A DNA stretch of 64,000 bases from Bacteroidota bacterium (lineage in GTDB: Bacteria; Bacteroidota; Bacteroidia; AKYH767-A; OLB10): NCBI GenBank assembly GCA_023251535.1, contig JAHEYP010000008.1, positions 36,519-100,518 of the forward strand, in the 5' to 3' direction. The notes beneath the pieces are model-generated. The model saw nothing but the letters and a program-made list of their open reading frames with translations. It did no database searches and was not told where the DNA came from. Position 1 is the first letter of the stretch. Each line of letters opens with the position of its first letter. Below are positions 1 to 64,000 of this stretch, piece by piece. A program made the position numbers and the translations under genes.

Positions 1-2
1 AC

Positions 3-713
3 ATGCAACGAGTAATGGAAATCGCGAATGCTCACAACTTATACGTGATTGAAGATACTGCTCAAGCTATTGGCGCCGATTATACTATGGCAAACGGCAT
101 CACTTACAAAGCTGGAACTATCGGTACTATTGGAACTACATCGTTCTTCCCATCGAAAAACTTGGGATGCATGGGCGATGGAGGAGCAATTTTCACGAAT
201 GACGATCAGTTGGCATCGAGAATCCGCATGATAGCCAATCACGGACAATCGGTCCAATATCATCACGATGACATTGGAGTAAATTCACGTTTAGATAGCA
301 TGCAAGCAGCTATATTGAGAGTGAAATTGCCTCATTTGAACGACTATTGCAAAGCCCGTCAATATGCGGCGGCTTACTATGATAAAGCATTTGCCAATAA
401 CCCAAAAGTGAAAACTCCTGGAAGTATGGCGAACTCAACTCACGTATTCCACCAATATACTTTGGTGCTAAACGGGGTTTCGAGAACAGCATTAAGAGAG
501 CATCTCGAGAAAAAAGGCATTCCGAGCATGATCTACTACCCTATTCCTTTGCACATGCAAAAAGCCTATACCGATCCACGCTACAAACATGGCGACTTCC
601 CAGTAACAGAACAGCTTTGTGATCACGTAATTTCATTACCAATGCACACTGAAATGTCTGACGAAGATTTAGCTTATATCGTAGGATCTGTATTAGAGTT
701 CATTAATAAGTAA
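3..713 (+). CDS. DegT/DnrJ/EryC1/StrS (WbpE-like) sugar aminotransferase, 5' truncated by window edge
   Basis: PLP-lysine context FFPSKNLGCMGDGGAIFTN and VNSRLDSMQAAILRVKL typical of the DegT family; ORF runs to the window edge. Confidence 0.9.
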   Translation: MQRVMEIANAHNLYVIEDTAQAIGADYTMANGITYKAGTIGTIGTTSFFPSKNLGCMGDGGAIFTNDDQLASRIRMIANHGQSVQYHHDDIGVNSRLDSMQAAILRVKLPHLNDYCKARQYAAAYYDKAFANNPKVKTPGSMANSTHVFHQYTLVLNGVSRTALREHLEKKGIPSMIYYPIPLHMQKAYTDPRYKHGDFPVTEQLCDHVISLPMHTEMSDEDLAYIVGSVLEFINK

Positions 714-785
714 ACAGATATGGATGAAACCCTTTATTAATTTTCGAGTATAAAGGATCATTAAATATCTCAAAAACGAAAGCAT

Positions 786-2117
786 ATGAATATTGCAGTA
801 GTAGGTACAGGATATGTAGGCCTTGTAACCGGAACTTGTTTCGCTGAGATGGGAAACCATGTCACTTGCGTTGATATCGACGCGAACAAAGTAGAACGTA
901 TGCGTAACGGAAAAATTCCGATTTACGAACCCCATCTTGATGTATTGTTCGAAAGAAACATCAAACAGGGACGTTTGCAATTCACAACAAACTTAGAAGA
1001 AGCGATTGCCGATGCATCGATTATCTTCTTGGCATTACCAACGCCTCCGGGTGAAGATGGTTCTGCCGACTTATCTTACGTATTAGGTGTTGCCAACAAC
1101 CTTGGTCGCTTAATTAAAGATTACAAAATCGTAATTAATAAGAGCACTGTGCCTGTAGGAACAGCTGAAAAAGTACGCGAAGCGATTGCTAAAAACGCTA
1201 CAGTACATTTCGACGTGATTTCTAATCCAGAGTTCTTACGTGAAGGATTTGCTGTGGATGATTTCATGAAACCGGATCGTGTAGTTATCGGAACGAAGAG
1301 CGAAAAAGCGAAAAAGGTCATGAGTGATCTTTATGCTCCGTTTGTTCGTCAGGGTAACCCTATCTACTTCATGGATGAACGTTCAGCAGAATTAACTAAG
1401 TATGCAGCTAATGCATTCTTAGCAACGAAAATTACATTCATGAATGAAATCGCTAACCTATGCGAAAAAGTAGGAGCTAATGTTGATGCAGTACGTATCG
1501 GTATCGGCTCTGACTCGCGTATCGGTAAGCGTTTCTTATTTGCCGGTATCGGTTATGGTGGAAGTTGCTTCCCTAAAGACGTTCAGGCATTATACAGAAC
1601 ATCTCAAGACTACAAATACGACTTTAAAATTTTATCGTCGGTAATGGAAGTTAATGAGATCCAGAAAACTGTAATGGTTGAAAAATTACGTCAACATTTT
1701 GATGGCAACTTAGAAGGGAAAAAATTCGCTGTTTGGGGATTGGCATTCAAACCTGATACTGATGATATTCGCGAGGCTCCAGCATTGTATATTATCCGTG
1801 ACCTTATTGCAGCAGGTGCTTCTGTTAGCGCATTTGACCCTGAAGCAATGGAGAACGTTAAACGTACAATCGGTGAAGTGATCCATTACGCTAATGATCC
1901 TTATGAAGCAGTTCAAGATGCAGATGCATTATTGATTGCTACAGAATGGTCGCTATTCAGAACTCCTGACTTCGATAAGATGAAGGAAACAATGAAAGGC
2001 AAAGTGATCTTCGACGGACGTAATCTATATGACTTACAAAGAATGGCTGAAATGGGATTCCATTATAACAGCATCGGACGCGAAGTCGTTTCTCCTCAGA
2101 TACCAGCATTTTTATAA
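786..2117 (+). CDS. ugd: UDP-glucose 6-dehydrogenase
   Basis: N-terminal [38 protein letters not shown] active site. Confidence 0.93.
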
Positions 2118-2125
2118 TATCCGTT

Positions 2126-3100
2126 ATGTCAAATAAACGTGTTTTAATTACCGGTGCCGCAGGATTCCTCGGGTCTCACCTTTGCGATCGCTTCATCAAA
2201 GAAGGATACGATGTTGTGGGAATGGATAACCTGATTACTGGTGACCTTCGTAACATCGAGCATCTAATGAAACTCAAACAATTTGAGTTCTATCATCATG
2301 ATGTTAGTAAATTCGTATTCGTTCCAGGACGCATCGATTATATTCTACATTTCGCTTCGCCTGCAAGCCCAATCGATTATTTGAAAATTCCGATTCAAAC
2401 TTTAAAAGTAGGATCGTTAGGAACTCATAATCTGTTAGGATTTGCGAAAGCAAAAAATGCGAGAATATTGGTGGCCTCAACGAGCGAAGTATATGGCGAC
2501 CCTAATGTACACCCTCAAACTGAGGACTACTGGGGGAATGTGAATCCTATCGGACCTCGCGGCGTATACGACGAAGCTAAACGTTTCCAAGAAGCTATAA
2601 CAATGGCTTACCATACTTACCATAAATTAGAAACACGTATTGTGCGTATTTTTAATACTTATGGTCCTAGAATGCGACTAAACGACGGACGTGTATTACC
2701 TGCGTTCATCGGACAAGCATTACGTGGCGAAGACTTAACAGTTTTCGGAGATGGAAGTCAAACACGCTCATTCTGCTATGTAGATGATTTGATTGAAGGA
2801 ATTTACCGTTTACTAATGAGCGACTATGCTTATCCTGTGAACATCGGTAACCCAGCAGAAATCACTATTCGCGAATTTGGCGAAGAGATTATTAAACTAA
2901 CAGGAACCAGTCAAGAACTTATCTGCAAACCACTTCCGCAAGACGACCCTAAACAACGTCGCCCGGACATCACAAAAGCAAGAGAAATTCTGGGATGGGA
3001 ACCTAAAATATCGAGAGCTGAAGGATTAAAATTAACTTATGATTATTTCAAAAGTTTACCATCAGAAGAACTCTATAAAACTGCACATCGCTTTGAGTAA
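2126..3100 (+). CDS. uxs: UDP-glucuronate decarboxylase-like SDR (UDP-xylose synthase)
   Basis: [57 protein letters not shown]; directly after ugd. Confidence 0.88.
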
Positions 3101-3120
3101 TTATCAAAGAAAATAAAAAA

Positions 3121-3162
3121 CACAAAACACTGTCATCTTTCGGGTGACAGTGTTCTGTGTTT
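3121..3162 (+). terminator. intrinsic terminator-like hairpin
   Basis: aacactgtcatc-tttc-gggtgacagtgtt then T-rich, after uxs. Confidence 0.75.
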
Positions 3163-3226
3163 AATTAAAGTACTAAAAACCGACTTCTTTCTAACCAAAA
3201 GAAGTTTGGGTAAACCAAAATCAAGA

Positions 3227-3799
3227 ATGGAATATTCAGTTCATCCTTCTGCTATTGTTGACGAAGGATGTAAAATCGGCAAAGGCACTAAAATTTGGCA
3301 TTTTTCTCATATTATGCCCAATTGCGTGATCGGCGAAAATTGCAACATCGGTCAAAATGTGGTGGTATCACCTCAAGTAACATTAGGCAATAATGTGAAA
3401 GTTCAGAATAACGTTTCGATTTATACTGGCGTTATTTGCGAAGATGATGTTTTCTTAGGGCCAAGTATGGTTTTTACTAACGTAATGAATCCAAGAAGTG
3501 CAGTTAATCGTCGCGATCAATACCTAAAAACAACAGTAAAAAAAGGAGCATCTATCGGTGCTAATGCGACTATTGTTTGCGGACATGACATCGGTGCTTT
3601 TGCATTTATTGGTGCCGGTGCTGTTGTTACGAAGAACGTTCCTGACTATGCATTGGTTATCGGCAATCCTGCGCGTCAAACAGGATGGATGAGTGAATAC
3701 GGACATAAATTAAAATTCGACAATGAAGGATTTGCTGAATGCCCTGAAAGCCATCAACGATATCAATTAAAAAATAATATCGTAACCAAAATCGCTTAA
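3227..3799 (+). CDS. WbpD-like left-handed beta-helix N-acetyltransferase (UDP-2-acetamido-3-amino-glucuronate N-acetyltransferase)
   Basis: hexapeptide repeats; [46 protein letters not shown] at 3227 preferred to TTG at 3206. Confidence 0.87.
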
Positions 3800-3801
3800 T
3801 C

Positions 3802-4863
3802 ATGTCGAATTACGAGAATAAAAAAATAAAATTCGCTGTAATCGGCAGCGGACATATCGGCAAGCGACACGCGGAAATGATTCGCAGAAACGACGAAGCC
3901 GAGTTAGTTGGATTGTGCGACATACGTCAGAAGAGCGAATGCGGATTAGATGCTTTCGAAGGAGTTCCTTTCTTCAACTCAGCAGAAGAAATGCTGAAAG
4001 CAATTCCTGAAATCGATGTCGTGAATGTATGTTCTCCAAATGGATTACATGCTGAACATTCTCTTATTGCATTATCAAACCATAAGCATGTAGTTTGTGA
4101 AAAGCCAATGGCTATTACCAAAGCTGACTGCGAAAAAATTATTTACAAAGCACTTCAAGTATCACGCAATGTTTTCGGAGTAATGCAAAACCGTTACTCT
4201 CCTCCTTCTGCATGGCTTAAAAGTGTAATCGACCAAAAGAAAGTAGGCGATATCTATATGGTACAGCTAAACTGCTTCTGGAATCGCGATGAACGCTATT
4301 ACACAGGTAAAAACTGGAAAGGAAGCAGTGACCTCGATGGAGGAACATTATTCACTCAGTTCTCTCACTTTATCGATATCATGTATTGGGTATTCGGAGA
4401 TATTACCGACATCAACGGAGTATTTGCCGACTTCAACCACCAAAACAATACTTCATTTGAAGATTCAGGAATTGTGAATTTCAGATTCGTGAATGGAGGA
4501 ATGGGATGTATTAATTATTCAACATCTGTATACGACAAAAACCTTGAGAGCAGTATTACCGTAATAGGGAGTCAAGGATCCATCAAAGTGGGTGGACAGT
4601 ATATGAATGAAGTGGAATATTGCCACATCAAAGATTACGAAATGCCTGTATTACCGCCTGCAAATCCTGCGAACGACTATGGTCACTACAAAGGATCTGC
4701 TGCAAATCATCACTACATTATCGAAAATGTAATTGATGTATTAAAAGGAAGAAATATCATGACAACCAACGCTCTTGAAGGGCTTAAAGTTGTTGAAATT
4801 ATAGAACGCATTTACGCATTAAGAAAATTACAAAAACCGGAAATACGCTACAGCAATGTATAA
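3802..4863 (+). CDS. WbpB-like Gfo/Idh/MocA oxidoreductase
   Basis: FAVIGSGHIGKRHAEMI, CEKPMAITKADCE, NRYSPP; beside WbpD-like gene. Confidence 0.87.
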   Translation: MSNYENKKIKFAVIGSGHIGKRHAEMIRRNDEAELVGLCDIRQKSECGLDAFEGVPFFNSAEEMLKAIPEIDVVNVCSPNGLHAEHSLIALSNHKHVVCEKPMAITKADCEKIIYKALQVSRNVFGVMQNRYSPPSAWLKSVIDQKKVGDIYMVQLNCFWNRDERYYTGKNWKGSSDLDGGTLFTQFSHFIDIMYWVFGDITDINGVFADFNHQNNTSFEDSGIVNFRFVNGGMGCINYSTSVYDKNLESSITVIGSQGSIKVGGQYMNEVEYCHIKDYEMPVLPPANPANDYGHYKGSAANHHYIIENVIDVLKGRNIMTTNALEGLKVVEIIERIYALRKLQKPEIRYSNV

Positions 4864-6145
4864 TGAATTAATCAATAAGGAAAAGAAACTTGCAGTTATC
4901 GGCCTTGGCTATGTAGGCCTTCCTATCGCTTTGGAATTTGCGAAGAAAATTTCCGTTATCGGCTTCGACATCAACGCTGAACGTGTTGAGTTAATGAAAA
5001 ACAATATCGACCCAAGTGGTGAGCTCGACAGTAGCTGCTTTGAAGGATGCGATATTCAATTCACTGCTTCACTCGATGTTTTACGTGAAGCAAACTTTTT
5101 CATCGTAGCAGTACCTACTCCTATCGACGAACATAAATTACCTGATTTAAAGCCATTATTAGGAGCTACAAAATCTATTGCTGCGGCATTGAAAAAAGGC
5201 GACTATGTAGTGTATGAATCAACAGTATATCCAGGATGTACAGAAGAAGATTGTATTCCTGTTTTAGAAGAAATCACTGGACTAAAATTCAAAGAAGATT
5301 TCAAAGTAGGATATTCTCCTGAGCGTATTAATCCAGGCGATAAAGAACATACACTAGCGAAGATTACTAAAGTTGTTTCTGGCTGTGATGCCGAATCTGC
5401 TGATGAAATTGCGAAAGTGTATGAGATCGTTGTGCAAGCTGGTGTTTTCCGTGCATCATCAATTAAAGTTGCTGAAGCAGCTAAGATCATCGAGAACACT
5501 CAACGCGACGTGAACATCGCTTTAATGAATGAGCTTTCTATCATCTTCAATAAAATGGGCATTAACACTTATGAAGTGTTAGAAGCAGCAGGAACAAAAT
5601 GGAATTTCCTTCGCTTTATGCCAGGCTTAGTTGGTGGTCACTGTATTGGTGTTGATCCTTACTACTTAACGTATAAAGCGCAAGAAGTAGGATACCACGC
5701 TCAAGTGATTAACTCGGGCCGTTACGTGAACGACTCTATGGGATTCTATGTTGCTAAGCAAACAGTAAAAAAACTGATTGCAATGGGCAAAGACATCAGC
5801 AAGAGCCGAGTTTTAGTAATGGGAGCTACCTTTAAAGAAGATGTTGAAGATATCCGCAACTCAAAAGTTGTAGATGTAATCAACGAATTTAAATCGTACG
5901 GAGTTAACGTAGATGTAATTGATCCAAGAGCTAACAGCGAAGAGTTGAAGCACGAATACGGTTTTGAATTAGTACCTGAAGTGGGAAGCAATTACGATGC
6001 TATTGTTGTTGCTGTAAACCATAAAGAATATAAGTCATATACTGAAGCTGATTTCAAGAAATTAGCAGCTGAAAAAGCAATTCTTGTCGACTTAAAAGGT
6101 ATTCTAAGAGGAAAAATTAAAGATCTGACTTACTGGAGTCTGTAA
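4856..6145 (+). CDS. WbpO/TviB-type UDP-N-acetylhexosamine 6-dehydrogenase
   Basis: VIGLGYVGLPIALEFAKK, VPTPIDEHKLPDL, GLVGGHCIGVDPYYLTYKAQEVGYH; 8-bp overlap with upstream gene. Confidence 0.9.
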   Translation: MYNELINKEKKLAVIGLGYVGLPIALEFAKKISVIGFDINAERVELMKNNIDPSGELDSSCFEGCDIQFTASLDVLREANFFIVAVPTPIDEHKLPDLKPLLGATKSIAAALKKGDYVVYESTVYPGCTEEDCIPVLEEITGLKFKEDFKVGYSPERINPGDKEHTLAKITKVVSGCDAESADEIAKVYEIVVQAGVFRASSIKVAEAAKIIENTQRDVNIALMNELSIIFNKMGINTYEVLEAAGTKWNFLRFMPGLVGGHCIGVDPYYLTYKAQEVGYHAQVINSGRYVNDSMGFYVAKQTVKKLIAMGKDISKSRVLVMGATFKEDVEDIRNSKVVDVINEFKSYGVNVDVIDPRANSEELKHEYGFELVPEVGSNYDAIVVAVNHKEYKSYTEADFKKLAAEKAILVDLKGILRGKIKDLTYWSL

Positions 6146-6193
6146 TTCGTAACGGATTTACGATTTCATCGTACAAGCTAAGAAAAACAAGCT

Positions 6194-7231
6194 ATGAACA
6201 CGAAGAAAAAAATTCTGGTAACCGGCGGAACAGGCTATATCGGCTCGCATACAGCCGTTGAATTAATCAATAAAGGTTTCGATGTATATATCATCGATAA
6301 TTTATCTAATTCACATGGCGAAGTAGTTGATTCCATAGAAAAAATCACCGGTACTCGTCCTTTCTTCGCAAACATTGACTTGAATAACAAAAGTGCAGTG
6401 AATGAATTTTTACGCGTCCATTCTATCGATGCAATTATTCATTTTGCTGCATTTAAAGCAGTAGGCGAAAGCGTTGAAAAGCCGCTCGAATACTACCGTA
6501 ATAATATCGGTTCTTTATTGAACTTATTAGAGCTTTGCAGAGAGCATAATATCAAGAATTTTGTTTTCTCTTCTTCTTGTTCTGTTTACGGTCAACCTGA
6601 CTACTTACCTATCGACGAATTCGCTGCAGTAAAACCAGCTCAATGTCCTTATGCGAATACTAAAAAAATTGGCGAAGACATTCTGAAGGACACTGCAAAA
6701 GTTGTAGATATCAATATTATTTCTCTTCGCTATTTTAATCCCGTAGGAGCTCATCCTACTGCAATGATTGGAGAATATCCTATCGGCGCTCCTCTTAACT
6801 TATTCCCGATCGTAACTCAAACTGCTATCGGCAAGAGGGAGAAAATGATGGTTTTCGGAACTGATTACGATACCGCTGACGGAAGTTGCATTCGCGATTA
6901 TATCCACGTTGTTGATGTTGCAATAGCGCATACAGTAGCTATCGAACGAATGCTAAATGGTCAGTCGAAAGATCGTTATGAATTATTTAACCTCGGAACA
7001 GGAAATGGTTTGTCGGTATTAGAAGTACTTAATGCTTTCGAAAAAATTACAGGAGTAAAAGTTAACTATCAACTTACCGACCGCCGTGCCGGTGACGTTG
7101 AGAAAGTATATGCAGATACATCATATGCAAATAAGGAATTAGGCTGGAAAACTACTCGTACTTTAGAAGACATGATTACGTCGGCTTGGGCATGGGAACA
7201 AGTTCTTCAAAAAAAATATGCTGAAGCTTAA
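6194..7231 (+). CDS. galE: UDP-glucose 4-epimerase
   Basis: KILVTGGTGYIGSHTAVELI, HFAAFKAVGESVEKPLEYYRNN, RYFNPVGAHPT. Confidence 0.92.
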   Translation: MNTKKKILVTGGTGYIGSHTAVELINKGFDVYIIDNLSNSHGEVVDSIEKITGTRPFFANIDLNNKSAVNEFLRVHSIDAIIHFAAFKAVGESVEKPLEYYRNNIGSLLNLLELCREHNIKNFVFSSSCSVYGQPDYLPIDEFAAVKPAQCPYANTKKIGEDILKDTAKVVDINIISLRYFNPVGAHPTAMIGEYPIGAPLNLFPIVTQTAIGKREKMMVFGTDYDTADGSCIRDYIHVVDVAIAHTVAIERMLNGQSKDRYELFNLGTGNGLSVLEVLNAFEKITGVKVNYQLTDRRAGDVEKVYADTSYANKELGWKTTRTLEDMITSAWAWEQVLQKKYAEA

Positions 7232-7262
7232 TTGTAAATAAGTATCTCTAAAAATCTACACC

Positions 7263-8315
7263 ATGAAAAATATTCTGGTAACCGGTGGAGCCGGTTTTAT
7301 TGGTTCACATGTAGTGCGACGTTTAGTCAGTAATTACCCCGAATATCATATCGTTAACCTCGACGTATTAACGTACGCTGGTAACCTCGCAAATCTTCGC
7401 GATATCGAAAACCGTTCGAACTATACTTTCGTTCGTGCCGATATCACCGACGCTAATGCTATGCAAGAGTTGTTTGCGAAATATCAATTTGAAGGTGTTA
7501 TTCATCTTGCTGCCGAATCGCATGTCGACAGAAGTATTTCTAACCCGATGGAGTTCATCATGACTAACATCGTTGGAACAGTAGTGCTTTTAAATGCCGC
7601 TCGCGAATGCTGGAAAGGCAATATGGAAGGAAAGCGTTTTTATCATGTGAGTACCGATGAAGTTTATGGCTCATTAGGCGAAACAGGATACTTTACCGAA
7701 GAAACTCGCTATGATCCTCATAGTCCCTATTCATCTTCTAAAGCAAGCTCCGATCACCTCGTAAGAGCTTACCACGATACTTACGGATTGCCAATTGTAA
7801 TTTCGAACTGCTCTAACAACTACGGATCATTTCAATTTCCAGAGAAATTAATTCCTTTGGCCATTAACAATATCCGCCAAGGAAAGAATATTCCGGTTTA
7901 TGGTAAGGGTGAAAATATTCGCGATTGGTTGTTTGTAGAAGATCATGCCGTTGCGATTGATGTTATTTACCATTATGGTAAAAATGGCGATACTTACAAT
8001 GTAGGAGGACATAATGAGTGGAAAAACATTGACCTTATTCACCTGCTTTGCAAAATTATGGATCGTAAGCTGGATCGTCCAGAAGGAACTTCAGTTGGCC
8101 TAATCACTTACGTAAAAGACCGTGCAGGCCACGATTTACGCTATGCCATTGACTCTGGTAAACTACAACGCGAACTAGGCTGGAAACCTTCACTTCAGTT
8201 TGAAGAAGGCCTCGAAAAGACAGTTGATTGGTATCTCGCCAACCAAAAATGGATGGATGAAGTAACGTCGGGCGACTACAAAAACTACTACGAGCGTCAG
8301 TATCAGCTTCGTTAA
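7263..8315 (+). CDS. rfbB: dTDP-glucose 4,6-dehydratase
   Basis: ILVTGGAGFIGSHVVR, HLAAESHVDRSI, STDEVYGSLG, SNCSNNYGSFQFPEKLIPL. Confidence 0.93.
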   Translation: MKNILVTGGAGFIGSHVVRRLVSNYPEYHIVNLDVLTYAGNLANLRDIENRSNYTFVRADITDANAMQELFAKYQFEGVIHLAAESHVDRSISNPMEFIMTNIVGTVVLLNAARECWKGNMEGKRFYHVSTDEVYGSLGETGYFTEETRYDPHSPYSSSKASSDHLVRAYHDTYGLPIVISNCSNNYGSFQFPEKLIPLAINNIRQGKNIPVYGKGENIRDWLFVEDHAVAIDVIYHYGKNGDTYNVGGHNEWKNIDLIHLLCKIMDRKLDRPEGTSVGLITYVKDRAGHDLRYAIDSGKLQRELGWKPSLQFEEGLEKTVDWYLANQKWMDEVTSGDYKNYYERQYQLR

Positions 8316-8333
8316 AAAACAGATAAATACCTC

Positions 8334-8367
8334 ATAAAAGCCGTTGAATATCAGCGGCTTTTTCTAT
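8334..8367 (+). terminator. terminator-like hairpin after rfbB
   Basis: aaaagccg...cggcttttt followed by T-rich sequence. Confidence 0.65.
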
Positions 8368-8437
8368 TTTAGCTTACGGTAAACGGACATTAGGTAGTTC
8401 AATACCGAAACCGTAAATTTGCCATTCTTATTTCGTT

Positions 8438-9448
8438 ATGTCTACTACTTCCGTTTACGATAAAGCCTATCACAATTCATCCATTGCTAATGCCTCGATC
8501 CTGGTAACAGGGGGCGCAGGATTTATCGGCTCTAACCTAGTTACTTACTTGCTCGAACATGGAGCGAAAAAAGTGCGAGTGCTCGATAACTTGAGCAACG
8601 GCTTTCTTCGTAACATCGAACCGTTTCGTAATAATCCTGCTTTCGAATTCATTGAAGGTGATATTACCAAACCAGAAGATTGTAAACGTGCTTGTGAAGG
8701 CATCGACTTAATTTCGCACCAAGCAGCCTTGGGTTCTGTTCCTCGTTCAATAAAAAATCCTTTAGCAACTAGTGAAGCAAACACAACAGGATTCTTGAAT
8801 ATTCTGTTAGCTGCTCGTGATGCTGGAGTTAAAAGATTTGTTTATGCTAGCTCGAGTTCTGTTTATGGTGATGCTACTGAATCACCGAAAATTGAAGGAA
8901 GATTAGGAAATCCGTTGTCTCCTTATGCTGTATCGAAACTCACTAATGAACTTTACGCAAAAGTGTTTGCAATGCATTACGGAATGGAAATTATCGGATT
9001 ACGTTACTTCAATGTATTTGGTCCGAATCAAGATCCTAATGGCCCATACGCAGCTGCAATTCCTCTCTTCATGAATTCATTGCTGTTCGGAAAAGATGCG
9101 GTGATTTATGGTGATGGCGGACAAACACGTGATTTTACTTTCGTAGAAAATGCAGTTCAAGCAAATGTTCGTGCATTATTCACAGAAAATAAAGAAGCAC
9201 TCAATAAAGTATATAATGTTGCCGTTGGAGAAGCAGTATCGGTGAATGATCTGTATGAAACTATTGCGGGCATCGCAGGATCGAATAAACGTCCGGAGTA
9301 TGTACCCGAAAGAAAAGGTGACATTAAAAATTCATTGGCAGATATTTCACAGGCGAAAAACTTATTAGGCTACGATCCACGCTACAAAATCCGCGAAGGA
9401 TTACAAGTAACGGTAACGTGGTTCCGAAAAGCGTACGAAAATGCTTAA
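8438..9448 (+). CDS. TviC/WbpP-type UDP-N-acetylglucosamine 4-epimerase-like SDR
   Basis: ILVTGGAGFIGSNLVTYLLEHGAKKVRVLDNLSNGF, RYFNVFGPNQDPNGPYAAAIPLF, GDGGQTRDFTFV. Confidence 0.87.
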   Translation: MSTTSVYDKAYHNSSIANASILVTGGAGFIGSNLVTYLLEHGAKKVRVLDNLSNGFLRNIEPFRNNPAFEFIEGDITKPEDCKRACEGIDLISHQAALGSVPRSIKNPLATSEANTTGFLNILLAARDAGVKRFVYASSSSVYGDATESPKIEGRLGNPLSPYAVSKLTNELYAKVFAMHYGMEIIGLRYFNVFGPNQDPNGPYAAAIPLFMNSLLFGKDAVIYGDGGQTRDFTFVENAVQANVRALFTENKEALNKVYNVAVGEAVSVNDLYETIAGIAGSNKRPEYVPERKGDIKNSLADISQAKNLLGYDPRYKIREGLQVTVTWFRKAYENA

Positions 9449-10193
9449 ATCATTATTAAAGATTTTTTCTTCAGAGAAAGAAAACGAGTATTTAGAAACC
9501 GACTTTTCATCGATCGGAACCGATATGCATTCGCATCTCATTCCAGGAATCGACGATGGCGCTAAAACAATTGAAGATAGCATTGAGCTAATCCGTTTCC
9601 TCCACTCCATGGGATATAGTAAGTTGATTACTACACCTCACATCATGAGTGATTACTTCAGAAATACTCCAGAAACTATTTTAGGAGGATTAGCTGACGT
9701 TCAAAAAGCAATTGCCGAACAAAATATTCCTGTTACTATTTCTGCTGCTGCCGAATATTATATCGACGACGGCTTTATCAGAAAGTTAGAAGAAGAAAAA
9801 CTGCTAACCTTTGGCGATAATTATTTGCTGATGGAGGTTTCTTATATCAATCCTCCCGATAATGTACGCGAAGTTTTTTTCCGTGCTCAAGTTCTTGGAT
9901 ACAAACCTATCCTCGCTCACCCTGAGAGATATCCGTTTTGGTATCGCAATCTCGATGAATACCAACGCTTCCACGATATGGGAGTTATTCTTCAACTTAA
10001 CCTTAATTCGCTAAGCGGATACTATGGTGCTGAAGCAAAAAAAGTGGGAGAGAAATTAATCGACTTGAATATTATTGGAGCCCTTGGCACCGATATGCAT
10101 CACATGAAGCATGCTATGGCATTGCAAAAGTGCATCAAAGAGAAATACCTGCATAAGGTTTTTGAAATGCCGTTGATTAACCGTTATCTGTAG
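9441..10193 (+). CDS. CpsB/YwqE-type tyrosine-protein phosphatase (PHP family)
   Basis: DMHSHLIPGIDDGAKTIEDSIELIRFLHSMGYSKLITTPHIM; HPERY; GTDMHH; 8-bp overlap with upstream gene. Confidence 0.87.
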   Translation: MLKSLLKIFSSEKENEYLETDFSSIGTDMHSHLIPGIDDGAKTIEDSIELIRFLHSMGYSKLITTPHIMSDYFRNTPETILGGLADVQKAIAEQNIPVTISAAAEYYIDDGFIRKLEEEKLLTFGDNYLLMEVSYINPPDNVREVFFRAQVLGYKPILAHPERYPFWYRNLDEYQRFHDMGVILQLNLNSLSGYYGAEAKKVGEKLIDLNIIGALGTDMHHMKHAMALQKCIKEKYLHKVFEMPLINRYL

Positions 10194-10197
10194 TTTT

Positions 10198-10692
10198 ATG
10201 TCGGACAACCACCTCGTTACTTTAGTAAAATATAATCAGTGGGCAAACGAAAGAATCTGCGGATTTATTAATGAAGCAGGAGAAAAAATAGCCGACACTG
10301 AACTAATAAGTAGCTTTCCAACAATTCGCAAGACGTTATTTCACTTGTGGGATGCACAAGTAATCTGGATGAAACGCTTGCGAGGAGAGTCCTCAAATAC
10401 TTGGCCTAGCCATAATTTTACCGGAACACTTAATGAAGCAACTTCACTTTTGTTACAGAATTCACAGGATTATGTGCTTTATGCTGAAGGAGTGAAAGTT
10501 GATCAATTTCAAAATGATGTTGAGTTTAAATCGCTCGACGGAACGGCTTATCATAATACTGTTGAGGAGATTATCATGCATGTAATGAATCATAGCACCT
10601 TTCACAGAGGACAGCTAATCACCATGCTTCGTTCTGCAGGCTTTACGGCAGTTGGTTCTACCGACTTAATCAGGTATTTTAGATCAAAATAA
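10198..10692 (+). CDS. DinB family protein
   Basis: LVKYNQWANERI, LFHLWDAQVIWMKRLRGE, HVMNHSTFHRGQLITMLR. Confidence 0.85.
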   Translation: MSDNHLVTLVKYNQWANERICGFINEAGEKIADTELISSFPTIRKTLFHLWDAQVIWMKRLRGESSNTWPSHNFTGTLNEATSLLLQNSQDYVLYAEGVKVDQFQNDVEFKSLDGTAYHNTVEEIIMHVMNHSTFHRGQLITMLRSAGFTAVGSTDLIRYFRSK

Positions 10693-10740
10693 TCCAATTT
10701 TTTCTTCCAACATTTAATCACATTCTTCGTATACTTGTGG

Positions 10741-12546
10741 ATGAAGAAGTTATTATTCGGGATAGTGGCAATAGTCATTATTTGTCTCCTGAGCTTTTAT
10801 GTGTGGAGTTCATTTAAAGAACGTGAAGGCATCTATACCGGCATTGGTAGTGTGATTAAAAAAACACCTGGATTAGATACAACTAGTTTTTCAATTAATG
10901 TTTCCGGCTTAAAACAAGATACATTAGACTCAAATTTCGGATTGACAGAAGTAATTGTAAATCTAAAACATCAGAATTTCTATAACATCGACATGTACCT
11001 CGAAGCACCGGATGGTGAGCGAGTTGAATTGAATTGCCAGAATGGCGATTTTGATGCTGTAACTAAAAAGTTGATTTTCAAAGACGATGCTAAGCGTTCT
11101 ATATTCACAGAAAAATCACCTTATCAAGGAGAATATAAACCCTATGGTTTTTTAGCGTGGTTTAATAATCATTGCAACGCCACAGGAAAATGGAGATTGA
11201 AAATTGTTGATACAAATAAAGCCAAAGGACGTGGAGTTCTTGTTTATTGGCAATTAAAATTTGGCAATAACCCTCCTGCTCCAAAAGCTATCGAGTCCTC
11301 AAATTTACCTCTGGTAGTTATTAATTGCCCTGTAATTAGCCCGAAGAAAGTGCATGATGCAAAAGCGATATTGAAAGTTGTCTATAACGAAAAGGGACAA
11401 GAAAATTTTCTTCGCGACACGTCATCAGCATTAGCAATTCCTATCGAATTAAAAATGCGCGGGAATAGTTCTACTAAACTTCCACGCAAAAGCTATTCAA
11501 TTAAACTTAAAGGGAAAAAATCGAAAACAAAGGATGTATCAATTGCAGGAATAGAACCTACAGCTGAATGGATTTTAGGATCTAACTTAATGGATAGATC
11601 ACTCATAAGAAATCCGTTAACCTATACTTTATTTAAAAGTATCGGAGGGAATTCGATCGAAAGCAAACTGTGCGAAGTAATATGGAATAATCAATATATG
11701 GGTGTTTATTTACTCAGTGAAAAACCTGATTATTCTATAGTTCAAAAGGTGTTTAACAAAGAGAAAATAAATACCGGTGAACAATATATTGTTTGTAAAG
11801 ACAATCACGAAGACGGAGAAATTGGTTGGTATAGCCGACATAAAAACTATACTAAAGTTGGAAAGAAATCTTTCATCATTATTAAATATCCCGACAAACA
11901 ACGAGTAGCAAGAAAACTCATTCCTGTTATAGAAAAAGATTTCTCAAGATTTGATGATGCACTTGTAAGATCATTCGATGGTACATCGGTAGACACTTCT
12001 TATCGTTCGTTAATCGATATGCAAAGTTTCATCAATTATATGCTAATTAATGAGCTTACAAAAAACAATGACGGTTATAAGCTCAGTTGTTTCATGTATA
12101 AACCAAAGAATGGAACGTTACATGCAGGCCCTGCCTGGGATTTCGATCGTGCATTAGGCAATTTAAATAGCGATGGCGCATCTAATGCCGACGGATGGAG
12201 ATATTCATTCTTAGAAGATAGGGCAACCAACGGCAACCCAAAATGGTGGCCCGCGTTAATGGAAGATTCTTTGTTTGCACGAACTTTTATCAATTCATGG
12301 AAGTCACAACGTAAAGGCGCAATCAGCGATGCAACAATAAACCATCAAATCGACAGTTTAGTAGTAATTACAAAACCTGCTGCTGCAAGAAATTTCAATT
12401 TATGGCCTGTTTTAGGGCTAAATAGCAGCGGATTTTACTATAGCCCCGACATTAAAACCTTCGGCGACGAAATCAATTTCCTTCGCAATTTCATTCTCAA
12501 CAGAGCGCATTGGATCGATGCTCATATTAACGATTTATTAAAGTAA
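10741..12546 (+). CDS. CotH family (atypical kinase) protein with N-terminal TM and proprotein-convertase P-domain
   Basis: CotH signature ELKMRGNSSTKLPRKSYSIKL and AGPAWDFDRALGN; P-domain-like SFSINVSGLKQDT...TGKWRLKIVDTNKAKGRGVLVYWQLKFG. Confidence 0.82.
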   Translation: MKKLLFGIVAIVIICLLSFYVWSSFKEREGIYTGIGSVIKKTPGLDTTSFSINVSGLKQDTLDSNFGLTEVIVNLKHQNFYNIDMYLEAPDGERVELNCQNGDFDAVTKKLIFKDDAKRSIFTEKSPYQGEYKPYGFLAWFNNHCNATGKWRLKIVDTNKAKGRGVLVYWQLKFGNNPPAPKAIESSNLPLVVINCPVISPKKVHDAKAILKVVYNEKGQENFLRDTSSALAIPIELKMRGNSSTKLPRKSYSIKLKGKKSKTKDVSIAGIEPTAEWILGSNLMDRSLIRNPLTYTLFKSIGGNSIESKLCEVIWNNQYMGVYLLSEKPDYSIVQKVFNKEKINTGEQYIVCKDNHEDGEIGWYSRHKNYTKVGKKSFIIIKYPDKQRVARKLIPVIEKDFSRFDDALVRSFDGTSVDTSYRSLIDMQSFINYMLINELTKNNDGYKLSCFMYKPKNGTLHAGPAWDFDRALGNLNSDGASNADGWRYSFLEDRATNGNPKWWPALMEDSLFARTFINSWKSQRKGAISDATINHQIDSLVVITKPAAARNFNLWPVLGLNSSGFYYSPDIKTFGDEINFLRNFILNRAHWIDAHINDLLK

Positions 12547-12635
12547 TCAGACTGTAAGGTTTAGTATGTAATTTCTAAATAACGCAACATTTTTACGTCG
12601 TTCTTTGTAAAAGAAAATCTCCAATACTCTCGACT

Positions 12636-12884
12636 ATGCAACAAAACGAAATCGAACAACATTTAAATGTAACTGCGAAGTTTGAATTAGTAAACGGGTC
12701 ACTGAAATACGGAGTCATCAATAAGCAAATTGATGGTGAGAAAATCAGAACCGACTACTATTTCATCTCAATGCAGAATTTGAATAATTTTAAGAAAGCG
12801 ATTAGCAATCACAATTACGAATTCTGCAAAATGTTGATGGAAAAAATCAACATCAAGTTCATCAAATCTGTACAACCGATTTAA
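12636..12884 (+). CDS. small hypothetical protein (82 aa)
   Basis: ORF in otherwise empty spacer; no recognised family. Confidence 0.55.
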   Translation: MQQNEIEQHLNVTAKFELVNGSLKYGVINKQIDGEKIRTDYYFISMQNLNNFKKAISNHNYEFCKMLMEKINIKFIKSVQPI

Positions 12885-12898
12885 GCTATCGTGAATTT

Positions 12899-13894
12899 TT
12901 AACGATAACTGATCCCCATTATATCACGCACTTCTTTTACAGTAGTAGAAGAAGATGCGTGAGCCTTTTCCTTACCCATATCCATTATCTTATTCAGATA
13001 TTTTTCATCAGCAGCTAAAGCTTCTATTTTCTCTCTTAGAGGAGCCACAAATTTCTCAATATCTTCCGCCAATTGCTTTTTCAAATCGCCATAACGAACA
13101 GTGCAATTATTATAGGCATCATCAAAAAACTGAACAGTTTCTTTTGCTGAAACAACATTCATCAAAGTAAATAAATTCTTTATCGCTTCCGGCTTTTCGG
13201 AATTAGGTTCTGTTGGACCCGCATCTGAAACTGCGCGCATCACTTTTTTCTTCAAAACATCTGGTGAATCAGCCAAGAATATGGCATTCCCTTCTGCTTC
13301 CGATTTTCCCATCTTACCACTTCCATCGAGGCCGGGAATTTTCACCAACTGCTCTCCGAAATTATATGCAACAGGCTCAGGAAAATAATCAACATTATAC
13401 AAACGGTTAAAACGATTCCCGAATTGTCGAGTCATCTCTAAATGTTGCTCTTGATCTTTCCCAACAGGAACTTTCGTTGCTCTATGAATTAAAATATCAG
13501 CAGCCATCAATACAGGATAAGTTAAAAGTCCTGCATTCACATTATCAGGTTGCTTTTTTGCTTTTTCTTTGAATGTTGTTGCTCGCTCTAATTCTCCTTT
13601 GTAAGCATGCATATTCAACAACAAATACAATTCTGTTGTTTCAGGCAAATCGCTCTGAATGTAAATAGTTGATTTTTCGGGATCAATTCCGCAGGCAAGG
13701 TATTCGGCCAAAACTTGACGAACATTTCTGCGTAACATCACAGGATCAGGATGCGTGGTAAGCGAATGATAATCGGCAATGAAGAAATAGCAATTCTGCT
13801 CTTCTTGCATGCGAATGAAATTCTTCACTGCTCCAAAATAATTACCCAGGTGGAGATTTCCTGTACTTCTGATTCCGCTTACTACTGTTTCCAT
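12899..13894 (-). CDS. trpS: tryptophanyl-tRNA synthetase
   Basis: SGIRSTGNLHLGNYFGAVKNF, DGSGKMGKSEAEGNAI. Confidence 0.95.
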   Translation of the reverse strand: METVVSGIRSTGNLHLGNYFGAVKNFIRMQEEQNCYFFIADYHSLTTHPDPVMLRRNVRQVLAEYLACGIDPEKSTIYIQSDLPETTELYLLLNMHAYKGELERATTFKEKAKKQPDNVNAGLLTYPVLMAADILIHRATKVPVGKDQEQHLEMTRQFGNRFNRLYNVDYFPEPVAYNFGEQLVKIPGLDGSGKMGKSEAEGNAIFLADSPDVLKKKVMRAVSDAGPTEPNSEKPEAIKNLFTLMNVVSAKETVQFFDDAYNNCTVRYGDLKKQLAEDIEKFVAPLREKIEALAADEKYLNKIMDMGKEKAHASSSTTVKEVRDIMGISYR

Positions 13895-13990
13895 AGGCTG
13901 CGAAGATAATAAAGCTTGCGGGAACAGTAAACTTCAGACAAACATCATTTTTACGCTATTTTTCTCCCAAACCAACAATTTTTAAATCAC

Positions 13991-13998
13991 TATCTTTG
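13991..13998 (+). promoter_or_regulatory. candidate Bacteroidetes -7 element (TAnnTTTG)
   Basis: tatctttg just upstream of the plsC-like ORF; -33 element not convincing. Confidence 0.3.
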
Positions 13999-14002
13999 AC
14001 CT

Positions 14003-14815
14003 GTGAAACAGTTGTCATTCATTGCAAGAAGAATTTGGTGTGGATGGTTTTTCCTTACGGGATTTCTATTTTTTCTTCCTCTCTATCCTATCTTTCTCAT
14101 TCTGCTGAGCAGAGAAGCTTGGTTTCCCTATGCTTTCCGCTTAAAGAAAGTATGGGCGCATTGGATCATTTTCACTACAGGCATCGTTTATAAAATCACT
14201 TACGAGGAAAAACCGGAGAAAGGCAAGGCTTATGTCATCTGCCCAAACCATAGCTCTTATCTCGATATCGTGCTCACCAATATCGCTTTCCCCAATTATT
14301 TCCATTTTATGGGTAAAGCCGAGTTAAAAAATGTTCCGCTGTTCAATATTTTCTTCAGAAAGATGAATATTTCGGTTGATCGTAGCAGCCGTACCGATTC
14401 TTTGAAAGCTTTTAAACGTGCAAATAAAGATATTGCCAAGGGAATTGGCATCGCCATCTTCCCCGAAGCTACTATTCCGGCTATTAGTCCTGAGTTGGGA
14501 GCCTTTAAAAGTGGGGCTTTCCGATTGGCTATCCAAAATCAGATCCCAGTTGTGCCAATAACCTTCCTCGATAACTGGAAAATCTTCCCCGATAGTGGCA
14601 AAAACCGCTTTTTAGTTTGTCCCGGACTAGCCCGAATCATCGTTCATAAGCCAATTCCGACTGTAGGAATGACCGATGCCGATGTTTCTGCCCTCAAACA
14701 ACAGGTTTATAACATCATTGAAACCACTTTGATGAACAATAAAAGGATTGTAGGCGGATGCCGCTATTCGAAAAAGGTCTTGAAAGAAGAAATTAACGGG
14801 TCCGATCCAGTTTAA
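14003..14815 (+). CDS. plsC: 1-acyl-sn-glycerol-3-phosphate acyltransferase
   Basis: CPNHSSYLDIVL (NHxxxxD), SVDRSSRTDS, IAIFPEATI. Confidence 0.88.
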   Translation: MKQLSFIARRIWCGWFFLTGFLFFLPLYPIFLILLSREAWFPYAFRLKKVWAHWIIFTTGIVYKITYEEKPEKGKAYVICPNHSSYLDIVLTNIAFPNYFHFMGKAELKNVPLFNIFFRKMNISVDRSSRTDSLKAFKRANKDIAKGIGIAIFPEATIPAISPELGAFKSGAFRLAIQNQIPVVPITFLDNWKIFPDSGKNRFLVCPGLARIIVHKPIPTVGMTDADVSALKQQVYNIIETTLMNNKRIVGGCRYSKKVLKEEINGSDPV

Positions 14816-14840
14816 AACTCAATTTTTTTCTGAAAAACAT

Positions 14841-14873
14841 AAAAAAAGGTGTCCGTAAAGACACCTTTTTTTA
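14841..14873. terminator. bidirectional intrinsic terminator
   Basis: aaaaaaaggtgtc-cgtaaa-gacaccttttttt between convergent genes. Confidence 0.85.
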
Positions 14874-14894
14874 TTCAAAATCTGTAAGATTTTC

Positions 14895-15329
14895 TTAAGA
14901 ATTTACCGTTGTGCAGTGCTCTTCAAAAGCTGCTGTTAGGTTTTCAGCAATCATTTCTGCTGAGTGTCCTTCAATATGATGACGCTCTACGAAATGAACT
15001 AACTGACCGTCTTTAAATAAGGCGATACAAGGCGAAGATGGAGGGTAAGGCAACGTGTATTTACGTGCTTGAGCTACCGCTTCAATATCTTGTCCTGCGA
15101 ATACTGTAGTTAAGTGATCAGGCTTGATTTCGCTGTTCTGAATAGCCAGTTTCACTCCCGGACGAGCCGCTCCTGCAGCACATCCGCAAACTGAATTCAT
15201 CACTAACAACAAAGTCCCTTTACTATTAGGGATGGTTGCATCTACTTGCGCAGCGTCTTTTAGCTCTGTGAAACCTATACTGGTAAGTTCCTTGCGCATA
15301 GGTGCGCATAGTTGCTCCGGATATGGCAT
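14895..15329 (-). CDS. BrxA/BrxB (YphP/YqiW) family bacilliredoxin
   Basis: NSVCGCAAGAARPGVKLA with CGC active site; start at MPYPEQ preferred. Confidence 0.88.
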   Translation of the reverse strand: MPYPEQLCAPMRKELTSIGFTELKDAAQVDATIPNSKGTLLLVMNSVCGCAAGAARPGVKLAIQNSEIKPDHLTTVFAGQDIEAVAQARKYTLPYPPSSPCIALFKDGQLVHFVERHHIEGHSAEMIAENLTAAFEEHCTTVNS

Positions 15330-15479
15330 AATAATGTGTTTTAAAATTTCTATGCAAAGGTAACGAGTCCTGACCGATTTATGCAAAAAGGATTGTAATG
15401 ATTATGTGATTTTTCTCCACACCTGGGTGTAACCCGCTGTATCATTGCATCACAGCACGACAATAAAACAGGTAGTAAA

Positions 15480-15830
15480 ATGAAAACAAACAATTCATCA
15501 AATGACGATTTCCGCGATGCCTTCCCGGTTATTCGTATCGACTACAACAAGCGACTTCTAGATTCTAATTTAACAGCTTTACCTCTGTTAGGCGACTGGA
15601 AGTGCCGTCAGGGCAGTAAAATACCTAGTGCCATCTGGAGTTCATATCCCGAATTGGAACAGGCTCTTAGTGATCAAAGTCCTTCAGGATGCAAGGTGAG
15701 CTTCGGCGAACTGCAAATATGGTTCGATGTGGTTCCATTCCCTGAGGCAGGATATATAGGTATGTACGGCTACCATATCGAATCGATGGTACCGGAAAGC
15801 ATGCCTCAAAAGCTTCGGATGACCGCATAG
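15480..15830 (+). CDS. stand-alone PAS-like domain protein (116 aa)
   Basis: FPVIRIDYNKRLLDSNLTALPLLGDW...IWFDVVPFPEAGYIGMYGYHIE resembles a PAS core (start to terminal strand). Confidence 0.65.
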   Translation: MKTNNSSNDDFRDAFPVIRIDYNKRLLDSNLTALPLLGDWKCRQGSKIPSAIWSSYPELEQALSDQSPSGCKVSFGELQIWFDVVPFPEAGYIGMYGYHIESMVPESMPQKLRMTA

Positions 15831-15856
15831 CGGTTAGACTGTTGGTTGGTTTGAAG

Positions 15857-15895
15857 GGAACAACCCGGCTTGATGCCGGTTGTTCCTGTTTTTAG
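15857..15895 (+). terminator. intrinsic terminator
   Basis: gggaacaacccggcttgatgccggttgttcctgttttt. Confidence 0.8.
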
Positions 15896-16102
15896 CCTAT
15901 CCATGATAACATTTATTTCTATGATTCGTATCACTTTTTAGAGGTGTTCTCTCTCGTAATTCTACATTTTCTGTAAGATCATTGTAAGAACTTTTCGTTT
16001 TTTTAACAAACTCATGCAAATAGGTTTCGTTATAATCTCTGTCAACCCAAACAAAGAACCCGAAACCGCAGAAAAAACAACAGAGAAGAAAAATCCTTTA
16101 TT

Positions 16103-16540
16103 ATGAGTCAGACGATGAGTAAGTCTGTTACCGGCTCGGCAAAGAATACTGCCAACGGAAGATACAGCAAAGTGATGTTGATTGATGACAACTCCTTAGA
16201 TAATTTCATTAACAAGAAATTATTGGAGTCGAATGGGTTCACTGACGAAACAGAAGCCTTTGAATCGGCCGAAAAAGCCCTTGAAAAACTTAAAGCGTCA
16301 GGTACGGATGAATTGCCGGATGTTATCTTCTTAGATATCATGATGCCGGGGATGGATGGGTTTCAATTTCTCGAAGCCTTCGAAAACCTTCCAACATGCA
16401 CTCAGCAACACTGCAAAGTGATTATGTTGTCGACATCTGAGAGCTTTAAAGATCTCAATAAGGCTAACAAAAACAGGTTTGTTAAGAAATTCTTAAACAA
16501 GCCTTTGACACCGGAAACTATTAATGCAATCCACGTTTAA
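16103..16540 (+). CDS. single-domain response regulator receiver (CheY-like)
   Basis: VMLIDDNSLDNFINKKLLE, PDVIFLDIMMPGMDGFQFLE, conserved K in KKFLNKPLTPE. Confidence 0.9.
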   Translation: MSQTMSKSVTGSAKNTANGRYSKVMLIDDNSLDNFINKKLLESNGFTDETEAFESAEKALEKLKASGTDELPDVIFLDIMMPGMDGFQFLEAFENLPTCTQQHCKVIMLSTSESFKDLNKANKNRFVKKFLNKPLTPETINAIHV

Positions 16541-16541
16541 C

Positions 16542-16576
16542 AAAAAAGTCCCGCAAAATTGTGGGACTTTTTTTTA
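16542..16576. terminator. bidirectional intrinsic terminator
   Basis: aaaaaagtcccgcaaaattgtgggactttttttt. Confidence 0.85.
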
Positions 16577-17014
16577 TCTCTTCGCTTTAAAATAATCGAC
16601 TATAATTTTACTGCATTCTTCTTCTAGCACGCCGGTAACGATTTCAGCAGTTGGATGTAACTTCACCCCTGCTTTGATAAATCCTCTTTTTTCGTCGGTA
16701 GCTCCAATTACTACACGAGGAATTTGTGTCCAAAAGGCAGCTCCCGCACACATCACGCAAGGCTCCAAAGTCACGTACAAAGTGCAATCTTTCAAATACT
16801 TGCCTCCCAAATTATCGGCGGCAGCAGTAAATGCCATCATTTCGGCATGCGCTGTAACGTCGTTTAACCTTTCTACCAAATTATGGGCTCTGGCAATCAC
16901 TTTCCCTCCCGCAACTATTACCGCCCCAATAGGAACTTCATCAGCATCGAGTGCCTTCCCAGCTTCTACCAATGCCTGTTGCATAAAATATTTATCGTCG
17001 AATAGTATTTCCAC
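16574..17014 (-). CDS. tadA: tRNA-specific adenosine deaminase / nucleoside deaminase
   Basis: TAHAEMMAF and LEPCVMCAGAA zinc-binding motifs. Confidence 0.88.
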   Translation of the reverse strand: MEILFDDKYFMQQALVEAGKALDADEVPIGAVIVAGGKVIARAHNLVERLNDVTAHAEMMAFTAAADNLGGKYLKDCTLYVTLEPCVMCAGAAFWTQIPRVVIGATDEKRGFIKAGVKLHPTAEIVTGVLEEECSKIIVDYFKAKR

Positions 17015-17144
17015 AATGCAAAACTAATGCAAATCGACAATTTTTAAAGAATGCAAAATATGTACCGATTTTATAGCTCTACTAGTCGATTTTACCTTTG
17101 AATGAGCAATAAAAATAAATTCTTTGACTTACATTTGTCCCTCC

Positions 17145-17582
17145 ATGGCAAAGAAACAAACGTATACACTCGATTATCAGGAAGACTACGATTTTATATT
17201 GCTTGGAATATTCTGCGCTTACCGCGATTATAGACTCTGCTTCGAAGTCGACAAAATCTTAGATCTTTCTCTTGAAAGATTAAAAGATGTTGAATTGAAA
17301 ATGGAAAAGAAAGGTTCATCAGGACTGTTCCCCGTTTTCCTTTCAACGAATGTTGATGATGAGTATTATTTTATAATCGGCAATAAAGGAAGTATCGGAC
17401 ATTTTATTCCCGAGCTTAAACAAATCGATTATTTTCTGAAAATCAGAAATTTTAGTCGCTATACAAAGCCAGATGAGCTCATCAAAAAACTTAAAACAAT
17501 TTCGATTGTTAGCAGTGTGATCGAGTTAAACCCAGATGAAATGAAGTCGGCTGAAAACTTCTTAATAGTTGAACCGGCATAA
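17145..17582 (+). CDS. IPExxxVDY family protein
   Basis: C-terminal half contains FIPELKQIDYFLKI (IPExxxxDY type) in a small conserved Bacteroidetes protein preceding pyk. Confidence 0.75.
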   Translation: MAKKQTYTLDYQEDYDFILLGIFCAYRDYRLCFEVDKILDLSLERLKDVELKMEKKGSSGLFPVFLSTNVDDEYYFIIGNKGSIGHFIPELKQIDYFLKIRNFSRYTKPDELIKKLKTISIVSSVIELNPDEMKSAENFLIVEPA

Positions 17583-17626
17583 TAATCCAATGCAGCTCCC
17601 AAACCACTATCGCTGCAAATGAAACT

Positions 17627-19057
17627 ATGAATCTTAAATACAACAAATCAAAAATTATTGCCACCCTCGGACCTGCTTGCATGGATCTTGCTGTTCTCGA
17701 ACAGATGATTTTATCGGGAGTGGATGTTTGTCGAATTAATAGTTCTCACGGCGAACATGCTGTGATGGAACAAATGATTAACAATGTTCGTGAACTAAAT
17801 AAAAAACTGCATACGCATGTTGCTATCCTCTTCGATTTACAAGGACCGAAAATTCGTATCGGCGACCTTATCGGAGGAAGTTTCCCTATCAATAACGGTG
17901 AAGAATTAATTCTTACTCCTCACGAAGTAGAGGGAAATCGCGAACAAGTTTTTATAAAATATCCGCAATTTCATAAAGATGTAAAAGTTGGCGATTCAGT
18001 CTTAGTGGACGATGGCAAACTGGAGTTGCAAGTAACAGAAATTATGTCCGACGAAAGAGTGAAAACGAAAGTTATTCACGGAGGAATTTTATCGTCGCGC
18101 AAAGGTGTTAATTTACCGAATACCGAAATTTCTCTCCCTAGCTTAACTGTTAAAGACCGCAAGGATTTAGACTTCGCATTGGAGCATAACGTAGAGTGGA
18201 TCGGATTATCATTCGTGCGTAAGCCGAAAGACGTGATCGAATTAAAAGAAATCATTAAGGCTCGCAATAATAGAGCTCGTGTGATTGCAAAAATCGAAAA
18301 ACCAGAAGCAGTAAAAAATATCGACGAGATTATTGAAGTTACTGATGCAATCATGGTCGCACGGGGTGACCTTGGCGTAGAAATGGCGATGGAGAAAGTG
18401 CCGGTGATTCAAAAAATCATTGTAAAGAAAGCTAATGCTCTCTCTAAGCCAGTAATCATTGCTACGCAAATGATGGAAAGCATGATTACCAATTATCGTC
18501 CTACTCGTGCCGAAGCGAATGATGTTGGAAACGCAGTATTCGACGGAGCTGATGCTTTGATGCTTAGTGGAGAAACTTCTGTCGGTAATTTTCCGCTGGA
18601 AACTGTTCAAGCGATGCAACGAATTATTAGCGAAGTAGAACAACAAAACAGTATCTATTACCATGAATCCGCACCGCGAAAAGATTCTCCGAATTTTATT
18701 CCTGAATCCATTTGCTTGAATGCTTGTACCATGGCTCGCCAGTCGGAAGCTACAGCTATCGTAGCTATGACACATAGCGGAATGACGGCTTTTAAAATTG
18801 CCAGTCATCGACCAAAAGCCAATATTTATATCTTTACCGACAATAAACCATTACTCAATACTTTAAATTTATTGTGGGGAGTCCGAGGATTCTATTACGA
18901 CAAATATGAAAGTACCGACAATACTATCACCGACATTAAAGAATTTTTAATGAAACGTGAACTAGTAAAACATGGCGAGTTTATTATCCACGTTGCTAGT
19001 ACTCCTCTTCACGAGAGAGCTACAGCGAACACTATTAAGTTAACACGTATCGATTAA
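17627..19057 (+). CDS. pyk: pyruvate kinase
   Basis: SKIIATLGPA, CRINSSHGEH, DLQGPKIRIG, MVARGDLGVEM, IIATQMMESMI. Confidence 0.95.
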   Translation: MNLKYNKSKIIATLGPACMDLAVLEQMILSGVDVCRINSSHGEHAVMEQMINNVRELNKKLHTHVAILFDLQGPKIRIGDLIGGSFPINNGEELILTPHEVEGNREQVFIKYPQFHKDVKVGDSVLVDDGKLELQVTEIMSDERVKTKVIHGGILSSRKGVNLPNTEISLPSLTVKDRKDLDFALEHNVEWIGLSFVRKPKDVIELKEIIKARNNRARVIAKIEKPEAVKNIDEIIEVTDAIMVARGDLGVEMAMEKVPVIQKIIVKKANALSKPVIIATQMMESMITNYRPTRAEANDVGNAVFDGADALMLSGETSVGNFPLETVQAMQRIISEVEQQNSIYYHESAPRKDSPNFIPESICLNACTMARQSEATAIVAMTHSGMTAFKIASHRPKANIYIFTDNKPLLNTLNLLWGVRGFYYDKYESTDNTITDIKEFLMKRELVKHGEFIIHVASTPLHERATANTIKLTRID

Positions 19058-19061
19058 TTAT

Positions 19062-20117
19062 ATGAACATTGCTCTTTTAAAAACGATCTGCGAAATTGCC
19101 GGTGCTCCGGGACATGAAAACCGTATTCGCGAATTTGTGTTGAATGAATTAAAATCACTTAACGTAGAAGTGTCTGTCGACAAGATGGGTAACGTTACAG
19201 CATTACGCAAAGGCCGCGAGCGAAAAAAAGTGATGGCTGCAGCTCACATGGATGAAATCGGATTTATCGTAACTCATATCGACGATAAAGGATTTTTACG
19301 CTTTAATACACTCGGCGGATTCGACCCTAAGACGTTAACTGCGCAACGCGTAATAGTTCATGGCAAGGAAGATATCATCGGCGTGATGGGATCGAAACCT
19401 GTGCATATCATGAGCCCAGAAGAAAAAAATAAAGCTCCTCAAACAGGCGATTATTTTATCGACCTCGGAATGCCGAAAGATCAAGTAGAGAAAATAGTTA
19501 GCATCGGAAATCCTGTAACTCGTCAGAGAGAATTAATCGAGATGGGAAATTGCGTAAATTGTAAATCGATCGATAATCGTGTTTCCGTTTTTGTTTTACT
19601 CGAAACACTACGCAAACTTCCTGCTTCTATTCCTTATGATTTCTACGCTGTATTTACCGTGCAAGAAGAAGTTGGATTAAGAGGCGCTTCGGTAGCTGCT
19701 CATCATATTGAACCCGATTTTGCTTTCGGACTTGATACCACTGTTGCCTTTGATACTCCAGGCGCTCGTCCGCATGAAATGGTAACAGAGTTAGGGAAAG
19801 GTGCCGGCATCAAAATAATGGACTCAAGTACGATCTGTGATTCTCGCATGATCGCTTATATGAAGCAAACTGCCGATAAGCACTCCATTACTTGGCAACC
19901 GGAGATCTTGCCAGCTGGCGGAACTGACACTGCAGCTTTGCAGAGAAACGGTAAAACAGGGGCTATTGCAGGCGCTGTATCTATCCCAACCCGACATATC
20001 CACCAAGTAATCGAAATGGCCGATAAAGGCGATATTCAGCACTGTATCGACCTCCTCACGACCTGTGTTTCGGAGCTCGATGGCTACGATTGGGGGCACT
20101 GGGGACCGGTAAATTGA
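19062..20117 (+). CDS. M42 family metallopeptidase
   Basis: CEIAGAPGHENRIREFV, AAHMDEIGFIV, TVQEEVGLRGA, PAGGTDTAALQ. Confidence 0.9.
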   Translation: MNIALLKTICEIAGAPGHENRIREFVLNELKSLNVEVSVDKMGNVTALRKGRERKKVMAAAHMDEIGFIVTHIDDKGFLRFNTLGGFDPKTLTAQRVIVHGKEDIIGVMGSKPVHIMSPEEKNKAPQTGDYFIDLGMPKDQVEKIVSIGNPVTRQRELIEMGNCVNCKSIDNRVSVFVLLETLRKLPASIPYDFYAVFTVQEEVGLRGASVAAHHIEPDFAFGLDTTVAFDTPGARPHEMVTELGKGAGIKIMDSSTICDSRMIAYMKQTADKHSITWQPEILPAGGTDTAALQRNGKTGAIAGAVSIPTRHIHQVIEMADKGDIQHCIDLLTTCVSELDGYDWGHWGPVN

Positions 20118-20221
20118 TAAATATTTTAGCCAAACGGATTCCGTATTGTAGTTTTTTATAAATTGGCATTACCAAAGTGCCGGTGTCACGCCCGGCATTC
20201 CCAAAACACTTTTGCCTCTTT

Positions 20222-22168
20222 ATGAAACTAAGAACTACCGGAATTGTAATTATTGCAGCAGTAATTTTAATTCTGAAATTACCTCTAACAGGTAATACGA
20301 AGAAAGCATTTCACTCTCCTGAAGACATTCAGTTTTTCTCAAATCATAAAATTACTCCTCTCGACACCGGACAATATTTCCACCTCCCTCAACAGTGTAA
20401 AGGATGCCATGGATTCGATAGTTTACATCTCGCCAATGTAGATATCAACGGACATGATATTAACCTTTACGACGACTGGGAGACGTCTATGATGGGCATG
20501 TCGGGCATCGATCCACTGTGGAAAGCTAAGGTTAGCCATGAAATCCAAGTAAATCCTGGCCATGCTAACGAATTACAGACTTTATGTACTTCTTGCCACG
20601 CACCGCTAGGTCACTACACCGCATTTTACAAAGGTCAACCCTTTTATACCCTCGCAGATTTAGCAAATGATTCGTTAGGCCAATCGGGAGTCTCGTGCCA
20701 CAGTTGCCATGCTATTAAAGATTCAACTTCCTTAGGATATTCATTTACAGGAGAGATTCCTTACGATACTAATCGCAATATCTACGGTCCATTCCCGGGA
20801 CCAATGCCCGGACCAATGCAGTTGTATGTGAGCCTTACTCCAAATTACGGCCCACATATGAGCGACAGCAAAACATGCTCGCCGTGCCATACCCTTATTT
20901 CGCATTCCGTTGATCTTACAGGCACACCAACAGGTTCAACATTTGTTGAGCAAGCAGTATATCAAGAATATTTAAATTCTGAATATCCTACATCACTGCA
21001 AACAACCTGTCAGAATTGCCATATGCCAAAAATCGAAGACCCGATTAAAATTGCAAATGGCTATACAGCACTTCCAGGAAGAACACCATTTAACTTGCAT
21101 TCATTTGCTGGCGCCAATGCCTTCATGGTTAACTTGATCAAAAACAACAAAACATCATTAGGATCTTCAGCACCCGATGCAAACTTTGATTCAACCTTAG
21201 TTGCAATAAATAACTTATTAAAAACACAAACCCTTGCTGTAAATGCAAACTTCGATAGCACTGCATCTGATACCGCTTATTTCAATGTAAGCTTATTAAA
21301 CAAAGCTGGACATAAATTCCCAAGCGGGTATCCTTCGAGAAGAGCGGTATTGCAATTTGTTGCAATCAAAGCAAACGGAGATACACTCTTTAGCTCAGGA
21401 TTATTTGATAGTAACTTCGAAGTAAAAAATATTCCTTCGCCATATTCACCACACTTCAATACTATCAACCAAGAAAGTCAATCGCAGATTTATGAAATGG
21501 TGATGGGAGATGTAAATGGCAATATAACAACAGTTTTAGAGAGAGCATTTTCACAACTGAAAGATAATCGCATTCCTCCTTTCGGATTCACTACAACGCA
21601 TGCATCATACGATACAGTAAAAATTGTTGGTGATGCATTAACTGATCCCGACTTTAATAAAACATTAACAGTAGAAGGATCCGGAAGAGATATTGTACAT
21701 TACAACATTCCGCTAAACGGATATACCGGCGCATTAACAATTAGCGCAGCGGTATATTACCAAGCAGTTCCTCCGGGATGGTTATCGGAAATGAGAAATT
21801 TCACATCAGCAGAAATTGACAGCTTCTTAAGCATGTACGACAATGCTGATCGTTCGCCGATATTAGTAAGCAACGATACTTTAAACAATGTGCTAATTAC
21901 TACCGGTATCGCCTCACCGAAAAACAATTCAAGCATTAGCATTTCGCCGAACCCTACGAATGATGGAATTGTTTACATCAAAAATCTAGGCAAAGGGTCT
22001 AATGTAATTGTGAACGTTTATAATGCTGCAGGACAACTAGTAAATGTCGAAATTTCACTTCGTAATGAAAGTGCTAAAGTAATTCTGCCAAACAAAGAAG
22101 GAATATATTTCATCAGCATCAACGAAGGAAAGAAAAGAACAACGAAGAAAATTGTTTATCTAAAATAA
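20222..22168 (+). CDS. T9SS-sorted pentaheme c-type cytochrome
   Basis: five CxxCH motifs (CKGCH, CTSCH, CHSCH, CSPCH, CQNCH); C-terminal ISPNPTNDGIVYI...GIYFISINEGKKRTTKKIVYLK T9SS tail. Confidence 0.85.
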   Translation: MKLRTTGIVIIAAVILILKLPLTGNTKKAFHSPEDIQFFSNHKITPLDTGQYFHLPQQCKGCHGFDSLHLANVDINGHDINLYDDWETSMMGMSGIDPLWKAKVSHEIQVNPGHANELQTLCTSCHAPLGHYTAFYKGQPFYTLADLANDSLGQSGVSCHSCHAIKDSTSLGYSFTGEIPYDTNRNIYGPFPGPMPGPMQLYVSLTPNYGPHMSDSKTCSPCHTLISHSVDLTGTPTGSTFVEQAVYQEYLNSEYPTSLQTTCQNCHMPKIEDPIKIANGYTALPGRTPFNLHSFAGANAFMVNLIKNNKTSLGSSAPDANFDSTLVAINNLLKTQTLAVNANFDSTASDTAYFNVSLLNKAGHKFPSGYPSRRAVLQFVAIKANGDTLFSSGLFDSNFEVKNIPSPYSPHFNTINQESQSQIYEMVMGDVNGNITTVLERAFSQLKDNRIPPFGFTTTHASYDTVKIVGDALTDPDFNKTLTVEGSGRDIVHYNIPLNGYTGALTISAAVYYQAVPPGWLSEMRNFTSAEIDSFLSMYDNADRSPILVSNDTLNNVLITTGIASPKNNSSISISPNPTNDGIVYIKNLGKGSNVIVNVYNAAGQLVNVEISLRNESAKVILPNKEGIYFISINEGKKRTTKKIVYLK

Positions 22169-22204
22169 AACCCATTATCTAACCATAACACTCAAACCTT
22201 TACC

Positions 22205-25039
22205 ATGAAAAAAAATTACTTCATTTTTTCAATGGCTTTTATGCTACTCGCCGGAATTAAGGCTAATAGCCAAACTGCCTTTGAAAATGCGAATGCAAGG
22301 CTGAACACTCCTGCATTCCACAGCGGCTGTACTGTTACTGTTGCCGACTACAACAATGATGGAAAAGATGACATTATTCGTCTTGATCAAGGACATGCTG
22401 TTTATGTAGAAACACAAAGAACAGGCGGAACTTATGAGACACATTACTTAGGCGATTTCGGCAATGCATCGGCATGGGGAATGGCTGTAGCTGATGTTGA
22501 CAGAAACGGATATTTAGATATCCTCGCAGGAGGATCATTCGGCTCGGTAAAAATTTTATTATCGAATTCAACAGGAACAGGTGGAACAATTGTATCATTG
22601 CCAAACTCAGGATTTTTCTTACAAAATGTCACTTTCGGCGATTTCGATAACGACGGCGACATCGATGTATTTTGTTGTGATGACAATGCAAAAAGTCATA
22701 TTTATTTGAATAATGGAAGCGCAACATTTACTGAATCATTCACTACAATTAATTTCGATGTAACAACAACTGATGATTCAGGAAACTACGGAAGCGTTTA
22801 TACCGATTTCGACAACGATGGCGATCTTGATTTATACATTGCTAAATGTCGCCAAGGTGTAACTGACACTACTGATGGTCGCCGTATTAATGTAATGTTC
22901 GTGAACGATGGAAACGGAAACTACACTCAAGATGCAGCTGCCTATAATTTAAATATTAAATGGCAAAGCTGGACCGCCTCTTTTGGTGATATCAATAACG
23001 ATGGCGATCTTGATTTATTAGTTACAAACCATGATCACGAAAGTCAGATTTTAGAAAATGACGGAACTGGACATTATACTGACATCACTGCTACTACTGG
23101 ATTTAACATCACAGACATTACTCCTATCGAAAGCGTAATGGAAGACTTCGATAATGATGGATATGTTGATTTGTTAATTGCAGGAAGCGACTCACGTTAT
23201 TATCATAACAACGGAAATAATACTTTCACTAAAGTGGATGGATTGTTTGACAATAACAACATGGAGTCCTTTGCTATTGGCGATTTAAATCACGATGGAT
23301 TTATTGATGTTTATAGTAGCTATGCTACAATCTATACCAATCCTACCTCTATCAACGATATTATTTGGATGAACAAAGCAAACAGCAATAACTTCATCAC
23401 ATTTAATTTAACGGGAACTACAAGCAACGTAGATGCAGTTGGTGCTCGTGCGACTCTTTACAATAGCCTTGGAGTTCAAGTGCGTGAGGTAAAAGCAGGA
23501 GAAAGTTATGGAACAGCAAATTCAATGATGTTACACTTCGGACTTGGAACTACAACTACAATTGACTCAGTTGTTATCAGATGGCCTAGCGGATTAACTC
23601 AAACAATTTTAAATCCTTCAGTGAATCAATTCATCCACGTAATTGAAGGTGAATGTGTGAGCCCTGAAGTAACATTAACATTATCGGGACCTCCAGTAAT
23701 TTGTACAGGACAGTCATTAACCATTACAGCACCTGCAGGATACAATTATTTATGGAATGACGGAACTACTGCTCAAACATTAACTGCAACAGCAGCGGGA
23801 GAATATGGCGTTGAAATATCATCATCATTAAACAATTGCGTTGGCATCTCAAAAACAATTGCGTTGATTGAAAATCCTGATGAAACTCCATCTATCACTG
23901 CAGCGGCAGAAACAGAATTCTGCGCTGGTGGTTCAGTAGAATTATTAGGACCTGCAGGATTAACATCTTATTTATGGTCGGATGGAACGACTACCCAAAA
24001 TTTAACTGCTACTCAAAGCGGATCGTATATTTTAACTATTCAAGGTGTATGTGCTCAATTCAGCTCTACTCCTATCGAGGTTACAGTTCATTCAGTTGCA
24101 GCTCCGATTTCATCTGGAGTATATATCCCTGCACCGGGAACTGCACAACTTACTGCAACAGGATCTAATATCTCATGGTATGATGCAGCAGTTGGAGGTA
24201 CGCTTTTAGGAACAGGAAGTTCATTCACTACTCCATTCTTAAATTCAACAACCGACTTCTACGTTGAAAATCGCGAGAACTTTAACGGAGGAATATTCCC
24301 TGTAGGTATCAACACTCCAGTAGGAACTGCCGTTTATAGCGGAAATACTAGCGCGGGATCAATTTACTTCGACGTTACTAATCCTTGTATTTTAAAAGAA
24401 GTTACAGTTCACACTGACCTTGCAGGAACTCGTCGTATTGAATTACGTGATGCTAACAATGTATTACTTCAATATCAAGATGTAAATATTTTACCTGACT
24501 CACAAGTTATCAGTTTAAATTTCGCGTTAACACCTGGATTAAATTATAGCCTATCAACAAACCAAGCTATCAATCAACAAATTCCAGGTTGGGGAAATGT
24601 ATCTCCGCGATTAAAACGTAGCTCTACTAGTGTAACTTATCCTTACACTTTACAAGATGCGGTTTCTCTTACGGGTTCTCCTTTTGGAACCTCTTACTAC
24701 TACTATTTCTACAATTGGCAAGTTGAAAAAACAGGACTAGATTGCTTCAGCTCTCGTGAACCAGTAACTGTAACTGTAGGAACTGTAGGGCTAACAGAAC
24801 TAACGGATGCGGGTATACGAATTTTCCCTAACCCTGCTCATGACATCCTTAATGTAAACATGAAAACTGGAAGTGCTACTACCATTCGCTTATTCGACGT
24901 TCAAGGAAGAGTTGTTCTTAACGAACAAATAAACAATGTAACAAACAGTCTTCCTTTAAACGGATTAAATGCAGGTGTTTATCAAATAGAAGTGACTCAA
25001 GGAGATAAAACTTTCCACAACAAACTACTTATTGATTAA
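22205..25039 (+). CDS. FG-GAP/VCBS repeat + ASPIC/UnbV domain protein with T9SS type A sorting domain
   Basis: repeated DxDNDGDxD motifs (DFDNDGDIDV, DFDNDGDLDL, DINNDGDLDL), VGARATLYNSLGVQVREVKAGESYGTANSMMLHFGLG...VVIRWPSG; C-terminal IFPNPAHDILNV. Confidence 0.88.
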   Translation: MKKNYFIFSMAFMLLAGIKANSQTAFENANARLNTPAFHSGCTVTVADYNNDGKDDIIRLDQGHAVYVETQRTGGTYETHYLGDFGNASAWGMAVADVDRNGYLDILAGGSFGSVKILLSNSTGTGGTIVSLPNSGFFLQNVTFGDFDNDGDIDVFCCDDNAKSHIYLNNGSATFTESFTTINFDVTTTDDSGNYGSVYTDFDNDGDLDLYIAKCRQGVTDTTDGRRINVMFVNDGNGNYTQDAAAYNLNIKWQSWTASFGDINNDGDLDLLVTNHDHESQILENDGTGHYTDITATTGFNITDITPIESVMEDFDNDGYVDLLIAGSDSRYYHNNGNNTFTKVDGLFDNNNMESFAIGDLNHDGFIDVYSSYATIYTNPTSINDIIWMNKANSNNFITFNLTGTTSNVDAVGARATLYNSLGVQVREVKAGESYGTANSMMLHFGLGTTTTIDSVVIRWPSGLTQTILNPSVNQFIHVIEGECVSPEVTLTLSGPPVICTGQSLTITAPAGYNYLWNDGTTAQTLTATAAGEYGVEISSSLNNCVGISKTIALIENPDETPSITAAAETEFCAGGSVELLGPAGLTSYLWSDGTTTQNLTATQSGSYILTIQGVCAQFSSTPIEVTVHSVAAPISSGVYIPAPGTAQLTATGSNISWYDAAVGGTLLGTGSSFTTPFLNSTTDFYVENRENFNGGIFPVGINTPVGTAVYSGNTSAGSIYFDVTNPCILKEVTVHTDLAGTRRIELRDANNVLLQYQDVNILPDSQVISLNFALTPGLNYSLSTNQAINQQIPGWGNVSPRLKRSSTSVTYPYTLQDAVSLTGSPFGTSYYYYFYNWQVEKTGLDCFSSREPVTVTVGTVGLTELTDAGIRIFPNPAHDILNVNMKTGSATTIRLFDVQGRVVLNEQINNVTNSLPLNGLNAGVYQIEVTQGDKTFHNKLLID

Positions 25040-25055
25040 TCATTCTTAATTCAAA

Positions 25056-25090
25056 ATAAAAAGGCGACTCAATGAGTCGCCTTTTTATTT
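25056..25090. terminator. bidirectional intrinsic terminator
   Basis: aaaaaggcgactcaatgagtcgcctttttatttt between convergent genes. Confidence 0.87.
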
Positions 25091-25104
25091 TATGATAATT
25101 AATC

Positions 25105-26355
25105 TTATCCGTTTGCTCTGATGGCTTCTACCGGATCAAGCTGTGAAGCTTGAAATGCAGGTAACAATCCTGATATAATTCCGATAATAACCGAAACGCT
25201 AATCCCCAAAACTGTATTCGCTAAACTTAAAGGCATGTCTAATCCTCCGAAACTCGCTAAATAAGAACCGATGAACACTAAGAATAGTCCTAATCCTCCG
25301 CCAACTACACAAAGAATTACCGACTCAGTTAAAAACTGAAACAAGATAAAATAATTTTTCGCACCCAACGACTTTTGAATTCCAATAATCGGCGTTCTTT
25401 CACGAACAGATACAAACATAATATTCGCAATTCCGAATCCACCGACAAGAATACTGAAGCTACCGATGATCCATCCCGCTACTGTAAGCATATGAAATAA
25501 ACTACCCAGCTGGTTAGATAACAATTTTGTTTCGTTTAATGCAAAGGAATCATCTTCTGATGGGCGCAAGCGACGAATTGAACGCATATTTGCTCGTAAC
25601 TCATCAATCAATTCATTGTTTGTTACGCCTTCCTTGCCTTTCACCATAATCATCGGATTCAATCGCTCGCTTCGAATATCTAAAAATTTACGCGCGAAAT
25701 TTACCGGCACCATTACGGTTTTATCTTTTGTTTTTCCGAGCATGCTCTCACCCTCACGAACAAATACACCTATCACGTGCACACGACGGCCTTTTACTGT
25801 TATCTCCTTATCAATTGGATCTACTCCTGGCAAAATAGCATCTGCAATATCAGCACCAATAACTGCAACAGGAGCACCTCCCATCGATTCGTTCTCGGTA
25901 AAATATCTACCTTGCTCTAAATTGAAAGTTGTTAAGTCTTTGTAATCATGCGAGACTAAATCGACCTCAGCATTATCTACAGCATTTGTCCCCGACTTAA
26001 TAGTAGCATCATTAATAAACGCCACAAAAGCCATTTGCTCAGCAAGCGAGTTGCGTGCTTTCAATTGCTCCATCTCTTTATATGAAGCTACAGGACGTTG
26101 CCAATATTTCCACCAAGGGAAATCGGAACCGAATACCCATGGCCACTTCTGAACGTAAATTACATTACTACCTAATGAGTTTACACTCCCCTTAATAGTA
26201 TTTTCTAGTCCATCAACAGCAGTAAAAACGGCGATGATGGCAAAGATGCCGATAGTGACACCCAACAGCGATAAAATGGTTCGTAGTTTATTTACAACTA
26301 ACGCATGCCAGGCCATTATTACACTTTCACGAAGTAATCGCAGATATATCTTCAT
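25105..26355 (-). CDS. MacB-like/FtsX ABC transporter permease
   Basis: LRTILSLLGVTIGIFAIIAVFTAVDGLE, GIANIMFVSVRERTPIIGIQKSLGAK, C-terminal LDPVEAIRANG. Confidence 0.9.
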   Translation of the reverse strand: MKIYLRLLRESVIMAWHALVVNKLRTILSLLGVTIGIFAIIAVFTAVDGLENTIKGSVNSLGSNVIYVQKWPWVFGSDFPWWKYWQRPVASYKEMEQLKARNSLAEQMAFVAFINDATIKSGTNAVDNAEVDLVSHDYKDLTTFNLEQGRYFTENESMGGAPVAVIGADIADAILPGVDPIDKEITVKGRRVHVIGVFVREGESMLGKTKDKTVMVPVNFARKFLDIRSERLNPMIMVKGKEGVTNNELIDELRANMRSIRRLRPSEDDSFALNETKLLSNQLGSLFHMLTVAGWIIGSFSILVGGFGIANIMFVSVRERTPIIGIQKSLGAKNYFILFQFLTESVILCVVGGGLGLFLVFIGSYLASFGGLDMPLSLANTVLGISVSVIIGIISGLLPAFQASQLDPVEAIRANG

Positions 26356-26496
26356 AACCCAACAAAAGTACTCATCTAATACAAATTAAAGCCCTGATTT
26401 ACAGGAATTGAGCACGAAGCAGCGATTTTTTTGACTGAAATTTATGGAATTAGGGCCCGGATTGCATCTATCCCTTGTTTTCTAAAAACTTCTATC

Positions 26497-27354
26497 ATGC
26501 AAATCCTTCCTCATCTCCGCCTAAAATGGCAAGCGGTTGTTGGCTTACTAAACAGCGATGCCCGCCATTACCAACTACTATTTTTATCGACTTTTTTCCT
26601 CACCGGAATGTTATCGCTTCATTGGAACTTATTACCCTATCAAATGCTTATCACTTTTAGTACGGCATTGGGAACTCAATTTACGATGATAAAATTATTA
26701 AAGCTTCCGTTGACAGCATTAAAAAGTGCTATGATATCGTCGTTCAGTTTATGTTTATTATTTAGAAGTGATACATGGTGGATCATTATCATCGCTGCCT
26801 TTCTTTCCATCGCATCTAAAGGAATTTTCAAAGTCAACGGAAAACATTTTTTTAATCCTGTGAACTTCGGTATTTGTTCAACAATTCTTCTAACACATCA
26901 AGGTTGGATTTCTCCCGGACAATGGGGAAGCGCTGGCTACTGGTGGTTTCTTATAGGCATGCTCGGATTTATTGTAATAACTAGCGCGCATAGAATGGAA
27001 ACTGCATTCGCCTTTTTAGCAACCTATGCATTGCTCTTCGGATACAGGATATTGGTTTTCCAAGAGTGGCCTACCGACTTCTTTTATCATCAATTCACAA
27101 ACGGAGCGTTGCTCTTATTCACCTTCTTTATGATTACTGATCCAGCTTCTACTCCTTCGCACAATAAAGCAAGAATTGTTTGGGCAATGGCTGTAGGTGC
27201 ATTGGCATTTTATCTCCAAGCATATTTGTGGGTAACTGCATCACCAATTTGGGCTTTGTTTTTCTTGTCGCCATTAACTCCCGCTATTGATTACTTCTTC
27301 AAAGCTGAAAAGTTTGCGTGGAAACAAACTGCCGTAACAGTAACAACCATCTAA
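26497..27354 (+). CDS. RnfD/NqrB-like membrane protein
   Basis: multi-TM; KGIFKVNGKHFFNPVNFGI, TNGALLLFTFFMITDPASTPSHNKAR typical of the RnfD/NqrB family. Confidence 0.75.
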   Translation: MQILPHLRLKWQAVVGLLNSDARHYQLLFLSTFFLTGMLSLHWNLLPYQMLITFSTALGTQFTMIKLLKLPLTALKSAMISSFSLCLLFRSDTWWIIIIAAFLSIASKGIFKVNGKHFFNPVNFGICSTILLTHQGWISPGQWGSAGYWWFLIGMLGFIVITSAHRMETAFAFLATYALLFGYRILVFQEWPTDFFYHQFTNGALLLFTFFMITDPASTPSHNKARIVWAMAVGALAFYLQAYLWVTASPIWALFFLSPLTPAIDYFFKAEKFAWKQTAVTVTTI

Positions 27355-27377
27355 GAAATCTTCAAAACAAGTATATT

Positions 27378-28952
27378 ATGAAAAACTACAGAAAAATTAC
27401 TTCTGCCATATTCGTTATGGCGTTAACGTTAGTGAGCTTATCCGCTTATTCGTTCTGCGGATTTTATGTCTCGCAACAAAGCAAACCTATCTTCAATAAG
27501 ACATCGCAAGTTATTTTAGTAAGAGATGGTAATCGTACAGTCATAACCATGAGCAGCGATTTCAAAGGTGATGTGAAAGACTTTGCAATGGTTGTACCAG
27601 TGCCAGTGGTCTTGCAAAAAAGCGATATCAAAGTTGTCAACCGACAAATGTTCGACGACTTCGATGCGTATAGCGCCCCTCGACTTGTTGAATATTACGA
27701 TCCGTCTCCTTGCAATTCAATTAGAGAGGAAGTGATGGACAAAGTGCAGGCAGCAATGTCGTTTTCAAAAGACGAAGAATCGGACGATCAGCTTAAAAAG
27801 AATGCCAAATACAAAGTCACAGTAGAAGCTAAATATACTGTTGGCGAATATGACATTTTAATTTTATCTGCGAAAGAATCGGGAGGATTAAAACATTGGC
27901 TAACCGACAACGGATATAAAATTCCGGAAGGCGCAGAAGAAGTTTTACAACCTTACATTCAAAGCAATATGAAGTTCTTTGTGGTGAAAGTAAATATTGA
28001 AGAACAAAAAGCTAACGGAACAGAAATACTTCGTCCATTGCAAATCGCCTTTAACTCTCCTAAATTTATGTTACCAATTCGTTTAGGAATGGCTAACGGA
28101 AAAGGTTCACAAGATTTAATTGTTTATACGTTAACAAAAAACGGAAGAGTAGAAACCACTAACTACAGAACCGTTAAAATGCCAACTGATAGAGAAGTCC
28201 CTGAATTCGTGCAACAGTACTTCGGAAAATTTTATGTTGACCTATACAAAAAGAATTTAGCAAAGGAAGGGAGTGATAATGTATTTATGGAATACGGTTG
28301 GGATATCAGCGGACAAATGCAAGTTAAATGCGATCCTTGCGCTGGCAATCCTCCAATGCTCAACGGATTGTTTGAAGCAGGCGTAAATTGGATCTCTCCT
28401 AATAGCTGGGGCGGATACAACGGTTCGGTATACTTTACACGATTGCATGTTACTTATAACAGAGAAGATTTCCCGCAAGATTTAGTTTTTCAAGAAACAC
28501 CCGATAGAAGCAATTTTCAATGTAGATATATCATCAATCACCCTGCTCAACAATATGGTGAATGCCCTGAATGGAGTAACTATCGCGATCGCAAAAAAGC
28601 AAGCAGAAGAAAAGAGCTGAAAGAATTATCTGCTTTAACTGGATGGAATACCGAACGCTATTGGGAATATCCTTCTAAGTTTGTGGGATATTCAGCACCA
28701 CTTCCTCCTGAGGAAGAAACAGGCTATATAATTCCGGGAGAAGGCAAAACAACTATTCCTGTTTCTCCGAGAATAGATCAAACAACAACAGGGTCGATAC
28801 AAGAAGAAATTAGCAATAGTCAAATCAATCAAACTGCTTTCATTAATACTAGAACACCTGAACATAAAAAACCAATCGACTGGGGTTTAGGATTTGGAAT
28901 GATAGCTATCGTAACATTAGCATCGTTAGCGAAAATGCAGAAGAAAGGGTAA
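27378..28952 (+). CDS. DUF2330 domain-containing protein with C-terminal TM helix
   Basis: FCGFYVSQQSKPIFNKTSQVILVRDGNRTVITMSSDFKGDVKDFAMVVPVP; hydrophobic C-terminus. Confidence 0.78.
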   Translation: MKNYRKITSAIFVMALTLVSLSAYSFCGFYVSQQSKPIFNKTSQVILVRDGNRTVITMSSDFKGDVKDFAMVVPVPVVLQKSDIKVVNRQMFDDFDAYSAPRLVEYYDPSPCNSIREEVMDKVQAAMSFSKDEESDDQLKKNAKYKVTVEAKYTVGEYDILILSAKESGGLKHWLTDNGYKIPEGAEEVLQPYIQSNMKFFVVKVNIEEQKANGTEILRPLQIAFNSPKFMLPIRLGMANGKGSQDLIVYTLTKNGRVETTNYRTVKMPTDREVPEFVQQYFGKFYVDLYKKNLAKEGSDNVFMEYGWDISGQMQVKCDPCAGNPPMLNGLFEAGVNWISPNSWGGYNGSVYFTRLHVTYNREDFPQDLVFQETPDRSNFQCRYIINHPAQQYGECPEWSNYRDRKKASRRKELKELSALTGWNTERYWEYPSKFVGYSAPLPPEEETGYIIPGEGKTTIPVSPRIDQTTTGSIQEEISNSQINQTAFINTRTPEHKKPIDWGLGFGMIAIVTLASLAKMQKKG

Positions 28953-28966
28953 GATTAAACTCCAAA

Positions 28967-29015
28967 TTATAAAGGAAAGGCCTCTCATAAATAATGAGAG
29001 GCCTTTCCTTTATAA
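28967..29015. terminator. bidirectional terminator with 22-bp perfect stem
   Basis: ttataaaggaaaggcctctcat-aaata-atgagaggcctttcctttataa between convergent genes. Confidence 0.87.
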
Positions 29016-29023
29016 ACTTTTTT

Positions 29024-29944
29024 TTATTTCTTATCTTCTTTCAATAAATTATCCATTGCCATCATTTGTCGCATCACCTTTTGCATTCCATCAGGCGATC
29101 CGTCGAGGAAGATTACATTTCCTTTTCCGTATTCTGCAAAGTTCTTAATGGCTTCTGTCCACATAGAGAACATAATCATTGAAGTATCAAGATTTGCTTG
29201 TTGCATTTCTCTTGCAGCATTCTGCATACCTTTTGCAACTTCTTCTCTAAAGAGTGCCACTCCTTGTCCACGAAGCTGTGCTGCTTCTCTTTCAGCTTGT
29301 GCCGAAATTTTAATGGCATTTCCTTCTGCTTCGGCTGCTTTCGTTTTAGTAATCAATAATGCTTGTCCTTCGTTCTCTGCAGCAGCCTTAAGGTTATTAG
29401 ACGCTACCACTTTGCTCATCGAATGCATTACCGCTTCATCGAAAGTAATATCGTTGATCTGAAGATCTTGTAAATGATATCCCCACTCTTCGATTACATT
29501 GTCGATTTGTTCTTTAACGTGATCTACAATCTCACGACGTAGACTTAAAACTTCCGATTGCTTCTTCATTGCCACGAAAGCACGAATGTTTCCTTCGATA
29601 GTACGAATCAAAGCTTGCATTAAGTTCTTCTCATCGATAAACTTAAAGGCTACTTTCTTAATCGTTTCTTCTTCATTATCGATAACAGAAAACAAGATCA
29701 TCGATTTGAAGTACACATTCGCTTGATCGATAGTTACTGCTTGGAACTCGAGTTCTACCGAACGATTTTGCGTCGAAATTCTTTTGAAGATCAATTCCAC
29801 TAAAGGAATAGTAAAGTTCAATCCGGGTGATAATACTCTTTTGTATTTCCCGAATACGGTAACAACGGCAATTGTTCCTTGCTGTACAGTTTTAACACCT
29901 AAAACGATAAGCGCTAAAACTAAAAACAGAATAATGAATGTCAT
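29024..29944 (-). CDS. SPFH/Band 7 domain protein
   Basis: VKTVQQGTIAVVTVFGKYKRVLSPGLNFTIPLVE; coiled coil AAAENEGQALLITKTKAAEAEGNAIKISAQAEREAAQ. Confidence 0.88.
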   Translation of the reverse strand: MTFIILFLVLALIVLGVKTVQQGTIAVVTVFGKYKRVLSPGLNFTIPLVELIFKRISTQNRSVELEFQAVTIDQANVYFKSMILFSVIDNEEETIKKVAFKFIDEKNLMQALIRTIEGNIRAFVAMKKQSEVLSLRREIVDHVKEQIDNVIEEWGYHLQDLQINDITFDEAVMHSMSKVVASNNLKAAAENEGQALLITKTKAAEAEGNAIKISAQAEREAAQLRGQGVALFREEVAKGMQNAAREMQQANLDTSMIMFSMWTEAIKNFAEYGKGNVIFLDGSPDGMQKVMRQMMAMDNLLKEDKK

Positions 29945-30098
29945 TTTGTGTAGGTTTAATGTTTGGTAAAATTGGTGATTATAATCGCAATTTACAAGTA
30001 GACGATTGTTTATCGGAGAAATTGTTTGATAGACGAGTTTTTTTTGCTAGCAAAGAAGCATTTCTTTTCTGCTCTAATTGGCTACTTTATATGATCAA

Positions 30099-30126
30099 AT
30101 CTTGAACCCTGCATCTTGCATCTTTT
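30099..30126. repeat. degenerate 7-nt short tandem array (4 units)
   Basis: atcttga|accctgc|atcttgc|atctttt. Confidence 0.5.
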
Positions 30127-30205
30127 GATTTTAAGCGCAAAATTACTTCAAGTTTATGCCTTGTCAATCAAGTACAGATAGAGCGACATTTCAATTCTCT
30201 AAGAC

Positions 30206-30243
30206 AACAAAAAAGCCTCCCGAATGGATCGGAAGGCTTTTCG
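30206..30243 (-). terminator. terminator-like hairpin
   Basis: aaaaaagcctcccgaatggatcggaaggctttt, downstream of the M13 peptidase gene. Confidence 0.75.
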
Positions 30244-30260
30244 AAATTTATAACTTAGAA

Positions 30261-32309
30261 TTACCAGATATTTACGCGTAAACTATCCGGCTGGTACATC
30301 GGACTTCCTTCTTTAATTCCGAATGCTTTGTAGAATTCAGGAATATTAGCCATTGGTCCGTTGATACGTAAAAAGTTAGGTGCATGCACATCGGTCATTA
30401 ATCGTAAAGCTAATGTCTCGTCGCGCATCTTTCCAACCCAAGAAAGGGCATATCCTAAGAAGTAACGTTGATCAGGTGTTAGTCCGTTGATTTTCTTTCC
30501 CGACTTATATTGCTCCGTTTTCTTGAATGCTTGATACCCCAATACTACTCCTCCAAGATCCGCAATATTCTCTCCTTGCGTAGCTGCTCCGTTTACATGT
30601 AAACTGTCAAGTACTTTGAATGCGTTGAATTGCTTAACGATTAACTCAGCACGCTTACTGAATTCTTTCTCGTCGTTAGCTGTCCACCAGTTTGTCAAAT
30701 TACCTTTCTCATCAAACTGACGTCCTTGATCATCGAATCCGTGCGTGATTTCATGTCCGATAGTAGATGCACCCGCATATCCGTAAATAATTGCATCATC
30801 AGCTAACGTATCTTCCATTCCTGGAATGATAAATATCGCAGCAGGTAATACAATCTCGTTGTTCGAAGGATTATAATATGCATTGTAAGTTTGTGGAGTC
30901 ATATCCCACTCCGTGCGATCAACAGGCTTGCCTAATTTGCTTGCCATAAAATCGTGAGCCCATCCATTTGCATTTAATACATTCATCACATAAGAACTGC
31001 GATCAATTTTTAAAGACGTATAGTCTTTCCATTTATCAGGATAAGCAACTTTTGTTGTGATGCTGTTTAACTTCACTAATGCTTTTGCTTTCGTTGAATC
31101 GCTCATCCATGTTAAGTCATGAATACGTTCACGATATGCTTGAATAATATTATTCGTTAAATCTTGGTAACGTTTTTTCACTGCTGGAGAAACAAATTTC
31201 TTCACATAAAGTTGTCCGAGCATATCACCGATAGCTCCTTCTTCTTCATCTAATACTCGCTTCCAACGCGGACGTTGTTCTTTCACTCCATTCATTACCG
31301 TTCCAAAGAAATTGAAATGTTCTTTCTCGAATGGTTTACTTAAATAAGATGCAAATGAGTTAACCAAATTCCATCTTAAATAAACTTTCCAATCATCAAG
31401 ACTAACTTTCTTCAACGACTTATCTACTTCTTTGTAAAATTCAGGTTGTCCAACAATTACTGAATCTACATTTCCATAACGCATAGTCTGGAACATCGTT
31501 GACCAATCTACTGAAGGCGTAACATCTTTCATTTCCGATACCGTTAACTTTTTATAGTTACGATATGGATCACGTAAATCTTCTAACTTGCGAGATGCTT
31601 TTGCTAAGGTTGTTTCAATAGCCATCACTTTAGCACTATTCTTCGTAGCAGTTGCTGAATCTTCACCCATCAACACAAACATATTGCGAACGTGTAAAGC
31701 ATATTCTGCACGAATATTTTTTGTGCGGCTATCGTTATTGAAATAATAGTCGCGATCGGGTAATCCGATTCCTCCTTGATACAAATGCAACATTTGCTTC
31801 TCAGAGTTTTTCTCGTCTTGAAATACAAACGATGTGAATAAAGGATCGGCACCATAAGTATGCATTGCAGAAATCATCGAAAGCAATGACGCTTGATTAT
31901 TGATGCCGTTGATTTTAGCAAGTTCTCCATTCAAAGGAGTGATGCCTAACTTATCAATATTCACAGTATCCATTCCAGCTCCGTAAAAATCGCCGATTTT
32001 TTGCTCAGCCGTTCCTGCAGTTCCATGCGCTTTCGCTGCATCTTCACTGATCTTTTGCATACGAGCATAGGTTTCATCCATCACTAAACTCCAGATACCC
32101 CAGCTTTTTTCGTTGCCCGGAATTGGATTTTTCTTAATCCATCCTCCGCAGCTGTACATAAAGAAATCGTCAGAAGGGTTTACCGTAGTATCCATATTCT
32201 CTACTAACGGATCTTTAAAAGCAACTTCTTTTTTGGTTTCTGTTGCCGGTTGAGTACAGGAAGCCATCATCAAGCTTATTCCTGTGGCTGCTAATAGCAG
32301 TTTTTTCAT
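30261..32309 (-). CDS. M13 family metallopeptidase (neprilysin-like), lipoprotein
   Basis: STIGHEITHGFDDQGRQFDEKGN (HExxH), GENIADLGG; lipobox-like LMMASCTQ. Confidence 0.93.
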   Translation of the reverse strand: MKKLLLAATGISLMMASCTQPATETKKEVAFKDPLVENMDTTVNPSDDFFMYSCGGWIKKNPIPGNEKSWGIWSLVMDETYARMQKISEDAAKAHGTAGTAEQKIGDFYGAGMDTVNIDKLGITPLNGELAKINGINNQASLLSMISAMHTYGADPLFTSFVFQDEKNSEKQMLHLYQGGIGLPDRDYYFNNDSRTKNIRAEYALHVRNMFVLMGEDSATATKNSAKVMAIETTLAKASRKLEDLRDPYRNYKKLTVSEMKDVTPSVDWSTMFQTMRYGNVDSVIVGQPEFYKEVDKSLKKVSLDDWKVYLRWNLVNSFASYLSKPFEKEHFNFFGTVMNGVKEQRPRWKRVLDEEEGAIGDMLGQLYVKKFVSPAVKKRYQDLTNNIIQAYRERIHDLTWMSDSTKAKALVKLNSITTKVAYPDKWKDYTSLKIDRSSYVMNVLNANGWAHDFMASKLGKPVDRTEWDMTPQTYNAYYNPSNNEIVLPAAIFIIPGMEDTLADDAIIYGYAGASTIGHEITHGFDDQGRQFDEKGNLTNWWTANDEKEFSKRAELIVKQFNAFKVLDSLHVNGAATQGENIADLGGVVLGYQAFKKTEQYKSGKKINGLTPDQRYFLGYALSWVGKMRDETLALRLMTDVHAPNFLRINGPMANIPEFYKAFGIKEGSPMYQPDSLRVNIW

Positions 32310-32387
32310 GTTACTGATTTTTGATTCTTGTTTTTATATTGCCGACTGACTTCGCCGACCCTAGAATGTTCAAATGTACGATTTTCT

Positions 32388-34451
32388 CTATTTGCTCAAT
32401 AATTCGAGTGTTTCGTCGGGGGATTCTATTGGCAAGGAACAGACCTTATCTTTACATACAAAAGCTATCGTTTTTCCCTCTGAAACGCGTCCTTCATTGA
32501 TCGATAATTTGCTACCCTTTGTCGCAATTGCTAACAATAGGTCAGGTCGGTAGTTTTTGCGTATCTCATCGACCCAAACATGGGCTTCATCGCCGCTAAC
32601 CACTATTTCATAGAAAGGATGGGTAGAATTTATGAACAATTGCGCCCATTTGGAGTACCAAGGGGTCGCCGACACTATTTCTTTCTGCAAACCTGATATC
32701 ATTTGCATTGCTTGTTCTTCATATTCTGGCTTCCCGAAATAACGCGATAGATTAAATAAATTGGTAGCCATTACTGCATTCGAAGATGAAATTACATTGT
32801 CTTGTAATTCCATTTTTCGCGCTATTAGTGCTTCTCCATTCGTCGGGGTGAAATAGAAAAGTTTCGTATTGTCATCTTCGAAAAGTTCTATTACTTTTTC
32901 GGTTAATCGTTTTGCCTCCAACAAATGTGCTTCGTTAAAATCAGCTTGATACAAACTAATATATGCTTCTATCAACAAACTGTAGTCATCGAGGAAAGCA
33001 TAACCTTTCTGTTGGTGTGCAACATTCTCGGCATCCACACACGAGTGATACAACCCTCCGTTTACGTCACTTAAATTTGATTTTATAAATTCAATATTGG
33101 AATATGCTGCATCTAAAAATATTTTGTCGTTGAAGGCAATATTAGCATCCGCAAGTCCTTTAATCATTAACGCATTCCATCCAGTAATAATTTTATAATC
33201 TAATCCCGGACGAACACGTTTTTCTCTCTCAGCCAAGAGTTTATTTCGAAGTGATGTTACTTTTTGTTTCAATTCTTCGACCGAAAGTTGATATCGAATT
33301 GCAATTGTCTCATCGTCTTCGAAGCGTAAAGGAATAAACACATCATGCTCCCAATATCCTCTATCGTTGATATTATAGTAGTCACTTATTAGCAATGCAT
33401 CATTTTCGGTAAGGATAGCCGTTAGTTCATTTTTTGTCCACGTATAAAACTTCCCTTCTACTCCTTCACTATCTGCATCGAGCGCAGCATAAAATCCTTT
33501 GTGCGGCGATGTCAACTCTCTTTGTACAAACGCGAAAATATCATACGCGATTTCTTTATACAAAGGATCTTTAAATTGTCGGTAGGCATTCGAATACAAT
33601 GAAAGTAATTGTCCGTTGTCGTATAGCATTTTTTCAAAATGCGGCACCTTCCATAACATATCGGTACTGTATCGAGTGAATCCTCCTCCTATTTGATCAT
33701 AGATCCCTCCGTAAGCCATTTTCTTCAGCGTAAGCTGAACATGCTCACCGGCATAAGGATGTTTTGAATGAAAATAATAGTTTAATAAAAACTCGTAGGT
33801 TGCAGGCATCGGAAATTTGGGTGAACGATTCGGACCACCATCTTGTTCATCGAAGTTCGCCGACCAACGCAAGAAAACATCATTCCAGTCGGGAGTAGAA
33901 ATTTTAGCAACATCAATATTCGGCTTCAGTGCTTCCACGCGTTGTATTCCCTGCGTTAATTCCTCAGCATATTCATTGCATTTTGCGGGATCATTGCGAT
34001 AAAAAGCTGCAATTTGCAACAACACATTTCTCCATTGTTCTTTCGGGAAGTAAGTACCACCATAAATCGGTCGACCATCAGGCAAAACGATACAATTCAA
34101 TGGCCATCCACCACGACCAGTCATTAGCTGCACAGCATCCATGTAAATCTTGTCGATATCGGGACGCTCCTCGCGATCGACCTTCACACAAACGTAATGC
34201 TTGTTCATCACAACAGCTATCTCTTCATCCTCAAAGCTTTCATGCTCCATTACGTGACACCAATGGCAAGCCGAATAACCAATGCTGATGATCATAAGCT
34301 TACCCGTCGATTTCGCATCGGCAAAGGCCTTCTCGCCCCAAGGCATCCATTTTACAGGGTTATAAGCATGCTGAAGCAGGTAAGGGCTCAACGAATCAAT
34401 TAAAGCATTGGGTTCTTTAGGTGCGTCCATGAAATAAAATTCTTGCGACAA
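32388..34451 (-). CDS. thioredoxin domain-containing protein (YyaL/DUF255, spermatogenesis-associated protein 20-like)
   Basis: [52 protein letters not shown]. Confidence 0.93.
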
Positions 34452-34476
34452 ATATCGGATAAATCAGTATGTGGAT

Positions 34477-34484
34477 TATCTTTG
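34477..34484 (+). promoter_or_regulatory. candidate Bacteroidetes -7 element (TAnnTTTG)
   Basis: tatctttg 5 nt upstream of ATG 34489; no clear -33 element. Confidence 0.3.
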
Positions 34485-34488
34485 TTGC

Positions 34489-34695
34489 ATGACAAACAAG
34501 CGAAGAGTCACTATAATCGTGTTATCCGTGATAACAGGATCCATTTTATCTTTCTTCATGTTCAAGCTTAGAAGAGGAGGCGGAGCATTAACAACCGACG
34601 ATCAAGCTATGCTTATCACCAACTTTTCATTTTCGATTGTGATTATATTGGGGATTGGCTTTTTCTTTATTTGGAACAAGAAAAACGATTTATAA
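34489..34695 (+). CDS. small membrane protein
   Basis: two hydrophobic segments (VTIIVLSVITGSILSFFMF; FSIVIILGIGFFFIW); ATG at 34489. Confidence 0.6.
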   Translation: MTNKRRVTIIVLSVITGSILSFFMFKLRRGGGALTTDDQAMLITNFSFSIVIILGIGFFFIWNKKNDL

Positions 34696-34697
34696 TG

Positions 34698-34729
34698 TGC
34701 TAGTTTGCTAATCTGCCAATGTGCTAATT
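34698..34729. repeat. degenerate 8-nt short tandem array (4 units)
   Basis: tgctagtt|tgctaatc|tgccaatg|tgctaatt. Confidence 0.6.
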
Positions 34730-34799
34730 TTTATTTTTCTATGGGATAAAATATTTTAAAACATCGGCTATATTCTTTACAATGAAATAAAACAGAATT

Positions 34800-34838
34800 A
34801 AAAAGAGGCTATCGGTAATCGACAGCCTCTTTTTTTTA
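34800..34838 (-). terminator. terminator downstream of tyrS
   Basis: aaaagaggctatcggtaatcgacagcctctttttttt. Confidence 0.78.
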
Positions 34839-36125
34839 TTCTGCTATGAGCAGGTAGTAATTTTTCTTTCCTTTTTGTACTAGCAGGTATTTATTGTTTA
34901 ACAACATTCCTGCGTTAGCATTGAAGAGAGGATCGGGCATCTTTTCTTTATTGATACTAACACCACCGGCTTGAATCATTTTTCGTGCTTCACCTTTCGA
35001 AGGAAACACTCCTGTTTTCTCTGATAACAATTCAACTAAGTTTATTCCCGCTTCTAGATCGCTGCGCTGAATTTTCACCTGAGGCACTCCTTCAAAAACA
35101 CTTAACAATGTTTCTTCGTCGAGTTTCAATAATGCATCGGTGGGCGCATTTCCGAATAAAATTTCGGAAGCTTCTACTGCTCCTTTCCATGCTTCTTCAG
35201 AATGAACAATCGTAGTCACCTCTTTTGCTAATGCTTTTTGCAATGCACGTTGATGCGGCGCATGGGCATGATCAGCTTCTATGGCTTCTATTGTTTCCTT
35301 CGATAACAAAGTGAAAATACGAATATATTTTCCTGCATCAGCATCAGAAGCATTTAACCAAAACTGATAAAATTTATAAGGGGATGTCAGCTTCGCATCG
35401 AGCCAAACGTTTCCGCTTTCGCTCTTCCCGAATTTGCTTCCATCGGCTTTAGTGATCAACGGACAAGTTAAAGCAAATGCTTCGCCACCTTCCATGCGAC
35501 GAATTAATTCTGTTCCTGTAGTAATATTCCCCCACTGATCAGAACCACCCATTTGCACTTTGGCATTCATCTCTTTGTTAAGATGATAAAAATCGAATCC
35601 CTGAATCAACTGATAGCTAAATTCGGTGAAGGAAATTCCGGTTTCTAAACGATTTTGTACGCTGTCTTTCGACATCATATAACTTACCGTAATATGTTTA
35701 CCCACATCACGCAAGAAACCTAACAAACTCCAATCCTTAAACCAATCATAATTATTTACGAGAACCGCTTTATTATTGCCATTTTCGAAATCTAAAAACT
35801 TCGACAACTGTTTTCGGATACACGCAACGTTATGCTGTAAAACTTCTTCCTTTAATTGCTTGCGTTCTTCTTTTTTACCTGAAGGATCACCCACCATTCC
35901 GGTAGCACCACCAACTAAAGCAATAGGCTTATGTCCGTTAACTTGTAAATGCTTTAATAACATAATAGGCACTAAATTTCCCACATGCAGCGACTCAGCA
36001 GTAGGATCGAATCCCACATAAGCTGTAGTCATTTCTTTTGCAAATTGGTCTTGGGTACCCGGCATCACATCATGGATCATGCCTCTCCATCGTAGTTCTT
36101 CTACGAAATTCAATTTATTACTCAT
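34836..36125 (-). CDS. tyrS: tyrosyl-tRNA synthetase
   Basis: [40 protein letters not shown]-terminal S4-like domain. Confidence 0.95.
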
Positions 36126-36141
36126 GAGGCAAAGATAAAGA

Positions 36142-36169
36142 ATTTTGAATTTATGATTTTTAATTTTGA
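36142..36169. repeat. degenerate 7-nt short tandem array (4 units)
   Basis: attttga|atttatg|attttta|attttga. Confidence 0.55.
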
Positions 36170-36249
36170 ATGGGGCTGGCGCATATAAAAAGCGTAGCCC
36201 TGATTGTGCTATTTCAGCTCTACTTCAGGGGAATCTCGCCCGCGTCCCC

Positions 36250-36285
36250 ATTCATTCATTCACCCATCCATTCATTCATTCATTG
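36250..36285. repeat. interrupted ATTC tetranucleotide array
   Basis: attcattcattcacccatccattcattcattcattg, about 40 nt upstream of the ATG at 36327. Confidence 0.75.
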
Positions 36286-36326
36286 CTTTTAGGTTATCTC
36301 CTAAAATTAACTGATTTTTGCAGCAT

Positions 36327-37313
36327 ATGATATTAGTTACCGGAGGCACAGGATTAGTAGGTTCTCGCTTGTTGTATGATCTTACAAGAGCAGGGAAAAG
36401 GGTGCGTGCCATTGCCAGAACGAAGGGTAATTTGGGCACTTTTGAGATATACACCGCCTCCGAGCCTGCCTTACGAGAGCTAGTTGAATGGGTAGAAGCC
36501 GACTTACTCGATTTGGGATCGTTGGAGAGGGCCACCCAAGGAATTACGGCCATTTATCATTGTGCTGCCGTCGTATCTTTCGACCCGAAATCGGCTAAAA
36601 TGATGGAGCAAGTGAATATTGAAGGGACGGCCAATTTGGTGAATTTAGCCCTCAATCTTCCCAACTTCGAATCATTTACGCATGTGAGTTCGGTAGCGAC
36701 ATTAGGAAGAGCCCCGGGCAATGCCATGCTCGATGAACATAGCGATTGGATTCCCGGTAAACATAATTCAAACTATGCCATTAGCAAGTACGGAGCAGAA
36801 AGAGAAGTATGGCGCGCCTCTGCGGAAGGCTTACCAGTTGTTATTGTTAATCCGAGTATAATTTTAGGTCCGGGTAATGGTAAATCGGGTAGCTCTGCAT
36901 TGTTTAAGAAAGTAAAAGACGGATTTCCTTTTTATACCGAAGGAGTAAGTGGATTTGTTGATGTTGCCGATGTAACACGAGCTATGATTCAACTTACAGA
37001 GCAAAAGAAATTCGGAGAGCGATATATTTTGAATGCCGACAATATTACTTATCGCGAATTGTTCGGCATGATGGCTGAATCGATGAAAGTAAAAGCTCCA
37101 GGAATTAAAGTTAGTCCATTGCTTTCAGCAATCGTTTGGCGCCTCGAAAAAATACGAAGTTTAGCTACAGGCAAAACACCTTTTATCACCAAAGAAACTG
37201 CATACTCAGCGCATCAACAACGCACCTATTCAGGAAATAAAATAGTTGTTGATACGGGATTTAAATATACTGCGTTGAGTGATTCGGTTAGGACAATTTG
37301 TGCGCTTTTTTAA
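36327..37313 (+). CDS. NAD-dependent epimerase/dehydratase (SDR)
   Basis: MILVTGGTGLVGSRLLYDLTRAGKRVRAIAR; NYAISKYGAE. Confidence 0.88.
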   Translation: MILVTGGTGLVGSRLLYDLTRAGKRVRAIARTKGNLGTFEIYTASEPALRELVEWVEADLLDLGSLERATQGITAIYHCAAVVSFDPKSAKMMEQVNIEGTANLVNLALNLPNFESFTHVSSVATLGRAPGNAMLDEHSDWIPGKHNSNYAISKYGAEREVWRASAEGLPVVIVNPSIILGPGNGKSGSSALFKKVKDGFPFYTEGVSGFVDVADVTRAMIQLTEQKKFGERYILNADNITYRELFGMMAESMKVKAPGIKVSPLLSAIVWRLEKIRSLATGKTPFITKETAYSAHQQRTYSGNKIVVDTGFKYTALSDSVRTICALF

Positions 37314-37339
37314 CGCAACTTTCTCTATTTATTTATATC

Positions 37340-37729
37340 TCAATTCTGAATTGTTTTTTTTCTCATCTCCGGCTTGTACTTTATAAAAAAGTTAAGCCAT
37401 ATTACTCGTGATGTGCGGAATGTCCATGGAGATAAAACTAAAAGCACTAAGGTTAATGCCAACATATATGACCACGTATTGAATTCAGAAAACAATACGA
37501 TATCCGCTACAAATAAACTTACGCCAATAGCTACCGTTAACGCATAGCTTACATACATTGCTCCGTAATAATATCCAGGCTCGCGCTCAAAATCTAGTCC
37601 GCATTTCGGACAAGAATGATTCATCTTTGCAATGTCTTTTAATTGATATGAGCTTTTTGTTTGATACATATCGCCTTCGAGACACTGAGGACATTTATGA
37701 CTAAAAATAGATTTCAATTTTGCGAGCAT
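37340..37729 (-). CDS. DUF983 family protein
   Basis: HKCPQCLEGDMYQ...CPKCGLDFEREPGYYYGAMYVSYAL. Confidence 0.82.
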   Translation of the reverse strand: MLAKLKSIFSHKCPQCLEGDMYQTKSSYQLKDIAKMNHSCPKCGLDFEREPGYYYGAMYVSYALTVAIGVSLFVADIVLFSEFNTWSYMLALTLVLLVLSPWTFRTSRVIWLNFFIKYKPEMRKKTIQN

Positions 37730-37836
37730 ACTCTGTGGTTTAGCGCTGCAAAGGTCGTGATTTCAAGCCTATAATCATTGTAACTTGTGTTACAATTGCT
37801 CTATTTTACACCAAAAAAGTCGCATTTTTATCAAAA

Positions 37837-37878
37837 AGGAAGGAAGACGTATAAAAACATCTTCCTTCCCCCTCCTTT
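37837..37878 (-). terminator. terminator-like hairpin
   Basis: ggaaggaagacg-tataaaaa-catcttccttcc, immediately downstream of the Cys/His-rich gene. Confidence 0.65.
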
Positions 37879-37881
37879 TCC

Positions 37882-38184
37882 TTATTTCATTTTACAGGCA
37901 TCGGTGCAAACATGCCCTTTCTCACCATGCATGTACATATGCTTTCCGTCTTTGCATGATGCATTGCATTCGTGTTCCTTCATTTTCATGGTCTTTGCCA
38001 TTGCCTTATGGCATTCTTTCGTACAAACATGTCCCTTTTCCCCATGCATATACATGTGCTTGCCTTCTGTGCATGCTGTCGTACATGAATGTTCTTTCAT
38101 TGTTGATTTCATTGGGGCTTGTTGAGAAAACCCTGAAATGCTCATGCCGGCAAATAAAATTACCAACGCCATTAATTTTTTCAT
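37882..38184 (-). CDS. small secreted Cys/His/Met-rich protein with two copies of a C-x3-C-x15-C-x3-C module
   Basis: signal-peptide-like MKKLMALVILFAGMSISGFSQ; MKEHSCTTACTEGKHMYMHGEKGHVCTKEC and MKEHECNASCKDGKHMYMHGEKGHVCTDAC. Confidence 0.8.
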   Translation of the reverse strand: MKKLMALVILFAGMSISGFSQQAPMKSTMKEHSCTTACTEGKHMYMHGEKGHVCTKECHKAMAKTMKMKEHECNASCKDGKHMYMHGEKGHVCTDACKMK

Positions 38185-38203
38185 AGTGCTTTTGTTAAAG
38201 TTC

Positions 38204-38217
38204 AACCGATTGGTCGG
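38204..38217 (-). promoter_or_regulatory. candidate regulatory motif CCGACCAATCGGTT
   Basis: upstream of the Cys/His-rich gene; similar to AACCAATTCGGTT at 39093-39105. Confidence 0.35.
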
Positions 38218-38255
38218 CGAATGACACAATTCCTTACAAAAATTTCAAAAAAAAA

Positions 38256-38519
38256 TTATTGTTCTTCTATTTTACGAATGATCCGTTCTTGCAAAAACAA
38301 TAAATCTGTTGCAGTTTCTACTTGTCGTGCCGCTATTTCTTTCGCTAATTTTTCTATCAATTCACTCTGTCGGCTGTATTTCGTACATGCACCGCAGATA
38401 CCGAGATGTAACTTCAACTTCACCGATTCAATTGCAGAAAGCTCTGTAATATGTTTCTTTTCTATCAGCTCGGTAGCTCGTTGGCAAGAATACCAGATGT
38501 AATGTGTAGGCTTCTTCAT
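38256..38519 (-). CDS. small zinc-finger-like anti-sigma factor candidate
   Basis: HLGICGACTKYSRQ (HxxxCxxC); 4-bp overlap with the upstream ECF sigma gene. Confidence 0.7.
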   Translation of the reverse strand: MKKPTHYIWYSCQRATELIEKKHITELSAIESVKLKLHLGICGACTKYSRQSELIEKLAKEIAARQVETATDLLFLQERIIRKIEEQ

Positions 38520-39076
38520 GCGGCAAACCAGTTTAATTCAAGACATTTCCTCAGTTGCAGTTTAGCACGATGAATAATCTGCCAGTAATTAGTAGGCGTG
38601 ATCTCTAATTCCTGACAAACAATTTTACTTTCTTTATCATCAATAAACTTTAAACGAATAATCGCCGACCAATTTCCCGGTAATTTATTGATACATCCAT
38701 CTAATACCGACTTAAATTTTAAATCGTCTAACAAATGGGTTTCATCCGCAACTGCCCATTCTTTCGGCGCTTCCGATTCCTTCCAATGTCCGTTTACAAA
38801 ATAGTCGCTTGTGGTATCTAGTTTAACGGTAGAGCGTCGCTGCTGCTTTCGGTAATGATCAGCAATTTTGTTTTTCAATATACCGTACAACCAAGTTTTC
38901 ACTTCACTCTCTCCCTTAAAAGCTTTAAATCCTTTCAAAGCAGCAACAAAAGTATCTTGCACCATATCCTCCGACAACTCTTTGTCGGATGTCTTGTAAA
39001 AAGCCCATGAATACAACTCCCCAGAGAACTGTTTAACCCAAATTTTTACTTGCTCATTGGCAGAATCCATATTCAT
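38516..39076 (-). CDS. ECF RNA polymerase sigma factor
   Basis: LSEDMVQDTFVAALKGFKAFKGESEVKTWLYGILKNKIADHYRK; region 4 VCQELEITPTNYWQIIHRAKLQLRKCLE. Confidence 0.9.
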   Translation of the reverse strand: MNMDSANEQVKIWVKQFSGELYSWAFYKTSDKELSEDMVQDTFVAALKGFKAFKGESEVKTWLYGILKNKIADHYRKQQRRSTVKLDTTSDYFVNGHWKESEAPKEWAVADETHLLDDLKFKSVLDGCINKLPGNWSAIIRLKFIDDKESKIVCQELEITPTNYWQIIHRAKLQLRKCLELNWFAA

Positions 39077-39092
39077 AGCAGGCTCAAAAATA

Positions 39093-39105
39093 AACCAATT
39101 CGGTT
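39093..39105 (+). promoter_or_regulatory. candidate regulatory motif AACCAATTCGGTT
   Basis: spacer between divergent ECF sigma and TonB-receptor genes; similar motif at 38204-38217. Confidence 0.35.
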
Positions 39106-39228
39106 AAAAATCAACAATCGGGTCGATCATCTCAAATTACAATTCAACCCTATTTACATACAATTCATGTACCTACACCTTTATTTAAGGATTTAGCCAA
39201 TCTAATATTGCCATAAATTCTTCAACCC

Positions 39229-41598
39229 ATGAAACTGTATTCTATTCTACTTTCATTCTTATTCTTCGGATTTTCACCGGCTTTCAGCCAAATTCCTGCT
39301 CAAACTATTAAAGGACAGGTAACCGATAAACAATCGCAAACTACTTTGCCCGGCGTATCGGTAGTTGTACTGAATTCCAATCCCGTAGTTGGAGCAGTAA
39401 CCGATATCGACGGAAACTTCAGCATTAAGAATGTTCCCATTGGTCGCGTTACTCTTCAATTTACTTTTCTTGGTTACAATACCGTTACCATCAATAATCT
39501 AATATTGAATTCAGGAAAAGAATTGATCACGAATGTGAGCATGGAAGAAAAAGTGAATAATCTTAATGAAGTCACAGTCTCTGCTAAAAATATCGATAAG
39601 AAAAATCCCTTGAACGAAATGGCTACGGTAAGTGCTCGCTCCTTTTCCATCGAAGAAACAAATCGCTATGCTGGCTCTTTGGGAGACCCTTCGCGAATGG
39701 CAGCTAATTATGCAGGAGTCAATATAGCAGGTGACTCAAGAAATGATATTATAATTAGAGGAAATTCACCTGCTGGATTATTATGGCGTCTCGACGGAAT
39801 AAATATTCCTAATCCCAATCACTTTGGTGCTTTAGGAACTACCGGCGGACCAGTAAGTATGCTTAACAATAATTTGCTCGACAATTCTGATTTCATGACA
39901 GGTGCTTTTCCTGCAGAATATGGAAATGCATTATCAGGCGCATTTGATTTAAAAATGAGAAGTGGTAATAATGAAAAGCATGAATTCTTAGGACAAATTG
40001 GATTCAACGGATTTGAATTAGGCGCAGAAGGTCCATTAACTAAAAACAAAGGATCGTATTTAGCAAGTTATCGTTATAGCACACTTGGACTATTGCAAGA
40101 CATGGGATTGAATATTGGATATGGAGCAACACCTCAATACCAGGATTTAAGTTTCAAAATTGATTTGCCAATGGGATTAAAGTCGGGAAGATTTACCATG
40201 TTCGGAATTGGTGGCAAGAGCTATATTGAACTACTCGATAAATACAAAAAAGAAGATGACTTTACGGTATCAGGAATTGCAGAAGATACTTACTTCGGTT
40301 CCGACATGGGAGTAATCGGATTATCACACAAACTTTTCCTAAACGAAAAAACATCGCAAAATATCAGCTTAGCATTATCGGGAGTGCAAAACAAATCTAC
40401 TGTTGATAGCTTAATCAATGATAAAACAGATAAGATTCTTCGCTATTCAGGAAGATCTGCAGAAACAAAGTACTCGTTGAATTACAATATCAATAGTAAA
40501 ATCAATAAACAAAATACGGTGAATGCAGGAGTGATGGCCGATTTATATCAATTCAATTATCAAGATTCATTACTAGAACAAAAAACCTTTTATCATCATC
40601 TTAGAGACTTTACAGGTGACGGAGTTTTACTTCAGGCGTATGTTAAATGGCAGCATCGCTTTAGTGATAACCTGACACTTAATTCGGGAGTGCACTATCA
40701 GCAATTTATGGTAAACAATACTTATGCAATTGAACCACGAGTAGGATTAAAATACAATTTGACAGAAAAGCAATCGCTCAATTTTGGAACAGGATTACAT
40801 AGTCAATTGCAACCAATGTCGACCTATTTCCTACAAACAGAATATAACGATGGAACCTCGGCTCGCACGAATGAAAAACTCGACATGTCGAAAAGTGCTC
40901 ACTTTGTAATTGGATATGATAATAACATCTCCACCAACTGGCGATTTAAATCGGAAGTTTATTATCAATACCTATTCGATATCCCAGTAGAAACACAATC
41001 CTCAACATTCTCAATGCTTAACAGCGGTGCTGATTATGTCCCACCATTAAATGATAGCTTACTAAACAACGGAACTGGAACAAACTATGGCATTGAAATT
41101 ACATTAGAGAAATTCTTTAGTCACAACTATTACTTCCTTTTAACAGGCTCAATTTACGACGCCAAATACGAAGGATCCGATAAAGTAGAACGCAATACTG
41201 CCTTTAACGGAAACTATACCTTCAATCTATTAGGAGGTGCAGAATATAATCTCGACAAAGACAAAAAGAAAGTATTGACTTTAAACGGAAAAGCAACCTA
41301 TGCAGGAGGCAAACGATATATTCCAATTGATTTAGCGGCTAGCCAAAATTCAAACCAAACAGAGTATATTTACAGTCGCGCATACGAAGATCAATATAAA
41401 GACTATTTTCGTATAGATGTAAAATTCGGATTCAAAATGAATGGAAAGAAAGTCACACAAGAATGGGCATTCGACCTTCAAAACATATTGGGAAGAAAAA
41501 ACATATTCCAACAAGTGTATAATCCGGTAAAAAGAAATATTCAAACAGAATATCAATTGGGATTATTCCCGATGATGACCTACAGAATTAACTTCTGA
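39229..41598 (+). CDS. TonB-dependent receptor with CarboxypepD_reg-like N-domain
   Basis: IKGQVTDKQSQTTLPGVSVVVLNSNPVVGAVTDIDGNFSIKNVPIG; plug-like ...GNSPAGLLWRLDGINIPNPNH; beta-barrel-like C-terminus. Confidence 0.87.
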   Translation: MKLYSILLSFLFFGFSPAFSQIPAQTIKGQVTDKQSQTTLPGVSVVVLNSNPVVGAVTDIDGNFSIKNVPIGRVTLQFTFLGYNTVTINNLILNSGKELITNVSMEEKVNNLNEVTVSAKNIDKKNPLNEMATVSARSFSIEETNRYAGSLGDPSRMAANYAGVNIAGDSRNDIIIRGNSPAGLLWRLDGINIPNPNHFGALGTTGGPVSMLNNNLLDNSDFMTGAFPAEYGNALSGAFDLKMRSGNNEKHEFLGQIGFNGFELGAEGPLTKNKGSYLASYRYSTLGLLQDMGLNIGYGATPQYQDLSFKIDLPMGLKSGRFTMFGIGGKSYIELLDKYKKEDDFTVSGIAEDTYFGSDMGVIGLSHKLFLNEKTSQNISLALSGVQNKSTVDSLINDKTDKILRYSGRSAETKYSLNYNINSKINKQNTVNAGVMADLYQFNYQDSLLEQKTFYHHLRDFTGDGVLLQAYVKWQHRFSDNLTLNSGVHYQQFMVNNTYAIEPRVGLKYNLTEKQSLNFGTGLHSQLQPMSTYFLQTEYNDGTSARTNEKLDMSKSAHFVIGYDNNISTNWRFKSEVYYQYLFDIPVETQSSTFSMLNSGADYVPPLNDSLLNNGTGTNYGIEITLEKFFSHNYYFLLTGSIYDAKYEGSDKVERNTAFNGNYTFNLLGGAEYNLDKDKKKVLTLNGKATYAGGKRYIPIDLAASQNSNQTEYIYSRAYEDQYKDYFRIDVKFGFKMNGKKVTQEWAFDLQNILGRKNIFQQVYNPVKRNIQTEYQLGLFPMMTYRINF

Positions 41599-41609
41599 TA
41601 AAATCAGCA

Positions 41610-42662
41610 ATGAAATACATTAAAGCATCCACAAATAAATTCTTTCGCCATCGATTCCCCTATATGATTTTATTGGGGATATTGATAGCGTGGATGCAGC
41701 AATTAGTATTACCGATGCCAAATGCAAGCTTCAACCGCATGCTCTCTCACTATCTATCATCAATACTTATTACTATGATGGTATGGGAAGGAAATGTACA
41801 AATTGATTGCTTCATTAACAGAAAATTGAAGTGGCCACAAAACATTTTGAAACAATTAATGATTCAATTACCGATCAGTATTGTTTATAGTGCGGGAATC
41901 ATTTATTTGTCGTTGTTGGTTTACAACACATTTGTTTGTTCACTTCCTATAGAGAAACAAGAAAGCATTACTAGCCTTTCAATTATTTTCGGAGTACTAA
42001 TTACTTTATTGATAATTGCTATTCAAGCTGGAGTAAGTTTCTTCTTACAGTGGAAACAAAGTATTGTCGATATAGAAAAGCATAAAAAAGATGCGTTGCA
42101 GGCTCAATACCTTTCACTCAAAAGTCAAGTTAATCCGCATTTTCTCTTTAACAACTTAAGCGTTTTAAGTTCATTAGTTTACAAAGACCAAGACCAAGCT
42201 GTTGATTTTATTAATCAACTTTCAAAAGTATATCGATATGTTCTAGATCAACATAGCAAAGAAATTACCGAAGTTAAAGAAGAACTTGAGTTCATCGAAA
42301 GCTATATCTTCCTCCTAAAAATAAGATTTGGAGAAAGTTTGATTTTCATTAACAAGACAGATGAAAGATGTAAAAACAAGCTCATCCCTCCTATGGCGCT
42401 TCAACTTTTAATTGAAAATGCTATTAAGCATAACATCATTAGAAGCGATGCGCCCTTAAAAATTGAGCTGCTTTCAGAAGACAACTACCTTGTTGTAAAA
42501 AACAACTTTCAATATAGAAAGCCTGAAGAAGCTGAAAGTGGCACAGGATTACCCAATATCATATCGCGCTATCAATATTTCACCAACGAACAAGTAATTA
42601 TCGAAAACGACAACAAATTTTTCACCGTTAAAATTCCATTGTTAAATTCCCCTGAATTATGA
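41610..42662 (+). CDS. LytS-type sensor histidine kinase
   Basis: LKSQVNPHFLFNNLSVLSSLVY, ALQLLIENAIKHN; N-terminal TM segments. Confidence 0.9.
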   Translation: MKYIKASTNKFFRHRFPYMILLGILIAWMQQLVLPMPNASFNRMLSHYLSSILITMMVWEGNVQIDCFINRKLKWPQNILKQLMIQLPISIVYSAGIIYLSLLVYNTFVCSLPIEKQESITSLSIIFGVLITLLIIAIQAGVSFFLQWKQSIVDIEKHKKDALQAQYLSLKSQVNPHFLFNNLSVLSSLVYKDQDQAVDFINQLSKVYRYVLDQHSKEITEVKEELEFIESYIFLLKIRFGESLIFINKTDERCKNKLIPPMALQLLIENAIKHNIIRSDAPLKIELLSEDNYLVVKNNFQYRKPEEAESGTGLPNIISRYQYFTNEQVIIENDNKFFTVKIPLLNSPEL

Positions 42663-43414
42663 ATGTTTTAATTGTAGAAGATGAACAACTTTCATCAGAT
42701 CATCTGAAGACACTTTTAAAAAAGATCGACCCTTCTATTAATGTCATCGATTCTTTAGAAAGCATAAAAGCTTTTGAAGAATGGAATAAAGAATCAGGGA
42801 AGGCCGATTTAATCTTAATGGATATACACCTCGCCGACGGAATCAGCTTCGAGATTTTCGAAAAGATTGAAATTGACATACCGGTAATTTTCACTACTGC
42901 CTATAATGAATACGCCATCAAGGCATTCAAAGTAAATAGCGTTGATTACCTTTTAAAACCAATTGGCTTAACCGAACTTCGCGAGGCGATTGAGAAATTT
43001 AAGAAGTATAATCATAAAGAAGAGACCGTTCACCTTGAGAAATTAATGAATGCAGTTGCTATCCTTAATAAGCAATACAAGCAACGCTTCTTGACAAAAA
43101 TGGGGGAGCAAATTATCTCTATAAAAACAGAAGAGATCGGATGCTTTACTGCGGAAGAAAGAATTGTTTTGCTAAAAAACAAAAAAGGACAACGTTATCC
43201 GATCGATTACACATTAGATCAACTAGAAACCTTAATCGACCCCACTCAATTTTTTAGAATCAACCGAAAAGCAATTGTGAATATAAATCACATTGAAAAA
43301 GTGAGCACCTATTTTAACAACCGATTAAAAATTAGTTCGCCATTATTAAATGATGATGAAGCAGTTGTTAGCAGAGATCGAGTTGCAGAATTTAAACAAT
43401 GGCTGAACGGTTAA
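42659..43414 (+). CDS. LytTR family response regulator
   Basis: VLIVEDEQLSSDHL, LILMDIHLADG, LLKPI; LytTR region FFRINRKAIVNINHIEKV; ATGA overlap with kinase gene. Confidence 0.92.
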   Translation: MNVLIVEDEQLSSDHLKTLLKKIDPSINVIDSLESIKAFEEWNKESGKADLILMDIHLADGISFEIFEKIEIDIPVIFTTAYNEYAIKAFKVNSVDYLLKPIGLTELREAIEKFKKYNHKEETVHLEKLMNAVAILNKQYKQRFLTKMGEQIISIKTEEIGCFTAEERIVLLKNKKGQRYPIDYTLDQLETLIDPTQFFRINRKAIVNINHIEKVSTYFNNRLKISSPLLNDDEAVVSRDRVAEFKQWLNG

Positions 43415-43435
43415 TTACATTTAAACCAATCATCC

Positions 43436-43900
43436 CTAACGACTTTGTTGTATGATGTCGTCAATAATTTCTAAATGATGTTTGGTGTGGATTTCAAGGA
43501 ATTTAATTGTTTGTTTTCGCCTTAGATTTCCCAAATACGGATGTTTAAAGAATTTATCATCTGAGAGCGATTCCACCTCTTGCACTTTCATTCTTGTTTC
43601 CGATAATAAAGAACGTAATGCCTCTTCATCAACTCCACCTTTAGGGTTCACAACATCAGGTGCCTTTGCTCTTCCTCTTGGAATTTTCTTGCGAGCTAAA
43701 ACCAAAGTTCGTACAAAGTTGAATCCCCATTTATAGTCGTCTGGATTAGACTTAATCAACACATTCGACACTCCTCTTAATGTGAGCAAAGTATGTTCAA
43801 TATGCCACGCCACACTCGAATTTGAAACATTCGTATTTAACTTTTCTGCAAATTGAATCTTCACATCAAGTTGATTTATTAGATTGCCTAATTCATTCAT
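43436..43900 (-). CDS. DUF1569/DinB-like protein
   Basis: SVAWHIEHTLLTLRGV, FLEIHTKHHLEIIDDI. Confidence 0.65.
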   Translation of the reverse strand: MNELGNLINQLDVKIQFAEKLNTNVSNSSVAWHIEHTLLTLRGVSNVLIKSNPDDYKWGFNFVRTLVLARKKIPRGRAKAPDVVNPKGGVDEEALRSLLSETRMKVQEVESLSDDKFFKHPYLGNLRRKQTIKFLEIHTKHHLEIIDDIIQQSR

Positions 43901-43953
43901 AATTTACTTTTTTGAGAATAAAAATCTTTTACCAGAATTATATTCACTTGGAA

Positions 43954-44628
43954 TTATACAGGAGAAACCAATTGCTCAAAGAATCCGCCGATTTCCTTTT
44001 CGCGATTCACGAGATGCATTTCATAAATCCAGTATCTCGGCTGACCCAAAATATCTACATCAGAAACTTTGATATCATTATCGCGATGAAAATAATTATT
44101 GATTTCATCACCTAAAATTCTTTCGTGAGGGAAATTACCGACCAGATGTCCGCAGTGCAAATTTCCAAACTCCCATTTATATTTCAAGGCTAACTCTTGT
44201 GTGAACTTGTAAAAAGAAGCACCCGTAAGCTCATGTTGATGTTTTACAAAATACTTTTGACCTTCGTACCAAGCATCCTCAACATCTTGCTTCAAGCGTA
44301 ATTTATCGGGATCGTTTCCGATTACATACGTACGTCCGAAATCGGCCTCCCACTCATCGAAAACCGGTCCGAAATCGAGGAAAATGATCTCGTCGTCTCT
44401 CAAAGTCAAATTCTCGGGATTCTCACGATAAGGCAGCAAAGTGTTTTTCCCCGCCCGAACAATGCGCTTGTGCCAATACTTACGAATACCGAACATCTCG
44501 TCAGCCAAATCAAAAACACGGTCGTTTAAGTCCTTTTCAGTGATGCCGGGCTCAAAATATCCTCTTTTCTCAATTTCTAGGAATAGCTGCGCTGCCTTTT
44601 CCTCTGCTTTAACAAGTTCTTGAATCAT
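43954..44628 (-). CDS. M24 (creatinase/aminopeptidase-like) family protein
   Basis: DEIIFLDFGPVFDEWEADFGRTYVIG, GNLHCGHLVGNFPHE. Confidence 0.8.
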   Translation of the reverse strand: MIQELVKAEEKAAQLFLEIEKRGYFEPGITEKDLNDRVFDLADEMFGIRKYWHKRIVRAGKNTLLPYRENPENLTLRDDEIIFLDFGPVFDEWEADFGRTYVIGNDPDKLRLKQDVEDAWYEGQKYFVKHQHELTGASFYKFTQELALKYKWEFGNLHCGHLVGNFPHERILGDEINNYFHRDNDIKVSDVDILGQPRYWIYEMHLVNREKEIGGFFEQLVSPV

Positions 44629-44760
44629 TGGTCGAAATTATGGATTTAGAAGTAAATCTAGCACCAAAATTCACATTTGAAGGCATTTCCTATCAAATTA
44701 ATTCAAACAAACATCTATAATTAAAAAATGTTTTTATATTTACATATCAAATTTAAAATC

Positions 44761-46389
44761 ATGAAAAAACTTTTAATTTCACTTTGCTTAATAATCATTA
44801 TTGGAGCACCCTTTTATTCATTTGCACAAATTTGCAAACCAATATTTAACTATAGCGTTGGTTCGGGTGGAAATGTAACATTCAATTTAACATATCCAAC
44901 AATAGGACCAGGGACAGGAATTTCTTGTATGTTTTTATTTGGAGATGGTTCTAATGCCTTCGCTTCGGGTGCAGTAACAAACCATACCTACCTCTATAAT
45001 TATCCATTGTATAGAGTTGAGGTACAAATTTTCGATTCAATAAATGTTTGTTATGACACTTCATATCAATATTTAGCAATTACAAATGCAACTCCGGTTA
45101 ATTGCCAAGGTACGGCATCTTTCAGCTATGCTCCATCTGGCTCGCTAACAAAATTTACAAATACAAACTCATTTGATCATTGGCAAATAATAGACTTTGG
45201 AGATGGCATCCCTAACCAATCTGCTGGAAGCATAGGCCCTGATGTTTATTACCAGTATAAACTCAATGGCACATACAATGCAACTGCTGTCTCTTTCCAA
45301 CAATATGGAAACATTACCCATCCTTGCGATACATTCACAACATCAGTTACAGTAAATAATGTTCCGTGCAGCCTACAAATGTCTGTTGAAGCGGATACGA
45401 TGTTCTATTATTTCATCCATGGGAGTAGTGTTTACTCAACTGGATATACCAATTTCAAGTGGTACATCGACGGAGTTCTTTTCTCTACAGCTAATTATTT
45501 TAACACCCCCGTTAATTTTCCAGAGGGAACATATCTTATTAGCTTGGCTGCCACAGGTCCGAATGGATGTCAAGATTCGCTTTCAGACACGATAGATTTA
45601 TATTATACACTTCCCTGCGTCGGAGCCACTGCCTATGTAAATAATATTGGCAATTGTGATGACTATCAATTTACATCATCGGGAAGCGGAGTACTTGCCT
45701 CATCATGGGCAATAGACAATGTAGTAGTTTCGACAAACCCCTCATTAGTGCAATCTATTCCCTTTCCTATGGGACAAAATAGTCCTTATCACATTATTAC
45801 TTGCTCATTAACTGGTAACAACTGCATGGACAATTATATTTTTTATGTAGTTAACCCCGCAGGCTTTTATTTTGAACTTGACACTTCCTCTTCCATGAAC
45901 ACATGGTATGTGTATTTAACTGGGAACTTACAAATTGCTTCACAGTTCTGGGATTTTGGAGATGGATTTACTTCTACACTAGCTGCGCCTTCTCATATTT
46001 ACAGTACTGGTGGTTATTATAATCTATGCCATACCATTACAACTACTTCAGGTTGCACTTATGATTATTGCTACAATAATTATTTTTACAAAGCCGGATT
46101 AAATAGCAACCCATTTCAAGTGATAGTAATGCCGTCCACAACAGGTGTTTCTGAGAATGAATTTAGTGACATTAAAATATCCCCTAATCCAGTTGAAAAC
46201 ACTCTTCAAGTGAAAGGAAATGTAGATTCTTTTAGCGACATGAAAATAATTAACATGCAAGGGCAATCTGAGAAAAGCATGCCATATTCATCATCGATAT
46301 CGACCGATGATTTAGTACCGGGAATTTACATTCTGGATATTCATACAAAAAATGAAAACCATTTAAGACTTCGATTTATTAAGCAGTAA
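44761..46389 (+). CDS. T9SS-sorted PKD-like domain protein
   Basis: SQFWDFGDGFTSTLAAPSHIYSTGGYYNLCHTI; C-terminal ISPNPVENTLQVKG...GIYILDIHTKN. Confidence 0.82.
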   Translation: MKKLLISLCLIIIIGAPFYSFAQICKPIFNYSVGSGGNVTFNLTYPTIGPGTGISCMFLFGDGSNAFASGAVTNHTYLYNYPLYRVEVQIFDSINVCYDTSYQYLAITNATPVNCQGTASFSYAPSGSLTKFTNTNSFDHWQIIDFGDGIPNQSAGSIGPDVYYQYKLNGTYNATAVSFQQYGNITHPCDTFTTSVTVNNVPCSLQMSVEADTMFYYFIHGSSVYSTGYTNFKWYIDGVLFSTANYFNTPVNFPEGTYLISLAATGPNGCQDSLSDTIDLYYTLPCVGATAYVNNIGNCDDYQFTSSGSGVLASSWAIDNVVVSTNPSLVQSIPFPMGQNSPYHIITCSLTGNNCMDNYIFYVVNPAGFYFELDTSSSMNTWYVYLTGNLQIASQFWDFGDGFTSTLAAPSHIYSTGGYYNLCHTITTTSGCTYDYCYNNYFYKAGLNSNPFQVIVMPSTTGVSENEFSDIKISPNPVENTLQVKGNVDSFSDMKIINMQGQSEKSMPYSSSISTDDLVPGIYILDIHTKNENHLRLRFIKQ

Positions 46390-46419
46390 CTTATTTGATT
46401 ATTTGAAATAAAATCATTC

Positions 46420-46457
46420 AACTTATCCGACATTAAACGTTTATTTTCGGATAAGTT
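46420..46457 (+). terminator. inverted repeat, possible terminator
   Basis: aacttatccga ... tcggataagtt (11-bp perfect arms, 16-nt loop). Confidence 0.5.
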
Positions 46458-46497
46458 AATTCTGATATGCGATCTTCGCTCCCCCAATTAAAAAAGT

Positions 46498-48051
46498 ATG
46501 AGAAAAAACCAAAAACATTTAATTTACATATTGGCATCGGTGATGCTGATGGTATCTGCTTGTAGTAAAGAATCAAGCAATTCGGGAAATGGCGATACTG
46601 CTTCGGTTCTCGAGCAAAAATCTACTTTACAACAAGTTCCTTCCGGGAGTCCGATCGACGAAGTCACGTTGAATAAAGCGGTTATAAAAACGCTTGAAAA
46701 TACAGGTGATTTTAAATGGACCAATGCCGACTTAAAAACGCTTTGGAGTGCGCTTCAGTACAATGACCATAGCTTAGCAATCGGTTATGCTCCAGCTAAT
46801 GCAGGAGACATCAGCAGTAAACTAGGTTCTATCAATATTGCCACAGGTTCATTCAGAAAAGTACATGATGCGTTAATTGAGTACATTGTTAATGAAGCGA
46901 ACAAAACCGCAGCGACACCAATTACATGGCAGCAAATTGTTATCGAAGATGATGCAACATTACCAATACTAACGGTACGCCTTACCGATAAAAATGTGCT
47001 TACTGCCTTAAGCAATCTTAAAAACGTTCGCTATCTAGAACCAATCGATTTCTGGCCGGGAGATGGAAACAGATCTTCTTCGGGATGTTCTGGTTCTACT
47101 TATGGCATTAATACATTTGACTATACGAATATCACTCCCGCAGCTAAACTGCCATGGAATTACAATAACATCACTGTACCAAGTGCATGGAGTACTGCTC
47201 AAGGACAAGGTATCACGGTTGGTGTAATTGATGCTGGCATTAGCAGCGGACAACCTCTATTAGGATCATCTTTTAATGATGGTGCATCGTCTGTAGGAAG
47301 AACAATCCAAGTAGATTATACAATGGGTGGAAGTGGGTATTCAACTTGTACACACGGAACGAGTATGTGTGGAGCAGCGGTTGGCCCGCGTAACGGACAA
47401 AATGCTACTACAGGAGTTGCTTATAAATCGAATTTATATTTTATCCGTGCTGCAGATGATGTGGTATTAGATGCCTCGGTTGAAATCACAGGAGTAAAAA
47501 ATGCTATGGTACGCATGGGTGATCGTGCCGACGTAAAAGTAATTAGCATGAGTATGGGAACACCATTCGGAAGTAGTGTACTTAAAGACGGTGTTGATTA
47601 CGCTTATAACAAAGGTAAATTAGTATTGGCGGCTGCTGGAACATCTTACAGCTGGACAAGCTGGTGGGGAGTGATTTATCCTGCAGCATATTCATCATGC
47701 GTAGCAGTTACAGGAGTTAATGAAAGCAGTTCTACTTGCAGCGATTGTCATGATGGCTCTCAAGTGTTGTTAACTGTTCCGATGGAAAGAAATGGCAACA
47801 CCTCTAGAAATTCATTATCGCTAGCACCTTCAGGAGTTAACCCAACTTATATTGGAGGTAGCTCAATTGCTACTTCAACTACTGCGGGCGTTGCTGCCTT
47901 GGTGTGGAGCGCAAGACCTAATATGACTAGAGCGCAACTTTTAACCTGCCTTACAAATACTGCGCAATATTATCCTACAAGAAATAGCAGCCGCGGTTAC
48001 GGAAATATTAACGCCAACGCCGCTGTGAATTACGCGATAAGTCATTATTAA
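46498..48051 (+). CDS. S8 subtilisin-like serine protease, lipoprotein
   Basis: VGVIDAGISSG, CTHGTSMCGAAVG, GGSSIATSTTAGVAALVWS triad motifs; lipobox-like LMVSACSK. Confidence 0.88.
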   Translation: MRKNQKHLIYILASVMLMVSACSKESSNSGNGDTASVLEQKSTLQQVPSGSPIDEVTLNKAVIKTLENTGDFKWTNADLKTLWSALQYNDHSLAIGYAPANAGDISSKLGSINIATGSFRKVHDALIEYIVNEANKTAATPITWQQIVIEDDATLPILTVRLTDKNVLTALSNLKNVRYLEPIDFWPGDGNRSSSGCSGSTYGINTFDYTNITPAAKLPWNYNNITVPSAWSTAQGQGITVGVIDAGISSGQPLLGSSFNDGASSVGRTIQVDYTMGGSGYSTCTHGTSMCGAAVGPRNGQNATTGVAYKSNLYFIRAADDVVLDASVEITGVKNAMVRMGDRADVKVISMSMGTPFGSSVLKDGVDYAYNKGKLVLAAAGTSYSWTSWWGVIYPAAYSSCVAVTGVNESSSTCSDCHDGSQVLLTVPMERNGNTSRNSLSLAPSGVNPTYIGGSSIATSTTAGVAALVWSARPNMTRAQLLTCLTNTAQYYPTRNSSRGYGNINANAAVNYAISHY

Positions 48052-48066
48052 TTTTCTATTCCCCAA

Positions 48067-48105
48067 TAATAAAAAAAACTCCCTGCAACACAGGGAGTTT
48101 TTTTA
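48067..48105. terminator. bidirectional terminator
   Basis: aaaaaaaactccctgcaacacagggagttttttt. Confidence 0.87.
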
Positions 48106-48129
48106 TTAGTTTAATGTCAGAATTTAAGA

Positions 48130-48621
48130 TTACCCTAAAGCCAAAACAGCTTTCGCGAAAGTTTCGGTATCAGGTCCAATCACATATCTCCTTTTCTCCG
48201 TTTCGATCATAATTAGATTTTTAGAATGACCAGTATAACGAATATATCTTCCAATAGAATTAGAACTATACAAACCGAAATAACCAAAGAACCCACCAGA
48301 GGCAAAAAGTCGCAACCCAAAGCGCAACTTGGCAGCATCAACAGGTTCAATATTTACAATTTGATCTTTAGTAATAGTTAAAGCACCAACTGGCCTGTGA
48401 ATTAATAAACCATTATCGTTCACTTCATATGAAGTTGGATGGAATGCCCAAGATGTTCCAAGCGTTAAAATAAAAAAGCCAATAACAACAACTGGTGCAA
48501 TAACTGGAATTTCATTATTACCAACATCACGAATCATATAATATGCTATCGAAATCAAAATGGCAAAGACTAACGTAGTCATTACTTTTGACAAAGTGTC
48601 AAGTGTTACATTCTCTTTCAT
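48130..48621 (-). CDS. bacterial PH-like domain membrane protein
   Basis: two TM segments then YEVNDNGLLIHRPVGALTITKDQIVNIEPVDA...RYVIGPDTETF. Confidence 0.6.
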   Translation of the reverse strand: MKENVTLDTLSKVMTTLVFAILISIAYYMIRDVGNNEIPVIAPVVVIGFFILTLGTSWAFHPTSYEVNDNGLLIHRPVGALTITKDQIVNIEPVDAAKLRFGLRLFASGGFFGYFGLYSSNSIGRYIRYTGHSKNLIMIETEKRRYVIGPDTETFAKAVLALG

Positions 48622-48670
48622 AATGCGTGGAAGACGTTCAGTTTAAAATAATATTTTAATTGCAATATTA

Positions 48671-50863
48671 TTATTTTTTTGCAAAGGTAACTACCGAAGT
48701 ATGCATATTTAATGAATTTGCTGTATAATATTGAATACGTGCGCAATACATTCCCGACACAAGTCTACTTACATCAATAGAATTATCGTTTTTAATTCCA
48801 CCTAATACAACTCTTCCTGTTAAATCAGTTATGTCAACTGAATTAATTTTAATTTCATCTGAATTTATTAGCTGCAATTTCTCTTCTACAGGATTAGGTT
48901 GCACTTTGAATTTCACATAGCCCAATTGACTTAATCCTACAGAAACATCTAAAATAGAAACTACAGTATTTGTTTGTACAGCAGGATTAAAATCGAAATA
49001 AATATCAGCACGGTTACTGATCAAATACGGACTTATTGGCAGGTAAAGCTCCGGTTTGATTTTGTATTTCACATAACCATGACTTAAAGGTTCATTGATA
49101 TTACTGTCAGGCAATAATATATTATCGAAATAAAATCTCAATGTATGTTGCCCACTTAGATCATAATGACAAGGATGCGAAGAACCTAACATTTCAAAAG
49201 TTGAAGGAATTAAATGTTGATCAAGTGAATCAACTACAACAATATTAAATGCAGTATCCGTTCCTGTATTTTGAAAGTAGATGGTATAGTTCATTGCTGT
49301 ATCTACATCCATGAAATAATAATTATTCGGATCATTATGTGGCGTAACAATTATTTCATTCGGATCAAAGCTTCCTGTAACCACTCTAGTATCACTGCTA
49401 ATATTATTGGCACTATTCTCGTCGTTAACAACACCCGACAAAGTAACACTCGTTCCAATACTAGTACCAATTAAACTAGGGTTTGCAGGAACACTATATG
49501 TTAATACCAGCGAATAACCTGAATGAGCTGCTATCATTGGCAATTGAATTTGAATTTCATGCGATGAAATCACCGTATAAGGTAACGGGCAATTAATCAG
49601 AGTCAATTGCGAATCATACATAACATTTATAACCGGACTTAAAGAATCAGCATAAGATTTATTATCAAAATAAACATAATCGTAATGATCAAATCCAGGA
49701 CGAATCGGTCCCATTGCAACACTAACAGCTGCGTCTATGTGCACTTTTATAGTATCACCTAAAACGATATTACTGATCGTGTCGTTACTTGCACTTAAAA
49801 CTAATCCGGATTGAGTACACACAGGCTCTAATTCAGCATTTCCTAAAGAACGCACTTGATAAGTTCCATACGGAAGGTTTATCTTAAAATGTCCGGATGC
49901 ATTGGCTGTGGCATAATAATTTCCTGGTGTTACCTCTACAATTTGATTAGAAACATATTGTTCATTTGTATCAATTAAACAATTGCTAATCGAATCGAGA
50001 ATTACATCACCTTCTATCACTCCACAATTATTCCCAAGACTTGGAACAACTACAGTAAAAATGGAATCACATGTATTAGCTCCCACCTGCGAAATTTTAA
50101 GCGTATACGTTCCTGGTAACAAATTTTTTAATTCAGTATAATTCGAATTTCCCCAACCAGCATTTGAGTTAGTAGGACCAGTACAAGTGACTGTATTATA
50201 TGCCCAACCACCGAGTACTGAATATAGCTCGATTTTACCTATCCCTTGTCCTTGACAAGATGGGTAAATTTTTAAACTATCGAGGTAATTGCCATTGGAA
50301 ACCGGAATATTACTTGACATAGCAGTTCCTTGACATCCAGAAGCATCAGTAAATGTTACTGATACTTGGGCGGAAGCACACACGTCGGGCACAGCCCAAT
50401 AATTTGCACTCTGATCAAAATAATATCCACTTCCTGCTCCTGAATATGAAGTGATTGTTATAGGTGGAACAGCATTAGAATTAGCCGTATTCAAATAAAC
50501 TATTCCATCACATTGGTGAGGACAGGGAAATCCTACAATAGAACCAAACATAGTAGGACTAAAACCCAATGTCGCACCCTGGATTGAATTTGCAGAAGTC
50601 AACAAAACGGAAGCGGTACCAGTAGTACCCATTGCATCTGTAATACTAACGGTATAATTCCCGGGCAACAAACCAGCAATAGTACCTGTAGTAGCTCCTG
50701 TATTCCATTGATAAGTATAAGGAGAAAACCCTCCTGTAAAATATGCAGAAAGTTGTCCGTTGGCTTGGCCACAACTTGGATTTTGCACAACTGATATACC
50801 CGCACCTGCGAATGATAGCATTGGAAAAAATAATACTATTATCAGTAGATTTTTTAGTTTCAT
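48671..50863 (-). CDS. T9SS surface protein, paralog A (SprB-repeat head, DUF7619-like domain, sorting tail)
   Basis: SprB-like PYTYQWNTGATTGTIAGLLPGNYTVSITDAMG; FDPNEIIVTPHNDPNNYYF; FKVQPNPVEEKLQLI...GMYCARI. Confidence 0.85.
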   Translation of the reverse strand: MKLKNLLIIVLFFPMLSFAGAGISVVQNPSCGQANGQLSAYFTGGFSPYTYQWNTGATTGTIAGLLPGNYTVSITDAMGTTGTASVLLTSANSIQGATLGFSPTMFGSIVGFPCPHQCDGIVYLNTANSNAVPPITITSYSGAGSGYYFDQSANYWAVPDVCASAQVSVTFTDASGCQGTAMSSNIPVSNGNYLDSLKIYPSCQGQGIGKIELYSVLGGWAYNTVTCTGPTNSNAGWGNSNYTELKNLLPGTYTLKISQVGANTCDSIFTVVVPSLGNNCGVIEGDVILDSISNCLIDTNEQYVSNQIVEVTPGNYYATANASGHFKINLPYGTYQVRSLGNAELEPVCTQSGLVLSASNDTISNIVLGDTIKVHIDAAVSVAMGPIRPGFDHYDYVYFDNKSYADSLSPVINVMYDSQLTLINCPLPYTVISSHEIQIQLPMIAAHSGYSLVLTYSVPANPSLIGTSIGTSVTLSGVVNDENSANNISSDTRVVTGSFDPNEIIVTPHNDPNNYYFMDVDTAMNYTIYFQNTGTDTAFNIVVVDSLDQHLIPSTFEMLGSSHPCHYDLSGQHTLRFYFDNILLPDSNINEPLSHGYVKYKIKPELYLPISPYLISNRADIYFDFNPAVQTNTVVSILDVSVGLSQLGYVKFKVQPNPVEEKLQLINSDEIKINSVDITDLTGRVVLGGIKNDNSIDVSRLVSGMYCARIQYYTANSLNMHTSVVTFAKK

Positions 50864-50926
50864 ATTTTACTTTTTTATCAAATGAAATGAATCAAAATTT
50901 ATTTGTGTCTCGCTAATTGATCGAAT

Positions 50927-53110
50927 TTATTTTTTAACGATCATTATATTCGCATAATGATCTTGTTTACTACTTAGCGATTGGTATTTTATTTTCAAAT
51001 TATACACCCCAGGATTTAGCATCCCTACATAAACATCTTTTGCATTGGACAAATTGTCGAAAACAACCCTCCCTTGAACATCATAAATCGTTGTTGATTG
51101 CAAATCAATTTCAGCAGAACTTACAAGATGCACTTTATCTTCTACCGGATTCGGCTGCACTTTAAATTGAACATCGCTTAGCTCATTTAATCCAACAGAA
51201 ACAACCATGGTAGACACAACAGTATTTGTTTGTACTGCAGGATTAAAATCGAAATAAATATCAGCACGGTTACTGATCAAATACGGATTTATAGGCAGGT
51301 AAAGCTCTGGTTTGATTTTGTATTTCACATAACCATGACTCATTGGTTCATTGATATTACTATCGGGCAGTAAAATATTATCGAAGTAAAACTTTAAAGT
51401 ATGCTGACCTGAAATATCATAACGACAAGGATGTGATGACCCTAACATTTCAAATGTTGAAGGAATTAAATGCTGATCAAGTGAATCAACTACAACAATA
51501 TTAAATGCAGTATCCGTTCCTGTATTTTGAAAATAGATGGTATAGTTCATTGCTGTATCTATATCCATGAAATAGTAATTATTTGGATCGTTGCGTGGCG
51601 ATACAATTATTTCATTCGGATCAAAGCTTCCAGTAACAATCCTTGAATCAACTGAATAATTATTTGCACTTATCTCATCATTTGCAACTCCTGATAATGT
51701 GGCCGTTGACGACAATAAAAATCCTAAGATACCAGTTGGTGTATAATAACCAATTGATATAGCATATCCCTGACGTGCAGCAATCATCGGCAGTTGAAAT
51801 TGGATTTCATTTGCTGAAACCACAGTATAGGGTATTGATGGATTAATTAATGTAAGAAGCGGATCATATGTTATATTAACTACTGGATTCAATGAATCAG
51901 ACCATGAATTATTGGCAACATAAATATAATCGTAATGATCAAATCCCGGACGAATAGGTCCCATAGTTATACTAACGGATGCGTCTATGTGAATTTTAAT
52001 GGTGTCACCTAAAACAACATTACTAATGGTATCATTACTTGCACTTAATGTTAAACCTCCTTGTGTACAAACAGGCTCTAACCCAAGTGTACCGACAGAT
52101 CTGAATTGGTAAGTTCCATAAGGAAGAAATGATTTAAAATGTCCAGATGCATTTGTAGTTGTATAGAAATTCCCAGGCGTTATCTCTACAACTTGTCCTG
52201 CAACCGGTTGCTCATTCACATCAATTGTACAATTATAAAGTGAATCCATTATAACATCGCCCTCAATCATGCCACAATTATTACCCATACTAGGAACTAC
52301 AACTGTAAAAGTCGAATCGCAAATAACAGCACCCGGTTGAGTTGCTGTTATTGTATAAACTCCCGGTAATAAATTTGCAAATTCAGTGTAAGGGTATTGT
52401 TGAGATAAAGTTTGAGAAAATGAAGGACCAGAACATTGAACAGGATACATGTAGAGCCCCTGCAACTCAGAATACAATCTTATTTTGCCAACTGCTTGGG
52501 TTTGACATGAAGGAAATACATTTATACTATCAATATAATTCCCTTCAGGAAATGGTTGAGAAGGATATGTGGATCCAGGGCAACCGGTATCATCAACAAA
52601 ATCAACACTAATCCATTCGTTTGCACATACTCCTTCAACAACCATTGAGTTAGACGATGAATCGAAAGTTAAATAAGCTGAAGTACCACCCGAAACAAAA
52701 CTAGGGTTAATAGGTAATGTTGCATCAGAAATATCCGTATTGAAATATAAAATCCCATTACATTGGTGAGGGCAAGGGAAACCAACCACTGTACCAAAGG
52801 CTCCATTGACAAAACTAAGATCAACACCAGTGACAAAGGGAACTAACGCCACAGTTGCTGATGCACTATCTAAAGCACCATTAGCATCAGTTACATAAAC
52901 TGTATAAACCCCTGGCATTAGATCTGTAATATTCGAAGATGTTTGGCCGTTGCTCCATTGATAAGTAAATGGCGATGCCCCTACAACATTTGTATTTATT
53001 TGACCCGTTGGGTTACCGCAGGAACTATTTTTTACAACTGAAATATTTATACCGCCCAAAGAAACTATGGGGATAAGCAATACAATAATTAGCATGAATT
53101 TTGCTTTCAT
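50927..53110 (-). CDS. T9SS surface protein, paralog B
   Basis: same architecture as paralog A; SprB-like PFTYQWSNGQTSSNITDLMPGVYTVYVTDANG; FKVQPNPVEDKVHLV. Confidence 0.87.
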   Translation of the reverse strand: MKAKFMLIIVLLIPIVSLGGINISVVKNSSCGNPTGQINTNVVGASPFTYQWSNGQTSSNITDLMPGVYTVYVTDANGALDSASATVALVPFVTGVDLSFVNGAFGTVVGFPCPHQCNGILYFNTDISDATLPINPSFVSGGTSAYLTFDSSSNSMVVEGVCANEWISVDFVDDTGCPGSTYPSQPFPEGNYIDSINVFPSCQTQAVGKIRLYSELQGLYMYPVQCSGPSFSQTLSQQYPYTEFANLLPGVYTITATQPGAVICDSTFTVVVPSMGNNCGMIEGDVIMDSLYNCTIDVNEQPVAGQVVEITPGNFYTTTNASGHFKSFLPYGTYQFRSVGTLGLEPVCTQGGLTLSASNDTISNVVLGDTIKIHIDASVSITMGPIRPGFDHYDYIYVANNSWSDSLNPVVNITYDPLLTLINPSIPYTVVSANEIQFQLPMIAARQGYAISIGYYTPTGILGFLLSSTATLSGVANDEISANNYSVDSRIVTGSFDPNEIIVSPRNDPNNYYFMDIDTAMNYTIYFQNTGTDTAFNIVVVDSLDQHLIPSTFEMLGSSHPCRYDISGQHTLKFYFDNILLPDSNINEPMSHGYVKYKIKPELYLPINPYLISNRADIYFDFNPAVQTNTVVSTMVVSVGLNELSDVQFKVQPNPVEDKVHLVSSAEIDLQSTTIYDVQGRVVFDNLSNAKDVYVGMLNPGVYNLKIKYQSLSSKQDHYANIMIVKK
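51627..52203. repeat. 577-bp tract identical to 53853-54429 (paralog B copy)
   Basis: manual base-by-base alignment at constant offset 2226; first mismatches at 51626/53852 and 52204/54430. Confidence 0.85.
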
Positions 53111-53152
53111 AACTTTTTCATTGTTTTTTTATGTATTCAAAATTTAGCACTT

Positions 53153-55345
53153 TCAATATTTCATAAATTGTATAACAGATGATTTAATATCTGAATTTCT
53201 AGCATAACTATAATTCACTCTTAATGAATACAATCCTGATGAAAAACTACGAACATCGATTGTATTATCAACAAGCTTTCCATCAAACATTACTTTTCCT
53301 AAAGCATCCACAATTGTTGCCGATACAATTCCAATTTCATCATTACAAAATAACACAATTTTTTCTCCTACCGGATTCGGCTGCACTTTAAATTTCTCAT
53401 CGCTTAGCTCATTCAATCCAACAGAAACAACCATTGTCGAAACAACAGTATTTGTTAGCACTGCAGGATTAAAATCGAAATAAATATCAGCACGGTTACT
53501 GATCAAATAGGGATTTATTGGCAGGTAAAGCTCTGGTTTGATTTTGTATTTCACATAACCATGGCTCATTGGTTCATTGATATTACTATCGGGCAGTAAA
53601 ATATTATCGAAGTAAAACTTTAAAGTATGCTGACCTGAAATATCATAACGACAAGGATGTGATGACCCTAACATTTCAAATGTAGAAGGAATCAAATGCT
53701 GATCAAGGGAATCAACTACAACAATATTAAATGCAGTATCTGTTCCTGTATTTTGAAAATAGATTGTATAGTTCATTGCTGTATCAATATCCATGAAATA
53801 ATAATTATTCGGATCGTTGCGTGGCGATACAATTATTTCATTCGGATCAAAACTTCCAGTAACAATCCTTGAATCAACTGAATAATTATTTGCACTTATC
53901 TCATCATTTGCAACTCCTGATAATGTGGCCGTTGACGACAATAAAAATCCTAAGATACCAGTTGGTGTATAATAACCAATTGATATAGCATATCCCTGAC
54001 GTGCAGCAATCATCGGCAGTTGAAATTGGATTTCATTTGCTGAAACCACAGTATAGGGTATTGATGGATTAATTAATGTAAGAAGCGGATCATATGTTAT
54101 ATTAACTACTGGATTCAATGAATCAGACCATGAATTATTGGCAACATAAATATAATCGTAATGATCAAATCCCGGACGAATAGGTCCCATAGTTATACTA
54201 ACGGATGCGTCTATGTGAATTTTAATGGTGTCACCTAAAACAACATTACTAATGGTATCATTACTTGCACTTAATGTTAAACCTCCTTGTGTACAAACAG
54301 GCTCTAACCCAAGTGTACCGACAGATCTGAATTGGTAAGTTCCATAAGGAAGAAATGATTTAAAATGTCCAGATGCATTTGTAGTTGTATAGAAATTCCC
54401 AGGCGTTATCTCTACAACTTGTCCTGCAATAGGTTGCTCATTCACATCAATTGTACAATTATAAAGTGAATCCATTATAACATCACCCTCAATCATGCCA
54501 CAGTTGTTGCCTAAATCTGGTAAAACGACATTAAAAGTAGAATCACATGGCCCCATTGATGAATTCCGCAAAACAGTAACATTGTATGTTCCAGGCAATA
54601 AGTTATCGAACGTAGTCGGCACTGTTCCTAACTGTAAAACAAGAGTACCTGATGGACCCGAAATAGTTACAGTATTTAAAATTGCTGAAGGACTTGCATT
54701 AAAAAATCTGATTTTCCCTGTTGCTTGCGATAAACAACTTGGAAATACATTCACACTGTCAATATAATAACTTGAACCTATCGCTGGCATTAATCCAGTC
54801 GTTCCCGGACATCCATTGGCATCTACAAATTGCACCTCAACGATATCACCTTCACAAACATTATCAACCACCCATTGATTTGTTCCATTGTCAAAGCTAA
54901 CTACATTAAAAGGGTTAGGGCTGCCGAAACCCAAACTGGCGGTTATAGGTAAGGTCGCATTTGAACTCTCTTCATGAACAAACATTCTTCCATTACATTG
55001 CTGAGGACAAGGAAAACCTACCAATTGTGTTACAGTTCCACTGAAATAAGAAAGATTTACTCCTGAAACAAAAGGCTGATCAGCAACAACCGTTGTCGCG
55101 CTATCTAATGTTCCATTTGCATCAGTTACATAAAGAGTATAGGTTCCAGGAAGTAAATGATCGATATATGGCATCGTTGATCCTGTGCTCCATTGATATG
55201 CAAAAGGAGCAATTCCTGTAACATACGCTTCGATTTTACCTGTTGGTGCTCCGCATGAACTATAAGAAGTTACACTGAGGTTAATACCCGCAAACGATAT
55301 AATAGGGAATAGAATAGCGATTAATAAAGTAGAAATTTTCTTCAT
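53153..55345 (-). CDS. T9SS surface protein, paralog C
   Basis: same architecture; SprB-like PFAYQWSTGSTMPYIDHLLPGTYTLYVTDANG; middle near-identical to paralog B; start MKKIST preferred. Confidence 0.87.
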   Translation of the reverse strand: MKKISTLLIAILFPIISFAGINLSVTSYSSCGAPTGKIEAYVTGIAPFAYQWSTGSTMPYIDHLLPGTYTLYVTDANGTLDSATTVVADQPFVSGVNLSYFSGTVTQLVGFPCPQQCNGRMFVHEESSNATLPITASLGFGSPNPFNVVSFDNGTNQWVVDNVCEGDIVEVQFVDANGCPGTTGLMPAIGSSYYIDSVNVFPSCLSQATGKIRFFNASPSAILNTVTISGPSGTLVLQLGTVPTTFDNLLPGTYNVTVLRNSSMGPCDSTFNVVLPDLGNNCGMIEGDVIMDSLYNCTIDVNEQPIAGQVVEITPGNFYTTTNASGHFKSFLPYGTYQFRSVGTLGLEPVCTQGGLTLSASNDTISNVVLGDTIKIHIDASVSITMGPIRPGFDHYDYIYVANNSWSDSLNPVVNITYDPLLTLINPSIPYTVVSANEIQFQLPMIAARQGYAISIGYYTPTGILGFLLSSTATLSGVANDEISANNYSVDSRIVTGSFDPNEIIVSPRNDPNNYYFMDIDTAMNYTIYFQNTGTDTAFNIVVVDSLDQHLIPSTFEMLGSSHPCRYDISGQHTLKFYFDNILLPDSNINEPMSHGYVKYKIKPELYLPINPYLISNRADIYFDFNPAVLTNTVVSTMVVSVGLNELSDEKFKVQPNPVGEKIVLFCNDEIGIVSATIVDALGKVMFDGKLVDNTIDVRSFSSGLYSLRVNYSYARNSDIKSSVIQFMKY
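53853..54429. repeat. 577-bp tract identical to 51627-52203 (paralog C copy)
   Basis: see 51627-52203. Confidence 0.85.
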
Positions 55346-55396
55346 AACATAAATTATACAATGAAGGTAAAAACATTTTTCAAACAAACTGCAAAA

Positions 55397-55440
55397 AAGT
55401 CAAAAAAAATCCCGTCACTAAGGACGGGATCATATTTTAT
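55397..55440 (-). terminator. terminator-like hairpin
   Basis: aaaaatcccgtcactaaggacgggatcatattttat. Confidence 0.65.
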
Positions 55441-55455
55441 AGAATTTTAATTCTA

Positions 55456-56688
55456 TTAGTTCTTAAAAAGCCATGCATTCTGTTGAAAGCCGGCCTTGAT
55501 CGAAGATAGTTGCGCTTGCGCTTCTGTTTGTGAATTTCCAGTATATAAACTTACCATCCACATCCCCTTAGCATTCTTACCTATTACCGATGCTTTTAAG
55601 CCTTGCGCATTAGCTTCTGCAACATATTTATTTGCATTCTCTTCAACCGAGAAACATCCTCCGATGACATTATACTTACCTACAGATGTTGTAGAAGCTT
55701 CTTTAACTATCTCTGCCTTTTCATGCGCATCTGTTGCAGTATGTACTGCTTCTGCTGTCGACTTCGACTTCTTTTCAGAAGCTAGTATATCATTTGCTGC
55801 TGCATCTACTTCTTTGTCGAATGCTTGTTGCATCAACTTAGCCTTCGCATCTATTAATTGCTGATTTAATTCAGCTGTTAAAGTATTAGATGCCGAAGAA
55901 GAAGAAGAAGAAGAAGAAACTGTTGGTGTCTCTTCCTGCACGGGAACAGAACTTGTAGTAACGGTATCTATCGCAGTTGTTGAATCAACTGTTGCAGTAT
56001 CTTTTTCTACAAAATAACTGTAGTTCGTTGCTTTCTTTGCAGGATTAACATGCTCAGGAGCTGAAGATGATATATCAAAAGGTATTACACTTCCGAGGTT
56101 AGTATTTAACTTCTGAATAACATTCGGATTAAAAATAAGAATAGCTAATACTGCAGCTGCAGGAACTAATTCTAATAACCTCCATCCTTGTCGCTTTTTA
56201 GGAGCGACTTCAGACTGATGATTTTCTTTTTTGCTTACCTTTTTCAGAGGTGAAGTAGTAATTGCTTCACGCTTAATTGCAGGAGAATGAACCGTTGTTA
56301 ATCCAAACGAATCCATTAAGAAATTCGTTGATGCATCTGGCTCAAATTGTATATGTTGTTCAAGATCTAATGAAATCGATCCGACTTGCTGAATTTCAAT
56401 TTTTTCTCCTAATGCTAATAAACGAAATACGTCATCAACATAAAGTTGAATTGCATTTACCGCTTCTTGATATGAAACACCTCCGTTTCTACTCACATAA
56501 TGAGCCAATAATCCGTCGTTTACACGAAGACTAGCGTTGAAGGCAATTTTCTTTGTCGGCGGAGAGAAAGTATGTTGTGCTGGATTCAAAAATGCACTAC
56601 GCGTATTGGCCACGAATCCTCCCAAACCGGGTATGATTACGCAGTCATTCGTATATAGTAATTCGCTTATGTAATGGTCTATGCGCAC
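55456..56688 (-). CDS. HU-CCDC81-like + SPOR domain protein
   Basis: N-terminal MRIDHYISELLYTNDCVIIPGLGGFVANTRSA; single TM; C-terminal SPOR-like GKYNVIGGCFSVEENANKYVAEANAQGLKASVI. Confidence 0.82.
   Translation of the reverse strand: MRIDHYISELLYTNDCVIIPGLGGFVANTRSAFLNPAQHTFSPPTKKIAFNASLRVNDGLLAHYVSRNGGVSYQEAVNAIQLYVDDVFRLLALGEKIEIQQVGSISLDLEQHIQFEPDASTNFLMDSFGLTTVHSPAIKREAITTSPLKKVSKKENHQSEVAPKKRQGWRLLELVPAAAVLAILIFNPNVIQKLNTNLGSVIPFDISSSAPEHVNPAKKATNYSYFVEKDTATVDSTTAIDTVTTSSVPVQEETPTVSSSSSSSSASNTLTAELNQQLIDAKAKLMQQAFDKEVDAAANDILASEKKSKSTAEAVHTATDAHEKAEIVKEASTTSVGKYNVIGGCFSVEENANKYVAEANAQGLKASVIGKNAKGMWMVSLYTGNSQTEAQAQLSSIKAGFQQNAWLFKN
55895..55918. repeat. (GAA)8 trinucleotide tract encoding a Ser run
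   Basis: eight uninterrupted gaa units; part of SSSSSSSS in the minus-strand CDS. Confidence 0.9.
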
Positions 56689-56771
56689 TCTTTGAGTTTA
56701 ATTGATAGGTGCTAAGATAATGATAAGATGCACCAAACCCCAAGAAATTAACAATTTATTGTTTAAAACAA

Positions 56772-57509
56772 CTATAAATCAACCGATTGCGCTTTTAATA
56801 AGTCGTCGGGAGTGTCTACCGCAAGGGTTTCTTCTACCGTAATTCCGGTGGCTATTCGATACCCGTTTTCGAGCCATCTGAGCTGTTCGAGTGACTCAGC
56901 CACTTCTAAGCTACTTTGCTTCAATAGCGTCAATTTGGGTAAAACCGAAGCTTTATATCCGTAAATCCCAATATGTTTATAATAGGTATGGCGATTTACC
57001 CATTCCGTAATTTCTTCTCCTTTTTTATAAGGTATCGGCTGTCGACTAAAATAAAGCGCCTCTCCTTTTTCATTGATAACAACCTTCGGAGTATTTACAT
57101 TTAATAATTCTTCCGTGAGACTAATTTTCTTGATTAACGTTCCGATCTCTACGTCTTCGCGTTGCAATATTTCGGCAAGGATATTTATCTGATTCGGATG
57201 AATATAGGGTTCATCTCCTTGAATATTAATTACAGCATCCCAACCGCTTTTATATTTCGCCATTGCTTCCGCACAACGATCTGTTCCACTAGGATGATCA
57301 GGTGATGTCATTACAACATTTCCTCCAAAACTTCTTACCACTTCAGCAATTCGATCATCATCAGTAGCAACTACTACCTCCGTTAAGTTTGCTTTCGAGG
57401 CTTGCTCATATACTCTTTGTACCATCGGCTTTCCTTTGATCATTGCCAAAGGCTTACCGGGGAAACGAGTGGATGCGTAACGCGCAGGAATGACGCCTAG
57501 AATTTTCAT
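56772..57509 (-). CDS. kdsB: 3-deoxy-manno-octulosonate cytidylyltransferase
   Basis: GVIPARYASTRFPGKPLAMIKGKPMVQRVYEQA, NIQGDEPYI. Confidence 0.95.
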   Translation of the reverse strand: MKILGVIPARYASTRFPGKPLAMIKGKPMVQRVYEQASKANLTEVVVATDDDRIAEVVRSFGGNVVMTSPDHPSGTDRCAEAMAKYKSGWDAVINIQGDEPYIHPNQINILAEILQREDVEIGTLIKKISLTEELLNVNTPKVVINEKGEALYFSRQPIPYKKGEEITEWVNRHTYYKHIGIYGYKASVLPKLTLLKQSSLEVAESLEQLRWLENGYRIATGITVEETLAVDTPDDLLKAQSVDL

Positions 57510-57510
57510 A

Positions 57511-60120
57511 CTACTTCTTGCCTCTGATCAATTGTATTGTTCCGTGTAACTTTCTCGGTACTACATCACCGTTAGGTGTAAGTTCATTCACCGTACAGAT
57601 ATAAAAATATACTCCGTCAGTTGCTTCTTCTCCATCATTCTTCTTCTTTCCGTTCCAATTAATATCAGGATCTGTAGTTTCGAACATCAATCCACCCCAT
57701 CGGTTGAAGATTTTCATTTCTACATCTTTAACATCGCGATATGGAATAATAGGATGATACAAATCGTTGATGTTATCTCCGTCAGGCGTAAATACATTCG
57801 GCAATTCGTAATTCGGACAAGGATCAATACAGAACGTATCACTGTTTGCACTTATATTTCCTGTTGAATCGGTTGCTGTAATATAATAACAACCCGATAT
57901 CGATTTAGGATTACTATATACGTATGATGATGATGTTGGTCCTGCCGTATAAATAAGCTGATAAGTTGTTTGTCCAGTAGGCATAAAATACATTTGATAT
58001 GTTGCAATATCAGATGCGCAGGTCGAATCAATCACCCAACTCATCGTATCTTTTAACAATACACAACTACCATTATTCGCAAATGTTGGTGTACATGGAG
58101 GCTCATTATCTTGAGGTGTTCCGCAGGCAACTTGCGATTTATTGATAATCGGATTCACTAACCCCGTATCTAAATAAGAACCGAAAGCTTTTATGTAGTA
58201 ACAATAATTAACTCCGTTTTGTATGCTATCATCAACATACGACTGAGTGGTTGTATTACCGATTAAGGTAAATAAATTCGGTGGTCCTTCTCTGTAAATT
58301 TCGTAGAACGTGTTTGTCCACGGCACATCAAAATTCCATGATAAATTATTCTTCTCATCTCCGGGACCAACATTTAAAAACACACTGCTCGCTACTTGTG
58401 TAGTTCCGATTAAGAATGTATTTCCAGGAGTATCATTCCAAAATTGCACTCTATAACGTTGCTGTATAGCCGAAGTATTTAATCCAGCATCATTATATGT
58501 AGTATCGTTCAAATCATTTTTTGTAACGACATCAATATAGCTTCCTGTTCCGTCTGCACGTTGCAATACATAACGGAATGGTCCGGGAGTTTGTGTGAAA
58601 TCGAGTTGTGTTGGTTTCCCCCATGCTAGATAAATTGTTCCTGTTGTTGTAGACGTAGAATTTACATCTACGTTTGTAATCACAGGAAGATCTCTAATTA
58701 ATTTACCGCAGAATTCTATTGAAGCATAGCTCTCGGCGCCATCAGGAAACACTGCTACTACCATATAGCAATATTGAACCGCAGGTGCTAATCCCGCACC
58801 ATTATTATCGTCGGTAAATGTGGTTGAGTAATATCCGTTAGTTTGTCCAATCAATGTATATCCAGTATAAGATGGAACGCCAGTTTCACAAGCCGATGGA
58901 GTAAATCCGTATGAACCTACTCTTCGATAAATTTGATATCCTACTGCTTGCGGACAAATACAGGTATCCCAATTCAACACTAAACTATTTCCTAACGCTG
59001 TTGCAAAAGGATTCTTAGGTGATGGCGCAACAACAGTAATAAACACTTGCTCTAAATCGACTAACTGAACTCCTGTATTATTATCGATAGCTTTGAATAC
59101 TACGGTGTATTTACTTTTTCTTACATGTGAACAATCAGTGTTCCATAAAAAATCTCCTGAAGCTACGGCTACCGAAGGTGCTGATGTAAATGTTGCAGGA
59201 CTATTCGTTGTAACAAATGGTCCACCTGTTGCACTCATAGTAATCAATTCGCCATTCGGCTCAGTTGCATTTACGGTGAAGGCTAAAACTGTGCCTGCTT
59301 CAACGCACGTATCATTTACTGTTGCGATGACCGGAGGTTGATTCACCGGAGGATAAATGGTAATTTGCATGTCGCGCGTTACATATCCGATGTTCAATAA
59401 TCCAACACCTGGAATATTTCTCCATTCACGAATAATCATTGCAACATTGTATTCACCGATTGTTTGAGGACTATCCCAAATTAAATCACCCGTTACAGCA
59501 TCTAACGTAAACGAATTGTTTGCTGCAGGATAACTGAAAGTAGGAATGGGTTGACCTCCGGTACCTTTACAAGGTGCTAACTCATACGACAAGCTATCAC
59601 CATCGGGATCGAAAGCATTAGGATTGTGTAGGAAAATTTGTCCTACTGCTCCATTATCTATTGGTGCTTGCAATAAATTTGGTGAGTTATTAGTAGTGAT
59701 CACAGGAGAAATCACCAATTTAGTTTCTACATAAAAAGGCAAATTCACCGAACCAGGCATGTTTACAATATCGGCATTTCTATTTTCGTCTAAGAAATAC
59801 ATCGTGTAACTTCCGTTACCGGGATAAGTATGAACACCAACATATATATTACGTTGAATATCGGGACCCACATTAAAGTCGATGCTCTGACGAGGAATGG
59901 TATCACGCGATCCATCACCCCACCAGAATTCTAACTCAGGACGATCGGCAGGACTCGACGTCTTCGTATAAGTTACAATTTTTACCTCGTACAAAAGGTT
60001 GGCAATCTTTCGGTATGTAATCTCCCCCGCCCTATTATGCGTTGCATTGGCGGTGAAGGAAGCAGCCATGATTAACACAGCCGTTAATACTAAAACACTA
60101 AAAGAGCGGATATTATTCAT
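57511..60120 (-). CDS. T9SS type B sorting (gliding motility-associated C-terminal) protein with fibronectin-III-like repeats
   Basis: YELPNVFTPDGDNINDLYHPI...VEMKIFNRWGGLMFETTDPDINWNGKKKNDGEEATDGVYFYI. Confidence 0.9.
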   Translation of the reverse strand: MNNIRSFSVLVLTAVLIMAASFTANATHNRAGEITYRKIANLLYEVKIVTYTKTSSPADRPELEFWWGDGSRDTIPRQSIDFNVGPDIQRNIYVGVHTYPGNGSYTMYFLDENRNADIVNMPGSVNLPFYVETKLVISPVITTNNSPNLLQAPIDNGAVGQIFLHNPNAFDPDGDSLSYELAPCKGTGGQPIPTFSYPAANNSFTLDAVTGDLIWDSPQTIGEYNVAMIIREWRNIPGVGLLNIGYVTRDMQITIYPPVNQPPVIATVNDTCVEAGTVLAFTVNATEPNGELITMSATGGPFVTTNSPATFTSAPSVAVASGDFLWNTDCSHVRKSKYTVVFKAIDNNTGVQLVDLEQVFITVVAPSPKNPFATALGNSLVLNWDTCICPQAVGYQIYRRVGSYGFTPSACETGVPSYTGYTLIGQTNGYYSTTFTDDNNGAGLAPAVQYCYMVVAVFPDGAESYASIEFCGKLIRDLPVITNVDVNSTSTTTGTIYLAWGKPTQLDFTQTPGPFRYVLQRADGTGSYIDVVTKNDLNDTTYNDAGLNTSAIQQRYRVQFWNDTPGNTFLIGTTQVASSVFLNVGPGDEKNNLSWNFDVPWTNTFYEIYREGPPNLFTLIGNTTTQSYVDDSIQNGVNYCYYIKAFGSYLDTGLVNPIINKSQVACGTPQDNEPPCTPTFANNGSCVLLKDTMSWVIDSTCASDIATYQMYFMPTGQTTYQLIYTAGPTSSSYVYSNPKSISGCYYITATDSTGNISANSDTFCIDPCPNYELPNVFTPDGDNINDLYHPIIPYRDVKDVEMKIFNRWGGLMFETTDPDINWNGKKKNDGEEATDGVYFYICTVNELTPNGDVVPRKLHGTIQLIRGKK

Positions 60121-60154
60121 TAGCACATCGAAAGATATTTACACTAATATTCTA

Positions 60155-61279
60155 TTAATAGTTAATCACTTGCTGTTCCAAATGCGCTGGCATCTCACGG
60201 AACTCATATTGCTGATTTCTAAGCTGTGGTTCAAACCCTGCTTCACGAATTGCTTTTTGAATGCCTTCAGCAGTAAATCGGTGAGGAGCTCCTGCTGCCG
60301 ACACTACATTTTCTTCAATCATGATAGAGCCGAAATCATTGGCTCCCGAATGTAAGCATACTTGCGCTACCGCCTTTCCTACTGTTAACCACGATGCTTG
60401 AATATTCTTCACATTCGGCAACATTATTCGGCTCATAGCAATCATACGAATATACTCATCTCCGCTGACTTCATTTCGAACTCCTTTCACTCTTCTCAGC
60501 ATCGTTCCCTCATCTTGGAATGGCCAAGGGATGAAAGCGATGAATCCTTTGGCATCAGCAGGTTTTTCACTTTGCACTTGGCGAATAAGCTCTAAATGCT
60601 CAAAACGCTCGTCTAAGGTTTCAACATGTCCGAACATCATGGTTGCCGAAGTTGTTAATCCCAGCTTATGCGCTGCTCTCATGACATCCAACCACTCCCT
60701 TCCGCTGCATTTACCTTTAGAAATAATTCTACGAACTCGGTCGTTCAGAATTTCGGCACCCGGACCTGGCAATGAATCTAGGCCAGCTTCCATCAAAGCT
60801 GACAACACTTCAGTATGCGTTTTGCCTTCTAATTTGGCAATATGTGCTATTTCAGGGGGCCCTAAAGAGTGTAATTTTAATGTCGGATAAAGCTTTTTAA
60901 GCTCACGGAATAGTCCGGAATAATAGTCGAGTCCAAGGTCGGGATGATGCCCTCCTTGAAGCAAAAGTTGCTCCCCTCCATAGCGGAAAGTCTCGTCGAT
61001 TTTTGTCTTATACTGCTCAATAGTAGTTATATACGATTCTGCATGTCCCGGAATACGGTAAAAATTGCAGAACTTACAATTAGCTATACAAACATTGGTA
61101 GTATTCAAATTTCGGTCGATAATCCACGTCACCTTCCCGTCGGGCTTCTGAATTTTTCGAAGCTCATTCGCCACATACATCAACTCACTGGTTGGAACGT
61201 GCTCAAACAAAAATTTACCTTCTGCGGCAGAGAGAAACTCAAACTGAAGGGCACGTTTTAATAATTGATCGCTATTCAT
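60155..61279 (-). CDS. mqnC: cyclic dehypoxanthine futalosine synthase (radical SAM)
   Basis: TNVCIANCKFCNFYR (CxxxCxxC), LLLQGGHHPDLGLDYY, SLPGPGAEIL. Confidence 0.9.
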   Translation of the reverse strand: MNSDQLLKRALQFEFLSAAEGKFLFEHVPTSELMYVANELRKIQKPDGKVTWIIDRNLNTTNVCIANCKFCNFYRIPGHAESYITTIEQYKTKIDETFRYGGEQLLLQGGHHPDLGLDYYSGLFRELKKLYPTLKLHSLGPPEIAHIAKLEGKTHTEVLSALMEAGLDSLPGPGAEILNDRVRRIISKGKCSGREWLDVMRAAHKLGLTTSATMMFGHVETLDERFEHLELIRQVQSEKPADAKGFIAFIPWPFQDEGTMLRRVKGVRNEVSGDEYIRMIAMSRIMLPNVKNIQASWLTVGKAVAQVCLHSGANDFGSIMIEENVVSAAGAPHRFTAEGIQKAIREAGFEPQLRNQQYEFREMPAHLEQQVINY

Positions 61280-61401
61280 ATCGTTTTATTTGGTGTCTAT
61301 CAGATAACCTGATAACGGATAAAATGTTAAACAATTGCCGTCACTTTTTGATGATGACGATCGCATTGTTTAATTTCAGCCGCTCAAAGTTAAAGTTTCT
61401 T

Positions 61402-62841
61402 ATGCATATCGCCATAAAACGCCTGTCAGCTACTCGTAAAGATGATCATTTAGTGATCTTGGCCGACAACGACAAAAACATCCCGTTTGATCTCTTTTCC
61501 CGGGAGGAACTAAGTTTCCTAAAGAAAGAGCGCAAAGCTGAACGCAAGCAAATCATTATTAACCAGTACAAAAGACTGGTAATCGTGCAAATGACCGAAG
61601 GCGGAAGCAACCCTTCTTACCAGCAGATCGAAACAGCTCGTAAGAATGGCTCGGGAATTGCAGCACGCATCAATGGCGTTAAGGGCGAGCAAGTTAACAT
61701 TATGGGAACTGTTGCCCCTTCTCTTCTTTTGGCCTTTACGGAGGGATTGATTTTATCGAATTACCAGTTCTTAAAGTATCGCAGTAAGGCTAGTTCAGAA
61801 AAGAACTCACTTTCTACGGTAGGAATTATTCACAAAGAAGTATCTCAAAAAGAAATCGACCATTTATCGGTTCTTTGTGACGCTATATTTAAAACGCGCG
61901 ATTTAGTGAATGAACCCGTTTCTTTCTTAAATGCAGTTGAATTAGGTAAGCAATTCACCAAAATGGGCAAGGAAGCAGGATTTAAAGTGACTGTTTTCGA
62001 TAAGGCTCAGATTACTAAAATGAAGATGGGCGGATTATTATCCGTAAATTTAGGAAGTATCGACCCTCCTACTTTCACCGTAATGGAATATAAACCTGAA
62101 GGTGCTATCAATAAAAAACCATTTGTATTAGTTGGAAAGGGTGTTGTTTATGATACTGGCGGAATGAGTTTAAAGCCGACGCCTAACTCAATGGATTACA
62201 TGAAGTGCGATATGGCAGGCGGCGCTGCTGTTGGCGGAGCAATTTATGCTATCGCGAAAGCTAAGCTTCCTGTTTACGTTATTGCATTAGTTCCTGCAAC
62301 TGATAATCGCCTCGATGGTAATGCATATGTACCGGGAGATGTTATCACGATGATGAGCGGCAAAACAGTTGAAGTATTGAATACGGATGCTGAAGGACGT
62401 TTGATTCTTGCTGATGCTTTGCATTATGCAAAAAGCTTGAAGCCTGAAATGGTAATGGAATTCTCTACGTTAACAGGTGCAGCAAGTGCAGCTATTGGAC
62501 CTTACGGTATCGTTACGATGGGAAAAGTAGATGATGCAACGCGTGCTGAATTAGAAATCGCAGGTAATAATGTTTACGAACGCTTAGCAGAGTTTCCTTT
62601 GTGGGATGAGTACGATGAGTTGTTGAAGTCGGATATTGCTGACTTAAAAAACATCGGAGGAGCTACAGCTGGAGCTATTACTGCGGGACGATTCTTATTA
62701 AACTTCACCGACTATCCTTATATGCATTTTGATATAGCAGGACCTGCGTTCAGCAAATCGAATGATAGTTACAGAGGGAAAAACGGAACTGGTGTTGGAG
62801 TACGATTAATATTCGAATTCCTGAAAAATAAAATCAAGTAA
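61402..62841 (+). CDS. M17 leucyl aminopeptidase
   Basis: GKGVVYDTGGMSLKP, MKCDMAGGAAVGGA, VEVLNTDAEGRLILADAL; start MHIAIKR chosen over upstream extension. Confidence 0.93.
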   Translation: MHIAIKRLSATRKDDHLVILADNDKNIPFDLFSREELSFLKKERKAERKQIIINQYKRLVIVQMTEGGSNPSYQQIETARKNGSGIAARINGVKGEQVNIMGTVAPSLLLAFTEGLILSNYQFLKYRSKASSEKNSLSTVGIIHKEVSQKEIDHLSVLCDAIFKTRDLVNEPVSFLNAVELGKQFTKMGKEAGFKVTVFDKAQITKMKMGGLLSVNLGSIDPPTFTVMEYKPEGAINKKPFVLVGKGVVYDTGGMSLKPTPNSMDYMKCDMAGGAAVGGAIYAIAKAKLPVYVIALVPATDNRLDGNAYVPGDVITMMSGKTVEVLNTDAEGRLILADALHYAKSLKPEMVMEFSTLTGAASAAIGPYGIVTMGKVDDATRAELEIAGNNVYERLAEFPLWDEYDELLKSDIADLKNIGGATAGAITAGRFLLNFTDYPYMHFDIAGPAFSKSNDSYRGKNGTGVGVRLIFEFLKNKIK

Positions 62842-62850
62842 TAACACATT

Positions 62851-62890
62851 CGAAGAACTCCGGATATTAAAATGTTCGGAGTTCTTTAGA
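62851..62890 (+). terminator. terminator-like hairpin
   Basis: aagaactccggatattaaaatgttcggagttcttt. Confidence 0.65.
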
Positions 62891-62933
62891 TGAAAGAATA
62901 ACAATACGAGTTTTATAGTTTTAAAATAATATT

Positions 62934-63998
62934 ATGCATCACGAAGGAGAAGGCAAAATTCGTATAGGCATCACGTTAGGTGATGTTAACGGTGTGGGGG
63001 CGGAAGTAATAATGAAGGCGTTAATGGATAACAGAATTTTGCAAACATGCACACCTGTTATTTATGGATCATCGAAAGTAATCTCTCATCACCGCAAGGC
63101 GTTGAACATACAAGAATTTAATTACAATACTGTAAAAGGAATTCATGATGTTATTCAACGTAAAATAAATTTAATAAACTGCTGGGAAGAAGAGATTAAA
63201 GTAGAGATCGGCAAGCCTTCATCGGAAACTGGAGTTTATGCATACAAAGCATTACAAGCTGCAACAGCAGATCTAGCTGCGGGACATCTTCACGCTATCG
63301 TAACAGCTCCTATCGACAAACATACTATCCAACCCGAAGGCAGTGGATTCACTGGGCATACCGAATTCTTTGGAAAAGCATTTGCAAATTCTAAACCATT
63401 GATGTTTTTAGTGTCGGGCGATTTGCGTGTAGCATTAGTGACTGGACATGTACCTGTAACAAAAATCTCACAGCACATCACCAAAGAAAATATTCAATCG
63501 AAATTGCAAATCATGATTCAATCATTGAAACGTGATTTCGGTATTCGTAAACCTCGCATAGCGATATTGGGATTAAATCCTCATGCAGGAGATAACGGAG
63601 TAATTGGCAACGAAGACAAAGACATTATCGCTCCAGCGGTGAAAGAGATGTCGGAGAAAGGTGCAGTAGTGTTTGGACCATATTCAGCCGACGGATTATT
63701 CGGAAGCGGAGCGTATAAAAAATTTGATGCAGTATTAGCAATGTATCATGATCAAGGATTAATTCCGTTTAAGACATTAGCATTTGAAACGGGAGTTAAT
63801 TTCACTGCAGGACTACCGGTGATTCGCACCTCTCCTGACCATGGAACAGGATATGATATTGCAGGAAAAGGAATTGCTAGCGAAGTATCGATGCGAGAAG
63901 CTATTTACATGGCTTGCGACATCTACAACTTACACCAAGTATATGATGAAGTAACATCAAATCCGCTGGCCTTTACGAAACTCGGTGGAGATCGATAA
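62934..63998 (+). CDS. pdxA: 4-hydroxythreonine-4-phosphate dehydrogenase
   Basis: RIGITLGDVNGVGAEVIMKAL, TAPIDKHTIQ, GHTEFFGKAF, AMYHDQGLIPFK, RTSPDHGTGYDIAGKG. Confidence 0.95.
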   Translation: MHHEGEGKIRIGITLGDVNGVGAEVIMKALMDNRILQTCTPVIYGSSKVISHHRKALNIQEFNYNTVKGIHDVIQRKINLINCWEEEIKVEIGKPSSETGVYAYKALQAATADLAAGHLHAIVTAPIDKHTIQPEGSGFTGHTEFFGKAFANSKPLMFLVSGDLRVALVTGHVPVTKISQHITKENIQSKLQIMIQSLKRDFGIRKPRIAILGLNPHAGDNGVIGNEDKDIIAPAVKEMSEKGAVVFGPYSADGLFGSGAYKKFDAVLAMYHDQGLIPFKTLAFETGVNFTAGLPVIRTSPDHGTGYDIAGKGIASEVSMREAIYMACDIYNLHQVYDEVTSNPLAFTKLGGDR

Positions 63999-64000
63999 AA

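Follow-up and report, generated by a model that had tools for sequence, protein, structure and literature searches.

Genes A, B and C, three tandem paralogs within the 64,000-nucleotide stretch of Bacteroidota DNA analysed here (the window), very probably form an old array of T9SS DUF7619 proteins whose putative stalk is in concerted evolution by ectopic gene conversion. A long tract shared by B and C, the breakpoints at its edges, a strong contrast in silent-site divergence and the recurrence of the pattern in further arrays were observed directly. These observations support the proposal of a first-pass annotation of the locus that ectopic gene conversion homogenised the core of the genes while heads and tails remained diverged.

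Results

The source genome is a 3.66-Mb draft in 73 contigs with a completeness of 93%, in which the rRNA search found one 16S copy; the window lies within contig 6. Genes A (48671-50863, 730 aa), B (50927-53110, 727 aa) and C (53153-55345, 730 aa) are encoded on the minus strand and have a common architecture of signal peptide, head of ~275 residues, CarboxypepD_reg-like domain, middle domain, DUF7619 and Por_Secre_tail. For gene C, the ATG at 55345 is more probably the start codon than the upstream TTG chosen by the ORF finder. The intergenic gaps measure 42 bp between C and B and 63 bp between B and A, and no terminator-like hairpin was reported in either of them. Such a hairpin is located on the minus strand at 55408..55431, between C and the gene that precedes it (55456-56688). 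Given the short gaps and a hairpin that sits upstream of C and after the preceding gene, the arrangement of the locus suggests that the genes probably constitute a single transcription unit C-B-A, with C as first and A as last gene. Around the three genes, inverted repeats of at least 40 bp were absent and there was no sign of an invertible switch. A gene at 46498-48051, near the array but on the other strand, was identified by eye as encoding a predicted secreted subtilase-like protease with a lipoprotein-like signal.

DUF7619 (PF24595) was detected with ~140 bits in each of the three proteins, at a cut-off of 27. Por_Secre_tail scored above the Pfam and NCBIfam (TIGR04183) cut-offs in all of them, in C barely above that of Pfam (27.2 vs 27 bits). 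The T9SS machinery is represented in the genome by the component searched for, a full-length SprA homologue (2690 bits). The label SprB, given to the genes in the first-pass annotation, has weak support: each protein has a single N-terminal SprB repeat, which exceeds the Pfam cut-off only in A, whereas an SprB adhesin would be recognised by several repeats above the cut-off. By their sequence, A, B and C are T9SS-sorted DUF7619 proteins rather than multi-repeat SprB adhesins. SprB-like giants are present elsewhere in the genome, on contigs C18 and C25, with open frames of 4736, 2975 and 2170 codons.

DUF7619 is a predicted isopeptide-bond domain with a Lys/Asp/Asn triad (PMC12617251). With the triad positions placed by the spacing given in that study, the triad appeared incomplete in A, B and C: Asp542 and Asn614 are kept, and the Lys position is occupied by Ile501. 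Among 136 motif-matched proteins from the window and the loci L058-L150, the site of the triad lysine is Lys in 98 and Ile in 38, with no third residue.

The 577 bp at 51627..52203 in B (minus strand; residues ~303-495, that is late D4, D5 and the start of DUF7619 in the domain numbering given below) and at 53853..54429 in C (minus strand) are identical. This match had been noticed before; it proved to be exact and maximal. In the assembly, the tract has two copies at 100% identity and one at 74%, the latter in gene A. A search of 60 relatives, with no close strain among them, returned nothing longer than a 31-bp match. The tract is part of a longer homogenised core on the minus strand, located at 51142..52276 in B (residues ~279-656) and, at an offset of +2226, at 53368..54502 in C. 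Beyond the 577 bp, the core of B and C is ~96% identical; the ~4% that differ amount to 25 mostly silent differences. Past the core edges, nucleotide identity falls abruptly to ~50%, as between old paralogues. The diverged head of B, with signal peptide and domains D1-D3, extends over 52286..53110 (minus strand) and corresponds to the heads of A (50024-50863) and C (54521-55345) on the same strand. The strong dissimilarity of the heads was evident at both levels, since B and C share ~50% of the amino acids there and over half of the silent codons differ.

Silent divergence was measured on codons that specify the same residue in both genes, a measure that depends somewhat on protein identity. 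A uniform synonymous divergence across B and C had been named in advance as evidence against conversion; instead, 0 of 188 such codons differ in the tract and 75 of 130 in the heads (Fisher P about 1e-37, as for all Fisher tests with codons taken as independent). Resolved by domain, silent B/C divergence is 30/48, 25/42 and 19/39 in the head, 5/69 in D4, 0/143 in D5, 16/138 in DUF7619 and 11/26 in the tail. Given the ~4% divergence of the remaining core, the lack of any difference over 577 bp has a probability of about 1e-10. In a permutation test, the tract was significant both gene-wide and within the core.

The AlphaFold model of B, computed with 50 sequences, reached a mean pLDDT of 84.8, compared to 40.8 with 3 sequences, and consists of seven consecutive beta domains. 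With limits read off the predicted strands, these are the head domains D1-D3 (residues 20-272), D4 (279-346), D5 (353-491), D6, which is DUF7619 (500-636), and the sorting tail (650-727). The homogenised core therefore spans D4-D6 and stops just within the tail; its edges at residues ~279 and ~656 coincide with the D3/D4 boundary and the beginning of the sorting tail. The profile search (8.4e-15, columns 42-274) and the search by fold both ranked Ig-like repeats of the Aureispira grappling hook protein GhpA (PDB 9flp and related) first. GhpA, like the proteins studied here, contains strings of Ig-like beta domains, but it is a filament protein of 5898 residues; the likeness is confined to local domains and the whole-chain TM-score is low. 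As these repeats are the closest neighbours in sequence and fold, the model can reasonably be read as a binding tip, the head, carried on a stalk, the core.

Compared with B and C, gene A shows strong silent divergence nearly throughout, except for two short patches in DUF7619. In the patch at 51458..51586 (minus strand, B residues ~509-551), all three genes are similar, with silent differences of 4/40 for A and B, 7/40 for A and C and 8/41 for B and C. The second patch, at 51209..51340 (minus strand, B residues ~591-634), gave 5/42, 7/41 and 7/43, respectively. In the segment between them (51341..51457, minus strand, B residues ~552-590), B equals C (0/37) and A differs (15/34 against B). The low A/B divergence in the patches is significant against this intervening value (P 0.001 for 4/40 and 0.003 for 5/42).

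The first-pass annotation had quoted short strings in which B agrees with A or departs from it, and all of them were found as placed: caagtgaatc at 49222 and 51478, gtatccgttcc at 49254 and 51510 vs gtatctgttcc at 53736, caaagcttcc at 49366 and 51622 vs caaaacttcc at 53848, and ttattcggatc at 49323 and 53805 vs tttggatc at 51582. The conclusion drawn from them, that B specifically is assembled from A-like and C-like segments, found no support when the sites were considered one by one. The distal core has 14 silent B/C differences; A matches B at 10 of these and C at 4, and the matches are not clustered (runs test P 0.71). Within both patches A, B and C are roughly equidistant. Such a scattered pattern would be expected of point changes following a three-way homogenisation, and it does not single out B. 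The B/C differences in DUF7619 are restricted to the regions where A resembles both genes (15/84 codons vs 0/37 where A differs; P 0.005), a distribution that plausibly reflects some exchange with A, or else with an allele outside the sample.

Further DUF7619 loci were gathered and neighbouring same-strand genes were compared; a single-query scan of genome contigs with B found no relative. DUF7619 genes are also present in records of Kordia, Bizionia and Aequorivita, where the stretches examined showed no array. The arrays were found through similarity to the core of A, B and C, and the pairs are non-independent. Of 23 tandem arrays, 13 were less divergent at silent sites in the middle, DUF7619 or tail than in the head at Bonferroni-corrected significance; the other 10 fell short of it. 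Five of these 10 (L060, L061, L063, L065 and L066) showed no clear homogenisation and had silent differences of ~42 to 61% in DUF7619, indicating that low silent divergence is no property of the domain as such. Exact runs outside the window reached 232 bp in L123, 185 bp in L064, 158 bp in L075 and 129 bp, at the N-terminal end, in L059.

Because the silent measure partly depends on protein identity, the controls were matched on it, and 65-80% DUF7619 identity was the only band with enough pairs of both kinds. Here, the median silent difference was 0.33 for genes of the same array, 0.49 for dispersed genes and 0.58 for genes of different genomes (dispersed vs same-array P 1.7e-4, with non-independent pairs). 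The comparison of L073 with L074 gave low silent divergence and was set apart from the dispersed control, since the two perhaps belong to one array. Both loci sit at the ends of contigs in the MAG ACE_BAC31, possibly as the halves of a DUF7619 array of about eight genes that was split by assembly.

The partner of a gene can change along its length. In L123, an array of three genes on a 1.2-Mb contig, genes 1 and 3 are matched in the middle, 2 and 3 in DUF7619 (0/50) and 1 and 2 in the tail (3/46). In L059, genes 3 and 4 are matched in the first 50 alignment columns (0/37), 1 and 4 in part of DUF7619 (5/48) and 2 and 3 at the DUF7619 end (9/49). Several of the neighbouring DUF7619 genes in L074, L075, L076 and L077 overlap as called by 1 to 137 bp, possibly due to translational coupling or to wrong start choice.

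Discussion

The findings are best accounted for by non-crossover homologous exchange between neighbouring copies, presumably RecA-dependent, that would repeatedly overwrite the conserved domains of the stalk. Both the heads (D1-D3) and the sorting tails may be too diverged to serve as substrate and thus escape. Conversion would then be limited to the segment in which conservation of the protein maintains recombinable similarity, and if conservation of the protein and identity of the DNA feed back on each other, the process could stay confined to the stalk; gene conversion of the RecA type is what we infer for the exchange. Antigenic variation by gene conversion follows a different scheme, with an expression site, silent cassettes and conversion of the exposed part. 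In the array, all three genes appear complete and intact, the exchanged portion is apparently the stalk and not the head, and the heads appear to be old.

A recent tandem duplication of one gene (B or C), after which recombination with foreign or other alleles supplied a new head and tail, would likewise yield an identical core with unlike ends, and arrays in other genomes do vary in copy number, from 2 to 6 genes. Such a history seems unlikely to us. Both head and tail would have to be replaced with breakpoints at domain edges, neither the tails nor the gaps between the genes (42 and 63 bp) are shared, and the three-way pattern of the distal core involves A too. In the searched set, moreover, the best two non-self matches of the B and C heads were array members, and the head of A matched B best and C third, after a protein of L098. 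With array members as mostly the closest matches, the heads are indicative of old divergence within the array and not of fresh imports.

An even smaller chance is given to an assembly artefact, in which similar but non-identical cores were merged and their perfect identity was exaggerated. The genome is a draft of 73 contigs, and 577 bp exceeds the length of short reads. However, B and C retain separate heads, tails and gaps as well as the 25 core differences, which establishes two genuine copies, and the core around the 577-bp tract is ~96% identical in any case. The window is free of N (count 0), and unrelated assemblies, one of them with the 1.2-Mb contig of L123, show the same pattern with shorter tracts. 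Selection on silent sites through codon use or mRNA structure might keep the DNA of the core alike without exchange, and DUF7619 is strongly conserved at the protein level. Yet 49-58% of the silent codons differ between dispersed and cross-genome paralogues at 65-80% DUF7619 identity, and A and B differ in 15/34 in the middle of the domain. These comparisons largely refute silent-site selection and leave it highly improbable.

With ectopic gene conversion of the stalk, the large DUF7619 family, almost unstudied with one paper in the literature searched, joins a short list of bacterial surface systems in which intra-cluster gene conversion is clear; the pattern is repeated in many tandem DUF7619 arrays of Bacteroidota and related bacteria. 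Trees built on DUF7619 or on the sorting tails of such arrays depart from the gene history, and short-read assemblies may break within them. As a tentative and rather speculative extension, tandem DUF7619 arrays could be a widespread means of surface diversification in Bacteroidota, in which a homogenised stalk serves as permanent recombination platform and unlike heads and tails are kept and occasionally reassorted, providing a cell with several interchangeable tips on one kind of stalk. Occasional reassortment of heads and tails is suggested by the change of partner along the genes of L123 and L059.

A search of open-licence papers found no description of gene conversion in DUF7619 arrays. 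Among the closest parallels is the lpl cluster on vSa-alpha of Staphylococcus aureus (Tsuru and Kobayashi 2008), where, according to the account in PMC9484751, neighbours recombine in a conserved central stretch of ~130 nt with diverged flanks. In both systems, paralogues for surface proteins are arranged in tandem and have a conserved stretch that recombines, and a silent-site mosaic between neighbours, centred on a conserved block, was also found here. In that account, however, the lpl unit moves from mid-gene to mid-gene and copy number changes between strains, whereas in A, B and C the ends are unexchanged and ~1.1 kb is homogenised; lpl genes also encode lipoproteins in another phylum, and not T9SS proteins. 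The T7SS immunity arrays esaG, tsaI and tipC are likewise mosaic tandem paralogues with conserved and variable blocks, for which recombination was inferred from sequence (PMC9484751). They differ in being small immunity genes under toxin-driven selection, documented with strain data, whereas A, B and C have no known toxin partner. Like A, B and C, the gingipains and HagA of Porphyromonas gingivalis are surface proteins of Bacteroidota that use type IX secretion and are diversified by recombination, through rearrangement of adhesin domains and exchange of alleles (PMC5266723). In their case, alleles are mainly exchanged between strains and domains rearranged, in contrast to the homogenised stalk of the tandem DUF7619 arrays. 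The mechanism is thus known from other clusters of tandem paralogues, such as lpl and the T7SS immunity genes, and the survey of DUF7619 arrays is new.
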